Source of the DNA: Candidatus Ozemibacter sp.
Lineage (GTDB): Bacteria > Muiribacteriota > Ozemobacteria > Ozemobacterales > Ozemobacteraceae
Direction of reading: 5' to 3'
NCBI GenBank assembly: GCA_030446435.1
Contig: JASURT010000003.1
Span: forward strand, 1-48,150
DNA: 48,150 nt
The notes under the pieces were generated by a model. It searched no databases. It was not told where the DNA came from and saw only the letters and a program-made list of their open reading frames with translations. A program made the translations under genes and the position numbers. Of the stretch, positions 1 through 48,150 are shown one piece after another (the first letter of the stretch is position 1; each line of letters starts with the position of its first letter).

Positions 1-33
1 GTCGGCAGCACCCTTTAAAACATCTTCAGGCAC
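1..33 (-). CDS. 5' end of an unidentified gene, cut by the window edge
   Basis: Only the first 11 codons are visible. A GTG codon at 33-31 opens a frame that stays open to the window edge, reading (M)PEDVLKGAAD. The frame has an in-frame TGA just upstream. A good Shine-Dalgarno sequence (AGGTGAGG, complement of 41-48) sits 7 nt before the GTG, and a near-consensus promoter lies at 66-94. Promoter, ribosome site and start line up, which is the main reason to believe it. Too little protein is visible to name a function. Confidence 0.5.
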   Translation of the reverse strand, partial: MPEDVLKGAAD

Positions 34-65
34 TTTTTCGCCTCACCTGCCGTGGCAGGAAGTTC

Positions 66-94
66 ATATTATCAAATACGAGCATCTAAGTCAA
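66..94 (-). promoter_or_regulatory. Sigma70-type promoter of the truncated leftward gene
   Basis: On the minus strand TTGACT (89-94) and TAATAT (66-71) are separated by exactly 17 nt. Transcription would start near position 59, giving a leader of about 26 nt before the GTG at 33. A palindrome CCTGCC-GT-GGCAGG (46-59) occupies the expected start of the transcript and overlaps the Shine-Dalgarno sequence, so it could be an operator. Confidence 0.6.
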
Positions 95-212
95 CAATAT
101 TTTTACTTTTTTTTATTTTTTTTAAGACAACGAGTAAAACACGCACCAAATCAAGATTCGTTGCTCGAAAAAACGTGACTTTTTTACTATTGCAAAACCA
201 AACTGTACCAAA

Positions 213-611
213 TCAGTATGCCATCGTTTTTTCATGCAAATTTTCTGATAGCAGCTCTTTAAAGGTCTTCCAGGAGAATGGCTTCTTTAAACAAAAATCA
301 AAACCATGCTCTTTATAATGCTTAACCACCATGCTGCTTGTGTAACCGCTACAAAGAATTGAGGTTATCTGTGGCCTGAGCTCCCGAATCTGCTTCATCA
401 ATTCTGCGCCACCATTCCCGTTTTCGCCAAGAACCAGATCTACCACAACTATCTGATATTCGTTTTCGCTATCAATAGTTCTTCGAAACAAATTCATGGC
501 CTCATTTTCATTTCGAGCATAATCACAGTCAAGTCCCATTCTTTCCAGCATTAAATGAAGAGCCCCTGCGACCATATAATCATCTTCAACCAACAAAACT
601 CTGGTTGTCAT
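213..611 (-). CDS. Stand-alone response regulator (receiver domain only)
   Basis: This 132-residue protein is a single CheY-like receiver domain with no output domain. The acidic pocket D10-D11, the phosphoacceptor D58 at the end of strand beta3 (VVVDLVLGE), the switch residue S88 (LCSGYT) and the conserved K109/K110-P111-F112 are all present, so it should be phosphorylatable. Such proteins act as phosphorelay intermediates or bind a partner when phosphorylated. The start has AGAGAGG about 6 nt upstream. It follows the secreted-protein gene at 621-1127 after 9 bp and is probably cotranscribed with it. No histidine kinase is in the window, so its partner is unknown. Confidence 0.9.
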   Translation of the reverse strand: MTTRVLLVEDDYMVAGALHLMLERMGLDCDYARNENEAMNLFRRTIDSENEYQIVVVDLVLGENGNGGAELMKQIRELRPQITSILCSGYTSSMVVKHYKEHGFDFCLKKPFSWKTFKELLSENLHEKTMAY

Positions 612-620
612 AAATCCTCT

Positions 621-1127
621 CTACTTTTCAGACATTGTGGGCAATTTTTCTTTTTCGATATTGATGTCGTCTACCCAAACCGTACCATTGCCTTCGATAA
701 TGAGATTAACAAAGATTTCATCAGGTCTCTCTTTTTCTTTGAAGAAAAACCTGGTAAAAACCTTTTGCCATTGAGTTTTAGGGCCAATCTGCTGATCCAT
801 AGCTCTTGAAAAATAGAAGCCCCCCTTTGATTTTACAAGGGTTTCAAGAACAACCACCCCGGTTTCAAGCTCTGCCTTTATTTTCGCAGTGGTTTTTAAG
901 GTAAAGTTATCAAAATCGGTACCGCTGAATCGACCGACTGTCACACGACAGGGTGCTACAGCAACAATTTTAAGAGAATTTTCTCCCTCTACTTTGGTTG
1001 CCGAATCCAGCACGACAACAGGCGAAACGCAATCGACCCCGTCACATGCATTCCTTGAAATACTTTCTGCGGCTGTTACAGTATTTATGAAAAGCATTAA
1101 AACAAGCGCAAACACTCTCAAAAGCAT
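621..1127 (-). CDS. Secreted jelly-roll-like protein of unknown function
   Basis: The 168-residue product starts with a Sec signal peptide (hydrophobic residues about 3-16, likely cleavage after the VTAA region). No lipobox is seen. The mature part is rich in beta-strand and ends with the pattern V-W-V-D-D-I-N-I-E, which is typical of the last strands of carbohydrate-binding jelly-roll modules (CenC-type). An upstream sequence resembling E-G-E-N-S-L-K-I also fits that fold. The assignment is by pattern only and no sugar-binding site can be named. Four cysteines (28, 33, 59 and one in the signal region context) could form disulfides if exported. It is the first gene of a two-gene unit with the response regulator and has its own promoter at 1166-1194. 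Confidence 0.75.
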   Translation of the reverse strand: MLLRVFALVLMLFINTVTAAESISRNACDGVDCVSPVVVLDSATKVEGENSLKIVAVAPCRVTVGRFSGTDFDNFTLKTTAKIKAELETGVVVLETLVKSKGGFYFSRAMDQQIGPKTQWQKVFTRFFFKEKERPDEIFVNLIIEGNGTVWVDDINIEKEKLPTMSEK

Positions 1128-1165
1128 AAATTAATGATCTCCCCTATGAAAAACTTTATTTAAGT

Positions 1166-1194
1166 ATTATATTATCAAGGAAATCATTTTTCAA
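1166..1194 (-). promoter_or_regulatory. Promoter of the secreted protein/response regulator unit
   Basis: On the minus strand TTGAAA (1189-1194) and TATAAT (1166-1171) are spaced by 17 nt, upstream of the ATG at 1127. The -10 hexamer is a perfect match. No equally good rightward promoter was found in the 1128-1219 gap for the divergent GTPase gene. Confidence 0.65.
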
Positions 1195-1219
1195 ATCGTA
1201 ACGAAAGACCGCTTGAACA

Positions 1220-3052
1220 TTGAAAAAGTTACCAGTTAACAATCTTTTTTCAGAGATGCATCACCACATCTCCTTTCTACTGCAAGAGATCCCTCTCCTT
1301 AGCGAAAGCCTGGACACCGAACACCTTTTCACTGAAAAGGAAAAAACCGGATTCTTGCAATTAAAGAAGTTGCCTGCAAGACATATAGAAATAGCAGGGA
1401 AACCAGTCATTATATGTTCTCTCGTGGGTCCCAGCGGTGCGGGCAAAAGCACGATTTTCAATATGCTGACCGGATTGAACACACCTGCCGGAGGAGCCGT
1501 AAGACCAATGACCTTTTCATCGGTTGTGGCAGTGCCCGAACAGATTTATAAAGATTTTGATCCGCACTCAATTTTTCCCGGATTTCAACTCGTGGATCTT
1601 TTGCACCCCGAAGACCTGAGAAACAGAAACACACCGGCCTCTCAACTTTTCAAGGCTCCTTATAACCAGCCCAAATCAGATTTCTGGCTTTGCCTGGTAG
1701 ACATTCCTGACTTTAACACCACAGAAACCACAAATTGGAATAAAGCAGAACAAATGATCGAAAGAGCCGATTCTATTATCTACACAGTCTATACAGAGGC
1801 TTATAAAGATCAAAAATCCTATGATTTTTTAAAAAAATGTTGCCGTCTTTCAGGAAGCCTAACCTACCTGTTGACCAAACTGGATGCAGAAAACTTAACA
1901 GAAAGCGCACATGCAGTGAGACTTGACCTATTGCAATTCGCAAGTCAGGATGAAGACTTTCAGGAACTTCGCGCGAACCAGATACCACTTTTAGACTATC
2001 TGAAGGCGGCACCATTTTATTATTCCCCCAGAGCAAGCAATTTTGAATTATCCATTTTTAGTCCGCTTGCCAATACCGAGCTTGATTTTTCAGATTTTAT
2101 CTTTTCGCAAAAAGGATTGAGAATTATTCTATCTCATTATCTGCAATCAATTTCTCTGGGAGTTGAATCGTGCCTGAAGATATGTAAGTCGGCCGAGAAG
2201 CGCAGCTATGAGCTGCAAGCAAGTCTTGACAAAATTCGACAGCAGATGGCAAAAGCCGCAAGCAGAATAGTCGGCGAGGAATTTCCGGTTTTTCATATTC
2301 TGGCAATGATAAAAAAGTTACTTGAAGAAAATCGCCCAAGCCTATTACAGCGACTTATAAAACCCATAGCTCTACTTGGCAGTAGCCTTAAGGAACTGAT
2401 AAAAGCAGTTCACCAAAAAATAAGCAGCTTGAAAACAGAGGATCTGGGGCGCGAAGTTTCAGTAAGAAACAAGCTGGAGCGAAAGCGCCTTCACCATGAA
2501 TCAGAGAAGCTGATTGAAGCCTGGCGCGAACGTTACGGCAACGAAAAATTGGCAACAGAACTGTGCAGAAAGCAACTGGCGTTTCTATCTGACATAAGCC
2601 TTCCACCTGTTGATGATGAATGGGAGCTGTTTGTCAGGAATAAGCTTCAAAGCTGGATTGAAAACAATAAATACCGCTGGGTCTGGCTTAATGTTATAAA
2701 CGATCTTTTCATTGTAGCCGGCACAGGTCTTTTTGTAGCTGATGTCTTTATAGACGGCGGTATAGGCACACTCGGCCTCGTGGCCGCTATTGGCGGCAGC
2801 TCGGCCGCAAGTGGTTTTCTTCTTTCTCTATTTAACAACATGGGCCTGGGCAAAGAGATTCTTGAAGCTCACCGACGGTGGAAAGATCTGCGTGAAGAAG
2901 CTTACCGAAGGTTTTTACAAAGCAAACTTGCCAAACCTCTTTTTACTGAACCACTTGAACAGGAAGCGCAAAGACTCGATATTAAGCGCATAGACGAATG
3001 CCGAAAAGCCTGCAAAGAACTCGAGGAGATCAGTCAAAAATATGAACAGTGA
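1220..3052 (+). CDS. Large membrane-associated GTPase, first of a tandem pair
   Basis: This 610-residue P-loop GTPase has G1 GPSGAGKS (70-77), G3 DIPD (161-164) and G4 TKLD (219-222). A long helical, charged region follows (about 300-480), then a hydrophobic hairpin of two membrane-spanning or inserting segments (about 488-536) and a C-terminal helical tail (540-610). This GTPase, stalk, membrane hairpin and helical tail order resembles bacterial dynamin-like or YfjP-type GTPases, but no family was confirmed. The start is uncertain: TTG at 1220 gives MKKLPVNN, while an in-frame ATG at 1256 gives MHHHISF. Neither has a clear Shine-Dalgarno sequence. The 3' end overlaps the next GTPase gene by 11 bp, so the two products are likely made together. 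Confidence 0.75.
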   Translation: MKKLPVNNLFSEMHHHISFLLQEIPLLSESLDTEHLFTEKEKTGFLQLKKLPARHIEIAGKPVIICSLVGPSGAGKSTIFNMLTGLNTPAGGAVRPMTFSSVVAVPEQIYKDFDPHSIFPGFQLVDLLHPEDLRNRNTPASQLFKAPYNQPKSDFWLCLVDIPDFNTTETTNWNKAEQMIERADSIIYTVYTEAYKDQKSYDFLKKCCRLSGSLTYLLTKLDAENLTESAHAVRLDLLQFASQDEDFQELRANQIPLLDYLKAAPFYYSPRASNFELSIFSPLANTELDFSDFIFSQKGLRIILSHYLQSISLGVESCLKICKSAEKRSYELQASLDKIRQQMAKAASRIVGEEFPVFHILAMIKKLLEENRPSLLQRLIKPIALLGSSLKELIKAVHQKISSLKTEDLGREVSVRNKLERKRLHHESEKLIEAWRERYGNEKLATELCRKQLAFLSDISLPPVDDEWELFVRNKLQSWIENNKYRWVWLNVINDLFIVAGTGLFVADVFIDGGIGTLGLVAAIGGSSAASGFLLSLFNNMGLGKEILEAHRRWKDLREEAYRRFLQSKLAKPLFTEPLEQEAQRLDIKRIDECRKACKELEEISQKYEQ

Positions 3053-4649
3053 AAGAATTGAGCCATATCTCAAGAGAGCTGAGGCAATTGCGAAAGAATG
3101 CGAAAACTTCCCGGACAATCAGCACTTCATTGAACTGCGAAGTTCGCTTTTCGATTCAATTGAGTTCTGCCGAAGCCAGAATTTTGCCCGACCGTTGATT
3201 ATAAGCATCATCGGAGGCACCGGAACAGGAAAATCACTGATTTTTTCGAAGCTTTTTGGCGAAGATTCGGTCAGCCCTTCTTCGGATTCAGTAAGGGGCT
3301 TCACCCAAAAACTTTTTATAGCGGCCAACGAAACTGACCGCGCTTTTCTGAATTTTGGCTCAGAGGCAACCTATCTTCCCGGAGTTATTGAGGGTGCAGT
3401 TCTGGTAGACACCCCTGATCTCGATACCATACACGCAGAAAACCATGAGCTTACCAAAAGGCTCATAGAAACATCGGATCTGCTTATTTATGTTACCAGC
3501 CCTGACAAGCGCTCCAATTTCGATATAAACGAAACGATACTTAAGTGGGCTTCGAGAAAGCGCTGGCTTTTTGTTCTAAACAAGATAGATACAGCTTCAG
3601 ATGTCGACAGCGAATCATTGAAGCGTGATTTCAGGAAGAAAATCAATGAGCTTGGTTTCGACAGCGTTGAAAATAATATTTTTGCTTTTTCGGCTCGAGA
3701 AGCAGATTCATTCGAGTTCAACCGGCTTAAAAACCAGATATTTTCAAAAAAAAGCTTTCATCAAAACGCCCTGGTAATAGAGCTAGCATGTTTAAGAAGA
3801 TTGAAGTTCGCCCTGGAATCAGAAAATACCAAAGCGCAGATTAACGAAATATTCACGAAACTTAATGATCGCCTCGAAAAGCTTAACGAGCGATTGAATC
3901 AGGCGCAAAAGCAGTTTCTTGCTTCGAGTAAAATTGATAACCTTACTGATCAGGCGAGAATAAAGGAAGTTTACCGCCAGCTCGCAGATCATAGAACACT
4001 TTTTATGTTTCCGTATGTATGGGCCATCGCGCGTATCGGTTCAGGAATTTCACCAACAGATCTAGCACTTGCCTATCACCGCGGGCTAACTGAGTTTGAC
4101 AAATTTCAGGAATGCCGGAAAGACGAGGCAAGAATTCTTGAAGATCTTATGCTGAACGGTGCAAAACCAGAAAATGATTTTCAGATTTCAGAGCAGTTGT
4201 ACTCAGTGAATGAAATCAAAATAGATCTTTTAGAATCAAGCAGAACGGTAATCGAATCGAAAACCCTTATTTTTTACAACTTCGTCGCCAATCTTCTGCC
4301 CGTTTTCATATTGGTTCAAACATTAATCAGAGCCTTTTCAAGCTGGATGACTGCAAACTGGTTGCCGGCAGATTTTTTTATTCATGCCCTGCTTCTAATG
4401 GCCGGTTCTACTTTTCCTGGCTATCTGCTTCTATCAAGGGGTATCGCAAGACTTTCCCAGAGCTGCGACCATGCTGAATTCAGATCCGGCCTTAACGCCA
4501 ACCAGCTTAAAGCAAGGATTCTTGATGTATCAGCCCTCTTGAAAAATTCGAATGAATTGCGTAGCCAGCTCGAAAAAGCTATCCACAGTGGCGAAAAGCA
4601 ACTTGATTCAGGCTATGCGGGTGCAACCAAAACAGATACTGACAATTAA
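3042..4649 (+). CDS. Second membrane-associated GTPase of the tandem pair
   Basis: The 535-residue protein has G1 GGTGTGKS (58-65), G3 DTPD (123-126) with flanking hydrophobic strand VLVDTPDLD, and G4 NKID (180-183), followed by FSARE as a likely G5. A helical region (about 245-400) leads to two hydrophobic segments (about 409-430 and 444-466) and a short helical tail. It has the same plan as the upstream protein but a more canonical GTPase head. The ATG lies inside the end of the upstream gene, with GAGGAG 13 nt before it. It converges on ecfT with 14 bp between stop codons and no visible terminator. Paired dynamin-like proteins usually work as hetero-oligomers on membranes; that role here is inferred. 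Confidence 0.78.
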   Translation: MNSERIEPYLKRAEAIAKECENFPDNQHFIELRSSLFDSIEFCRSQNFARPLIISIIGGTGTGKSLIFSKLFGEDSVSPSSDSVRGFTQKLFIAANETDRAFLNFGSEATYLPGVIEGAVLVDTPDLDTIHAENHELTKRLIETSDLLIYVTSPDKRSNFDINETILKWASRKRWLFVLNKIDTASDVDSESLKRDFRKKINELGFDSVENNIFAFSAREADSFEFNRLKNQIFSKKSFHQNALVIELACLRRLKFALESENTKAQINEIFTKLNDRLEKLNERLNQAQKQFLASSKIDNLTDQARIKEVYRQLADHRTLFMFPYVWAIARIGSGISPTDLALAYHRGLTEFDKFQECRKDEARILEDLMLNGAKPENDFQISEQLYSVNEIKIDLLESSRTVIESKTLIFYNFVANLLPVFILVQTLIRAFSSWMTANWLPADFFIHALLLMAGSTFPGYLLLSRGIARLSQSCDHAEFRSGLNANQLKARILDVSALLKNSNELRSQLEKAIHSGEKQLDSGYAGATKTDTDN

Positions 4650-4663
4650 TCAGCAAACCAACT

Positions 4664-5401
4664 TTAAAATTTCATCAAAGCGAAAATTATACCCAAACAA
4701 AGAAGTAAACCAAGCAGATCGATAAATTCAACTCGATAATGCCTGAACCTGGTGCGGCTTCTTGAAACGCAATATCCCCTTGCCTCCATTGCCAAAGCAA
4801 GGTCTCCGGCTCTGACAATAGCCAGGGAAAGGGTTGGAATCATGAGGGGTAAAAGTGACTTTACCGCAGACAGCCCAAAACCTCCTGAAAGCTTTGCTCC
4901 TCTAGCCATTTGCGCAATTCTTATTCGATCTATTTCAGAAAGTATCACCGGCAGAAAGCGAACGGCGATGACCATCACCAAAGCTAACTCGCGGGCAGGT
5001 AAACCAAATAAAGCAAGCGGCCTGAAAGTTTGTTCCCAGAAATACATAAGCTCTGTCTGCGATGAAATGGTTACAAAGATTCCTGCCGAGAAAAAGACTC
5101 CAACTATTCTCAAAATAGCTTCCAGAGCCAGCAGAAAATCAAACTCGCCCTGAGAGAACCCCTGAATCAACCCAACGATAAACAAAAGAAAAAATATCTT
5201 GCGCAGGGAAAAGATTATCGGAAGCAGGTCGACCCGACCCAGAAGAGAAAAAATTACCACAGTCGCCAGAAGAATGCCCAATTCAACCGGGCCAGAAGCA
5301 ATCACCGAAAAAGCGATAATGAGAAAAAGGGTTATAAGCCCTTTAATTACAGGGTTTATCGAATACAAAAAACTTTCTTTTGGCGAAAAAGTAATAAGCA
5401 A
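4664..5401 (-). CDS. ecfT: ECF transporter transmembrane component EcfT
   Basis: The 245-residue, very hydrophobic protein has about five to six membrane segments. It carries the two Ala-Arg-Gly coupling motifs typical of EcfT: ARG at 166-168 (in AQMARGAKL) and ARG at 207-209 (in AMEARGY). In group II energy-coupling-factor transporters EcfT links the two ATPases to exchangeable substrate-binding S proteins for vitamins or metals. The start is a TTG at 5401, two bases after the ecfA2 stop; the resulting N-terminus (LITFSPKESFLYSINP) fits the family. No S component lies in this window, so the substrate is unknown and the module probably serves several S proteins encoded elsewhere. Confidence 0.92.
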   Translation of the reverse strand: MLITFSPKESFLYSINPVIKGLITLFLIIAFSVIASGPVELGILLATVVIFSLLGRVDLLPIIFSLRKIFFLLFIVGLIQGFSQGEFDFLLALEAILRIVGVFFSAGIFVTISSQTELMYFWEQTFRPLALFGLPARELALVMVIAVRFLPVILSEIDRIRIAQMARGAKLSGGFGLSAVKSLLPLMIPTLSLAIVRAGDLALAMEARGYCVSRSRTRFRHYRVEFIDLLGLLLCLGIIFALMKF

Positions 5402-5403
5402 AA

Positions 5404-6201
5404 TTATTCAACTTTCTTTTGCAGAAATTCGTGTACCGAGGCTGCGTTGATCATAGGAAATTCCCTGATTCCATCAAATGGACGCAAGGCCTGGCAATAC
5501 CATTTGGGCAACGGGTAAAAATCAGAGGATGAAACAGCATTACGAATGAACTGGTTAATCTCGTAATAATCAGCTTCTTCATTCTGCAGAAAAAGAATAC
5601 CCGATGAAATGGGAAGAAGCAATTCCGGGTCATGAGTCACGAGCAGGACGATATGGTCGCAGGCTATTTCTTCCAGAATCTCTACAAGCTTTAGTTGCCC
5701 GGCATAATCTAGTCCGGCAAGAGGCTCGTCAAGCATGATAACAGGTGGCAAAAGAACGGTACACGCACTCAAGGCAACTTTACGCTTTTCACCACCTGAT
5801 AGTTCCAGAGGGTGTTTGTGCCAATACTTTTGAGCATCAAGACCCCAGCGTTCCAGCCATTTTTTACCGATTTCTTCATTGGAATCCCGGCTTTGCCCCT
5901 TTTGATTCAGGGCGAAACAGACCTCTTCGCCCACCGTCGGATTGAAAAACAGATTTTCAGGGTTTTGAAACGCCAGAGCAATATTCCCATCAGCCTGAAA
6001 AACCTGAGAATCCAGGCTGATCGAACCTTTAACCTCATTATGAAAACCAGCAATGGCTTTCAACAAAGTGCTTTTACCCGAGCCCGCTCTTCCGACAACA
6101 AGATTGATTTTGCCACGCGAAAACCTGCAGTTTATGGGGCCACAAACCTTTTGCCGCTGGTAAAACAGTTCAAGTTTTTCGAGATGTAAATCTTCAGGCA
6201 T
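5404..6201 (-). CDS. ecfA2: ECF transporter ATPase EcfA2
   Basis: The 265-residue ABC ATPase has Walker A GRAGSGKST (37-45), Q-loop Q79, signature LSGGE (134-138), Walker B ending in D158-E159 and a switch histidine H190 (VTHD). All catalytic elements are intact. The ATG at 6201 was chosen because it overlaps the ecfA1 stop as ATGCCTGA and has GGGAAG about 7 nt upstream. A longer form from a TTG at 6225 would add only eight residues. It pairs with EcfA1, whose switch histidine is missing, so this subunit probably supplies the only standard catalytic histidine of the heterodimer. Confidence 0.92.
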   Translation of the reverse strand: MPEDLHLEKLELFYQRQKVCGPINCRFSRGKINLVVGRAGSGKSTLLKAIAGFHNEVKGSISLDSQVFQADGNIALAFQNPENLFFNPTVGEEVCFALNQKGQSRDSNEEIGKKWLERWGLDAQKYWHKHPLELSGGEKRKVALSACTVLLPPVIMLDEPLAGLDYAGQLKLVEILEEIACDHIVLLVTHDPELLLPISSGILFLQNEEADYYEINQFIRNAVSSSDFYPLPKWYCQALRPFDGIREFPMINAASVHEFLQKKVE

Positions 6202-6949
6202 TTTCTGCTTCCCGTAATTTTTCAAACTGCCACTTTTCGGGCAGATGAATCAGCCCGTCGGCCATATTAGCTACTTTAAGCTCTTCTGGCGAACCGGTAA
6301 AAACAAGGTCGCCATCAGCAAAAAGTCTTATGCTGTCAAAATTTTCGAAGTCGTCGCTTACCTGCGAAATAACAATAATACCGACCTGTCTTTGCTGTTT
6401 CAAGATTTCAAGCATTTTCCAGAAGTTTCGGCGCGACCAGGGATCCAGGTGAGAAGTTGGTTCATCGAAAATCAGCCATTCTGGTTGCATTACCAGAACC
6501 GATGCAATGCAAAGCAATTGCTTTTGACCACCAGAAAGATGATGAACAGGCTTTTTAAGAAGGTTTTCGATGCCCATCTCTTCTGCTATCTGCTGAATCT
6601 TTTCGGGCATATCATTGGTTGGAATCGCCAGATTCTCAAGTCCGAAAGCAATATCTTCTTCTACTGTGGTGCCGACTATCTGGTTATCGGGGTTTTGAAA
6701 AATAATGCCGACTTTGCGATGAATTTGCGCGTCTTCAGCGCTGGTATCGAGACCACAAACTTCAATTTTACCGGCTTCGGGGTGCAACAACCCGGCGATA
6801 AGCCTGGCATAAGTAGACTTACCGCTTCCATTGCCACCTATAAAGCCATGAATAAGGTTTTGCCGGCAAGAAAAAGAAACCTCCCTTATTGCAAAGGAGG
6901 TTTCTTCATTGCTCTTGTACCGGAAAGAAACCCGGTCAAAAAGAATCAT
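6194..6949 (-). CDS. ecfA1: ECF transporter ATPase EcfA1 with a non-standard H-loop
   Basis: The 251-residue ABC ATPase begins MILFDRVSFRY, as expected for this family, with Walker A GGNGSGKST (38-46), Q-loop Q85 (IIFQNPDNQ), signature LSGGQ (138-142) and Walker B ending D162-E163. The H-loop reads VISQVSDD, so the usual Thr-His is Ser-Gln and the catalytic histidine is replaced by Q196. This predicts an asymmetric ATPase pair with one degenerate site. The gene follows rplQ by 17 bp and overlaps ecfA2 by 8 bp. An 11-bp hairpin inside its first codons (6874-6906) could attenuate expression of the ECF genes relative to the ribosomal genes. Confidence 0.92.
   Translation of the reverse strand: MILFDRVSFRYKSNEETSFAIREVSFSCRQNLIHGFIGGNGSGKSTYARLIAGLLHPEAGKIEVCGLDTSAEDAQIHRKVGIIFQNPDNQIVGTTVEEDIAFGLENLAIPTNDMPEKIQQIAEEMGIENLLKKPVHHLSGGQKQLLCIASVLVMQPEWLIFDEPTSHLDPWSRRNFWKMLEILKQQRQVGIIVISQVSDDFENFDSIRLFADGDLVFTGSPEELKVANMADGLIHLPEKWQFEKLREAENA
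6874..6906 (-). other. Terminator-like hairpin inside the start of ecfA1
   Basis: The arms AAGAAACCTCC and GGAGGTTTCTT pair perfectly over 11 bp around an 11-nt loop. On the minus-strand RNA the 3' arm ends in UUUCUU and continues with UUUCUUG, a modest U-rich tail. It lies in codons about 15-25 of ecfA1. It could be chance within coding sequence, a partial attenuator or a translation-coupled switch. The 3' arm also contains GGAGG. Confidence 0.4.
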
Positions 6950-6966
6950 GAATCAAATAACCGAAA

Positions 6967-7590
6967 TTATTTAGTGAATTCAATGATTGCCATTTCAGCA
7001 TTATCGCCACGGCGATTGCCGAGTTTGTAAATTCTGGTATAGCCGCCGCTGATATTATCGAAGCGGGGGGCGATACGGTTGAGAAGCTTGTTGACTGTGC
7101 CTTCAACTCTCAGAATTCTCTGGGCATTCTTTCTTTCCTTCTTGATTTCCTTGCCATCTTTACCTTTGACTGTTCGGCTGCAGGTTGCAGGAATATAGTC
7201 AACGATGAAATCTGGTTTTGGATTCTTTTCAGGATCAGCGATGTACTTTTCAGCAGCTTCTCTGTTTTCTTTGCTCAGATTAGAGAGATATTTCTTGATG
7301 TTGTCGCGGCCGAGAATTTCGCGGTCGCCACAGCCATGGAAATAACCTTCGAGCAGAGTTCTTTTAGAAGCTTTAAGTGCTCTGGTCTGCTGTTCAGTTT
7401 CGCCCTTAACATTGTGAAATTTCTTGGCAAGAGAAATTGCTTTTTCGATTTCTCTGCGAAGATCTTTCGCTTTATGAAGGGTGGTTTCGATTTTTTCGTA
7501 TTTTACGAGAGAAGTGCACAGAGAGCGGAACAAAGCCTTTCTCTGGTGTGATTCTCTGCCAAATTTTCGTCCAATTTTGAGATGTCTCAT
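6967..7590 (-). CDS. rplQ: Ribosomal protein L17 with a large internal insertion
   Basis: L17 binds 23S rRNA near the polypeptide exit tunnel. The normal N-terminal part (MRHLKIGRKFGRESHQRKAL... to about residue 61) and C-terminal part (VNKLLNRIAPRF... YTRIYKLGNRRGDNAEM, about 166-207) are present and well conserved. Between them sit about 80-100 extra residues (roughly 62-165), charged and Lys-rich, which are absent from the E. coli protein of about 127 residues. The total of 207 is therefore long for the family. The ATG overlaps the rpoA stop as ATGA. It is the last ribosomal gene of the superoperon. Confidence 0.96.
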   Translation of the reverse strand: MRHLKIGRKFGRESHQRKALFRSLCTSLVKYEKIETTLHKAKDLRREIEKAISLAKKFHNVKGETEQQTRALKASKRTLLEGYFHGCGDREILGRDNIKKYLSNLSKENREAAEKYIADPEKNPKPDFIVDYIPATCSRTVKGKDGKEIKKERKNAQRILRVEGTVNKLLNRIAPRFDNISGGYTRIYKLGNRRGDNAEMAIIEFTK

Positions 7591-8585
7591 TCTTCATTAC
7601 CTCCGGCGGTATCGTCATCAGGAAGACTGAGATTGAACTGGCCCAGTTTTTCCCGAACTTCCTTCAATGATTTCTTACCAAAATTCTTGATTTCAAGAAG
7701 CTCAGAAACCTTTTTGTTAACAAGCTCACCCAAAGTCTGGATGCCGGCTTTCTTGAGGCAGTTTCTTGAACGAACAGAGAATTCAAGATCTTTGATAAGG
7801 ATATCGAGATGACCCTTCTGAGGTGCTTCCTGCTTCTGAGCAGAAACCATCACCAGCTCTTCTTTATGAGTCGGCAATCCATCTTCGTCTTCAACAATTT
7901 CTTCTTCAAGAGCCTGGAAAAGATCAACATGGGCTCTGAGAAACTTGGCTGAAAGTTCAACCGCTTCTGCCGGCTGCATGCTGCCGTTTGTCCAAACATG
8001 AAGATTAAGTTTATCGAAGTTGATATCCTGTCCTACACGTGCATCTTCAACACTATACTGAACTTTGGTCACTGGTGAAAACTGAGAATCAACCAGAATA
8101 GTTCCGATAGCCTGACCAAGATCATCGTGATCGTCTGCAAGAACATAACCACGACCTCTGCGGAAAGTGATATCCATGCCGAGAGTGATATCGCCGGTTA
8201 CCTGGGCAATATGCACATCTTTATCGATGATCTGAAGATCAGGATTAGACTGAATATCAGCTGCAGTAACATCTGCAGGACCTTTCACTTCGAGTCGAAC
8301 GGTTAAAGGTTCTTCTGAGTTCAGGTTTACAACCAGTTTCTTGAGATTAAGAATGATTGCGGTTACATCTTCTACAACTCCGGGGATACTGCAGAATTCA
8401 TGAAGAACTCCGTCGATCTTAACGCCGCAAACAGACGAACCGGGGAGAGAAGCGAGAAGGACTCTGCGAAAAGCATTACCAAGAGTCTGACCATAGCCTC
8501 TTTCGAGAGGCTCGAGGACGATAACTCCGTGGTTGGCGTTTTCACCTTCAGAATATTTTATTTTGGGTCGATTAATTTCAATCAC
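7587..8585 (-). CDS. rpoA: RNA polymerase subunit alpha
   Basis: The 332-residue alpha subunit dimerises to nucleate RNA polymerase assembly. The N-terminal domain carries the usual GYGQTLGNAFRRVLL segment. After an acidic linker (about 235-255), the C-terminal domain contains the helix-hairpin-helix region around LEFSVRSRNCLKKAG and IKNFGKKSLKEV, which contacts promoter UP elements and activators. The start is a GTG at 8585 with a strong AAGGAGG 9 nt upstream. It lies between rpsD (21 bp) and rplQ (4-bp overlap), as in most alpha operons. Length and motifs are ordinary. Confidence 0.98.
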   Translation of the reverse strand: MIEINRPKIKYSEGENANHGVIVLEPLERGYGQTLGNAFRRVLLASLPGSSVCGVKIDGVLHEFCSIPGVVEDVTAIILNLKKLVVNLNSEEPLTVRLEVKGPADVTAADIQSNPDLQIIDKDVHIAQVTGDITLGMDITFRRGRGYVLADDHDDLGQAIGTILVDSQFSPVTKVQYSVEDARVGQDINFDKLNLHVWTNGSMQPAEAVELSAKFLRAHVDLFQALEEEIVEDEDGLPTHKEELVMVSAQKQEAPQKGHLDILIKDLEFSVRSRNCLKKAGIQTLGELVNKKVSELLEIKNFGKKSLKEVREKLGQFNLSLPDDDTAGGNEE

Positions 8586-8606
8586 GCTACAAAGCCTCCT
8601 TAAAGG

Positions 8607-9239
8607 TTAGCGAGAGTAGAACTCAACGATCAGGTGTTCCTGAATCTTCGGATCTAGCTGTGCTCTTTCTGGAAGAGTTACGAATTTACCTTTGAGGTTT
8701 TCGCGGTCTACTTCAATCCAGGGGCTTCCTTCACGACTGGAAGAAATCTCCATAATATCCATAACCTGTTTTCGAACCTTGCTGTTTTCGAGGAGTTTTA
8801 CTTCATCACCGGGTCTGAGCTGATAACTTGGGATATTGCACTTGCGACCGTTAACTTCGAAGTGTCCCTGAGTTACCCACATGCGGGCCTGAGCTCTGGA
8901 AATACCAAAACCCATGCGGAAAACGACGTTATCAAGTCGTGTTTCTAACTGATGCAGAAGGTTAACACCGGTGTTACCTTCTTTGCGGTTAGCGATATCA
9001 TAATACTTGCGGAACTGAGATTCGAGAATTCCGTAAGTTCTTCTGACTTTTTGCTTGGCGCGCAGCTGGATTTCATAACCAGTCTGCTTTCTTCTCATGC
9101 GATTGCCGCCATGCACGCCAGGAATGGTTGCTCTGCGTTTAAAGGCGCACTTTTCAGTGTAGCAGCGAGCGCCTTTGAGGAAAAGTTGGTCGCCTTCACG
9201 ACGACAAAGTCTACAAACTGAACCTGTATATCTAGCCAT
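8607..9239 (-). CDS. rpsD: Ribosomal protein S4, zinc-binding form
   Basis: The 210-residue S4 is a primary 16S rRNA binder that starts assembly of the small-subunit body. The N-terminus holds four cysteines, C9, C12, C26 and C31, matching the zinc-containing version. The S4 RNA-binding domain follows (about 97-160; ETRLDNVVFRMGFG and the ARMWVTQGHFEVNG segment). The start ATG has GGAGGTATACC upstream. In many bacteria S4 is the translational regulator of its own operon. No pseudoknot target could be confirmed here by eye. Confidence 0.98.
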   Translation of the reverse strand: MARYTGSVCRLCRREGDQLFLKGARCYTEKCAFKRRATIPGVHGGNRMRRKQTGYEIQLRAKQKVRRTYGILESQFRKYYDIANRKEGNTGVNLLHQLETRLDNVVFRMGFGISRAQARMWVTQGHFEVNGRKCNIPSYQLRPGDEVKLLENSKVRKQVMDIMEISSSREGSPWIEVDRENLKGKFVTLPERAQLDPKIQEHLIVEFYSR

Positions 9240-9251
9240 GGTATACCTCCA

Positions 9252-9653
9252 TCAGACGCGGCGTCGCTTTGGTGGGCGACAACCATTGTGCGGAATTCCG
9301 GAAACGTCTTTAATTGCGGTAACCTGCAGTCCGTTGTTCTGAAGAGCTCGGATAGCTGATTCGCGACTCATTCCGGGGCCGGCGACGAAAACTTCGATTT
9401 CTTTCATTCCGAATTCAAGTGCGCGTTTGGCAGTGATTTCGGCAGAAACCTGAGCGGCATACGGGGTAGATTTTCTTGATCCACGAAAACTGTTGGATCC
9501 AGATGATGACCAACAAAGAACGTTACCGTTCATGTCGGTAATAGTTACAATAACATTGTTGAAAGTTGACTGAATGTGCGCTTGGCCTTTAGAAACGATT
9601 TTCTTCTCGCGTCTTTTGGTTCGCACCTTGGACTTACTTCCTGATTTAGCCAT
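9252..9653 (-). CDS. rpsK: Ribosomal protein S11
   Basis: The 133-residue S11 lies on the platform of the small subunit near the mRNA exit channel. The basic N-terminus ([12 protein letters not shown]) and the core motifs [25 protein letters not shown] and the C-terminal [13 protein letters not shown] are all typical. AAGGAGC lies 7 nt before the ATG. It follows rpsM by 41 bp and precedes rpsD by 12 bp in the standard alpha-operon order. Confidence 0.98.
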
Positions 9654-9694
9654 TTTGTGCTCCTTTAAATCAGTTTACATCCTTTAGATAAGGC

Positions 9695-10060
9695 TTATTT
9701 GCCTTTTCTAATGGCTTTTCTCGGACCTTTGCGGGTGCGAGCGTTAGTTTTAGTTCTCTGACCGCGAAGTGGCAGACCTCTTCTGTGTCTGTAACCGCGG
9801 TAACAACCGATTTCCATAAGGCGTTTAACGTTCATGGAAACTTCACGTCGCAGATCACCTTCTACACGATATTCTGCTTCAAGAGTTTTCTTGATAAGAG
9901 AAATTTCGTCTTCAGTAAGATCTTTAACGCGTGTGTCGGGATTAATGTTGGTTTTTTCAAGAATGTGGCGTGAAGTTGTCCAGCCAATCCCGTAGATATA
10001 GGGAAGAGCTGCTTCTACTCTCTTGTTACGAGGTAGATCGACGCCTGCTATACGAGCCAT
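9695..10060 (-). CDS. rpsM: Ribosomal protein S13
   Basis: The 121-residue S13 sits in the head of the small subunit and forms intersubunit bridges. It starts [16 protein letters not shown], has the [11 protein letters not shown] helix-two-turns-helix region and ends in the basic [10 protein letters not shown] tail that reaches towards tRNA. It is a normal full-length copy. This matters because the N-terminal 78 residues of L22 in this same cluster resemble residues 1 to about 60 of this protein. Confidence 0.98.
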
Positions 10061-10077
10061 ACTTTTCCTCCTGAGTC

Positions 10078-10191
10078 TTAGCCCTGTCGCTGCTTATGAC
10101 GGGGATTGTCGCAAATTACACGAATAATTCCACGACGCTTAATGATTTTACACTTTTCACAAATCTTTTTTACTGATGCCCTTACTCGCAT
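10078..10191 (-). CDS. rpmJ: Ribosomal protein L36, zinc-binding form
   Basis: A 37-residue protein is encoded between infA and rpsM: it begins [14 protein letters not shown] and ends NPRHKQRQG. The zinc ligands C11, C14, C27 and H32 are present. L36 binds 23S rRNA at the base of the large subunit. The ATG at 10191 has GGAAAAAT just upstream, and the stop at 10078 leaves 17 bp to rpsM. Confidence 0.96.
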
Positions 10192-10228
10192 TATTTTTCC
10201 TCCTGGAAAATTTTACCGTTCAAAGGGA

Positions 10229-10447
10229 TCACTTGAAACGGTAAACAATTCGCCCACGGGTCAAATCATAGGGTGTCAACTCGACTGTGACCTTATCTCC
10301 GGGAAGAATTCGAATGTAATGCATTCTCATCTTTCCTGAGATGTGAGCGAGAATCATGTGACCATTTTCAAGTTCTACCTTGAACATGGCGTTTGGAAGA
10401 GGTTCTACAACCTTTCCGTTAACCTGAATGGTATCACCTTTGCTCAT
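10229..10447 (-). CDS. infA: Translation initiation factor IF-1
   Basis: The 72-residue protein is a single S1-like OB fold that binds the ribosomal A site during initiation. It starts [19 protein letters not shown] and contains [19 protein letters not shown] and the [15 protein letters not shown] ending typical of IF-1. The ATG at 10447 was chosen because it gives the exact family N-terminus and length. The open frame extends further upstream into the end of map, but that part is not homologous. The Shine-Dalgarno sequence is weak (AAAGGGC, somewhat distant). Confidence 0.97.
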
Positions 10448-10469
10448 TTTTTGACTTTTGCCCTTTCTT

Positions 10470-11234
10470 TTAACCCGCCTGGCAGGTTGAGGTAAGTATT
10501 TTGGGACCACATTCCGTAACTGCAACCATGTGTTCGAAATGTGCCGACAGATTTCCGTGTCTGGTAACTGCCGTCCATCCATCATTTTTAATAAAGACTT
10601 CCGGATCTCCGTTTGTGACTATGGGTTCGATTGCAAGCACCATGCCCACTTCGAGCCGCGGCCCCTGATTCTCAGGACCGAAGTTTGGAACAGGTGGTTT
10701 CTCATGCAAAGATCTTCCGATTCCATGGCCAACAAATCTTCGGATAACTGACATACCGCTGTTTTCAACGGATTTCTCAATACTTCGTGAAATTTTTCCC
10801 AAAGTATTTCCTGCAATCGCGTTACGAATTCCTGCCATCAAGGCGTTTTTTGTTGATTTCATGAGGGTGTCAATTTCGTCGGGTATTTCTCCGCCGAGAT
10901 AGACTGTCTCTGCCATGTCTGCAAAAAATCCGTCTTTTCGTATGCCAACGTCAATTTTTACCAGGTCATTTACTTGAAGAATACGTTTTTTGTTCGGTAT
11001 TCCGTGAACAACCTCGTCGTTAACACTGACACAGATAGCTCCAGGAAATCCTTTGTACCCCAGAAAAGCTGGTTTGCACTTTTCACGGGTCATTAATTCC
11101 AGGGCGTATTCTGCCAGATCCATGGTTGAAACACCGGGTTTGGCCTGATGTTTAACCTTAGTAAGAATGACCGAAAGGATTCGGCCATTTTCCTGCATCA
11201 ATTCAATTTCCTGAGTTGTTTTTAAGGAAATCAA
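10470..11234 (-). CDS. map: Methionine aminopeptidase, type I
   Basis: The 254-residue enzyme removes the initiator methionine from new proteins emerging from the ribosome. The two-metal site is complete: D95, D106, H170, E203 and E234, with the substrate-contacting H77 and H177. The start is a TTG at 11234 overlapping the adk stop as TTGA, and the N-terminus ([17 protein letters not shown]) fits the family. There is no N-terminal zinc or SH3-like extension. Its place between adk and infA is common in many phyla. Confidence 0.97.
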
Positions 11235-11902
11235 GGCGAATTCAGATTATCGATTATATCACAGATTTCCTGAAAAATCATGTCAATTTTTTTATTTCCG
11301 TCCACGGGGTACAGAATTTTTTTCTTCTGATAGAAATCAACCAATGGAGCGGTCTGCTCATGATAGACTTTCAGGCGATTTTTGATAACTTCTTCTGAAT
11401 CGTCTTTTCTTTGATAAAGTTCACCTGAACACTTATCGCAAATTCCATCTTTCTGCGGTTTGAGAAATTCAAGGTGATAGCTGGCACTGCATTTACTGCA
11501 GATTCTTCTCGCGGTCAAACGGCTGGTGAGAACCTGATCCGGTACATCGATTGAAATAACTCCTGAAAGTGGAGAATTTCTTTCAACCAATGCAGTCTCA
11601 AGAGCTTCGGCCTGGGCCACGGTGCGTGGAAAACCGTCAAGAAGAAAACCATTGGCACAATCTTCATGGCCAATTCTTTCGAGAAGAATATCAAGAACCA
11701 GTTCATCAGGAACCAGGGCCCCTGCTGACATATAGTTTTTCAATTTTTCTCCAAGAGCAGAACCTGATGAGACAGCTGCTCTCATCAGGTCGCCCGTAGA
11801 TATCTGCGGAATCGAATATTTTTCAACGACTCTCTGAGCCTGGGTGCCTTTGCCGGCACCCGGAGGGCCCAGAAATATCAGATTCAGATTACTGCTGGTC
11901 AT
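11231..11902 (-). CDS. adk: Adenylate kinase with zinc-binding lid
   Basis: The 223-residue long-form adenylate kinase converts ATP + AMP to 2 ADP. It has the P-loop GPPGAGKGT (12-20), the AMP-site STGDLMR and GFLLDGFPRT segments, and the LID domain with a C135-x2-C138...C155-x2-C158 zinc cluster typical of Gram-positive and some other bacteria. The ATG overlaps the secY stop as ATGA, so translation is coupled. The start methionine is followed by TSSNLNLIFLGPPG, giving a short unstructured lead before strand 1. Confidence 0.97.
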   Translation of the reverse strand: MTSSNLNLIFLGPPGAGKGTQAQRVVEKYSIPQISTGDLMRAAVSSGSALGEKLKNYMSAGALVPDELVLDILLERIGHEDCANGFLLDGFPRTVAQAEALETALVERNSPLSGVISIDVPDQVLTSRLTARRICSKCSASYHLEFLKPQKDGICDKCSGELYQRKDDSEEVIKNRLKVYHEQTAPLVDFYQKKKILYPVDGNKKIDMIFQEICDIIDNLNSP

Positions 11903-13206
11903 CTCAGACCTTTCTTTTTCATGAATCCTTCATAATGTCTGGTTACAAGGTGAGACTCGAGTTGTCTCATCGTATCCATTGCAACACCAACTACGATCAG
12001 CAGAGCTGTTCCGCCGAAGTAGAAGCTGACGTTCATGAAGCTGATAAGAAAGTTAGGAATGACAGACACGACTGCCAGAAATATACCACCGGCAAGAGTG
12101 ACTCTTGAAACGGTTCTTTCCAGAAATTCCACTGTTTTCTGGCCGGCTCTGATACCGGGTATGAATCCACCGTATTTTTTCATGTTATCTGCGAGATCCT
12201 GCACGTTGAAGGTAATCGCAGTGTAAAAATAGGTGAAGAAGATGATCAGAGCGACATAAATGATGATATAGGTAGCCGTATTGTAATTGAAGATATTGAG
12301 GAACCAGAAAACGATCGGGTTCTTAATAGCTTCCTGCATTGACTCAAGGCTTTGAATCCAGTTAAACACCATTGATGGGAACATCAGGATCGAGCTGGCA
12401 AAGATAACCGGAATAACACCGGCCTGGTTAACGCGCAATGGAATGTAAGTGTTCTGACCACCATATACACGTCTGCCGACAACACGTTTGGCATACTGAA
12501 CCGGGATCTTGCGAACGCCATCCTGCACATAAACGATAGCCATGATGGTAATTACGGCAAAAATCAACAGGAAGATGGTTTTTACCACATCATGAGCATC
12601 GCCTGTGAACAGGGCAACCTGCTGCACGACTGCTTCAGGAAGCGCGGCAAGAATACCGGCAGTAATCAAAATGGAAATTCCGTTACCAATACCACGACTG
12701 GTCATTTGTTCGCCCAGCCACATGATAAACGCAGTTCCAGCAGTTAAGGTGATTACAGCCATAAGTTTGAAACCGATTCCAGGATTGGGAACAACCTGAT
12801 AACGTTCAAGCATAAAGCTGATACCAAGTGCCTGCAAAGCGCCTATGAGAACTGTTCCATACCGAGTATACTGACTGATCAGTTTACGGCCCTCTTCGCC
12901 CTCTTCTTTGGCAAGGTGTTCGAAATAAGGAATAACATATACAAGCAACTGCATGATGATCGATGCGTTGATGTAAGGAGCAATTCCGAGTGCGAATACT
13001 GAGAATCTTCTCAATGCACCACCAGAAAACATGTTCAGAAAGCTGAACAGTTCAGAAGATGGCAGGTTCTGGATTAGAAGCTTGGCATCAACCCCGGGGG
13101 TTGGAATATGCGTTCCGATTCTGAAAACCAGAATCATGCCAAGGGTGAAAAGGATTCGATTCCGGAGTTCCGGAATTCTCATGGAGTTCGATAGGCTCTG
13201 CAGCAA
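11899..13206 (-). CDS. secY: Protein translocase subunit SecY
   Basis: The 435-residue, ten-helix SecY forms the membrane channel for Sec export and membrane insertion. Recognisable parts are the N-terminal IPELRNRILFTLGMILVFRIG, the plug region after TPGVD, and the conserved cytoplasmic loops that dock the ribosome or SecA. The TTG at 13206 directly follows the rplO stop. It has an excellent GGAGGTGATC 8 nt upstream, which supports this start over the internal ATG eight codons later. SecD and SecF are encoded at 44894-47514. SecE and SecG are not in the window. Confidence 0.97.
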   Translation of the reverse strand: MLQSLSNSMRIPELRNRILFTLGMILVFRIGTHIPTPGVDAKLLIQNLPSSELFSFLNMFSGGALRRFSVFALGIAPYINASIIMQLLVYVIPYFEHLAKEEGEEGRKLISQYTRYGTVLIGALQALGISFMLERYQVVPNPGIGFKLMAVITLTAGTAFIMWLGEQMTSRGIGNGISILITAGILAALPEAVVQQVALFTGDAHDVVKTIFLLIFAVITIMAIVYVQDGVRKIPVQYAKRVVGRRVYGGQNTYIPLRVNQAGVIPVIFASSILMFPSMVFNWIQSLESMQEAIKNPIVFWFLNIFNYNTATYIIIYVALIIFFTYFYTAITFNVQDLADNMKKYGGFIPGIRAGQKTVEFLERTVSRVTLAGGIFLAVVSVIPNFLISFMNVSFYFGGTALLIVVGVAMDTMRQLESHLVTRHYEGFMKKKGLR

Positions 13207-13656
13207 TTAGATCACCTCCGCTTTTCCACCAGCTTTTTCAATTTTGTCTTTGGCGGAATTGGAAAACCGATGAGCTTTAACGGTCATGGCTTTGTTAATG
13301 TCGCCTCTGCCCAGTATTTTTACCGGATGCTTGAGGTTTTTAACCAGACCTTTTTCGACCATCAGTTCGAGTGTTACTTCTGAGTTAGCTTCAAAGGCTT
13401 TTTCGAGATCAGCCAGATTCACAACGCTGTATTCAACTCTGTTAGGAGGAGTGAAACCGCGTTTAGGCAGAATGCGAACAAGTCTCATCTGTCCGCCTTC
13501 AAAACCGGCGTAGGGATGTACTTTGCCTGAGCGGCCTTTCTGACCGTCATGACCTTTAGTAGCCTGGTTACCCATTCCTGAGCCTTTACCACGCCCTACT
13601 CTTCTTTTTTCTCTGGTAGACCCTTTGGCCTTTTTAAGATTACCAAGGTTCAACAT
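13207..13656 (-). CDS. rplO: Ribosomal protein L15
   Basis: The 149-residue L15 is a large-subunit protein with a long glycine- and lysine-rich N-terminal extension (GRGKGSGMGNQATKGHDGQ) that threads into 23S rRNA, and a C-terminal globular domain ending in AGGKAEVI. Length and sequence are ordinary. Its last codons contain the strong ribosome binding site of secY, which couples the two genes. Confidence 0.98.
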   Translation of the reverse strand: MLNLGNLKKAKGSTREKRRVGRGKGSGMGNQATKGHDGQKGRSGKVHPYAGFEGGQMRLVRILPKRGFTPPNRVEYSVVNLADLEKAFEANSEVTLELMVEKGLVKNLKHPVKILGRGDINKAMTVKAHRFSNSAKDKIEKAGGKAEVI

Positions 13657-13668
13657 TTCCAGGTCTCC

Positions 13669-13848
13669 TTACTTAATTTCGACCCAGCGCTGAATTTTGT
13701 CGAGCATGCCAAGAATCTGAGGAGTCGCTTTATGAGTGACTTCCTGTTGCATCTTGCGCAGACCCAGCGCTCTAAGGGTGTTTCGCTGACGCTCTGAAGC
13801 GCCAATGAAGCTTTTAATGAGCTTAATTTTCAATTCTTTTTCTGCCAT
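13669..13848 (-). CDS. rpmD: Ribosomal protein L30
   Basis: A 59-residue protein is encoded between rpsE and rplO: it begins MAEKELKIKLIKSFIGA and contains RNTLRALGLRKM, the hallmark of L30. The ATG at 13848 is preceded by AGGAGAAACACC. L30 is absent in some lineages but complete here. Gaps are 11 bp to rpsE and 12 bp to rplO. Confidence 0.97.
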   Translation of the reverse strand: MAEKELKIKLIKSFIGASERQRNTLRALGLRKMQQEVTHKATPQILGMLDKIQRWVEIK

Positions 13849-13859
13849 GGTGTTTCTCC

Positions 13860-14402
13860 TTAGCCTTTAATGACCTGACCAGGGGTGATTCCCCTCTGTT
13901 TGGCAACGAGATCCACGCCACGCATTTCGCGCAGAGCATTCATACATGCCTTGGCCATGTTAACTGGATTCTTACTACCGATGCGCTTGGCAAGAACGTC
14001 TTTTACGCCGAGGGCTTCAAAGATGGCTCTTACTGCACCACCGGCGATAACGCCAGTACCGGGAGCAGCGGGTTTAAGAATAACCTGGGCAGAACCAAAA
14101 CGTCCGATGTAAGGATGAGTGATGGTGTCTTTATTCATAGGAATAGTTACCATGCACTTGCGGGCTTTTTCAAGACCTTTTCTTACTGCATCGGGAACTG
14201 CTTTGGCTTTACCAATGGCGATTCCAACTTTACCTTTCTGGTCGCCTACGCATACCAGAACGGAGAATCCAAAGTGTCGACCACCTTTAACGGTTTTACT
14301 GACACGGTTAACAGAAATTATTTTTTCGGTAAATTCGTTTTCAACGACCTGGTCACGTTGGCGACCGCCACGGCGAAAACGAGGATTGCCTGTTTCGTTC
14401 AT
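13860..14402 (-). CDS. rpsE: Ribosomal protein S5
   Basis: The 180-residue S5 helps decoding accuracy and mRNA unwinding at the entry channel. The double-stranded-RNA-binding-like N-terminal domain (FGFSVLVCVGDQKGKVGIAIGK spread over about 45-66) and the C-terminal domain with GTGVIAGGAVRAIFE and AKRIGSKNPVN are present. A short, Arg-rich, disordered N-terminus (RFRRGGRQRDQ) precedes them. AGGAGGA lies upstream of the ATG. Confidence 0.98.
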   Translation of the reverse strand: MNETGNPRFRRGGRQRDQVVENEFTEKIISVNRVSKTVKGGRHFGFSVLVCVGDQKGKVGIAIGKAKAVPDAVRKGLEKARKCMVTIPMNKDTITHPYIGRFGSAQVILKPAAPGTGVIAGGAVRAIFEALGVKDVLAKRIGSKNPVNMAKACMNALREMRGVDLVAKQRGITPGQVIKG

Positions 14403-14413
14403 CGGTCTTCCTC

Positions 14414-14773
14414 CTAGAATTTCAAGCCAGCAGACCTGGCGCCTTCAGCCAGTTCTCTGACGCGACCATGATACTTGAATCCACCTTTATCAAATACCAC
14501 GCAAGTGATGCCTTTTTCGATCGCTCTTTCGGCAACCTTCTGGCCAACCTGTTTCGCGCCTTCTTTGTTGCCGCCTTTGATTGAACTGCGCAGCTCTTTA
14601 TCAAGAGAGCTTGCCATCGCAATGGTTTCACCGGTTTCATCGTCAATAATCTGAGCATAGATATGCTTGAGACTTCTGAAAACGGCAAGGCGAGGCTTCT
14701 GGGCAGTTCCGGACAAATAAAATCTGCTGCGGGCATGACGCCGCTGACGCATATCTTTTTTATTCAATTTCAT
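14414..14773 (-). CDS. rplR: Ribosomal protein L18
   Basis: The 119-residue L18 carries 5S rRNA into the central protuberance with L5. It has the basic N-terminus ([18 protein letters not shown]), the [19 protein letters not shown] strand region and the C-terminal [22 protein letters not shown] motif. Length and position after rplF are standard. Confidence 0.98.
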
Positions 14774-14794
14774 ATTTTACCTTCCTTTACCGCC

Positions 14795-15340
14795 TTAAGC
14801 TGCAAGCTTCTTGCCAACCTTGATGCGAACCTGTTCGCCAAGGTATCTGATACCAGCGCCATCCTTGTAATGTTTCGGAGGTCTGATTTTGCGAATTTCA
14901 GCAGCTGTCTGGCCAACAACTTCTTTGTCGATGCCGGCAACAAATACTTTGTTACCTTCGACTTTGAGAGTTATTTCCTGGGGTGCTTCATAAACTACCG
15001 GGTGTGAGTAACCAACGTTGAGCTGGATCTTGTTAGGAGCCTGGCTCTGTGCTTTGTAACCAACACCGATGATTTCGAGGCCTCTGGTGAAGCCTTCATG
15101 AGCGCCAATAACCATGTTGTTGATCAGGCTTCGAACCAGACCGAATCTGGCTCTGATAGGCTTAGAACTATTTTCTGGAATCGAGCAAACGATTTTGTCT
15201 TCTTCCTGTTTGAAAGTTACGCCTTCGGGCATTTCTTTACTGATGTTGCCTTTAGGGCCCTTTACAGAAATAGAAAGACCATCGATCTTTACTTCAACTC
15301 CCTTGGGGACTGTAATAGGTTTTTTTCCAATTCGTGACAT
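14795..15340 (-). CDS. rplF: Ribosomal protein L6
   Basis: The 181-residue L6 lies near the GTPase-associated region and the sarcin-ricin loop. It begins MSRIGKKPITVPKGVEV and has two similar alpha/beta domains. The second ends with the diagnostic IRKIRPPKHYKDGAGIRY. AGGAGGAAAGTA precedes the ATG. Nothing unusual was seen. Confidence 0.98.
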   Translation of the reverse strand: MSRIGKKPITVPKGVEVKIDGLSISVKGPKGNISKEMPEGVTFKQEEDKIVCSIPENSSKPIRARFGLVRSLINNMVIGAHEGFTRGLEIIGVGYKAQSQAPNKIQLNVGYSHPVVYEAPQEITLKVEGNKVFVAGIDKEVVGQTAAEIRKIRPPKHYKDGAGIRYLGEQVRIKVGKKLAA

Positions 15341-15355
15341 TTACTTTCCTCCTGA

Positions 15356-15754
15356 CTACCAGACGCGGCAGATTATTTCACCGCCAACACCGGCGCTTCG
15401 GGCTTCTTTGTCAGTCATGACGCCCTTGGAAGTTGAAAGAATTGAAACTCCAAGACCACCAAGAATTTTAGGAATCGATGCCTTGCCGGAATAAATTCTG
15501 CGGCCTGGCTTTGAAACTCTTTCAATTCCCATGATGGTTGAAGAATTCTTTTCTCCATACTTCAGGAAAACTTTCAGATTGAATTTGTTCTGAAATTTGT
15601 AATATCTAAAATCCCGGATATACCCTTCTTTTTTGAGAATCTTTGCAATTTCGATTTTCATTTTGGAAGATGGCATTTCAACACTTTCGTGTTTTACCAT
15701 GTTGGCATTCCGGATACGAGTCAGCATATCGCCAATAGGATCTGTCATACTCAT
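15356..15754 (-). CDS. rpsH: Ribosomal protein S8
   Basis: The 132-residue S8 is a primary binder of the 16S rRNA central domain, and in E. coli the translational repressor of the spc operon. It starts MSMTDPIGDMLTRIRNA and ends with the STSKGVMTDKEARSAGVGGE motif. Length is typical. Whether it regulates this operon is not visible in the sequence. Confidence 0.98.
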   Translation of the reverse strand: MSMTDPIGDMLTRIRNANMVKHESVEMPSSKMKIEIAKILKKEGYIRDFRYYKFQNKFNLKVFLKYGEKNSSTIMGIERVSKPGRRIYSGKASIPKILGGLGVSILSTSKGVMTDKEARSAGVGGEIICRVW

Positions 15755-15773
15755 AACTCTTTATTCTCCTTCT

Positions 15774-15959
15774 TTACCAACTTGATTTTGTAACGCCCGG
15801 GATTCTTCCGATGGAAGCGAGGTCCCTGAAGCAGATACGACACATCTGGAAATCTCTCATATAACCGCGTGGCCGACCACAAATGTTGCAGCGGTTGTAG
15901 CGGCGCGTAGAAAACTTGGGAGTTTTCATCCATTTCTGTACTAATGCTTTCTTTGCCAT
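15774..15959 (-). CDS. rpsN: Ribosomal protein S14, short zinc-binding type
   Basis: The 61-residue S14 is the short, zinc-containing (type Z) form, with ligands C24, C27, C40 and C43. It contains [21 protein letters not shown] and the usual [18 protein letters not shown] end, here written in parts. It belongs to the head of the small subunit. It lies between rplE (14 bp) and rpsH (19 bp). Confidence 0.98.
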
Positions 15960-15973
15960 AACAACTCCTTGTC

Positions 15974-16564
15974 TTACTGCTTCTTCGTGGGTTTTCTAAA
16001 CGGCATGCCCATCATTTCGAGAAGCTCTTTGGCTTCACCGTCGTTTTTAGCGGTGGTTACGATTGTGATGTTCATACCCTGAACTTTTTCTACTGAATCA
16101 TAGTTAATTTCAGGGAAAACCAACTGTTCCTGGAGACCGAGACTGTAGTTGCCACGGCCATCGAAAGCCTTTGGTGACAGACCACGGAAGTCTCTGATAC
16201 GAGGAACAACGATGGTGAAAAGTTTGTCCAGGAAATAGTAGGACATATCACCCCGAAGAGTTACGCGGCAACCGATTGGTACGCCGGCGCGCAGTTTGAA
16301 GTTCGAGATTGACTTCTTTGCGCGGGTAATTACAGGTTTTTGACCTGCGATAGTGGTTAACTCTCTAGAAGCGGCTTCAAGAAGTTTAGCATTCTGAGTA
16401 GCCTGTCCGACGCCCATGTTGATAACTACTTTAGTTACCTTTGGAACTCGCATCGGATTGCCGAATTTGGAAACCAACTTCGGAGCGATTTCTTTCAGAT
16501 ACTTCTCTTTCAGCCTTGGGAGAGACTTTGTTCCCTTTTTGGGAGCAGTTTCTGTCTTTGCCAT
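15974..16564 (-). CDS. rplE: Ribosomal protein L5
   Basis: The 196-residue L5 binds 5S rRNA and touches S13 across the subunit interface. After a short basic N-terminal extension (residues 1-18; [14 protein letters not shown]) the normal domain runs from [13 protein letters not shown], through [13 protein letters not shown] and [19 protein letters not shown], to the C-terminal [20 protein letters not shown]. The N-terminal extension is about 15 residues longer than in E. coli. Confidence 0.98.
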
Positions 16565-16605
16565 GCCGAATCTCCTTTATTTTTTCCTGATTACTATCAG
16601 GTTAA

Positions 16606-16959
16606 TTACTTGCGGCCAAGTGGTTCGTTAGTTTTTGCACAGACGCGATTTTTTTCTTCGCCCTGAGTAACGATTTTAGCGCGGGTTAGTTTTTTGCCAT
16701 CGGGAGTAAGAAGTCCGAGGTTGCTTATGGCAACAGGTCCTTCTTTTTCTACGATGCCGCCCTTACCAACGTTTCTATTGGGTCGGGTGTGTCTCTTTAT
16801 GAAGTTAACGCCTTCAACGTATGCAAGGCCCTTTTCTGCTTCCACAGAAAGAACTCTGCCCTTTTTACCTTTGTCTTCACCGCTGAGAACAACGACCATA
16901 TCGTCTTTTTTGATATGAGGTTTTGCAACGGCTCTTCTTGCTTTAAGTTTCTTATGCAT
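16606..16959 (-). CDS. rplX: Ribosomal protein L24
   Basis: The 117-residue L24 initiates large-subunit assembly and lines the peptide exit site. It carries a KOW motif (DMVVVLSGEDKGKKGRVLSV, about 19-38) and the KRHTRPNRNVGKGGIVEKEG segment. A basic 18-residue lead precedes the KOW domain. Unlike L17, L22 and L29, this exit-ring protein is close to normal size. Confidence 0.98.
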   Translation of the reverse strand: MHKKLKARRAVAKPHIKKDDMVVVLSGEDKGKKGRVLSVEAEKGLAYVEGVNFIKRHTRPNRNVGKGGIVEKEGPVAISNLGLLTPDGKKLTRAKIVTQGEEKNRVCAKTNEPLGRK

Positions 16960-16971
16960 GTAATGGCCCCC

Positions 16972-17340
16972 TTACAGTACTTCTGGTGCAAGAGAAACGA
17001 TCTTCATGAACTGCTTTTCACGAAGCTCTCTGGCAACCGGCCCAAAGATACGGGTTCCGCGTGGGTTATTATCGTTGTTGATAATAACAGCTGCGTTATC
17101 ATCGAAGCGGATGTAACTGCCATCAGCACGACGATGTTCTTTTTTGGTGCGGACGATTACGGCCTTTACAACTTCTTTTTTCTTGACTGTACCATCTGGA
17201 ATAGCATCTTTAACAGAAGCAACGATGATGTCGCCAACGCCGCCGAAAGTGCGCTTGCTGCCGCCACTGACGCGGATGCAGAGCAATTTCTTTGCACCGG
17301 AGTTATCAGCAACTTTAAGTACGCTTTCTTGTTGAATCAT
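16972..17340 (-). CDS. rplN: Ribosomal protein L14
   Basis: The 122-residue L14 is a highly conserved large-subunit protein that forms a bridge to the small subunit. It starts [20 protein letters not shown] and contains the [20 protein letters not shown] core and the [19 protein letters not shown] ending. It is standard in length and sequence. Confidence 0.98.
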
Positions 17341-17351
17341 TACTGGACTCC

Positions 17352-17624
17352 TTATTCTACGATAGAACCGGCGGATTTAACGATTTCGCGCACGATCCAT
17401 TTTTTAGTCTTGCTGACGGGTCTGCATTCTTCAACACGAACCACATCACCGACCTTGCATTTTTCTTCGGGGTCATGAACCAGAAATCTGGTATGACGTT
17501 TAATGTATTTCTTGTACCGAGGATGCTGTACAATGCCTTCTACTTCAACCTTGATGGTTTTTTCGGCGCTATCAGCAATTACTTTACCGACTCGGCTTCG
17601 TCGAATCTTTTTGGTATTTTCCAT
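17352..17624 (-). CDS. rpsQ: Ribosomal protein S17
   Basis: The 90-residue S17 is a primary 16S rRNA binder with an OB fold. It contains [39 protein letters not shown] and the [18 protein letters not shown] core. It follows the enlarged rpmC after 13 bp, with AGGAGGAAATC before its ATG. This confirms that the long rpmC frame really ends where the next gene begins. Confidence 0.98.
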
Positions 17625-17637
17625 GATTTCCTCCTAA

Positions 17638-18270
17638 TTAAAAGGGAAGCCGGCCTGCGGTCAGTTCGCGCTGCAGAGCTCTGATGTTTTCGAGTTCACG
17701 CAGTTTGGCTCGCTTTGTTTCCTTAAGATTGGCAATTTGAGAAGCTTCATTTAATCCCATTTCAGACAATTTGTCAAGAAACTTCTTTCTAATTGTACAT
17801 TTGGGATCTTTGAGACGTTTGGAAACGGCTCTGAGCTGGACTTCTTCCTTGCCCTTTGAGCTTTTAAGCTTTTTAGAAACTTCGCTTCTGATCGTTTTAA
17901 CCAGTTCGGCAACTTTTTTGTCACAGCTGACGCGAATTTCCTGGTTAACTTTTCTGGCTTTCATGGAAAGGCGGGTTTTGAGACGTGAAATCTTTTCGCG
18001 AAGAGGAGTCTTCGTTGAATCGATTTTTTCTTCTTTCAAAAGTGCATCATATTCTTCTTTAAGCATCTGATGCAGTTTCGCTTTTTCCATTCTGGTCAGA
18101 TAGGTTTTTACGCGAGCGATGTTGCGGCGTACAATGCTGATCCTTGAAGGATTAGCAAGCTGACCTGTTACGGCCTGAAATCTCAGGTTGAACAGTTCTT
18201 CTTTAAAGTGCTTATATTTTTCTTCGAGTTCTTGCTCGTTCAGTTCAGAAAAATCTTCTCGACTCTTCAT
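17638..18270 (-). CDS. rpmC: Ribosomal protein L29 with a long C-terminal extension
   Basis: L29 sits beside L23 at the peptide exit, where trigger factor, SRP and the translocon dock. Residues 1 to about 62 are a normal L29 (ELNEQELEEKYKHFKEELF, NLRFQAVTGQLANPSR, RRNIARVKTYLTR). The usual protein ends there at 60-70 residues, but this frame continues to 210. The added 145 residues are highly charged and Lys/Arg-rich, predicted mainly helical with possible coiled coil, and contain two cysteines (116 and 158). The frame is uninterrupted, starts with a normal ATG and is followed 13 bp later by rpsQ, so a frameshift or fusion artefact is unlikely. No known domain was recognised in the extension. 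Confidence 0.95.
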   Translation of the reverse strand: MKSREDFSELNEQELEEKYKHFKEELFNLRFQAVTGQLANPSRISIVRRNIARVKTYLTRMEKAKLHQMLKEEYDALLKEEKIDSTKTPLREKISRLKTRLSMKARKVNQEIRVSCDKKVAELVKTIRSEVSKKLKSSKGKEEVQLRAVSKRLKDPKCTIRKKFLDKLSEMGLNEASQIANLKETKRAKLRELENIRALQRELTAGRLPF

Positions 18271-18285
18271 GTTTCACCTTCCTAA

Positions 18286-18696
18286 TTACATTTTGCTGGT
18301 TACGACCTGGCAGCGGATCGGGAGTTTGTTGGCTGCCTGGCTCAGAGATTCGATAGCGATATTTTCGGGTACGCCTTCGAGTTCGAAAAGAATGCGGCCA
18401 GGTTTTACAACGGCAACCCAGAATTCAGGAGCGCCTTTACCCTTACCCATACGGACTTCGAGTGGCTTTTTAGAAACTGGTTTGTCAGGGAAAATCCGAA
18501 TCCACATTTTACCGGCGCGCTTTACAGTTCTGGTAATAACTTTACGAGCTGCTTCGATCTGGGCGCTGGTGATCCAATGAGGATCGAGAGCCTGGAGACC
18601 ATAGGACCCAAACGCAAGGTATTTTCCGCCTTTGGCTTCGCCCTTCATTCTTCCACGATGTTGTTTTCTGAATTTGGTTCTGGCTGGAATCAACAT
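18286..18696 (-). CDS. rplP: Ribosomal protein L16
   Basis: The 136-residue L16 lies near the A site and peptidyl-transferase centre. It begins [21 protein letters not shown] and contains [20 protein letters not shown] and the [16 protein letters not shown] region. Sequence and length are ordinary, and AAGGAGGAACCCAG lies before the ATG. Confidence 0.98.
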
Positions 18697-18711
18697 AGTC
18701 TGGGTTCCTCC

Positions 18712-19380
18712 TTACTTTTTAACTTCGCGGTTAGCGAAGTTCTGTTTTCCGATTTTTTCGCCTTTGAAGATCCAGACTTTTACGCCAACACAGCCAAAAG
18801 TAGTAATGGCGGTATCAGTTGCATAGTCGATGTCAGCGCGAAGAGTGTGCAGTGGAACGCGACCTTCGCGAGTCCATTCACTTCTTGCGATTTCAGCACC
18901 GTTCAAACGACCGCTGCAGGTAATTTTGATACCTTTGGCGCCAGCACGCATAGCTCTGCTGATAGTCTGTTTAATCGCACGGCGATGAGAAACACGGCGT
19001 TCAAGCTGCAAAGCGATACTTTCAGCGATAAGTTTCGCTTCGATATCGGGCGCTTTGATTTCCTGGATATTCAGGAAAACTGATTTGCCGGTAAGATCTT
19101 CAAGTTCTTTTTTAAGAATTTCGACTCTTTCACCACCGCGGCCGATGATAACACCAGGCTTGGCTGTGAAAATAGTTACGCGCAGTTTGTTATTGGATTT
19201 TCTTTCGATTTCGATCTTGCCAATACCTTCACGGCGGAACTGTTTTCTGTCGATGAAGTCACGAATTTTTACATCTTCATGCAGGAATTTAGCATAGTCG
19301 CTGCGTTTGGCGAACCATCTTGAGTCCCAGGTGCGGGTAATACCAAGACGAATTCCAATAGGGTTAACTTTCTGGCCCAT
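18712..19380 (-). CDS. rpsC: Ribosomal protein S3
   Basis: The 222-residue S3 forms part of the mRNA entry channel. It starts [20 protein letters not shown], has a type II KH domain with the [14 protein letters not shown] loop (about 75-88), and ends with the C-terminal S3 domain ([38 protein letters not shown]). Its ATG overlaps the rplV stop by one base (TAATG), so translation is coupled to rplV. Confidence 0.98.
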
Positions 19381-20117
19381 TATTCTTTACCTCCCTGGGG
19401 TTTGGTGGTTTTCTTGGTGGTCTTCTTAGCTGCGGGTTTCTTTTCGGCCTTGGCAGCAGTTGTTTTTTTGGCAGGTTTTGCAGTAGTTGTCTTTTTGGCT
19501 GCTTTTTTAGCTTTAGGAGCTTCAGCAGTTTCAGCTACGGCAATTTTAGCCATTGAGAATTTTTCGCGCAAAACGATGGTTGCGTGAGAAGTTCTCTTGT
19601 TGATGCGACAGGCGCGGCCACGAGCTCTGGCCATGAATCTCTTCATGATTGAACCACCGTCAACGGTGATCTTGGCAACATAAAGGTCATCGGCTTTGAG
19701 ATCATGATTGTTGCCGGCATTGGCAATCGCAGATTTCAGAAGTTTAAGAAGAATCGGAGAGCCGCCTTTAGAAAGGAACTGAAGGATTCCAAGAGCTTCA
19801 TCAACGCTCTTGCCACGAATCTGGTCAGCAACCAGTCTAAGTTTTCTTGGGCTGATTCTTACGTTTCTTACCACTGCTCTTGGCATTTCAAGAACATCGA
19901 TAAGTCTTGATTTCTGTTTCCATGAAAGTGAACCCACTTTTGGATAAACTTTTTCAAGCTTGCCGTTAGGCTGGAGCTGACGATTATACAGACCAGCTTT
20001 GGTAAGAATGGTTTCGATTTTGGCTCTGCTATTTTTAGTATCAAGGCCTTTGATCATACGAAGGCCATTGAACAGATCTACGTCATCGGGAATGGTTACA
20101 CCTACAAGTCGTAACAT
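19380..20117 (-). CDS. rplV: Ribosomal protein L22 with an S13-like N-terminal domain and basic tail
   Basis: L22 lines the exit tunnel with a long beta-hairpin. Residues about 79-189 are a normal L22 ([52 protein letters not shown]). Before it lie 78 extra residues that start [12 protein letters not shown], contain [14 protein letters not shown] and end [17 protein letters not shown]. This matches the layout of ribosomal protein S13 (RIAGV-x-IP, an IYGIG-like turn, a later L-x-E helix). After the core comes a 56-residue Lys/Ala/Thr/Pro tail like a histone H1 tail. The normal family length is about 110; here it is 245. GGAAGGAGA lies just before the upstream ATG, supporting the long form. Confidence 0.95.
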
Positions 20118-20135
20118 TATTATTATCTCCTTCCC

Positions 20136-20405
20136 TTATCTAGCGGAAGCGGCTTTTTCGCCGGCATGTCCACGGAAAGTTCTTGTGGGCGCAAATTCAC
20201 CCAGCTTATGGCCAACCATGTTTTCAGTGATGAAAACAGGAACGTGTTTTCTACCGTTATGAACGGCAATGGTATGACCGACCATTTCAGGATATACAGT
20301 TGAAGCTCTTGACCAGGTTCTAAGCTGGCGTTTTTCGCCATTCTGGTTCATATCCTGAATTCTTTTCAATAGTCTTTCACAAACAAATGGAGCTTTTCTT
20401 GCCAT
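20136..20405 (-). CDS. rpsS: Ribosomal protein S19
   Basis: The 89-residue S19 works with S13 in the head of the small subunit. It starts [16 protein letters not shown] and contains [35 protein letters not shown] and the [20 protein letters not shown] ending. Length and order between rplB and rplV are standard. Confidence 0.98.
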
Positions 20406-20417
20406 TATACTTCTCCC

Positions 20418-21245
20418 TTATTTCTTTCTTCTCGAAACGATGTACTTGCTGGAGTGCTTCTTGGTCTTTCTGGTTTTGTAGCCCTGAGCCGGTTTACCCC
20501 AGAGAGATACTGGTGGTCTACCACGGCTGGTCTGAGCTTCACCACCACCATGTGGGTGATCGACCGGGTTCATTGCAGAACCGCGAACGAAGGGGCGAAT
20601 ACCCATCCATCTTTTGCGTCCAGCCTTACCAAGGGTGACGTTCATGTGATCTTTGTTGCCTACAGAACCGATAACGGCACGGCAATCGAGAAGAATCAGT
20701 CTCATTTCACCAGAAGGCATGTTGATCTGGGCATATCTTCCTTCTTTACCAACCAGCTGAGCATTGGTTCCGGCAGATCTTGCAATCTGGGCACCTTTGC
20801 CAGGTTTCATTTCAATGTGATGAATGGTTGAACCGAGAGGGATGTTTCTAAGGGGAAGGCAGTTGCCGACCATAATATCAGCGTTGGGACCGTTTTCAAT
20901 TACGTCTCCGACCTTGATACCTTCGTGTGCGAGGATATATCTTTTATCACCGTCGAGATAGTGAATCAGTGCGATACGACAAGTTCTGTTGGGATCGTAT
21001 TCGATAGTTGCAACTTTGCCGGGAACGCCGTCTTTGTTGCGTCTGAAGTCGATGATACGATACAGGCGTTTGTTGCCACAGCCTCTGTGTCTAAGTGTAA
21101 CGCGACCATGATGGTTGCGGCCGGCTTTTCTGTGCAGCCATTCACAAAGAGGCTTGTGAGGCTTATCAGTAGTGATTTCATCAAAAGAGAAACCTGTGAT
21201 AAAGCGGCGTGAGGGTGTGGTAGGGTTATAGACTTTGATACTCAT
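20418..21245 (-). CDS. rplB: Ribosomal protein L2
   Basis: The 275-residue L2 is needed for subunit joining and peptidyl-transferase activity. It contains the [19 protein letters not shown] segment, the OB/SH3-like core ([16 protein letters not shown]) and the conserved C-terminal [20 protein letters not shown] loop with the essential histidine. Length and sequence are typical. Confidence 0.98.
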
Positions 21246-21268
21246 GATTTTCTCCTATTCCTACTTTC

Positions 21269-21559
21269 TCAGGCAATTCCTTCAAAGAAAGAGATTGAAT
21301 CGCCTTCTTTAAGGGTAACAATGGCTTTCTTCCAGGTTGAAGTGTAACCACGGAAAACCCCACGTCGTTTGGGTTTGCGAACTACATTGATGGTATTTAC
21401 CTTTGTTACTGTTACCTTAAAAAGAGCTTCAACAGCGTCTTTAATCTGGTTCTTGTTAGCACCTCTGGCAACTTTGAACTGGTAGATTCCTTCGCCCATG
21501 CGATCATAGCTTTTTTCAGAAACTATGGGTCTAATTACGATATCTTGAGGTGTATTCAT
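21269..21559 (-). CDS. rplW: Ribosomal protein L23
   Basis: The 96-residue L23 is the main docking site for trigger factor and SRP at the peptide exit. It contains IVIRPIVSEKSYDRM, YQFKVARGANKNQIKDAVE and VNTINVVRKPKRRG. It is normal in size, in contrast to its exit-ring neighbours L22 and L29. Its ATG overlaps the rplD stop as ATGA. Confidence 0.97.
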   Translation of the reverse strand: MNTPQDIVIRPIVSEKSYDRMGEGIYQFKVARGANKNQIKDAVEALFKVTVTKVNTINVVRKPKRRGVFRGYTSTWKKAIVTLKEGDSISFFEGIA

Positions 21560-22176
21560 TTTACCAGGACCTCCTCGAGCATTTTGACCGCTTTGTCACT
21601 GATGGCTACCTGGCCATAGTTGAGCAGGTCAACAACGTTTACGTGCAGCGGAGTTACAACCTTGACGTTTTTAAGGTTAGCAACGGCACGTCTGGTGTTT
21701 TCAGTAATTTCAGGAACCACGAAAAGAGCTTTTTCGATTTTGTGGCTCTTGAGGAAAGCGCAAACATCTTTTGTTTTTCCGCTGGTGAAATCGAGGCCTT
21801 CAACCACGCGAATCGCGCCTTCGTTGGCTTTATCAGTGAGAACACCGATAATTGCGCGATCAACGACCTTTTTGGGTGGGCGCTGATCAAAAGCGTGAGG
21901 ACGTGGACCAAAAGTGGTGCCACCGCCGACATGCAAAGGAGACTTTACGCTGCCCTGTCTGGCGCGACCAGTACCTTTTTGGCGGTAGATTTTGCGAGTG
22001 CTGGCGCAAACTTCACCTTTGCTCTTGGTGAAAGCGTTCCCCTGGCGCTGGTTGTTAAGCTGAGCTTTAACAACGTCTGTGATGGTCTGAGGATGTGCCT
22101 TGCTGGCAAAAACTTCTTCATTAAGTTTAATTGAACCGTTTTCGGTTCCATTCATTTTAAAAATCTTGGCTTCCAT
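21556..22176 (-). CDS. rplD: Ribosomal protein L4
   Basis: The 206-residue L4 extends a loop into the exit tunnel opposite L22 and in E. coli represses the S10 operon. The tunnel loop (KIYRQKGTGRARQGSVKSP) and the VGGGTTFGPRPHAF segment are intact. The C-terminal Rossmann-like part ends VAISDKAVKMLEE. Whether it regulates this operon is not visible, since the S10 leader is only 45 bp long. Confidence 0.98.
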   Translation of the reverse strand: MEAKIFKMNGTENGSIKLNEEVFASKAHPQTITDVVKAQLNNQRQGNAFTKSKGEVCASTRKIYRQKGTGRARQGSVKSPLHVGGGTTFGPRPHAFDQRPPKKVVDRAIIGVLTDKANEGAIRVVEGLDFTSGKTKDVCAFLKSHKIEKALFVVPEITENTRRAVANLKNVKVVTPLHVNVVDLLNYGQVAISDKAVKMLEEVLVK

Positions 22177-22191
22177 ATCTTCCTCCGTTCC

Positions 22192-22815
22192 TTAAGCCTG
22201 GTGCTTAATAACGACCAGACCATTGGCGGCTCCGGGTATTGAACCCTTCACCAACAGAAGGTTTTTCTGCTCGTCAACTTTAACAACCTTCAGACCTCTA
22301 ACGGTGCGGCGCACGTTACCATACTGACCGGGAAGTTTTTTGCCCTTCCAGGTTCTTGCAGCATTTGTACCAGAACCAGTAGAACCGGTAGCACGGCTAT
22401 AGTCTGAAGCACCATGTGTCATGGGCTGACCATTAAAATTGTGTCTTTCCATTGCTCCGGAGAAACCTTTACCCTTGCTGGTTCCAGTGACGCTGATGGT
22501 GTCACCTTCTTTAAACATTGAAACATTGATTTCAGTATTTGGCTCAATGCCTTCAAGTTCGTCAGCGGGCAAGCTTCTTACAAAGCGGAACGGTTTTACA
22601 CCGGCTTTTTCAAAACTCATGCGCAGTGGTTTATTGAGAAGGCGCTTAACCGCTTCTGGTCTGATTTCACGATAACCAACCTGAACGGCTTTGTCGCTTT
22701 TTCGAATAATAGTACAAGGACCTGCGCTGATTACGGTTACAGGAACCACGTTCCCATCGTCTGTAAAAATCTGGGTCATACCAACTTTGGTGCCCAATAT
22801 TGCCTTAACGCCCAT
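22192..22815 (-). CDS. rplC: Ribosomal protein L3
   Basis: The 207-residue L3 is one of the first proteins to bind 23S rRNA and reaches the peptidyl-transferase centre. It starts MGVKAILGTKVGMTQIF and contains the central loop NFNGQPMTHGASDYSR, with the glutamine that is methylated by PrmB in many bacteria, and GSTGSGTNAARTWKGKKLPG. It is standard in length. Confidence 0.98.
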   Translation of the reverse strand: MGVKAILGTKVGMTQIFTDDGNVVPVTVISAGPCTIIRKSDKAVQVGYREIRPEAVKRLLNKPLRMSFEKAGVKPFRFVRSLPADELEGIEPNTEINVSMFKEGDTISVTGTSKGKGFSGAMERHNFNGQPMTHGASDYSRATGSTGSGTNAARTWKGKKLPGQYGNVRRTVRGLKVVKVDEQKNLLLVKGSIPGAANGLVVIKHQA

Positions 22816-22844
22816 AATTTTCCTCCTTTTCCTTCCAGTGCGCC

Positions 22845-23156
22845 TTACAGCATCTTGATTTCGATGTTTACACCGGACGGAAGGTCCATATTCATTAATG
22901 AATCTACAGTTTGACCTGACGGATTATAAAGATCGATATTACGTTTGTGAATTCTCATTTCGAACTGCTCGCGAGAGTCTTTGTTAACGAAAGGAGAGCG
23001 AAGAACTGTGTATTTCCGGATTTCGGTCGGCATAGGGATCGGGCCGGAAATCTTGGTTCCAGTGCGTTTTACGGTGTCGCAAATTCTGGCAACTGACTGA
23101 TCAAGAAGGCGATGATCAAATGCCTTGAGAGACAACCGCATCTTCTGCTTAGCCAT
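22845..23156 (-). CDS. rpsJ: Ribosomal protein S10 (NusE)
   Basis: The 103-residue S10 is both a small-subunit head protein and the transcription antitermination factor NusE. It contains [17 protein letters not shown], the [20 protein letters not shown] loop and the [16 protein letters not shown] segment. It starts the S10 part of the cluster, 45 bp after fusA. tuf, often present at this junction, is absent. Confidence 0.98.
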
Positions 23157-23201
23157 TTTTAAAATCTCCTTATGGATTTCAATAAGAATCGATAACAGCG
23201 A

Positions 23202-25328
23202 TCAAATATCGCTGGCTACCATCTGCTGTGGTGGTTGGCCATAACCAAACACACCGAGAATACGTTCTGTAACGCTTCTTGGAACTTCATCATAATGAAG
23301 CAGCTCCATGGTGAAGCTTGCGCGGCCCTGAGAAAGAGATCTCAGCTGGGTTGAATAACCAAACATATCAGAAAGCGGAGAATGACATTCAATTACTCTT
23401 ATATCATCGCGCATTTCCATGTTGATTACTTTTCCGCGTCTTGAATTCATATTACCAATGATGTCACCCATGTATTGCTCAGGGGTTTCAATCTCAACCT
23501 TCATGAAAGGCTCGAGAAGAACTGGTTTCGCAGCTCTCAGAGCTATTTTCATCGCTTCGTAGGTAGCGATCTTGAATGCGATTTCACTGCTGTCGGTTTC
23601 ACTGTAAGATCCACCTTTGCAAATCACATCAACATCAACGACCGGGAAGCCTGCAAGAATACCATCATTCATGGCATCCTGGCAACCACTTTCGACAGCT
23701 TTAACAAATTGAGCCGGAATTTCTTCGGGTTTAGAGCGGTTTTCGAAGCGAAATCCCTTCCCTCTTTCGAGAGGTTTAACTTCAAGAATTACATGTGCGA
23801 ACTGATTTTTGTTACCAGCCGCCCGGTCATACTGGCTTTCGCCTTTACCGGTTGCGGTAATTCCTTCTTTGTAAGCTACCTGTGGCTTACCCACCGATGC
23901 TTTTACGCCGAATTCGCGGGTTATGCGATCAACGATAACTTCGAGATGAAGTTCGCCCATTCCAGAGATGAGAGTTTCACCAGTGTCAGGGTCGATTTTG
24001 GCCTTGAAGGTCGGATCTTCATCCATGAGAGCTTCAAGAACATCGGTAAGCTTGGAAAGGTCTGCCTGAGTTTTGGGTTCAATGGCAACTGAAATTACGG
24101 TTTCGGGGAAAGTGATTCTTTCGAGAGTTGCGTGATCAGGATCGGTAGAAAGGGTTTCGCCCGTTCCAACGTTCTTCATGCCCACGGCAGCGACGATGTC
24201 ACCGGCCTGAGCCTTGGGAAGATCCTGGCGCTGATTGGCATGCATCTGAAGGAATCTGCCAATACGCTCTTTTTTACTGCCTCGGTTAAGGTTGTAAACC
24301 ACTTTGCCCGCTTCGAGAGTTCCGGAATAAATTCTGAGATAAACCAGTTTTCCCACATGAGGATCGGTCGCAATCTTAAAGACAAGAGCCGAGAAAGGCG
24401 CTTCAGGGTCGGCAGCTATTTCTACTTCTTTGCCGCATTCGAGTTTGTAGCCGATTGCCGGCGGAATATCGAGCGGTGAAGGTAGATAAGCGACGATTGA
24501 ATCGAGCAGATCTTGAACACCTTTGTTTTTAAAGGCTGAACCACACATCATGGGGACAACCTGGTTTTTAATTACGGCTTCGCGCAAGGTCTTGCGAACC
24601 AGGGCTTCAGGAATTTCTTTTTCTTCGAGGTAGAGTTCGAGAATTTCATCGCTGAAACCACTAAGGGTTTCAAGCATATGATCACGAGCAGTTTTTGCCG
24701 CTTCAGCCAGCTCTGCTGGAATTTCGCATTTCTGGAATTCAGCACCCAGAGACTTGTCGCTTTCGTGGCTCCAGATGTGAGCCTGCATGGTAATCAGATC
24801 GACATGACCGGCATAACTGTCTTCGCAACCTATCGGAATAACGATAGGCAATGGCTTGGACTGCAGCCTTTCACTGACCTGCGCAACCACGCGCTCAAAG
24901 TTGGCGCCAACGCGGTCCATCTTGTTTACGAAAGCAATTCTGGGGACTCTGTAGCGGTTAGCCTGTCTCCATACGGTTTCTGACTGAGGCTGAACCCCTG
25001 CCACCGCACAGAAAACCACGACTGCACCGTCGAGAACTCGAAGAGATCTTTCCACCTCTGCTGTGAAATCCACGTGCCCGGGTGTGTCTATAATGTTGAT
25101 ATCAGAATCAGCCCAATGACATTTAGTAGCCGCACTGGTAATGGTTATACCGCGCTCCTGCTCCTGGACCATCCAGTCCATCACTGCTGTTCCCTCATGA
25201 ACTTCGCCCATCTTATAGGCTTTGCCGGTGTAAAACAGAATACGCTCAGTTGTCGTCGTTTTTCCCGCATCGATGTGGGCGACGATACCGATGTTTCTGA
25301 TTTTGCTTATTGTCTGCTTGGCATTCAT
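23202..25328 (-). CDS. fusA: Translation elongation factor G
   Basis: The 708-residue EF-G drives ribosome translocation with GTP. The G domain has AHIDAGKTT (17-25), switch I RGITI (59-63), DTPGH (81-85) and NKMD (135-138). Domains II-V follow, with the domain IV tip and the C-terminal [20 protein letters not shown] segment. The ATG at 25328 gives the family N-terminus, about 10 residues longer than some copies. It lies in the standard str order rpsL-rpsG-fusA. Whether the genome has a second, specialised EF-G cannot be seen here. Confidence 0.98.
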
Positions 25329-25375
25329 GAGTTAGCTAATCCTGTTTAGATGCAACCGATTATACTGATAATCTA

Positions 25376-25849
25376 TTAAACCCGGAAGTGTGAGAAAGCT
25401 TTATTCGCTTCGGCCATTCTGTGAACTTCATCGCGCTTCTTCATAGTAGCGCCTGTGTTGTTGAGAATGTCGTCAAATTCAGCTGCAAGGCGATCAGACA
25501 TCGATTTTTCTTTTCTGTCTCTGCTGAATTTGAGAATCCAGCGGAAAGCAAGAGCGATCGCGCGATCTGGTTTCACTTCGATAGGAACCTGGTAGTTGGC
25601 ACCACCGATTCTTTTGCTGCGTACTTCTACGATTGGTTTTGAGCTTTCAACAACTTTTTTGAACATTTCAAGCGGGTTGTCTTCTTTTCTCTTTTTTGCA
25701 ACTTTATCAATTGCATCATAGAAAATACGGCTACCGATGCTTCTTTTTCCATCATACATCAGGTTGTTGATGAATCTGGTAACAAGCTTTGAATTGTAGA
25801 CTGAATCAGGAGTCAATTCTCTTTTGGATACGTGACCACGACGTGGCAT
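25376..25849 (-). CDS. rpsG: Ribosomal protein S7
   Basis: The 157-residue S7 organises the 3' domain of 16S rRNA; in E. coli it represses the str operon. It starts MPRRGHVSKRELTPDSVYNS and contains VTRFINNLMYDGKRSIGSRI, VEVRSKRIGGANYQVPIEV and the C-terminal KKRDEVHRMAEANKAFSHF. Only 13 bp separate it from rpsL, so the long rpsL-rpsG control region of E. coli is not present. Confidence 0.98.
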   Translation of the reverse strand: MPRRGHVSKRELTPDSVYNSKLVTRFINNLMYDGKRSIGSRIFYDAIDKVAKKRKEDNPLEMFKKVVESSKPIVEVRSKRIGGANYQVPIEVKPDRAIALAFRWILKFSRDRKEKSMSDRLAAEFDDILNNTGATMKKRDEVHRMAEANKAFSHFRV

Positions 25850-25862
25850 GAATCAATCCTCC

Positions 25863-26237
25863 TTATTTCTTGGGCCGTTTGGCACCGTATTTAGAGCGAG
25901 CCTGCATGCGGTTGGCGACGCCAGCGCAGTCAAGTGCTCCGCGGATGATATGGTAACGAACACCGGGAAGGTCTTTAACACGACCACCGCGAATAAGAAC
26001 AACAGAGTGTTCCTGCAGGTTGTGGCCGATACCCGGAATGTAAGCAGTTACCTCAATCTTGTTGGTGAGCCTTACACGAGCGATTTTACGAAGAGCTGAG
26101 TTCGGCTTCTTCGGAGTGGTGGTTTTAACCACAGTACAAACGCCACGGCGCTGAGGACAGTCGTCCAGAGCCGGTGAGTCAGATTTGTACTTAACCGCTT
26201 GTCTGGCCTTTCTAATGAGTTGGTTAATGGTAGGCAC
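25863..26237 (-). CDS. rpsL: Ribosomal protein S12
   Basis: The 124-residue S12 is at the decoding centre. The loops [11 protein letters not shown] (41-51) and GGRVKDLPG (84-92) are wild type at the lysines (K43, K88) and P91 where streptomycin-resistance changes occur. D89 is the residue methylthiolated in many bacteria. The GTG at 26237 is the correct start (family N-terminus (M)[11 protein letters not shown]) with AGGAAGGTG upstream. A longer open frame to 26345 runs through the leader and promoter and was not used. It is the first gene of the superoperon. Confidence 0.98.
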
Positions 26238-26263
26238 AGCTAACACCTTCCTGATAAGTTTTC

Positions 26264-26309
26264 CAGTTCCGCTAATACTGCGAAACTGCCACCAGATGGA
26301 CCGAGGTGG
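26264..26309 (-). promoter_or_regulatory. Two adjacent hairpins in the str-operon leader
   Basis: From the predicted transcription start (about 26310) the RNA first folds CCACC...GGTGG (26289-26309, 11-nt loop). It then immediately forms a 9-bp stem, CAGUUUCGC / GCGGAACUG with one G-U pair and a 7-nt loop (26264-26288). The second hairpin ends 26 nt before the rpsL GTG. Nearly the whole leader is structured, which suggests a control element, possibly for a ribosomal protein encoded downstream. The regulator is not known. Confidence 0.55.
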
Positions 26310-26316
26310 ATTGTTG

Positions 26317-26345
26317 ATAATAGCACATGTTTCAAGCCCTGTCAA
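26317..26345 (-). promoter_or_regulatory. Main promoter of the ribosomal superoperon
   Basis: On the minus strand a perfect TTGACA (26340-26345) and TATTAT (26317-26322) are 17 nt apart, upstream of rpsL. It is the only strong promoter recognised between rpoC and ecfT, so it may drive all 34 translation-related genes. Internal promoters were not searched for exhaustively. Confidence 0.75.
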
Positions 26346-26404
26346 CGTACTTTTGCAGATAAAAAACCGCTTCTGATGTGTACCCTCATATGAGAAAAAA
26401 AAAT

Positions 26405-26428
26405 AAAAAAAATAAATTTATTTTTTTT
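26405..26428. repeat. Perfect 24-bp A/T palindrome
   Basis: Eight A, TAAA, TTTA and eight T form a perfect inverted repeat with no spacer, inside a longer A-rich run (26395-26428) between the rpoC terminator and the str promoter. It could be a bent-DNA or insulating element, a weak hairpin, or simply low-complexity sequence. Confidence 0.4.
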
Positions 26429-26455
26429 CACATCATTTCTAAAGACCAGAGCAAG

Positions 26456-26485
26456 AAAAAGGGGCCGCCTTTTTAAGGCAGCCCC
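26456..26485 (-). terminator. Rho-independent terminator of rpoBC
   Basis: The minus-strand RNA forms GGGGCUGCC / GGCGGCCCC (26461-26469 with 26477-26485), a 9-bp GC-rich stem with one G-U pair and a 7-nt loop, followed by UUUUU (26456-26460). It lies 18 nt after the rpoC stop and separates rpoBC from the ribosomal superoperon. Confidence 0.9.
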
Positions 26486-26503
26486 CCTCGAATTCTTTAA
26501 GAA

Positions 26504-29500
26504 TTATCCTTCGTCAGAATCTTTCTTTACCATGAAGAGTTCTTCTTCGAGCTGATCGAGATTAGCTTTTTCACTCGAGCCAACCGCGAACAATTCATCA
26601 GGAGTACCTTCAACCGGTTCAATTTCTACCGGCAGGTTCTTGAAGAGAATGTCTTTTGCTACTGACAAACCGGTTCCGGCAGGAATCAGTTTACCAATGA
26701 TAAGGTTTTCTTTCAGACCCTTGAGGTAATCAACCTTTGACTTGATTGCAGCTTTGGTAAGAACCCTGGTGGTTTCCTGGAACGATGCTGCAGAAATAAA
26801 GCTGTCGGTAGTCAAAGAAGCCTTGGTGATACCCTGAATCATTGGAACACCTGTCGGAGGACGTTTGCCCTTGTCGGCAAGCTTGTTGACTCTTTCTTCA
26901 AATCTGCGAACATGCACTGATTCATTCGGCAGGAATTCTGAATCGCCTGATTCAGTGATAACTACCTTACGAAGCATCTGGCGAACGATGATTTCAATGT
27001 GCTTATCGTTGATGCTGACGCCCTGGTCACGATAAACTCTCTGAATTTCATCCATCAGATAGCGGCGAACGTATGGCAGGCCCACAACTTTAACCAACTT
27101 TTTGGGGAATACCTTGCCGTCGGTAAGAACATCACCGGCTTCAATGTATTCGCCATCATGAACCACAAGACCGGTCGCGCCGAACTGAACGCGAACAGGC
27201 TTTTCGATACCGGTATTGAAGTCTCTTATTGAAACTGAGCTTCCAGAGACATGAACGATACCAGATTCTTCAGCAATAACAGCTTCTTTTTTCGGGCGAC
27301 GAACTTCGAAAAGTTCGGCAACACGTGGAAGACCCTGAATGATGTCTGTGGTTTTTCTGGCTGATGCGCCCCATTTCGCAAGAATTTCACCTTTCTTGAC
27401 CTTCGCGCCGTCTTCAACTCTGAGTTCAGCGCCATCAAGAACCTGATGAGACTCACCAGGCTGAACGATAATGCTCTTGATCGTGCTCTTGACTTTTCCT
27501 TCTTTGGAAATATCATGCTCGAGAAGAACAACACCCTTGTTTTCAGCCTTCAGAACTGCCAGAACCTGATTTTCCCTGATCTTGGCACCGTCTTCAACAA
27601 CAAGAGCGCCAGATGCATACATTTCTTTGGTAATGGCATATTTCTTTTCTTTGATAACTTTCTGACAGATCTTCACGCCAATCGAACCATCGGCGTCTTC
27701 AACCTGTGAGTAAGTCTGGAAAGGAATCGGAGCAATGGTCAGCTCGCCGTCTTTTACCACGGTTGGTGGGAATTTCAAGCTGAGGCTGGCCGGATAACTG
27801 AATTCTACGCCGCTGTAAACAAGAACCTTTTCGATGATTTCTTCGCAAACGATCTTGTTATAGCCGTAGATATAGTTAACCTTACCCGCGATTTCAGAAA
27901 TCATAGGCTCGATATCTGTTACCAGTTTGTCACCGGCTTTAACAACCTGACCGTCTTCAACGGCGATTGTAGCTCCCGCCGGGACCGGATACTGGGTTTT
28001 GATATCTTCTTCGCCAATAACGTTAACGGCTTCCTGTTCGCCCTTAACGATATAGACTTCTCTGATAGCACCACGATTGTCTTCGAGAATACCGTAAAGT
28101 GCTTCATCGATTTCTGAGCCGCTTTCAGCGATGACTTCTTCAGTTTCTTTGTTAATAGCTGCTCTGGCGAGAGTTGCGTTGCGAAGAACTTCCATATCGT
28201 CGCTGATAAGATGAACTCTAATTTCTGATTTGATTCTGGTGATTTCGACTGTTCCGTCGATTTCAGCCTGAATTACCAGTTTGGTTGTCAGTTCACCATT
28301 TTCTGCAACTGAGCCGCCATTGGCGATTTTGCAGTTTTCTTTTGGTCTGAGAATAACGCCGCGTGGAACGGGATATTCGATTTCGTTCTTAACGATAACT
28401 CTCTTACGATCGAGTGTCTTGTTGGCAGCGCTCTTTTCGTTGATAACTCTAACCACACCAGAGATTGGCGCGATAAGAGACAGAGTTTTATTCTGCTCAT
28501 CGATGGCAGCTGCCATTTCGCCCTTGAATTCGTATTCTTCTTCAACTTCTTTGGCAACACTAAGCTTGGTGCCACCTGAAGAAACAGCAAGAGTTCCGTC
28601 AACTTCAGAGATGATCGAAAGCATCTTCTGACCTGGGTATACTTCGTCACCGTTTTTAACGTTGAGAATGATACCAGAGCTTTTTGAAGCATCTTTGGCT
28701 TCTTTAACGCTCTTCGGCATTGAATATTCTTTTCGTTCGCCACCCTTGTCGTCAAGCGGGAAGACGAAGATCATACCATTGTCGCTGATAACCTGCTTAT
28801 TCTTGATGCGAACGTTTTCGAATTTGATGATACCATCGGTTCTGGCGATGGCGGCATGAGATTCGGCCGAAATTTCAGCAAGAATGTTACCGGCATGAAT
28901 GATTTCGTTGTCTTCTACTTTAAGGGTAGCGCCCTGAGGAATTTTATAGTCTTCGATGATGAAGTCTTTGGTAACGGGATCAAAATCCTGAGTCAGAATT
29001 TTGATTACGCCTTTTTCAGAAACGACCATACCGTCTTTCTGTTCGATATCGTCGAAGATAACTTCGCCGGTGTATCCAGAAACAACGTTATTGGGGTTGT
29101 ATTCTGCAAGAGCTTTACCCGGGGTAACCTTGTCACCATCTTCAATTCTCATTTCAGAACCGACCGGAATGTGAACTCTGTCTTTACGTCCGCCTTTGCC
29201 ATCTACGAGCAGGAAGCCGCCAACGACAACAGTTTTGATGTTGCTGCCGAATTCGCTCTTATCAAAGGTTTCTGTTCCTGAACCGATTTCGAATTTGGCG
29301 CGGTCAGAAATTTTTGCAAGACGCAGGTGGTCAAATCTGGCAATACCGGTGCTTCTTGCCTTGATGTATGAACGCTGTGCCAACGCAACACCACCAAGGT
29401 GGAAGGTTCTCATCGTCAACTGTGTTCCTGGTTCACCGATCGACTGAGCGGCGATAATACCAACAGCTTCACCGATATCGACAACCTTACCAGTGGCAAG

Positions 29501-32500
29501 GTCAGCGCCGTAACAGGTCTGACAGATACCAACCTTTGAACGGCAGGTAAGAGGAGATCTCATTACGATTTTGCTGCGAACTTTGATTTCGGGGAAATTG
29601 CTTTCGGCAATTCTTTCAAGAACGTATTCGTTCAGTGGTCGATCAGGTCGCAGAATGATTCTGTTGTTCTTGGGGTCGATAATCTGTTCAGAACAGATCA
29701 TGCCGACTTTAAGATCTTCAGCAGCAACCGGGAAATCGCAATGACCTTCGATTTCATTGGCGATGCTGTCGGTGCAGTAAAGTCCTGCTTCAAGTTTTAC
29801 AGTTTCTTTGCCGACTTTGATCGAAAGAACTTTGCCTGTAACCGGGTGAACGATTGGTTTGGCAAGAACGCGGCCGGCGATTCTGTAGCGAATGGGAACC
29901 ACGATGTCATCGATCATGATGTTGTTTGAAGTTCGGTTCTGGCGAATCGGAGAAACTTCTACACCAAGTTCGGTTCCGCAGTTTTCCATGGCGATAACAA
30001 CATCTTGTGCAACATCAACGAGACGTCTGGTCAGGTATCCTGAGTCAGCAGTACGCAGAGCGGTATCAACAAGACCTTTTCTCGCACCGTATGTTGAGAT
30101 GAAGTATTCAGACTGATTCAAACCTTCGCGGAAGTTTGATTTAATCGGGAACGCAAGAATGTCACCGCGTGGATTCGACATCAAACCGCGCATCGCGGCC
30201 AGCTGTCTGATCTGCTGCATGTTACCTCTCGCTCCGGAGAACGCCATCATATAAACGGGGTTGAATTCACCAAGATGAGCAGTCGATTCGAATTCCTGCA
30301 GAAGGTCATCGGTAACGTCTTCAGTAGCTTTGGTCCAGACGTTAACTTCGCCCTGTTTTCTTTCGTCACGGCTGATTTCGCCCTTTGTCCATCTTTCGCG
30401 AATTTTCGCAACTTTACGATCGGCCTGATCAAGAATTTCTTTCTTCTTCGGCGGATCGATCATATCAACGATAGAGATTGTCAGTCCTGAATAAGTTGCA
30501 AATTTGAAGCCGAGGGCTTTGAGTCTGTCAAGAGCTTCACCAACAACGGTCAATGAATAATCGATGAACAGTCGTTTGATCAGAGCAGATACATTGCCTT
30601 TTTTAACCTGAAGGTTCTGGAAAGGCAGATCAGCGGGCAGGTTATCATTGAAAATAACCCGGCCAATCGTTGTTCTGATGTAGTTGTCACGAACTGTTTT
30701 ATTTTTATCATCGTCATCACGCTTTTCTGTAACAATGGCGTCCTTTTTGAGATAGATAGGCCACTGCAGATTGAAATTGGTTGTTTCATAGGCGTTGAGA
30801 GCTTCACCAAGGCTATGGAAGACCGGTGGTTTATAAACGATGATTGAATCGACTTTTTCTTTATCAAGCACAGAAACGACTTCTTTTGAGTCGAAGATAG
30901 TGCCTGAAGGAAGTTTTTCCCCGATTTCATCAGCAAGTCTGAAGTTGAATGGCCGACCTTCGTGCAGCAACAGTTTTTCCCAGGTGGTACCTTTTTCGAG
31001 CTTGATTTCGGTAACCGGGTAACCATCGCCCTCTGGTTTTTCAATGGTCAGGTAGAACAGACCAATTGTCATATCCTGTGATGGACTTGAGATTGGCAAA
31101 CCATCTGCGGGCTTGAGAATGTTGTTGCTTGAAAGCATAAGCATTCTGGCTTCAATCTGTGCATCGAGCATCAAAGGAACGTGAACCGCCATCTGGTCAC
31201 CGTCAAAGTCGGCGTTGTAGGCAGAACATACCAGTGGGTGAATCTGAATCGCTTTACCTTCAATAAGAACGGGTTCAAAGGCCTGAATACCAAGTCTATG
31301 CAGAGTTGGAGCACGGTTGAGAAGAATTGGATGATGCTTGATAACTTCTTCAAGAACATCCCATACTTCGTTCTTTTCGCGCTCGATCATTTTCTTGGCG
31401 CTCTTAATGTTGGGAGCAATACCCTTAAGCTGCAGTCTGTGCATTACAAATGGCTTGAACAGTTCAAGAGCCATTTTCTTCGGCAGACCAGCCTGATGCA
31501 ATTTCAAAGTCGGGCCTACAACGATAACCGAACGACCAGAATAGTCGACACGTTTACCGAGCAGGTTCTGTCTGAATCGACCCTGCTTACCTTTAAGCAT
31601 GTCGGTAAGAGATTTCAGAGGTCTGTTGTTGGGACCTGTAACCAGCTTGCCACGACGACCATTATCGATAAGTGCATTGACCGCTTCCTGCAGCATGCGC
31701 TTTTCGTTTTTGATGATGATATCGGGAGCCTGGAGTTTGATAAGTCTTTTCAGACGGTTATTTCTGTTGATAACGCGGCGATAAAGATCGTTAAGATCTG
31801 AAGTCGCGAAACGTCCACCGTCGAGTTGAACCATCGGGCGCAAATCTGGTGGAATAACAGGAATAACATCGAGAATCATCCATTCTGGTCGGCTGATTGA
31901 ACGGGCAAACATTTTTACCAGTTCCATGCGCTTGAGCAGATGAGTTCTCTTGGTGCCGGTGGCGGTTTTAAGCTGTTCGGCAAGCTCTTTTTCGAGTTTC
32001 GGCAGGTCGATTTCGGCCAGCAATTCTCTAATGGCTTCAGCGCCCATTTTAGCGGTGAACATATCGCCATATTTTTCTCTGAGTTCACGGTAACCCATTT
32101 CACCGGCAGCACCTTCTTCAGGAAGCAGTTGCTTTTTAGAAAGCGGCAGGTTACCCGGATCGATTACGATGTAACTCTGAAAGTAAAGAACCTTTTCGAG
32201 ATCTCGCGCTGAAATATCGAGCAGCAGAGCAATATAATTAGGGCTGCCTTTTGAATACCAGATGTGGCCAACCGGAGTTACCAGCTGAATGTGCCCCATT
32301 CTTTCTCTTCTGACAGCAGCTTTTGTTATTTCAACATTACATCTTTCACAGATGATACCTCTGTATCTGATGCTTTTGTATTTACCGCAAAAACATTCCC
32401 AATCCTTTTGAGGACCAAAAATTCTTTCGCAGAAAAGGCCATCTCGTTCCGGCTTATGCGTTCGGTAGTTAATAGTTTCTGGCTTCTTAACTTCGCCGTA

Positions 32501-32572
32501 GGACCAGGACCTGATTTTCTCAGGAGAAGCGATGCTTATTTGCATTGCATCAAATTTGTCCATATCTAACAT
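26504..32572 (-). CDS. rpoC: RNA polymerase subunit beta' with a giant trigger-loop insertion
   Basis: The 2022-residue beta' is far longer than the usual 1150-1400. The N-terminal zinc ribbon (C60, C62, C75, C78), the active-site NADFDGDQ (453-460, D455/D457/D459), and the second zinc site (C865, C1010, C1017, C1020) are intact. The trigger-loop front [10 protein letters not shown] (1054-1063) and its continuation [16 protein letters not shown] (1741-1756) are separated by about 675 residues. At least seven copies of a sandwich-barrel pattern (P-x-G-x2-L-x-V-x-D/E-x-G-x2-V-x2-G-x2-L) occur there. This is the site of E. coli SI3 (about 190 aa) and resembles in size the cyanobacterial SI3. AAGGAGA precedes the ATG. 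It follows rpoB by 44 bp. Confidence 0.98.
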
Positions 32573-32616
32573 ATCTTTTTATGTCTCCTTCCTTATTCGC
32601 TTATACCGAATATGGC

Positions 32617-35600
32617 CTATTCTTCTTCAACATCATCATCGCTGTCTTCGTCAGCGAAATCAGTTGTCAAGAGATCGTCTTCGTTATCGTCAGAGGCTTC
32701 TTCCATCCAGTCTTCTTCTGAATCAGAGGTAAGAAGTTTTTCGCCACCTTCATCGATCACAACTTCTTTGGCGTCCTTCTTAAGGTCAACCTGAAGTCCA
32801 AGACTCTGAAGTTCTGAAACAACAACCTTGAATGATTCAGGAATGCCTGGTTTCATGATGTTTTTGCCCTTGATAATGGTTTCATAAACCTGAACACGGC
32901 CTTCAACGTCATCTGACTTAACAGTGAGAATTTCCTGAAGAACATGCGCGGCACCATAAGCTTCAAGAGCCCAGACTTCCATTTCTCCGAAACGCTGACC
33001 ACCGAACTGCGCCTTACCACCTAGCGGCTGCTGGGTTACAAGGCTGTAAGGCCCTGTTGATCTGGCGTGCATTTTGTCATCGACAAGGTGAGCCAGTTTA
33101 AGGATGTAGATAATACCGACCATGATCTTTTTATGGAATGCTTCACCGGTTCTGCCATCGTAAAGAGTGGCTTTACCTTCTGAATCAACCAGATGCAGCG
33201 GATCTTTATCAAACGCATCTTTAAGCTGGTTCATGACGAAATCTTCGTTCTTGATGTCGCGACCATTATTGAAGATAGAGGTGCAATAGCGCTTACCCTG
33301 TCTTTCAGCGGCCCAGCCAAGATGAGTTTCGAGAACCTGTCCGACGTTCATACGAGACGGAACGCCCAGAGGATTGAGAATAATGTCGATGGCACGACCA
33401 TCGGCCAGGTAAGGCATGTCTTCTACAGGAACGATTCTAGAAATAACACCCTTGTTACCATGGCGACCTGCCATTTTGTCACCAACGGTGATCTTTCTTT
33501 TCTGGGCAACGAACACACGAACGAGTTTGTTAACGCCGTATTGAAGTTCATCACCGTTATCTCTTGAGAAAACCATTACGTCGACGACTTTACCCTTTTC
33601 ACCATGAGGAACGGTCAGTGAAGTGTTACGAACTTCACGGGCCTTTTCACCGAAAATGGCTCTGAGCAGTTTGTCTTCTGCGGTAAGTTCGGTTTCACCT
33701 TTTGGAGTAACCTTGCCAACCAGAATGTCTCCTGATTCGACTTCGGCGCCGATTCTGATGATGCCGTTTTCGTCAAGATTTCTAAGAGCATCTTCACCGA
33801 CATTAGGAATGTCTCTGGTGATTTCTTCAGGTCCGAGTTTGGTGTCGCGGGCATCGATTTCGTATTCTTCGATGTGAACTGAAGTGAAGACATCGTCTTT
33901 CACCAGTCGTTCAGAGAGAATAATCGCATCTTCGAAGTTGTAGCCTTCCCAGGGCATGAATGCTACGAGAACATTGCGGCCAAGGGCGAGATCACCATAA
34001 GAGGTGGCCGGACCATCAGCAAGAACGGTTCCGGGTTTAACCTTGTCACCGATCTTAACGATTGGCTTCTGATTGATGCAGGTTCCCTGGTTCGATCTCA
34101 TGAATTTCTGCAGACGATAAACATCGATAGATTCCTGCTGAAGTCTGACTTCGTCAGTAATGGCCTTGATTCTTGAAAGATAAGTAATATCAAGAGTCTG
34201 ACCTGCTTCGATGATGATTTCGCCAGTAAGCTCATCAACTATTGTATCCATGATCTTGCGACCCTGAATTTTTCTGAAAGACTGCTCGGTTACGGCTATT
34301 TTTTCGTCGTCTTTTCTGCGGCTGGCGCGCTTGATTTTAACGCATTCAGCATCAACGTAAACTACGGTTCCGTTGCTTCTTGAAAGAAGAACTGCACCCG
34401 AGTCATGCGCAGCGATAGACTCAAGACCAGTACCGACCAGTGGTGGTTCGGTTTCGATAAGAGGAACTGCCTGTCTCTGCATGTTCGTTCCCATGAGGGC
34501 GCGGTTCGCATCATCGTGTTCGAGGAAAGGAATCAATGCAGACGCAACGCTGACCATCTGAAGAGGTGAAAACTTGATGTATTCAACTTCTTCTCTGGGC
34601 AGATAATCAAATTCATAATCGTCGCTGAAGTATTTTACCGGCACATTGTCCTGGCTGATAAAACCGTCTTCGCTGATTTTGATGTCAGGCTGAGCTACTT
34701 TATATCTGTCCTCATCATAAGCATCCTTGTATTCCATTTCGCCATAGTTGATCTTGCCGTTTTCCTGATCAACAGCGCAAAGCGGAGTTGTAAGGAAGCC
34801 GTAATCATCGACCCGGGCATAAACTGCCAGAGAAGCGATCAAACCGGCGTTTGGACCTTCAGGAGTTTCAATCGGACAAATTCTGCCATCGTGTGTCGGG
34901 TGAACGTCACGAACTTCAAACCCGGCTCGTTCACGTTTCAGACCACCTGGGCCCAAGGCTGAAAGTCTTCTTTTGTGAGTAAGTTCGGCCAGTGGGTTGG
35001 TTTGATCCATGAACTGAGAAAGCTGTGAACTGCCGAAGAATTCATCGATAACAGCTGAAACAGGTCGGGTATTGATAAGCAACTGTGGCGTATAGCTGTC
35101 GAGATCATGAATTGTCATTCTTTCCTTGATAACTCTTTCCATTCTAGAAAGAGAAATGCGGAACTGGTTCTGCAACAATTCACCACAGCGTCTGATGCGG
35201 CGGTTTGAAAGATGGTCGATATCATCCACACGACCGATACCGTTTGAAAGATCGATCAGATATCTGATTACGCCAATAATATCTTCAATGCAAAGAACGC
35301 GATCTTTCTGGGTTTTAACCATTTCGATACCGAGTTCTTTGATTCTGTTTACAGTTTCTTCATAGATTTCTTCGCCCTGTTCGACGATAATTTCGCCGGT
35401 TTTGGGGTCAGCAACTGATTCATATGCGATGCGACCAATGAGGTCCACGATTCCCTTTTCAACTTCTTCAAGGCGAATTTCAGCATAACTTGGGTTATAC
35501 ATAATTCGATAACCGCGGTTATCTTCGCCGATTCTGATGAAGGCCGGAATTCTCATGGCTTCAAGCTGGGCTGCGATGTTTTTGCGAATTCGCTTGCCTT

Positions 35601-36681
35601 CTTCGACCATGAGCTCATCATTGGCAGGATTGATAATGTCTTTGAAAGCGAACTGTTCTGAAAGACGATCGATCAATCTCAGCTTCTTATCCATTTTATA
35701 ACGACCCACATCACCGAGGTCATATTTCTTCGAATCGAAGAACAGGCTGCGAATAAGAGCCCGGGCGTTTTCTTCAACAAAGAGGTCGCCCTGTCTGAGC
35801 TTGCTGAAAATAGCCTTAAGAGAATCGGTTACAGCCTTGGAAACCTTATCTGGACCTTCGGCTTTGCTTACAGCCTGCTTGTCGAATTTAAGCGAACTGA
35901 CAATGGTTTCATTGTTGTCGAAAAGTTCGAGAATGCTTTCATCATCAGCATAACCAAGAGATCTAAGGAAAGTGGTGATCGGAATTTTTCTCTTACGATC
36001 GAGTCTGACGAAAACTGCGTCTTTCATGAGATCGAGTTCGAATTCCATCCAGGCACCGCGATAAGGAACTATCTTGGCCGAATACATTTTCTTGGCACGA
36101 TTGAAGCTGTAATAAACACCGGGTGAACGATGCAGCTGACTGACCACGACTCTTTCAGCACCGTTGATAATGAAGGTGCCGCGTTCGGTCATACATGGAA
36201 GATTAACCAGGAAGATCTCCTGCTCTTTTACTTCGCCAGTCTGTTGCATGATCAACTGAACCCTTATATTCAAAGGAATTGAATAGGTCAAATCTCTTTT
36301 GCGGCACTGATCGGGACTGTGTTTTACGCGAAACGGCGTGTCGCCGATAAAAGCGATTTCGCACTCTTTTTCGTTGAAACTACAGTCATCGAACAAACAT
36401 TTTTTGCGAAGTTTTACCTGAGGACAATTCTTACACATTGGCAAGCCAAGGCTGTAATCGTTGTATTCAAGGCAGAGGTTTCCGACATAATCCTGAATTG
36501 GGAATACTTCTCTGAAAACTTCTTCCAAGCCTTGTTTTCCCCTTTTGCCGGGGTCTTTACTGGCTTGCAGAAACCATTCAAAAGATTTCAGCTGGATGTC
36601 GATGAGATTGGGAATATTGTCGAATATTCGATCTCTCGCCATCAGAAACTTCTTGGTTACAGGCTGTTGCTTTGTCACCAT
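32617..36681 (-). CDS. rpoB: RNA polymerase subunit beta with a cysteine-rich insertion
   Basis: The 1354-residue beta subunit has all catalytic regions. The rifampicin pocket (552-594) has the sensitive-type residues D559, H569, S574 and L576. Three lineage features stand out. (a) Residues about 80-110 contain C83, C86, C95, C100 and C107, an extra possible metal site in the beta1 region before the conserved [12 protein letters not shown]. (b) Residues about 787-848 are inserted between the GTVVYVDAE strand and the [17 protein letters not shown] segment and repeat a TGEII-x-E-x-G module also found at 427-436. (c) A 34-residue acidic tail ends the protein. It is the first gene of its operon; rplKAJL are not upstream. 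AAGGAGC lies 12 nt before the ATG. Confidence 0.98.
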
Positions 36682-36744
36682 AATTCTGCCTTGCTCCTTA
36701 AATTAAATACGTATGCATGCTTACACAATCGCTAAACAGAAAAC

Positions 36745-36771
36745 GGTTGCTCACCTGCATTGTGAACAACC
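36745..36771 (-). promoter_or_regulatory. Strong hairpin in the rpoB leader
   Basis: In the minus-strand RNA GGUUGUUCAC and GUGAGCAACC form a 10-bp stem (one U-G pair) around a 7-nt loop, about 130 nt after the predicted start and 63 nt before rpoB. The stem is followed by GUUUUCUGUUU, a broken U-run, so it could act as an attenuator or as a protein-binding site that controls RNA polymerase synthesis. Confidence 0.6.
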
Positions 36772-36795
36772 AGTGTTTTGTACATGAAAAAAACG

Positions 36796-36824
36796 TTGAC
36801 TGATAGTTTTCTGGAATAGATAAT
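36796..36824 (+). promoter_or_regulatory. Possible rightward promoter inside the rpoB leader
   Basis: TTGACT (36796-36801) and GATAAT (36819-36824) are 17 nt apart on the plus strand. A transcript from about 36831 would run antisense to the first 70 nt of the rpoB leader and across its promoter towards the winged-helix gene. Confidence 0.45.
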
Positions 36825-36885
36825 ATTTTTTGCAGTTATTTTTAACAACGCCGGCGATACTCCGAAAACTTAGCAATTTGTGTGC

Positions 36886-36900
36886 CCATTCGCGAAATGG
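36886..36900 (-). promoter_or_regulatory. 5'-end stem-loop of the rpoB transcript
   Basis: CCATT and AATGG pair around a 5-nt loop exactly where the rpoB transcript is predicted to begin (about 36900). Such terminal stems can protect RNA from 5'-end-dependent decay. The stem is only 5 bp, so this is tentative. Confidence 0.35.
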
Positions 36901-36906
36901 TTTTGG

Positions 36907-36964
36907 ATTATAACATCCAAATAGGCATGAGTCAACTTTATTGCAATATTTTTTTTCTTTTTTT
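36907..36964 (-). promoter_or_regulatory. rpoBC promoter with A-rich UP-like element
   Basis: TTGACT (36930-36935) and a perfect TATAAT (36907-36912) are 17 nt apart on the minus strand. Directly upstream, 36946-36964 reads as A-rich tracts (AAAGAAAAAAAATATT), placed where an alpha-subunit UP element would be. This predicts strong constitutive transcription of rpoBC with a leader of about 220 nt. Confidence 0.8.
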
Positions 36965-37044
36965 CTCAATAAAATCCTCGTTTTTGGCGCAAATCTTTAT
37001 TGTACCCCTTTTCAAATTCACAACAGACACCAGTTAACAAATTA

Positions 37045-37073
37045 TTGATAACTTAAAGCAATTCGAATATAAT
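37045..37073 (+). promoter_or_regulatory. Promoter directly abutting the winged-helix gene
   Basis: TTGATA (37045-37050) and a perfect TATAAT (37068-37073) are 17 nt apart. The -10 box touches an ATG at 37074, so the expected transcription start (about 37080) falls on the second in-frame ATG. This predicts a leaderless mRNA. Confidence 0.65.
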
Positions 37074-37079
37074 ATGCTC

Positions 37080-37772
37080 ATGCAAACAAACATTGACATT
37101 ACCAAAGCCTTCATCGAAACCCCCGATGGCGTCCTTTCAATTCATCAGATTTCAAAAAAACTGAAGCTACCCTATGGAACCGCTTACAATCGAATCCATG
37201 CGCTTAACAAAATTGGAATCGTTCAGATTCTACCCCAGGGCAAAGCCAAACTTTGTGCCCTGAATCCTGAAAACCCGATGACTGGAGCCATCCTCGCACT
37301 GGGAGCCGCGCAAAAAACAGACCTTTTCACAAAGAAGAATCTAAAGACCGGTTCGGTTTTGAACAAAATCATCAAAGCCATTTACGATGCCGGCAAAGAT
37401 TGCCTTGACGCCGCGATTCTTCTCACACCTGATTCTCTGAAACTTGCGCTGGAAAACTCTTCCACCGAGCTTGCCGACGAAATTCCCCCTGGAACCGAAA
37501 TCTCTATCGATTTCTTTTACATTAAAAACGGCAATGATTTTGCCGAAGAAAAGGTCGAGACCATCATCTCTTCGATGATACCTCCGAACTGCCCGATCAA
37601 AGCAACAAGTATGACCGTGGATCGCGAAACTCTGCTTGGAATGCTCACCGAAAACGAAAATGAAGCCGGGCTGGCAGCATATTCGATGCTGAATGACGGT
37701 CTGGTTCTTTTTGGTTACGAAAACTTTTACCGCCTTGTTCTCGAGGCCTTCGCCAGAAAACTTTCAAATTAG
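37080..37772 (+). CDS. Winged-helix protein of unknown function, probably leaderless mRNA
   Basis: The product (230 residues from the ATG at 37080; 232 from 37074) has an N-terminal winged helix-turn-helix (about 5-65: VLSIHQISKKLKLPYGTAYN then RIHALNKIGIVQ), a linker, and a C-terminal alpha/beta domain of about 130 residues that was not identified. A predicted strand ISIDFFYI lies after a helix with DAAILLTP, which loosely recalls nucleotidyltransferase-like folds; this is weak. The ATG at 37080 is preferred because the -10 box ends at 37073, there is no Shine-Dalgarno sequence, and transcription should begin at that codon. It could regulate its own or the divergent rpoB promoter, which is inference from position only. 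Confidence 0.7.
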   Translation: MQTNIDITKAFIETPDGVLSIHQISKKLKLPYGTAYNRIHALNKIGIVQILPQGKAKLCALNPENPMTGAILALGAAQKTDLFTKKNLKTGSVLNKIIKAIYDAGKDCLDAAILLTPDSLKLALENSSTELADEIPPGTEISIDFFYIKNGNDFAEEKVETIISSMIPPNCPIKATSMTVDRETLLGMLTENENEAGLAAYSMLNDGLVLFGYENFYRLVLEAFARKLSN

Positions 37773-37789
37773 GTTCAAAGAGCGTATAG

Positions 37790-38443
37790 ATGAAACATAA
37801 AATTTCGGCATCGCTTCTCGTATTAATCCTTGCAACAGCCCCTGCCTTTTCTCAACAGGGAAATCAGGCTTTTCCTTCTTCGGCATTCGGCAATCAGCAA
37901 AACCAGTTTCCGCAAGCCGGCGGCGATAATAGCAACCAGCAAAATCAGCCACAACAAAGCCCGGCTGCCCAATTTATCGATTCCGCAAAAAAACTGATGG
38001 GGCAAGGCAACTACGCTCAAAGCAAAGAAGCTCTTAAAACAGCCATCAGGGTTGAACCAATGAATTTTGAAGCCTGGTCGCTCTATGACGAAACGGTCAT
38101 TGCCGACTACATCCAACAGCGCCGCAAAGAAAAGCTTGCGCCTGTCATTGAACGAGACATCTCGCCTCTTTTTGAAATAACCAGGGTCGACACTTACATA
38201 GAACTAGACACTCTTTATGTCGTAGGTTCGCTTAAGAACCTTTCAGATAAGCTAAAACAGAAAATCCGGGTAACCGCCAAAATACTCGATGACAGCAAAA
38301 AAGAGCTTCGACGGCAGACAGGCGAATTAAACCTTACAAAAAGGGGCTTGTTGCCGAACGAAAGCTCTTTGTTTGAAATACCCTTTAAAAACCCTCCAGC
38401 GGGGGCAAAGAGTTTCAGGGTCGAGGTAACCGGTTTCGAATAA
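37790..38443 (+). CDS. Secreted TPR and FxLYD-like protein
   Basis: The 217-residue protein has a Sec signal peptide (1 to about 21, cleavage near PAFS-QQ), a low-complexity Gln/Asn-rich segment (about 22-58), one or two TPR-like helices (AKKLMGQGNYAQSKEALKTA, about 66-85) and a C-terminal beta-domain (about 115-217). That domain, with TLYVVGSLKNLSDK, a central strand with ILDD and a final FRVEVTGF, resembles the extracellular FxLYD domain. It is likely periplasmic or surface-exposed. It follows the winged-helix gene by 17 bp and may be cotranscribed; it converges with the small gene at 38445-38684 with one base between stops. Confidence 0.75.
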   Translation: MKHKISASLLVLILATAPAFSQQGNQAFPSSAFGNQQNQFPQAGGDNSNQQNQPQQSPAAQFIDSAKKLMGQGNYAQSKEALKTAIRVEPMNFEAWSLYDETVIADYIQQRRKEKLAPVIERDISPLFEITRVDTYIELDTLYVVGSLKNLSDKLKQKIRVTAKILDDSKKELRRQTGELNLTKRGLLPNESSLFEIPFKNPPAGAKSFRVEVTGFE

Positions 38444-38444
38444 T

Positions 38445-38684
38445 TTATTCGTTAGGGTCGGTAAGCCTTACGATGGTGTGTTTTCCATCGAAAATTCTGG
38501 CGACATGCACCATTGAACCAACGAACATCACAAAACCAATCCATCTCAACCACGAGTTTTCCATCATATCGACCAGATCTTTTTTGAATTCCTTCATTTC
38601 TTCAGGGAATGCAAACATGAGAACGCCGGTCAAAGCGATAAATGGAAGTGTAACCATCCAGAAAATTTTTCTAAGAAACCACAC
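38445..38684 (-). CDS. Small two-helix membrane protein
   Basis: The 79-residue protein has two hydrophobic segments (about 6-26 and 45-63) separated by an acidic/basic stretch (FPEEMKEFKKDLVDMME), and a short charged C-terminal tail. No family was recognised. The start is a GTG at 38684 with GAGGGA about 8 nt upstream, and a promoter lies at 38719-38748, which together support a real gene despite its size. Confidence 0.7.
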   Translation of the reverse strand: MWFLRKIFWMVTLPFIALTGVLMFAFPEEMKEFKKDLVDMMENSWLRWIGFVMFVGSMVHVARIFDGKHTIVRLTDPNE

Positions 38685-38718
38685 GATAAAGTCCCTCGCT
38701 TGATTATTTGATGAGAGA

Positions 38719-38748
38719 AATATACCAGAGTCTTCCCGAAATTGTAAA
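38719..38748 (-). promoter_or_regulatory. Promoter of the small membrane protein gene
   Basis: TTTACA (38743-38748) and TATATT (38719-38724) are 18 nt apart on the minus strand, each one base off consensus, about 35 nt upstream of the GTG. Confidence 0.5.
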
Positions 38749-38884
38749 TAACATTTAATTTTTGATTTTTTTTGTGTGTACGGCTGAATTTTGAGTTATA
38801 CTCTACTGAGAGAAATTATCTTCACTCAAGAGAAGAAACGGTCGAATATAGATTAGAACACTATCACCACAATGAGGCTAAAAT

Positions 38885-41341
38885 TTGATGGGTTGGTTTT
38901 CGAGAAAAATCACAGATCCTGAAGAAACGTTTTCACAGCTGATTTCAAAAGACAAGAAAGAGGCTGAACGCGCAAAACAGGATTTTGCAAAAAATATGAA
39001 CTCAGGTTTCGTCGAATTTCTCTGTGAGAAGTTCGAACAGCACGAAGCCCTTGAAGTCAGGCTGATTATACTTGAAGTCTTTGCAGCCGCAAACAACAAG
39101 CTCTCTGAAGACGATCTTCGCGAAGTTTTAAAGCTGATAAAATACCCTGATACCCTGCTAAGAGAAACTTTTAAAGAGATTCTCGTCGGAATCAACGAAG
39201 AAAACCTTAAAGCCGTTACCGAAGTGCTTGCCAACACCATGGACACCGGCATTCACCGCACCATTCAATACGGCATAGAAAAATCTGGCATTCTCGCTCA
39301 GTTATTGGAAAAATGGAACAAATACACGGTAAAAGAACAGATTCTCTTTCTGGATGAAATCGTTCGTCTGCAGAACCCGAAAACCTACCCGATTTTTCTC
39401 GACATTCTCAAAGAAGAAACCGTTGAAGCCAGAAAAGAAGAGAAGAAAATCATTCAGGTCGAATTTTCGAAACATGTAGACAAGATAAAAAGCCCTGAAT
39501 TTCTCGACCTTTGTATCAGAGAACTTCCTGCCATTGCCCCAAACATGCGATACCCTGTTTTCAAATGCCTGCAGATGCATGGCAAGGTCTTCTTTGAAAA
39601 GGTTTTCGATGGGCTTGGCAAAAAAAGCGAAGGTTTTCGCCAGCATACCATCAAATTGATGGAACAGCTCTCTGACGCTCAGTCTTACCCTTACCTCTTC
39701 CCTTTTCTGCTCGATAACTACAAAAGCATTCCGCCAGTGGTTCGCGACACGATCAATACCATCGTCAAATCGTTTTGCGAAGAAATCGACGAGCTAACCC
39801 CAGAAGAGATCAAAAAGCCAGAAATCCAGGAGAAAATCCGCTATTTCACCGGCCCGCTTGAAGAACACCTGAACGACCGCTTTTTTCACAGCATCAAGTT
39901 GTTTACTGAATGTTTGCTTCGCCTGGGAAGATTCGACCAGGATGTAATTCTGCGCAATTTTTCAAAAATTTATAAATACAATGAATCTTACCTTAAAAGC
40001 TTTTTAAATGGCCTTGAAACGAACGAGCGCAAAAAACTGCTTATAGATGCCTGTTGTTACGAGAATACCGATACCGGCAGAACAGCTTTAAAAATTCTCG
40101 CCGACCCCACCCAGAACTACATTATCGAGACTCTTAACACGCTTCTTCTTGAGCACTTCATGGAAGTTCCATCAGAGATTCAGGCTGAAACCATCAACCT
40201 GATGATGGACCCCAGACTTCAGCGTTTCGTGACTGAAGTTCTTTATCATCAAGACCCGGCGCTTCGTTCAAGAATTCTCTGGATTCTCGGTGAATCTGGT
40301 TCTCAAAATGCTTTGAACATTCTCGAAACGAAACTTAGAGATCCCGATTACTCAGTTCGCGAAAACATCCTGAAAATTCTGGATATGGATCACTTTCAAA
40401 ACGCCGCCGGAACCGAGCTTTTGATGAACTTTCTCAAAGACACGGATTCAAGCATCGTTCTTCAGACGATAGAAAGACTCAAAGACCGCGACCATCCAAA
40501 AATCATCGGAGCTTTGACCAGACTGCTTAGCTCTAACGTTGCCGAATTGAAACAGGCGGCGCATAAGGCTATCGCTTACATAACCCGCAGAAAATATATG
40601 ATCGGGTTCGACAAAATGACCGATGAAACGAAATACGCCATCGGCACTTCATTGATTAAAATGGACCCGAACTTCATGGAAGACATAACCCGCGATCTCT
40701 CAGCCTCAGATCAGCGAACCCGCGTTCTTTCAGCAAAAATTCTCGAAGTATTGTGCGACCATATACCGGTCGAACTTAAAACCCATCTGATTGTTGCCAT
40801 CCAGGATCCAGACCCTCATGTGAGGGCGGTGGTAATTATGGGTCTGGGCAAAATCGGCGGCCCTTCGGTTGCGGGTATGCTTGTTGCATTCCTTAAAGAC
40901 CAGGATGACAGGGTCAGAGCCAATGCGGTCGAAGCAATGGCCGAAGTTGGTGACATTTCTCTTGCAGACGAAATATTGCCCTGCCTGCATGATGACAACA
41001 ACAGGGTTCGCGCCAACACAATCATAACCTTATGGAAACTGGGTTATTACCAGATTTACGATGCAATCATAGAAATGCTGCGCCACCCCGACAAATGGAT
41101 GCGGGCTTCTGCAGCATTTGCTCTTGGCGAACTGCAAGACTCTAGATTCTTCGGCGTTCTGCTTCAGGTCATTCGTGACCCCGAAGCCGATGTTCGCCGC
41201 AATGTTGTAAGAGCGCTGGCCAAACTTGCGCCCGCTTACACCCTTGCCCCCTATATAAGACCACTTAGATTCGACCCCGATGAAGGAGTTAGAAAAGAAG
41301 TAATGTCGGTTTTGACAGCAAAACCGCCCAATGCAAAATAA
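38885..41341 (+). CDS. HEAT-repeat protein, first of a tandem pair
   Basis: The 818-residue protein is almost all helical repeats. The best repeats lie in the C-terminal 180 residues and follow the HEAT/PBS-lyase pattern D-P-x-x-x-V-R-x-x-A-x-x-A-L-x-x-L-G (for example DPDPHVRAVVIMGLGKIGG and KDQDDRVRANAVEAMAEVGD). No catalytic motif, signal peptide or membrane segment was seen, so it is probably a cytoplasmic scaffold. TTG at 38885 (MMGWF) and ATG at 38888 (MGWF) are both possible; GAGG lies 7 and 10 nt upstream respectively. A weak rightward promoter (TTGTGT-19-TATACT, 38772-38802) precedes it. It overlaps the paralogue downstream by 11 bp. Confidence 0.85.
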   Translation: MMGWFSRKITDPEETFSQLISKDKKEAERAKQDFAKNMNSGFVEFLCEKFEQHEALEVRLIILEVFAAANNKLSEDDLREVLKLIKYPDTLLRETFKEILVGINEENLKAVTEVLANTMDTGIHRTIQYGIEKSGILAQLLEKWNKYTVKEQILFLDEIVRLQNPKTYPIFLDILKEETVEARKEEKKIIQVEFSKHVDKIKSPEFLDLCIRELPAIAPNMRYPVFKCLQMHGKVFFEKVFDGLGKKSEGFRQHTIKLMEQLSDAQSYPYLFPFLLDNYKSIPPVVRDTINTIVKSFCEEIDELTPEEIKKPEIQEKIRYFTGPLEEHLNDRFFHSIKLFTECLLRLGRFDQDVILRNFSKIYKYNESYLKSFLNGLETNERKKLLIDACCYENTDTGRTALKILADPTQNYIIETLNTLLLEHFMEVPSEIQAETINLMMDPRLQRFVTEVLYHQDPALRSRILWILGESGSQNALNILETKLRDPDYSVRENILKILDMDHFQNAAGTELLMNFLKDTDSSIVLQTIERLKDRDHPKIIGALTRLLSSNVAELKQAAHKAIAYITRRKYMIGFDKMTDETKYAIGTSLIKMDPNFMEDITRDLSASDQRTRVLSAKILEVLCDHIPVELKTHLIVAIQDPDPHVRAVVIMGLGKIGGPSVAGMLVAFLKDQDDRVRANAVEAMAEVGDISLADEILPCLHDDNNRVRANTIITLWKLGYYQIYDAIIEMLRHPDKWMRASAAFALGELQDSRFFGVLLQVIRDPEADVRRNVVRALAKLAPAYTLAPYIRPLRFDPDEGVRKEVMSVLTAKPPNAK

Positions 41342-43835
41342 AATTATGATCTGGCCATTTACCAACAGCAGAGATCCTGAAATTCTCATAAAAGAACTTG
41401 AAGCCACTGAACCTGAAACCAGAGAGAAGGCTTTTAAAGAGCTGAAAGATCACCCCGATCCAGATGCAGATCGAGTGATTCTTGCGGCAATTCAGGCTTT
41501 TGATCAAATAAGCAAAGAGCTTTTGCTGCCTTTGATTGACATTGCCGGTTCGCGCCAGATTGAAGAATCTTTGCCGGTATTGAAAAACATCCTCAAATCT
41601 GGTGAATTCCAGGAAAAGGAACTGGCTGTGCAGGCTTTGTCGGCCATCGCAACCCAGGAAAGTCTCGATATCCTCGTCCCCTTTCTTTCCGACAAAGATC
41701 CGGCAATTAAACAGATGATTCACAATATCATCGCTGAAAGCTTCGGCCAGGAGGCCCTCGGGGCACTTCTAAGAAATGTTCCCGCCGATAAAAGTGACCC
41801 GCTGTATTTCGAGATCGTTACCATAATGGAAGACCTCGACCTTTTTGCCAGACTCAAAGAAAACTTCAATCACCCCGATTATCGGGTAAAAGATTTCAAC
41901 TTCGACAGCCTGACCAAGTTTCACCGCCCTGATTTCATCGGGCTTTATCTTGATTTCTACAACCAGGCATCGAAAGCCAGAAAAGACAAAATCATCGAGA
42001 TTCTTGAAGAATACTCGCCCGCCGAGCTTATTCCATATTTTCGCAAGTCTTTTAAGCAAAACCCTGACGAAGGGGTAATGCAGCTTGCCGATCATCTGAT
42101 TTTTTCAAAATTTACCGCTGCCAAGGAAGACATTCTCGATTTTGCCATGCAGATAGATGACAACCGTCTTCGTGGACGCATTCTCGCCCCGCTGATAAAA
42201 AAGCTTGACCCTTTTGTTTTTCATAAGGCAATAGAGCTTTTAAATGATCCGCTGCCTGAAATTCGCAACAACACCCACGCCGCCCTGACCAACCTGATAA
42301 AAACCACATATAGAAGAATCAACGATAGCGGCGAACCAAATAAGGCAGTTTTAACCAAGCTTTACGAGCAGTGGGAAAAGCAGATTACCGCCGCGGTAAA
42401 AGAGCATGATCTTTCTGATGAAAAACGCAAAGCCATGCGCCGGCTGTTTTACGCGCTGGCGCAAAACAGGCATAATATTATCAGGCCCTTTATGCGTGAT
42501 TTCTTCGAAAACAATTTTCACGAAGCTTATCACATTATCAAGGACTGGCCGTTCGACGAGCAATTTTCAATTTTAAACGAACTGGTAACCCGCGACCCTT
42601 CTTTCGCCACCCTTTTGCTTACCGCAGCTCAGGGAAATCTCGACGAGGGTCTCTGGCGACTCATTCTCAAGCTTATCAGTTTTCTCGACGACGAAGACAA
42701 AGCAGCTTTCAGAAGAAATCTACTGTCAAGGAACCGATCGATTTCTCTCGAACAGTTCTTGCGTGACCCGGATGCAACCGTAAGGGTCGCCGCTCTCGAC
42801 CTGGCAGCAGAGCTTAAGATCAACGGATTGATCGAGCTATTGAAATCAGCAACCAAAGACCCTTCACCAGAAGTAAGACACAAAGCACTTGAATGCCTGA
42901 GCATGCAAAATTATCCGCAGACGCAGGCATATTTAATCGAAGGGCTGAGTGACCCTGATGAAGATGTCGCCTATTTTTCAATTATAAAACTGAAAGAGAT
43001 TCTTGGTTCTGCTAAAGTTGCCCCTCATCTGGCCAGATTCATAAACAGCAGCTCTGACAAAATCAGAGAATTCGCTCTGAAAGAAATTGCTGAAATAAGC
43101 AAGAAAAGATACAAAGCGAACTACAACAACCTCAAACCAGAAGTCAGAAAGCTTGCAGCAAAGGTAATTCAAAAAATCGACAGTAATTTTTCCGATTCGA
43201 TAATAGAAGAACTTTCTTCGCTTGACCCTCAGATCAGGCTTCAGGCGGCAAGACTGCTTGAAAACATTCAGATCGACTCAAAGGGCAAAGAGGCATTGCT
43301 CGCTGCAATGAAAGACCCATCGAAACTTGTTCGAGCCGCAGTGGTAAAAACCCTTGGAGTTATGGGTGACAGTGCGTTGATAAAACATCTTATCAGCTTT
43401 TTCAACGACCCCGACCCAAGAGTCAGAGCCAATACCATTGAAGCCATTTCTTCACTGGGGGATCGGCAGGCCATTCAGATACTTCTGCCGTTTCTTGAAG
43501 ATTCAAACAATCGTATAAGAGCGAACGCCATCGTAGGCATAAAGAAAATCGGTAACGTAAATGTTTTTCCGGTTTTACAGAAGATGCTGAACGACAGAAA
43601 TCCAAACATGCAGGCCAGTGGTCTGTGGGCAATCGGCGAAGTTGGCGATCAAAATTATCTCAACTTCATCTATCCATTTTTGAACAATTCGAATGAGATG
43701 CTTAGATTCAATGCTATTCGCTCTATCAGCAGAATAAAGCCAGAGATGCTTCAACCCTATTTGCCGAGCCTGCGCAAAGACCCTTCGGCAAAAATCAGAA
43801 AGCTGATTACCAGCATGAGTTTCAAGGTAATTTAA
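41331..43835 (+). CDS. HEAT-repeat protein, second of a tandem pair
   Basis: This 834-residue HEAT-repeat protein is a diverged duplicate of its neighbour. Both open with a Trp-aromatic motif (MGWFSRK / MIWPFTN) followed by a DPE-x-x helix, and both end with five or six clear HEAT units (here LVRAAVVKTLGVMGDSALI, PDPRVRANTIEAISSLGDR, SNNRIRANAIVGIKKIGN). ATG at 41331 overlaps the upstream stop. An ATG at 41346 gives the MIWPF start that matches the paralogue and is equally likely; neither has a clear Shine-Dalgarno sequence. The partners of these scaffolds are not known; the next gene encodes a candidate membrane anchor. Confidence 0.85.
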   Translation: MQNKIMIWPFTNSRDPEILIKELEATEPETREKAFKELKDHPDPDADRVILAAIQAFDQISKELLLPLIDIAGSRQIEESLPVLKNILKSGEFQEKELAVQALSAIATQESLDILVPFLSDKDPAIKQMIHNIIAESFGQEALGALLRNVPADKSDPLYFEIVTIMEDLDLFARLKENFNHPDYRVKDFNFDSLTKFHRPDFIGLYLDFYNQASKARKDKIIEILEEYSPAELIPYFRKSFKQNPDEGVMQLADHLIFSKFTAAKEDILDFAMQIDDNRLRGRILAPLIKKLDPFVFHKAIELLNDPLPEIRNNTHAALTNLIKTTYRRINDSGEPNKAVLTKLYEQWEKQITAAVKEHDLSDEKRKAMRRLFYALAQNRHNIIRPFMRDFFENNFHEAYHIIKDWPFDEQFSILNELVTRDPSFATLLLTAAQGNLDEGLWRLILKLISFLDDEDKAAFRRNLLSRNRSISLEQFLRDPDATVRVAALDLAAELKINGLIELLKSATKDPSPEVRHKALECLSMQNYPQTQAYLIEGLSDPDEDVAYFSIIKLKEILGSAKVAPHLARFINSSSDKIREFALKEIAEISKKRYKANYNNLKPEVRKLAAKVIQKIDSNFSDSIIEELSSLDPQIRLQAARLLENIQIDSKGKEALLAAMKDPSKLVRAAVVKTLGVMGDSALIKHLISFFNDPDPRVRANTIEAISSLGDRQAIQILLPFLEDSNNRIRANAIVGIKKIGNVNVFPVLQKMLNDRNPNMQASGLWAIGEVGDQNYLNFIYPFLNNSNEMLRFNAIRSISRIKPEMLQPYLPSLRKDPSAKIRKLITSMSFKVI

Positions 43836-43836
43836 A

Positions 43837-44358
43837 ATGCCTGAAAACAAACCTGGTCAGGGTCAGGAAACTCTGCACAAAGTCGGGAATTATTTTGACA
43901 AATACGATGTAAAACCGCCCGTAGACGATCCTGAACAAGTCACTCTGCAGTCTGCCCAGGAAAATATCAAGGCAGTAAATCGTTACTTCAAAAGCGGAAC
44001 CTATGATCTTGAAATCTTTCTAGCCCTTTTGTTACCGGCGATTCTTATTCTTACCTTTCTTTTTCTTTATCGTCGGGATGCGGGTAAAACCCTTGATTTA
44101 GACGAAATACCCGAGAAAGATTTTGATTTTATTGAAATGGTTCGATTGCAAAAGGGACTTGAAGAATTCGACCGCGATTTTCTTTTGCAGTTATCGGTCG
44201 AAAATTCAATCGCCCCACTCTATCAGATATTGATCGATAAAGGCGTTTTCGAAAAGATCGAAACCAGAATCATGAATGAAATCAGCGAAAAAGGCGAAAA
44301 CGCCAGTCAAAACAAAAGGGTCAGGTATCTGCGCAAACTTAAAATGAAACTGTTTTAA
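43837..44358 (+). CDS. Single-pass membrane protein linked to the HEAT pair
   Basis: The 173-residue protein has a hydrophilic N-terminal half, one strong membrane helix (about 58-78; FLALLLPAILILTFLFLY followed by RR) and a charged helical C-terminal region (about 90-173) ending in a basic KRVRYLRKLKMKLF. The positive-inside rule places the C-terminal part in the cytoplasm. It starts one base after the HEAT gene stop, with AAGG nearby, so it is cotranscribed with both HEAT proteins and could anchor them at the membrane. That role is inferred from position only. It converges with dtd. Confidence 0.75.
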   Translation: MPENKPGQGQETLHKVGNYFDKYDVKPPVDDPEQVTLQSAQENIKAVNRYFKSGTYDLEIFLALLLPAILILTFLFLYRRDAGKTLDLDEIPEKDFDFIEMVRLQKGLEEFDRDFLLQLSVENSIAPLYQILIDKGVFEKIETRIMNEISEKGENASQNKRVRYLRKLKMKLF

Positions 44359-44361
44359 GTC

Positions 44362-44817
44362 TCAAAGATTTCTTACCGCCGAATCGATCATTATCGTTAC
44401 CGGTCCCTGATTGACCTGTTCGATTCTCATGTCGGCACCAAATACGCCTCTGGCCACCTTTTTGACCTTATGAGCTTCAAGCTCTTCGCAGAAGCTTTCG
44501 TACATATTCTCAGCGATATCGGGTTCTTCAGCTGCAATAAAACTTGGTCTGAAGCCGTTTCTTATATCGCCGAACAGCGTGAACTGCGATACCACCAATA
44601 TTTCTGAACCCGTATCAACTGCCGAAAGGTTCATTTTGCCATTTTCATCGGGAAAAATTCGTAAACCCGCGACTTTTCGCGCCAGCCATTTAAGCTCTTT
44701 CTCGCTATCGCCTTTTCCGACACCAAGATAACAAACCAGACCTTCATTTATTTCTGAAATCAGTTGATTCTCTACCTTCAAGACCGCCGAATAAACTCTT
44801 TGCACCAATGCTTTCAT
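44362..44817 (-). CDS. dtd: D-aminoacyl-tRNA deacylase
   Basis: The 151-residue enzyme clears D-amino acids and glycine mischarged on tRNA. Both active-site signatures are present: SQFTLFGD (77-84) and NQGPVT (136-141), the second holding the cross-subunit Gly-cisPro element. It starts MKALVQRVYSAVLKV with AGGAGTTCGGTA before the ATG. The secDF terminator lies only 22 bp upstream of the start, so dtd either depends on read-through or has an unrecognised promoter. Confidence 0.97.
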   Translation of the reverse strand: MKALVQRVYSAVLKVENQLISEINEGLVCYLGVGKGDSEKELKWLARKVAGLRIFPDENGKMNLSAVDTGSEILVVSQFTLFGDIRNGFRPSFIAAEEPDIAENMYESFCEELEAHKVKKVARGVFGADMRIEQVNQGPVTIMIDSAVRNL

Positions 44818-44838
44818 TACCGAACTCCTGTTATTCTA

Positions 44839-44873
44839 ATAAAAAAAAGCTGCCCGAGAATTTATCGGGCAGC
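44839..44873 (-). terminator. Rho-independent terminator of secDF
   Basis: GCTGCCCGA (44849-44857) and TCGGGCAGC (44865-44873) form a perfect 9-bp GC-rich stem with a 7-nt loop. The minus-strand RNA continues with eight U residues (44841-44848). It lies just after the secF stop and before dtd. Confidence 0.93.
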
Positions 44874-44893
44874 CTTTTCAAACAGTTAAATGA

Positions 44894-45811
44894 TTACTTT
44901 GCTCTACCCAGCTTTTCACCGGTCATTTCAAGCAGAACCGGGCTGGCGACGAATACCGAAGAATAGGTTCCGATAATTACGCCGAAGGTAAGAGTGAGCG
45001 CGAAGCCCCAGATTGAAATGCCACCGAGCCAGAGAAGAGAGAACAACGCAAGCAGAGTGGTGATTGAAGTGTTAAGGGTTCGACCCAGAGTCTGGTTGAT
45101 TGAATCGTTGATGAGATTCGCAAAATTGTTGTCTTTGGCGAATTTGCGGTTTTCACGAATTCTGTCGAGAATAACGATCGAATCGTTCACCGAGTAACCA
45201 AGCAGAGTAAGAATACCTGCAAGAACGGTGATATCAAACTCAACACCAATCATGGCCAAAAATCCGAGGGTGATGATAAGGTCATGAACGATGGCGACGA
45301 TTGCGCCTGTTGCTGACTGAAATTCAAAGCGGTAGGCCAGATAAAGCAGAATGCCGATTACAGATATGATGGCAGCCTGAATACCCTGCTTTTTCATTTC
45401 TTCGCCGACCGTCGGGCCAACGTTTGAAACTTCAAGGGCTTCATCTGAATAAGGCGCTGCGGCCTTAAGATCTGAAAGAATGAAATCATGAATTTCAGAG
45501 TTTTTCTGGCTGTCAACCGGAGCCGCAGGATACTGGATGATAAATTCTTTACCCATTCCAGAAGCTACAGATTGAATGATAAGCTGATCAGAGGTGAAAT
45601 AAAGGCTGCGATTCTTTTCGATACTTTTGAAAATGTCACGAATCTTGGTTTCATTCATTTCAGATTCAAAACGCACATGAATAATGCTTCCGCCTTTAAA
45701 ATCGATTCCATAGTTCAAACCTTTGATGGCGAGCAAAAGAACCGAAACGATGATCAATGCGATCGAGATTCCGAAAAACGTGTATCTATGTTTCATGAAC
45801 TGTAAATTCAT
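44894..45811 (-). CDS. secF: Protein translocase subunit SecF
   Basis: The 305-residue, six-helix SecF works with SecD to pull preproteins across the membrane using the proton gradient. It has the family motif GIDFKGGS after the first membrane helix, a small periplasmic domain and the later helix motif LLGYSVNDSIVILDRIREN (written in part), which contains proton-path residues. The ATG is preceded by GGGAAGG. It follows secD by 20 bp. yajC is not seen. Confidence 0.97.
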   Translation of the reverse strand: MNLQFMKHRYTFFGISIALIIVSVLLLAIKGLNYGIDFKGGSIIHVRFESEMNETKIRDIFKSIEKNRSLYFTSDQLIIQSVASGMGKEFIIQYPAAPVDSQKNSEIHDFILSDLKAAAPYSDEALEVSNVGPTVGEEMKKQGIQAAIISVIGILLYLAYRFEFQSATGAIVAIVHDLIITLGFLAMIGVEFDITVLAGILTLLGYSVNDSIVILDRIRENRKFAKDNNFANLINDSINQTLGRTLNTSITTLLALFSLLWLGGISIWGFALTLTFGVIIGTYSSVFVASPVLLEMTGEKLGRAK

Positions 45812-45831
45812 ATTATTACCTTCCCTGTTCC

Positions 45832-47514
45832 TTATATGCTGAGTGTTTTGGCCTTGTTACCACTGTAAATCAAATCAAGGGCGAGCTTAACGCAAACGAT
45901 TGCAGTGAAGATGTTTGCAAGAAGCCCAATTCCGAGAGTAGTGGCAAAACCTCTGATCGGACCGGAACCAAAGGCGTAAAGAATGGCCACAGTCAGAAGC
46001 GTAGTAACGTTTGAGTCGATAATACATGAGAGCGCGCGATCAAAGCCTGCGTTGATAGAAGCTCTAACCGTCTTGCCCGATCTGAATTCTTCCTTGATTC
46101 TTTCGAAGATGATTACGTTGGCGTCAACCGCCATACCAACAGTCAGAATCAAACCGGCGATGCCAGGCAGTGTAAGGGTTCCGCCGAAGAAAACGAGAAC
46201 CGCGAAGATGATCAGAGTATTCAATATAACTGCGAAGTCAGCGATGATTCCGCTGAGTTTGTAGAAGAAAGCCATGAAAATCAGAACCAGAACAGCGCCA
46301 ACGACGCCTGCGCTCCAGCCGGCCTTGATTGATTCGGCACCGAGGGTCGGACCAACAACGCGACTTTCAAGAGCAATCAGACTCGCAGGCAAAGCACCGG
46401 CGCGAAGAACGATCGCCAGATTCTGTGCTTCTTCAAGGCTGAATCTGCCGGTAATGGTTGCCATACCACCAGTGATTCTTGTTTGAATAACAGGTGCACT
46501 GTGAACTTTGTTATCAAGAACGATAGCAAGCTGTTCGCCAATATGAGAACCGGTAAGCTGAGCAAATTTTGCCGCGCCTTCGGCGTTGAATTCAAGATAA
46601 ACGATCGGAGCACTCATATCATCAAAAGCAACCTTGGCGAATTTAAGATCGCGACCGGTTACTTCTGCTCTTTTCTGAAGTTTGAACCACATTGCCTGCT
46701 GATTTGGGCTGGCGGGTTTCATCAGAACGATCTCGTTTTCAGGATTGATCGGCTCGAGCTGAGCAGCTGTGATTGCCTGATCGATTACGAGATGAAACTG
46801 CAACATGGCAGTATTCTGAATCAACTTTTTAACTCTTTCAGGATCTTTTACGCCTGGAAGCTGAATTCTGATTCTGTTGCCTTCCTGGGCTTTGATGCTG
46901 GGTTCGGCAATACCAAACATATCGATACGGTTACGAATGATTTCAACAGATCTTTTAACCGCATCGGTAATGCTGTCGCCTTCTTGAATCGAGTTTACGT
47001 CAACCTGATAAACGAGGTCGATGCCGCCCTTGAGGTCAAGGCCGAGAGTGATCTTGGATCTCGGGAAAATAGATGACAAAGCAAGGGGCATTTTTGCGTA
47101 AAGACTTGTGTTATTAACGATAGTCTTGAGTTCTTCAGGTTTTTTACCGGGAACTCTGATGCTGGCATTGCCATTTTCATAGTCAGGGTTGATAACCATT
47201 GCCTCAAGCCCTTTGTTCACAAGAAGTTTGCGGGCTGTGTCTGCCACACTGTTAAGAACGTCTTCTGCTTTAACAGGATTTTTAACACCAGTCAGAACCG
47301 GTGCCATTCTGTCAACCTGGAATTTTACCAGGGCGGCACTGCCATCTTCAGTGGCAGAATACTCGAGAAGCCTTTCAGGAACAGCTGACTGTTCATCCGG
47401 GGTTAAAACACCGAAGGTGTTTTCCCACATCGTTGTAGATGGTAGCGAATACAGAACAGTAAAAAGAAATACCGCCAATACTACAATGACTTTTACACTA
47501 TGTTTACTCTTCAT
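45832..47514 (-). CDS. secD: Protein translocase subunit SecD
   Basis: The 560-residue SecD has one N-terminal membrane helix (about 8-24), a large periplasmic region including a head domain before the motif GLDLKGGIDL (158-167) and the conserved RNRIDMFGIAEP segment. Five C-terminal membrane helices follow, with TVGMAVDANVIIFERIKEE in the fourth region. The head insertion before GLDLKGG is as in E. coli. AGGGAG lies before the ATG, and the promoter at 47557-47585 gives a short leader. Confidence 0.97.
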   Translation of the reverse strand: MKSKHSVKVIVVLAVFLFTVLYSLPSTTMWENTFGVLTPDEQSAVPERLLEYSATEDGSAALVKFQVDRMAPVLTGVKNPVKAEDVLNSVADTARKLLVNKGLEAMVINPDYENGNASIRVPGKKPEELKTIVNNTSLYAKMPLALSSIFPRSKITLGLDLKGGIDLVYQVDVNSIQEGDSITDAVKRSVEIIRNRIDMFGIAEPSIKAQEGNRIRIQLPGVKDPERVKKLIQNTAMLQFHLVIDQAITAAQLEPINPENEIVLMKPASPNQQAMWFKLQKRAEVTGRDLKFAKVAFDDMSAPIVYLEFNAEGAAKFAQLTGSHIGEQLAIVLDNKVHSAPVIQTRITGGMATITGRFSLEEAQNLAIVLRAGALPASLIALESRVVGPTLGAESIKAGWSAGVVGAVLVLIFMAFFYKLSGIIADFAVILNTLIIFAVLVFFGGTLTLPGIAGLILTVGMAVDANVIIFERIKEEFRSGKTVRASINAGFDRALSCIIDSNVTTLLTVAILYAFGSGPIRGFATTLGIGLLANIFTAIVCVKLALDLIYSGNKAKTLSI

Positions 47515-47556
47515 TTACAGAAACTCCCTTGCTAAGGTCGACCAAAGTAGACACGT

Positions 47557-47585
47557 ATTATATTCAAGGCTGCACGGCAAGTCAA
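47557..47585 (-). promoter_or_regulatory. secDF promoter
   Basis: TTGACT (47580-47585) and a perfect TATAAT (47557-47562) are 17 nt apart on the minus strand, about 36 nt of leader before the secD ATG. It is the same -35/-10 pair as the rpoBC promoter. Confidence 0.78.
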
Positions 47586-47681
47586 TGAATATTTGAGAAA
47601 CTTGGTACATAAACATTCGGCATCTTGTGGTCCCGAGTGCACCAAAAGTTTTAATTTGCGCTATTTAACGGGATTTTTTTA

Positions 47682-47711
47682 TTTACTAAATGCCTAAAAA
47701 GAGTTTATTGT
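47682..47711 (+). promoter_or_regulatory. Weak candidate promoter for the terminal TPR gene
   Basis: TTTACT (47682-47687) and TATTGT (47706-47711) are 18 nt apart on the plus strand, about 25 nt of leader before the ATG at 47743. The match is moderate and no Shine-Dalgarno sequence is clear. Confidence 0.35.
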
Positions 47712-47742
47712 ATTAGACACAAACCAAAATTTCCAGAAATTT

Positions 47743-48150
47743 ATGAACAAAAACAGATTGTCAATTCATATAGCCTCAGTAATGCTATTCGTCTGCCTGT
47801 TATGGGCCAGTGCCGTTTTCGGGCAGGCTGAGCAGGCTGCCGCTCTGGTAAAAAAAGCCCGCGATCACCTGAACCTATTTCATTACGATCAGGCTCATGC
47901 GCTGCTGAAACAGGCCATTCAGATCGACCCCGAAAACTGGGAAGCCTATTTTCTTGCCGGCAAATCTCTTTTAAAACAAAAAAAAGAAACGCAAGCCGAA
48001 AAATACCTTAAAAAAGCCCATGATTTGAAGCCTGACGAACTTGATTGCCAGAAAGCTCTTGGCGCCGTCTATATTTTCATGGCCAAGCAGTCACAACAAA
48101 ACGGCAAATCAGATGAAATGCTGGAAAACCTTCACAAGGCCTGTCGGGCC
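47743..48150 (+). CDS. Secreted TPR-repeat protein, truncated by the window edge
   Basis: An open frame of 136 codons runs from ATG at 47743 past the window end. It has a Sec signal peptide (hydrophobic core about 9-25, likely cleavage at AVFG-QA) and at least two TPR units (about 32-64: ARDHLNLFHYDQAHALLKQA; about 66-100: AYFLAGKSLLKQKKETQAEK), with a third beginning. TPR proteins mediate protein contacts; this one is predicted periplasmic or outer-surface. The C-terminal part and any further domain lie outside the window. Confidence 0.82.
   Translation, partial: MNKNRLSIHIASVMLFVCLLWASAVFGQAEQAAALVKKARDHLNLFHYDQAHALLKQAIQIDPENWEAYFLAGKSLLKQKKETQAEKYLKKAHDLKPDELDCQKALGAVYIFMAKQSQQNGKSDEMLENLHKACRA

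Follow-up and report, generated by a model that had tools for sequence, protein, structure and literature searches.

The uL22 gene of the window analysed here, a 48,150-nt stretch of contig JASURT010000003.1 from Candidatus Ozemibacter sp., encodes 78 residues ahead of the L22 core that probably form a translated, folded domain whose source was the N-terminal half of ribosomal protein S13. Ribosomal proteins often gain tails and loops. We know of no description of the folded domain of one ribosomal protein being reused in a protein from the opposite subunit, and among the open-access publications listed, judged by their titles and the openings of their abstracts, we found none on an L22 with an S13 domain. 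The domain is ordinary in position and unusual in content, and the evidence suggests that the fold of one ribosomal protein has been reused on another. We judge it to be a lineage-specific ribosomal-protein extension, unusual in the source of its fold. If this reading is correct, a core ribosomal protein has gained a defined domain that can be traced and that probably lies near the peptide exit, two other exit-side proteins have changed in the same lineage, and the exit side of ribosomes in uncultured phyla cannot simply be read from that of E. coli.

The uL22 gene and its long start

The gene rplV (19380..20117, minus strand) encodes a uL22 of 245 aa and lies between genes that we take, from their sequences, to be those for S19 and S3, the order of the cluster having been read from the ORFs of the window. 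Its product consists of the N-terminal domain (residues 1-78; 19884..20117, minus strand), the uL22 core (19566..19877, minus strand) and a Lys/Ala-rich tail. The core is complete: PF00237 matched residues 81-184 over its entire length (profile positions 1-104 of 104; 132.5 bits, cut-off 28; E 7.9e-39), and TIGR01044 scored 127.6 bits (cut-off 73.65) with the core again starting at residue 81. For the residues upstream of the core, neither Pfam nor NCBIfam returned a curated family match. A named family of L22-plus-domain proteins does exist (NF008917, PRK12279, L22/unknown domain fusion protein), but on the window L22 its score was only 105.8 bits (cut-off 526; model positions 4-153 of 311) and the match took in the core and the tail, leaving the N-terminal domain unmatched.

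The first-pass annotation had drawn attention to these 78 residues on account of S13-like motifs and a good ribosome-binding site before the long start. The frame and the motifs are as it described them, with LRLVGVTIP at residues 2-10, IKGL at 22-25 and a 14-residue motif at 64-77, and the sequence AAGGAG (20127..20132, minus strand) stands 9 nt upstream of the ATG.

When we compared the best segment of each relative with the window L22, the closest named proteins included those of Candidatus Rifleibacterium amylolyticum (85%), Candidatus Riflebacteria bacterium HGW-Riflebacteria-1 (82%), bacterium ADurb.Bin157 (77%), another Candidatus Riflebacteria bacterium (74%) and Candidatus Ozemobacter sibiricus (66%). 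An L22 on DYKG01000011.1 (L022), a record titled Candidatus Methylomirabilis, is 87% identical to that of the window and seemingly identical to that of G002, a genome of the window's genus; the title of this record is probably wrong. The Lys/Ala-rich C-terminal tail (19380-19565, minus strand) varies in length, and similar tails are found on the L22 of families f3 and f4 and on the bL17 of family f2 (families as defined below).

Distribution and constraint

The phylum Riflebacteria was sampled as 39 genomes belonging to eight families, f1 to f8, with f1 as the family of the window. L22 was present in 36 of the 39 genomes (21 of 24 in f1 and 15 of 15 in f2-f8), and the three f1 genomes without it are 64-79% complete. 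The first-pass annotation had asked whether further L22 homologues carry the same domain; it is present in all 21 L22-bearing genomes among the 24 searched in f1, and a clearer copy was found in f2, as described below. A profile of the 21 f1 domains, run against 381 genomes (342 of them outside the phylum) with at most 14 candidates of each genome scored, matched those 21 and none else at E<=0.001. The L22 N-termini of 14 genomes of f3-f8, when read individually, showed no S13-like domain; they have near-core starts or other extensions. Unlike that of the window, the L22 proteins of f3, f4 and f7 begin almost at the core. Those of f8 (L204, L205 and L206) carry an N-terminal extension of another kind, basic and ~45 residues long, in which no likeness to S13 is visible. 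One f3 sequence (L193, genome G025) has a single in-frame stop within the L22 core, which is possibly an assembly error.

Across ten relatives, identity to the window L22 was 62-97% for the domain, 65-93% for the core and 35-81% for the Lys/Ala tail. Judged from these sequence comparisons, the domain evolves at the pace of the ribosomal core, unlike the tail.

Resemblance to S13

For comparison, we used the genome's own full-length S13 (rpsM; 9695..10060, minus strand; 121 aa). The domain falls into a first S13-like block of L22 residues 1-43 (19989..20117, minus strand), which contains the N-terminal strands, helix 1, the IKGL turn and helix 2, a beta-hairpin insertion of about residues 44-58 (19944..19988, minus strand) between helices 2 and 3, and a second S13-like block of residues 59-77 (19887..19943, minus strand) that corresponds to helix 3 and was aligned by eye with S13 residues 43-61. 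The length of the hairpin is variable among the f1 L22s. R3, G6 and G24 are invariant in the 21 f1 domains and V7, P10, L19 and I22 nearly so; R3, G6, V7, [IL]9, P10, L19, I22 and G24 stand at S13's own residue numbers, and the start M-x-R-[IL]-x-G-V-x-[IL]-P is in register with the subsequent helix and the G turn.

The profile of the 21 f1 domains was searched against 177,635 distinct PDB sequences, a set from which a profile of S13 itself recovers 139 at E<=0.001. At E<=10 the search gave eight matches, S13 without exception, each aligned from residue 1 of the domain to residue 1 of S13, with a best whole-sequence E of 0.33. The similarity to S13 noted in the first-pass annotation was thus recovered by a profile search and, in the PDB, with S13 only. 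An alignment of the f1 domain to 21 S13s with hhalign covered residues 1-43 (P 4.3e-4, probability 34%), and when the domain HMM was run over 7,890 open frames, a set that includes loci fetched using the domain itself, the first nine non-L22 matches were S13.

For f1, each of the several signals on which the S13 likeness rests is weak. No f1 domain had a match above any curated cut-off. The commonest weak NCBIfam match was uS13_bact (5 of 21 domains, best 0.013), and three other NCBIfam families matched one or two domains each. Among the weak Pfam matches, PF09099 recurred most often (13 of 21, best 0.0054), S13 was absent and twelve other families matched one to three members. We set PF09099 aside as the true family; its E-value is 0.0054 at best and it is, by name, an unrelated enzyme domain. 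As a single sequence, the window domain gave no S13 match in Pfam, NCBIfam or the PDB, and a BLASTP comparison of the window L22 with the window's own S13 gave no match.

Residues 2-26 of 3,799 distinct starts were scored, ungapped and anchored at M, against the S13s of Riflebacteria (n=24). The 15 distinct M-LR starts of f1 and the f2 start ranked immediately behind the real S13s, with 26.2 for the window against 25.0 for the best unrelated start; the f1 members with longer starts (L019-L021, n=3) fall outside this comparison. Composition shuffles of 8 of the 21 members gave p-values between 5e-5 (the floor) and 1.5e-4 for residues 2-26, and between 2.5e-4 and 3.3e-3 for the last helix block, the register of which was set by eye.

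The domain shares with residues 1-61 of uS13 (PF00416, TIGR03631) the order of elements, a start motif in register and, as described below, the predicted fold, and most f1 domains also share with uS13 the motif [RK]-V-x-x-L-[ST] before helix 3. It differs in being fused to L22, in the beta-hairpin inserted after helix 2 and in the loss of the invariant K13 R14 of S13, position 14 holding Asp throughout f1. The domain lacks the C-terminal half of S13, with its conserved 16-residue region and basic tail; the L22 core follows from residue 81. No f1 domain matched PF00416 or TIGR03631 over cut-off, and we do not assign it to uS13 as a full member.

Predicted fold

We modelled the domain with AlphaFold2, using the window sequence and six named relatives as input. 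The model (pLDDT 85.3, pTM 0.69) has strands at residues 2-4 and 7-9, helices at 15-20, 28-40 and 66-77, and hairpin strands at 45-48 and 54-57. A Foldseek search returned 534 matches, of which ranks 1-11 are ribosome or pre-ribosome chains (prob 0.94-1.00, TMq 0.58-0.69, best E 0.034), followed by a drop to prob 0.21 at rank 12. Four of the top 11 chains were confirmed by name as S13 (6v39_m, 8rdw_MM, 9gyt_L and 9evs_L); no match to the domain model reached E<=0.001. The first-pass annotation had proposed comparing a predicted structure of residues 1-78 with S13, to which a different fold would have been the contrary outcome, and it is S13 chains that come first. A model of full-length L22 was poor (pLDDT 51.5, low outside the domain), with the same elements in the domain. 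In terms of S13, the modelled domain corresponds to residues 1-61 plus a beta-hairpin, the hairpin being the insertion. We regard an S13-type fold as highly probable and descent of the domain from S13 as likely.

A clearer copy in a second family

A Pfam S13 search of the f2 genome G024 returned the real S13 and a second match (profile 2-73, E 7.5e-4 for the genome) that continues into an L22 core within one frame of 180 residues (176 from the first ATG); the gene directly after it is one that we recognise as S3. The N-terminal 64 residues of this L22 matched Pfam S13 significantly by E-value (1.9e-4), with 22.2 bits against a cut-off of 31, and three S13 models top the NCBIfam results, from 2.6e-4 (uS13_bact) to 1.4e-3. 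The PDB gave 19 matches at E<=10, of which 15 are S13; the other four are SCO1480 and three entries for DNA polymerase X. Against the nearest of the 24 Riflebacteria S13s, the f2 domain aligns gap-free over 60 residues with 20 identities.

The Pfam S13 model also gave second matches in other genomes (8e-7 to 0.05), in longer frames. In 65 hand-chosen genomes outside the phylum, where such matches were viewed with S13-L22 fusions of other phyla in mind, about half of the matches lay in frames of 240-330 residues, often at profile positions ~18-65, as would be expected of Fpg. Because the same model gives second matches to frames of Fpg length elsewhere, its E-value alone points to an H2TH element; it is the match from position 2 together with the PDB result that directs the f2 domain to S13.

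The f1 and f2 domains did not match each other directly (hhalign P 0.16), and the f2 L22 was absent from the first 140 matches of the f1 domain HMM. In a five-protein tree (L2, S19, L22 core, S3 and L16; 23 taxa, 806 columns), f1 grouped with f5-f7 (printed support 100), and f2 stood apart with f4 and f8 at weak supports (44-58). As f1 and f2 are not sister groups here, we rejected a single fusion in a clade of these two families. Either an ancestral S13-L22 fusion was followed by several losses or the domain was gained twice separately.

Alternative origins

The long frame could in principle be an annotation artefact, with translation from M78, which in the window sits right ahead of the L22 core, and with the upstream frame not made. 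We consider this scarcely credible: M78 is not conserved as a start, being I in 6 of the 21 f1 members, all 21 f1 genomes with an L22 have AGGAG ahead of the long start, and the sequence upstream of M78 is conserved at the protein level. An unrelated, lineage-specific extension that resembles S13 by convergence or chance in a few shared residues would fit the individually weak f1 scores, the unrelated start that comes as close as 25.0 to the window's 26.2, the absence of a BLASTP match and the preference of Pfam for PF09099. The sequence profile, the fold search and the clearer f2 copy nevertheless concur on S13, and we regard chance as improbable.

A third source would be another H2TH or helix-hairpin-helix protein of the Fpg/Nei, sIHF or topoisomerase VI type. 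Fpg/Nei, sIHF and topoisomerase VI B share a general fold class with the domain, and to our knowledge they lack the N-terminal strand motif of S13. H2TH is described in PMC5922973 as a nucleic-acid-binding element common to S13 and these proteins. In accordance with such an origin, Foldseek places topoisomerase VI chains at ranks 18 and 43, the PDB matches of the f2 domain include SCO1480, and the weak second Pfam S13 matches in other genomes have, as noted above, the frame lengths and profile positions expected of Fpg in many cases. However, S13 ranks above other H2TH proteins, including topoisomerase VI in the fold search, in both the PDB and fold comparisons, and the match takes in the start of S13 in register from position 1, and we consider such an origin very improbable. 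Descent from S13 remains the reading that we adopt.

Placement and companion changes at the exit side

Contacts of uL22 with bL17 and with bL32 in a bacterial 50S subunit are listed in PMC4881015, and uL4, uL22, uL23, uL24 and uL29 are named as tunnel proteins in a passage of PMC13338714. Because the domain is attached at the native N-terminus of L22, it should lie on the bL32/bL17 side of the exit. In our reading, the N-terminal, H2TH-type half of S13 was joined in Riflebacteria to uL22 at its native N-terminus and has since been maintained by selection, and the domain would form part of the mature 50S subunit, on its solvent face beside bL32 and bL17 and near the tunnel exit. Nucleic-acid binding by the domain and its placement at the peptide exit are both putative. 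Because K13 R14 are lost, S13's own RNA contact is unlikely in the f1 domain, and with the C-terminal half of S13 also missing, the domain should not perform S13's own task. It may instead grip 23S rRNA or an insertion in bL17 that is specific to f1 and thereby stabilise the exit-side region; such a lineage-specific structural clamp is the most likely function that we can propose, and we propose it tentatively.

As the main rival to the clamp, the domain could also be a docking or gating platform by the L22/L32 groove that alters the access of deformylase, methionine aminopeptidase and other nascent-chain factors. According to a passage of PMC3130931, deformylase is thought to dock in this groove and L29 participates in trigger factor binding, and both L22 and L29 are extended in f1. 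A structural role accounts for the same data, and we consider a docking platform unlikely.

The possible partner bL17 (rplQ; 6967..7590, minus strand) contains ~90 inserted residues (~63-152) in the window. Judged from match coordinates, each of the 23 f1 genomes that gave a bL17 match has an insertion of ~60-130 residues, f7 has one of 30-45 residues, and f2-f6 and f8 have next to none or none at all; nine f1 and five other bL17 sequences were aligned. The window's uL29 (rpmC; 17638..18270, minus strand) has a C-terminal extension of ~140 residues (about 72-210). Its frames measure 211-235 residues in 19 of the 20 f1 genomes that gave a match, the remaining one lying at a contig end, as compared to 73 residues in f2 and 68-149 in the other families, save one f5 frame of 220; in an alignment of eight f1 and seven other sequences, the extension was found in f1 alone. 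The exit-side proteins bL17, uL29 and uL22 of f1 look remodelled together. Because f2 combines the domain with an L29 frame of 73 residues and a bL17 that lacks the insertion, the uL29 and bL17 changes belong to f1 alone, and we rejected the idea that they regularly accompany the domain. We likewise rejected the idea that the domain stands in for a lost bL32, given that bL32 scored over its cut-off in 20 of 24 f1 genomes.

On a broader reading, the fold of a 30S-head protein on the 50S subunit, together with the bL17 insertion, the uL29 extension and possibly a longer helix 63 of 23S rRNA, would form a lineage-specific exit platform that changes the handling of nascent chains or exit-site enzymes, with an S13-L22 fusion that may have arisen twice, in f1 and in f2. 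We regard this combination as speculative and rather unlikely.

The 23S rRNA was recovered from 4 of the 17 genomes searched (of 39). A 78-79-nt insertion near E. coli position 276 is present in all four sequences, two of them from genomes without the domain, and we rejected it as the binding site of the domain. Among these four sequences, too small a sample to tie the feature to the domain, two 6-nt insertions in the E. coli 1700-1740 region, which we take to be helix 63, occur in both f1 sequences (L208 of G018 and L211 of G011) and are absent from those of f3 and f4.
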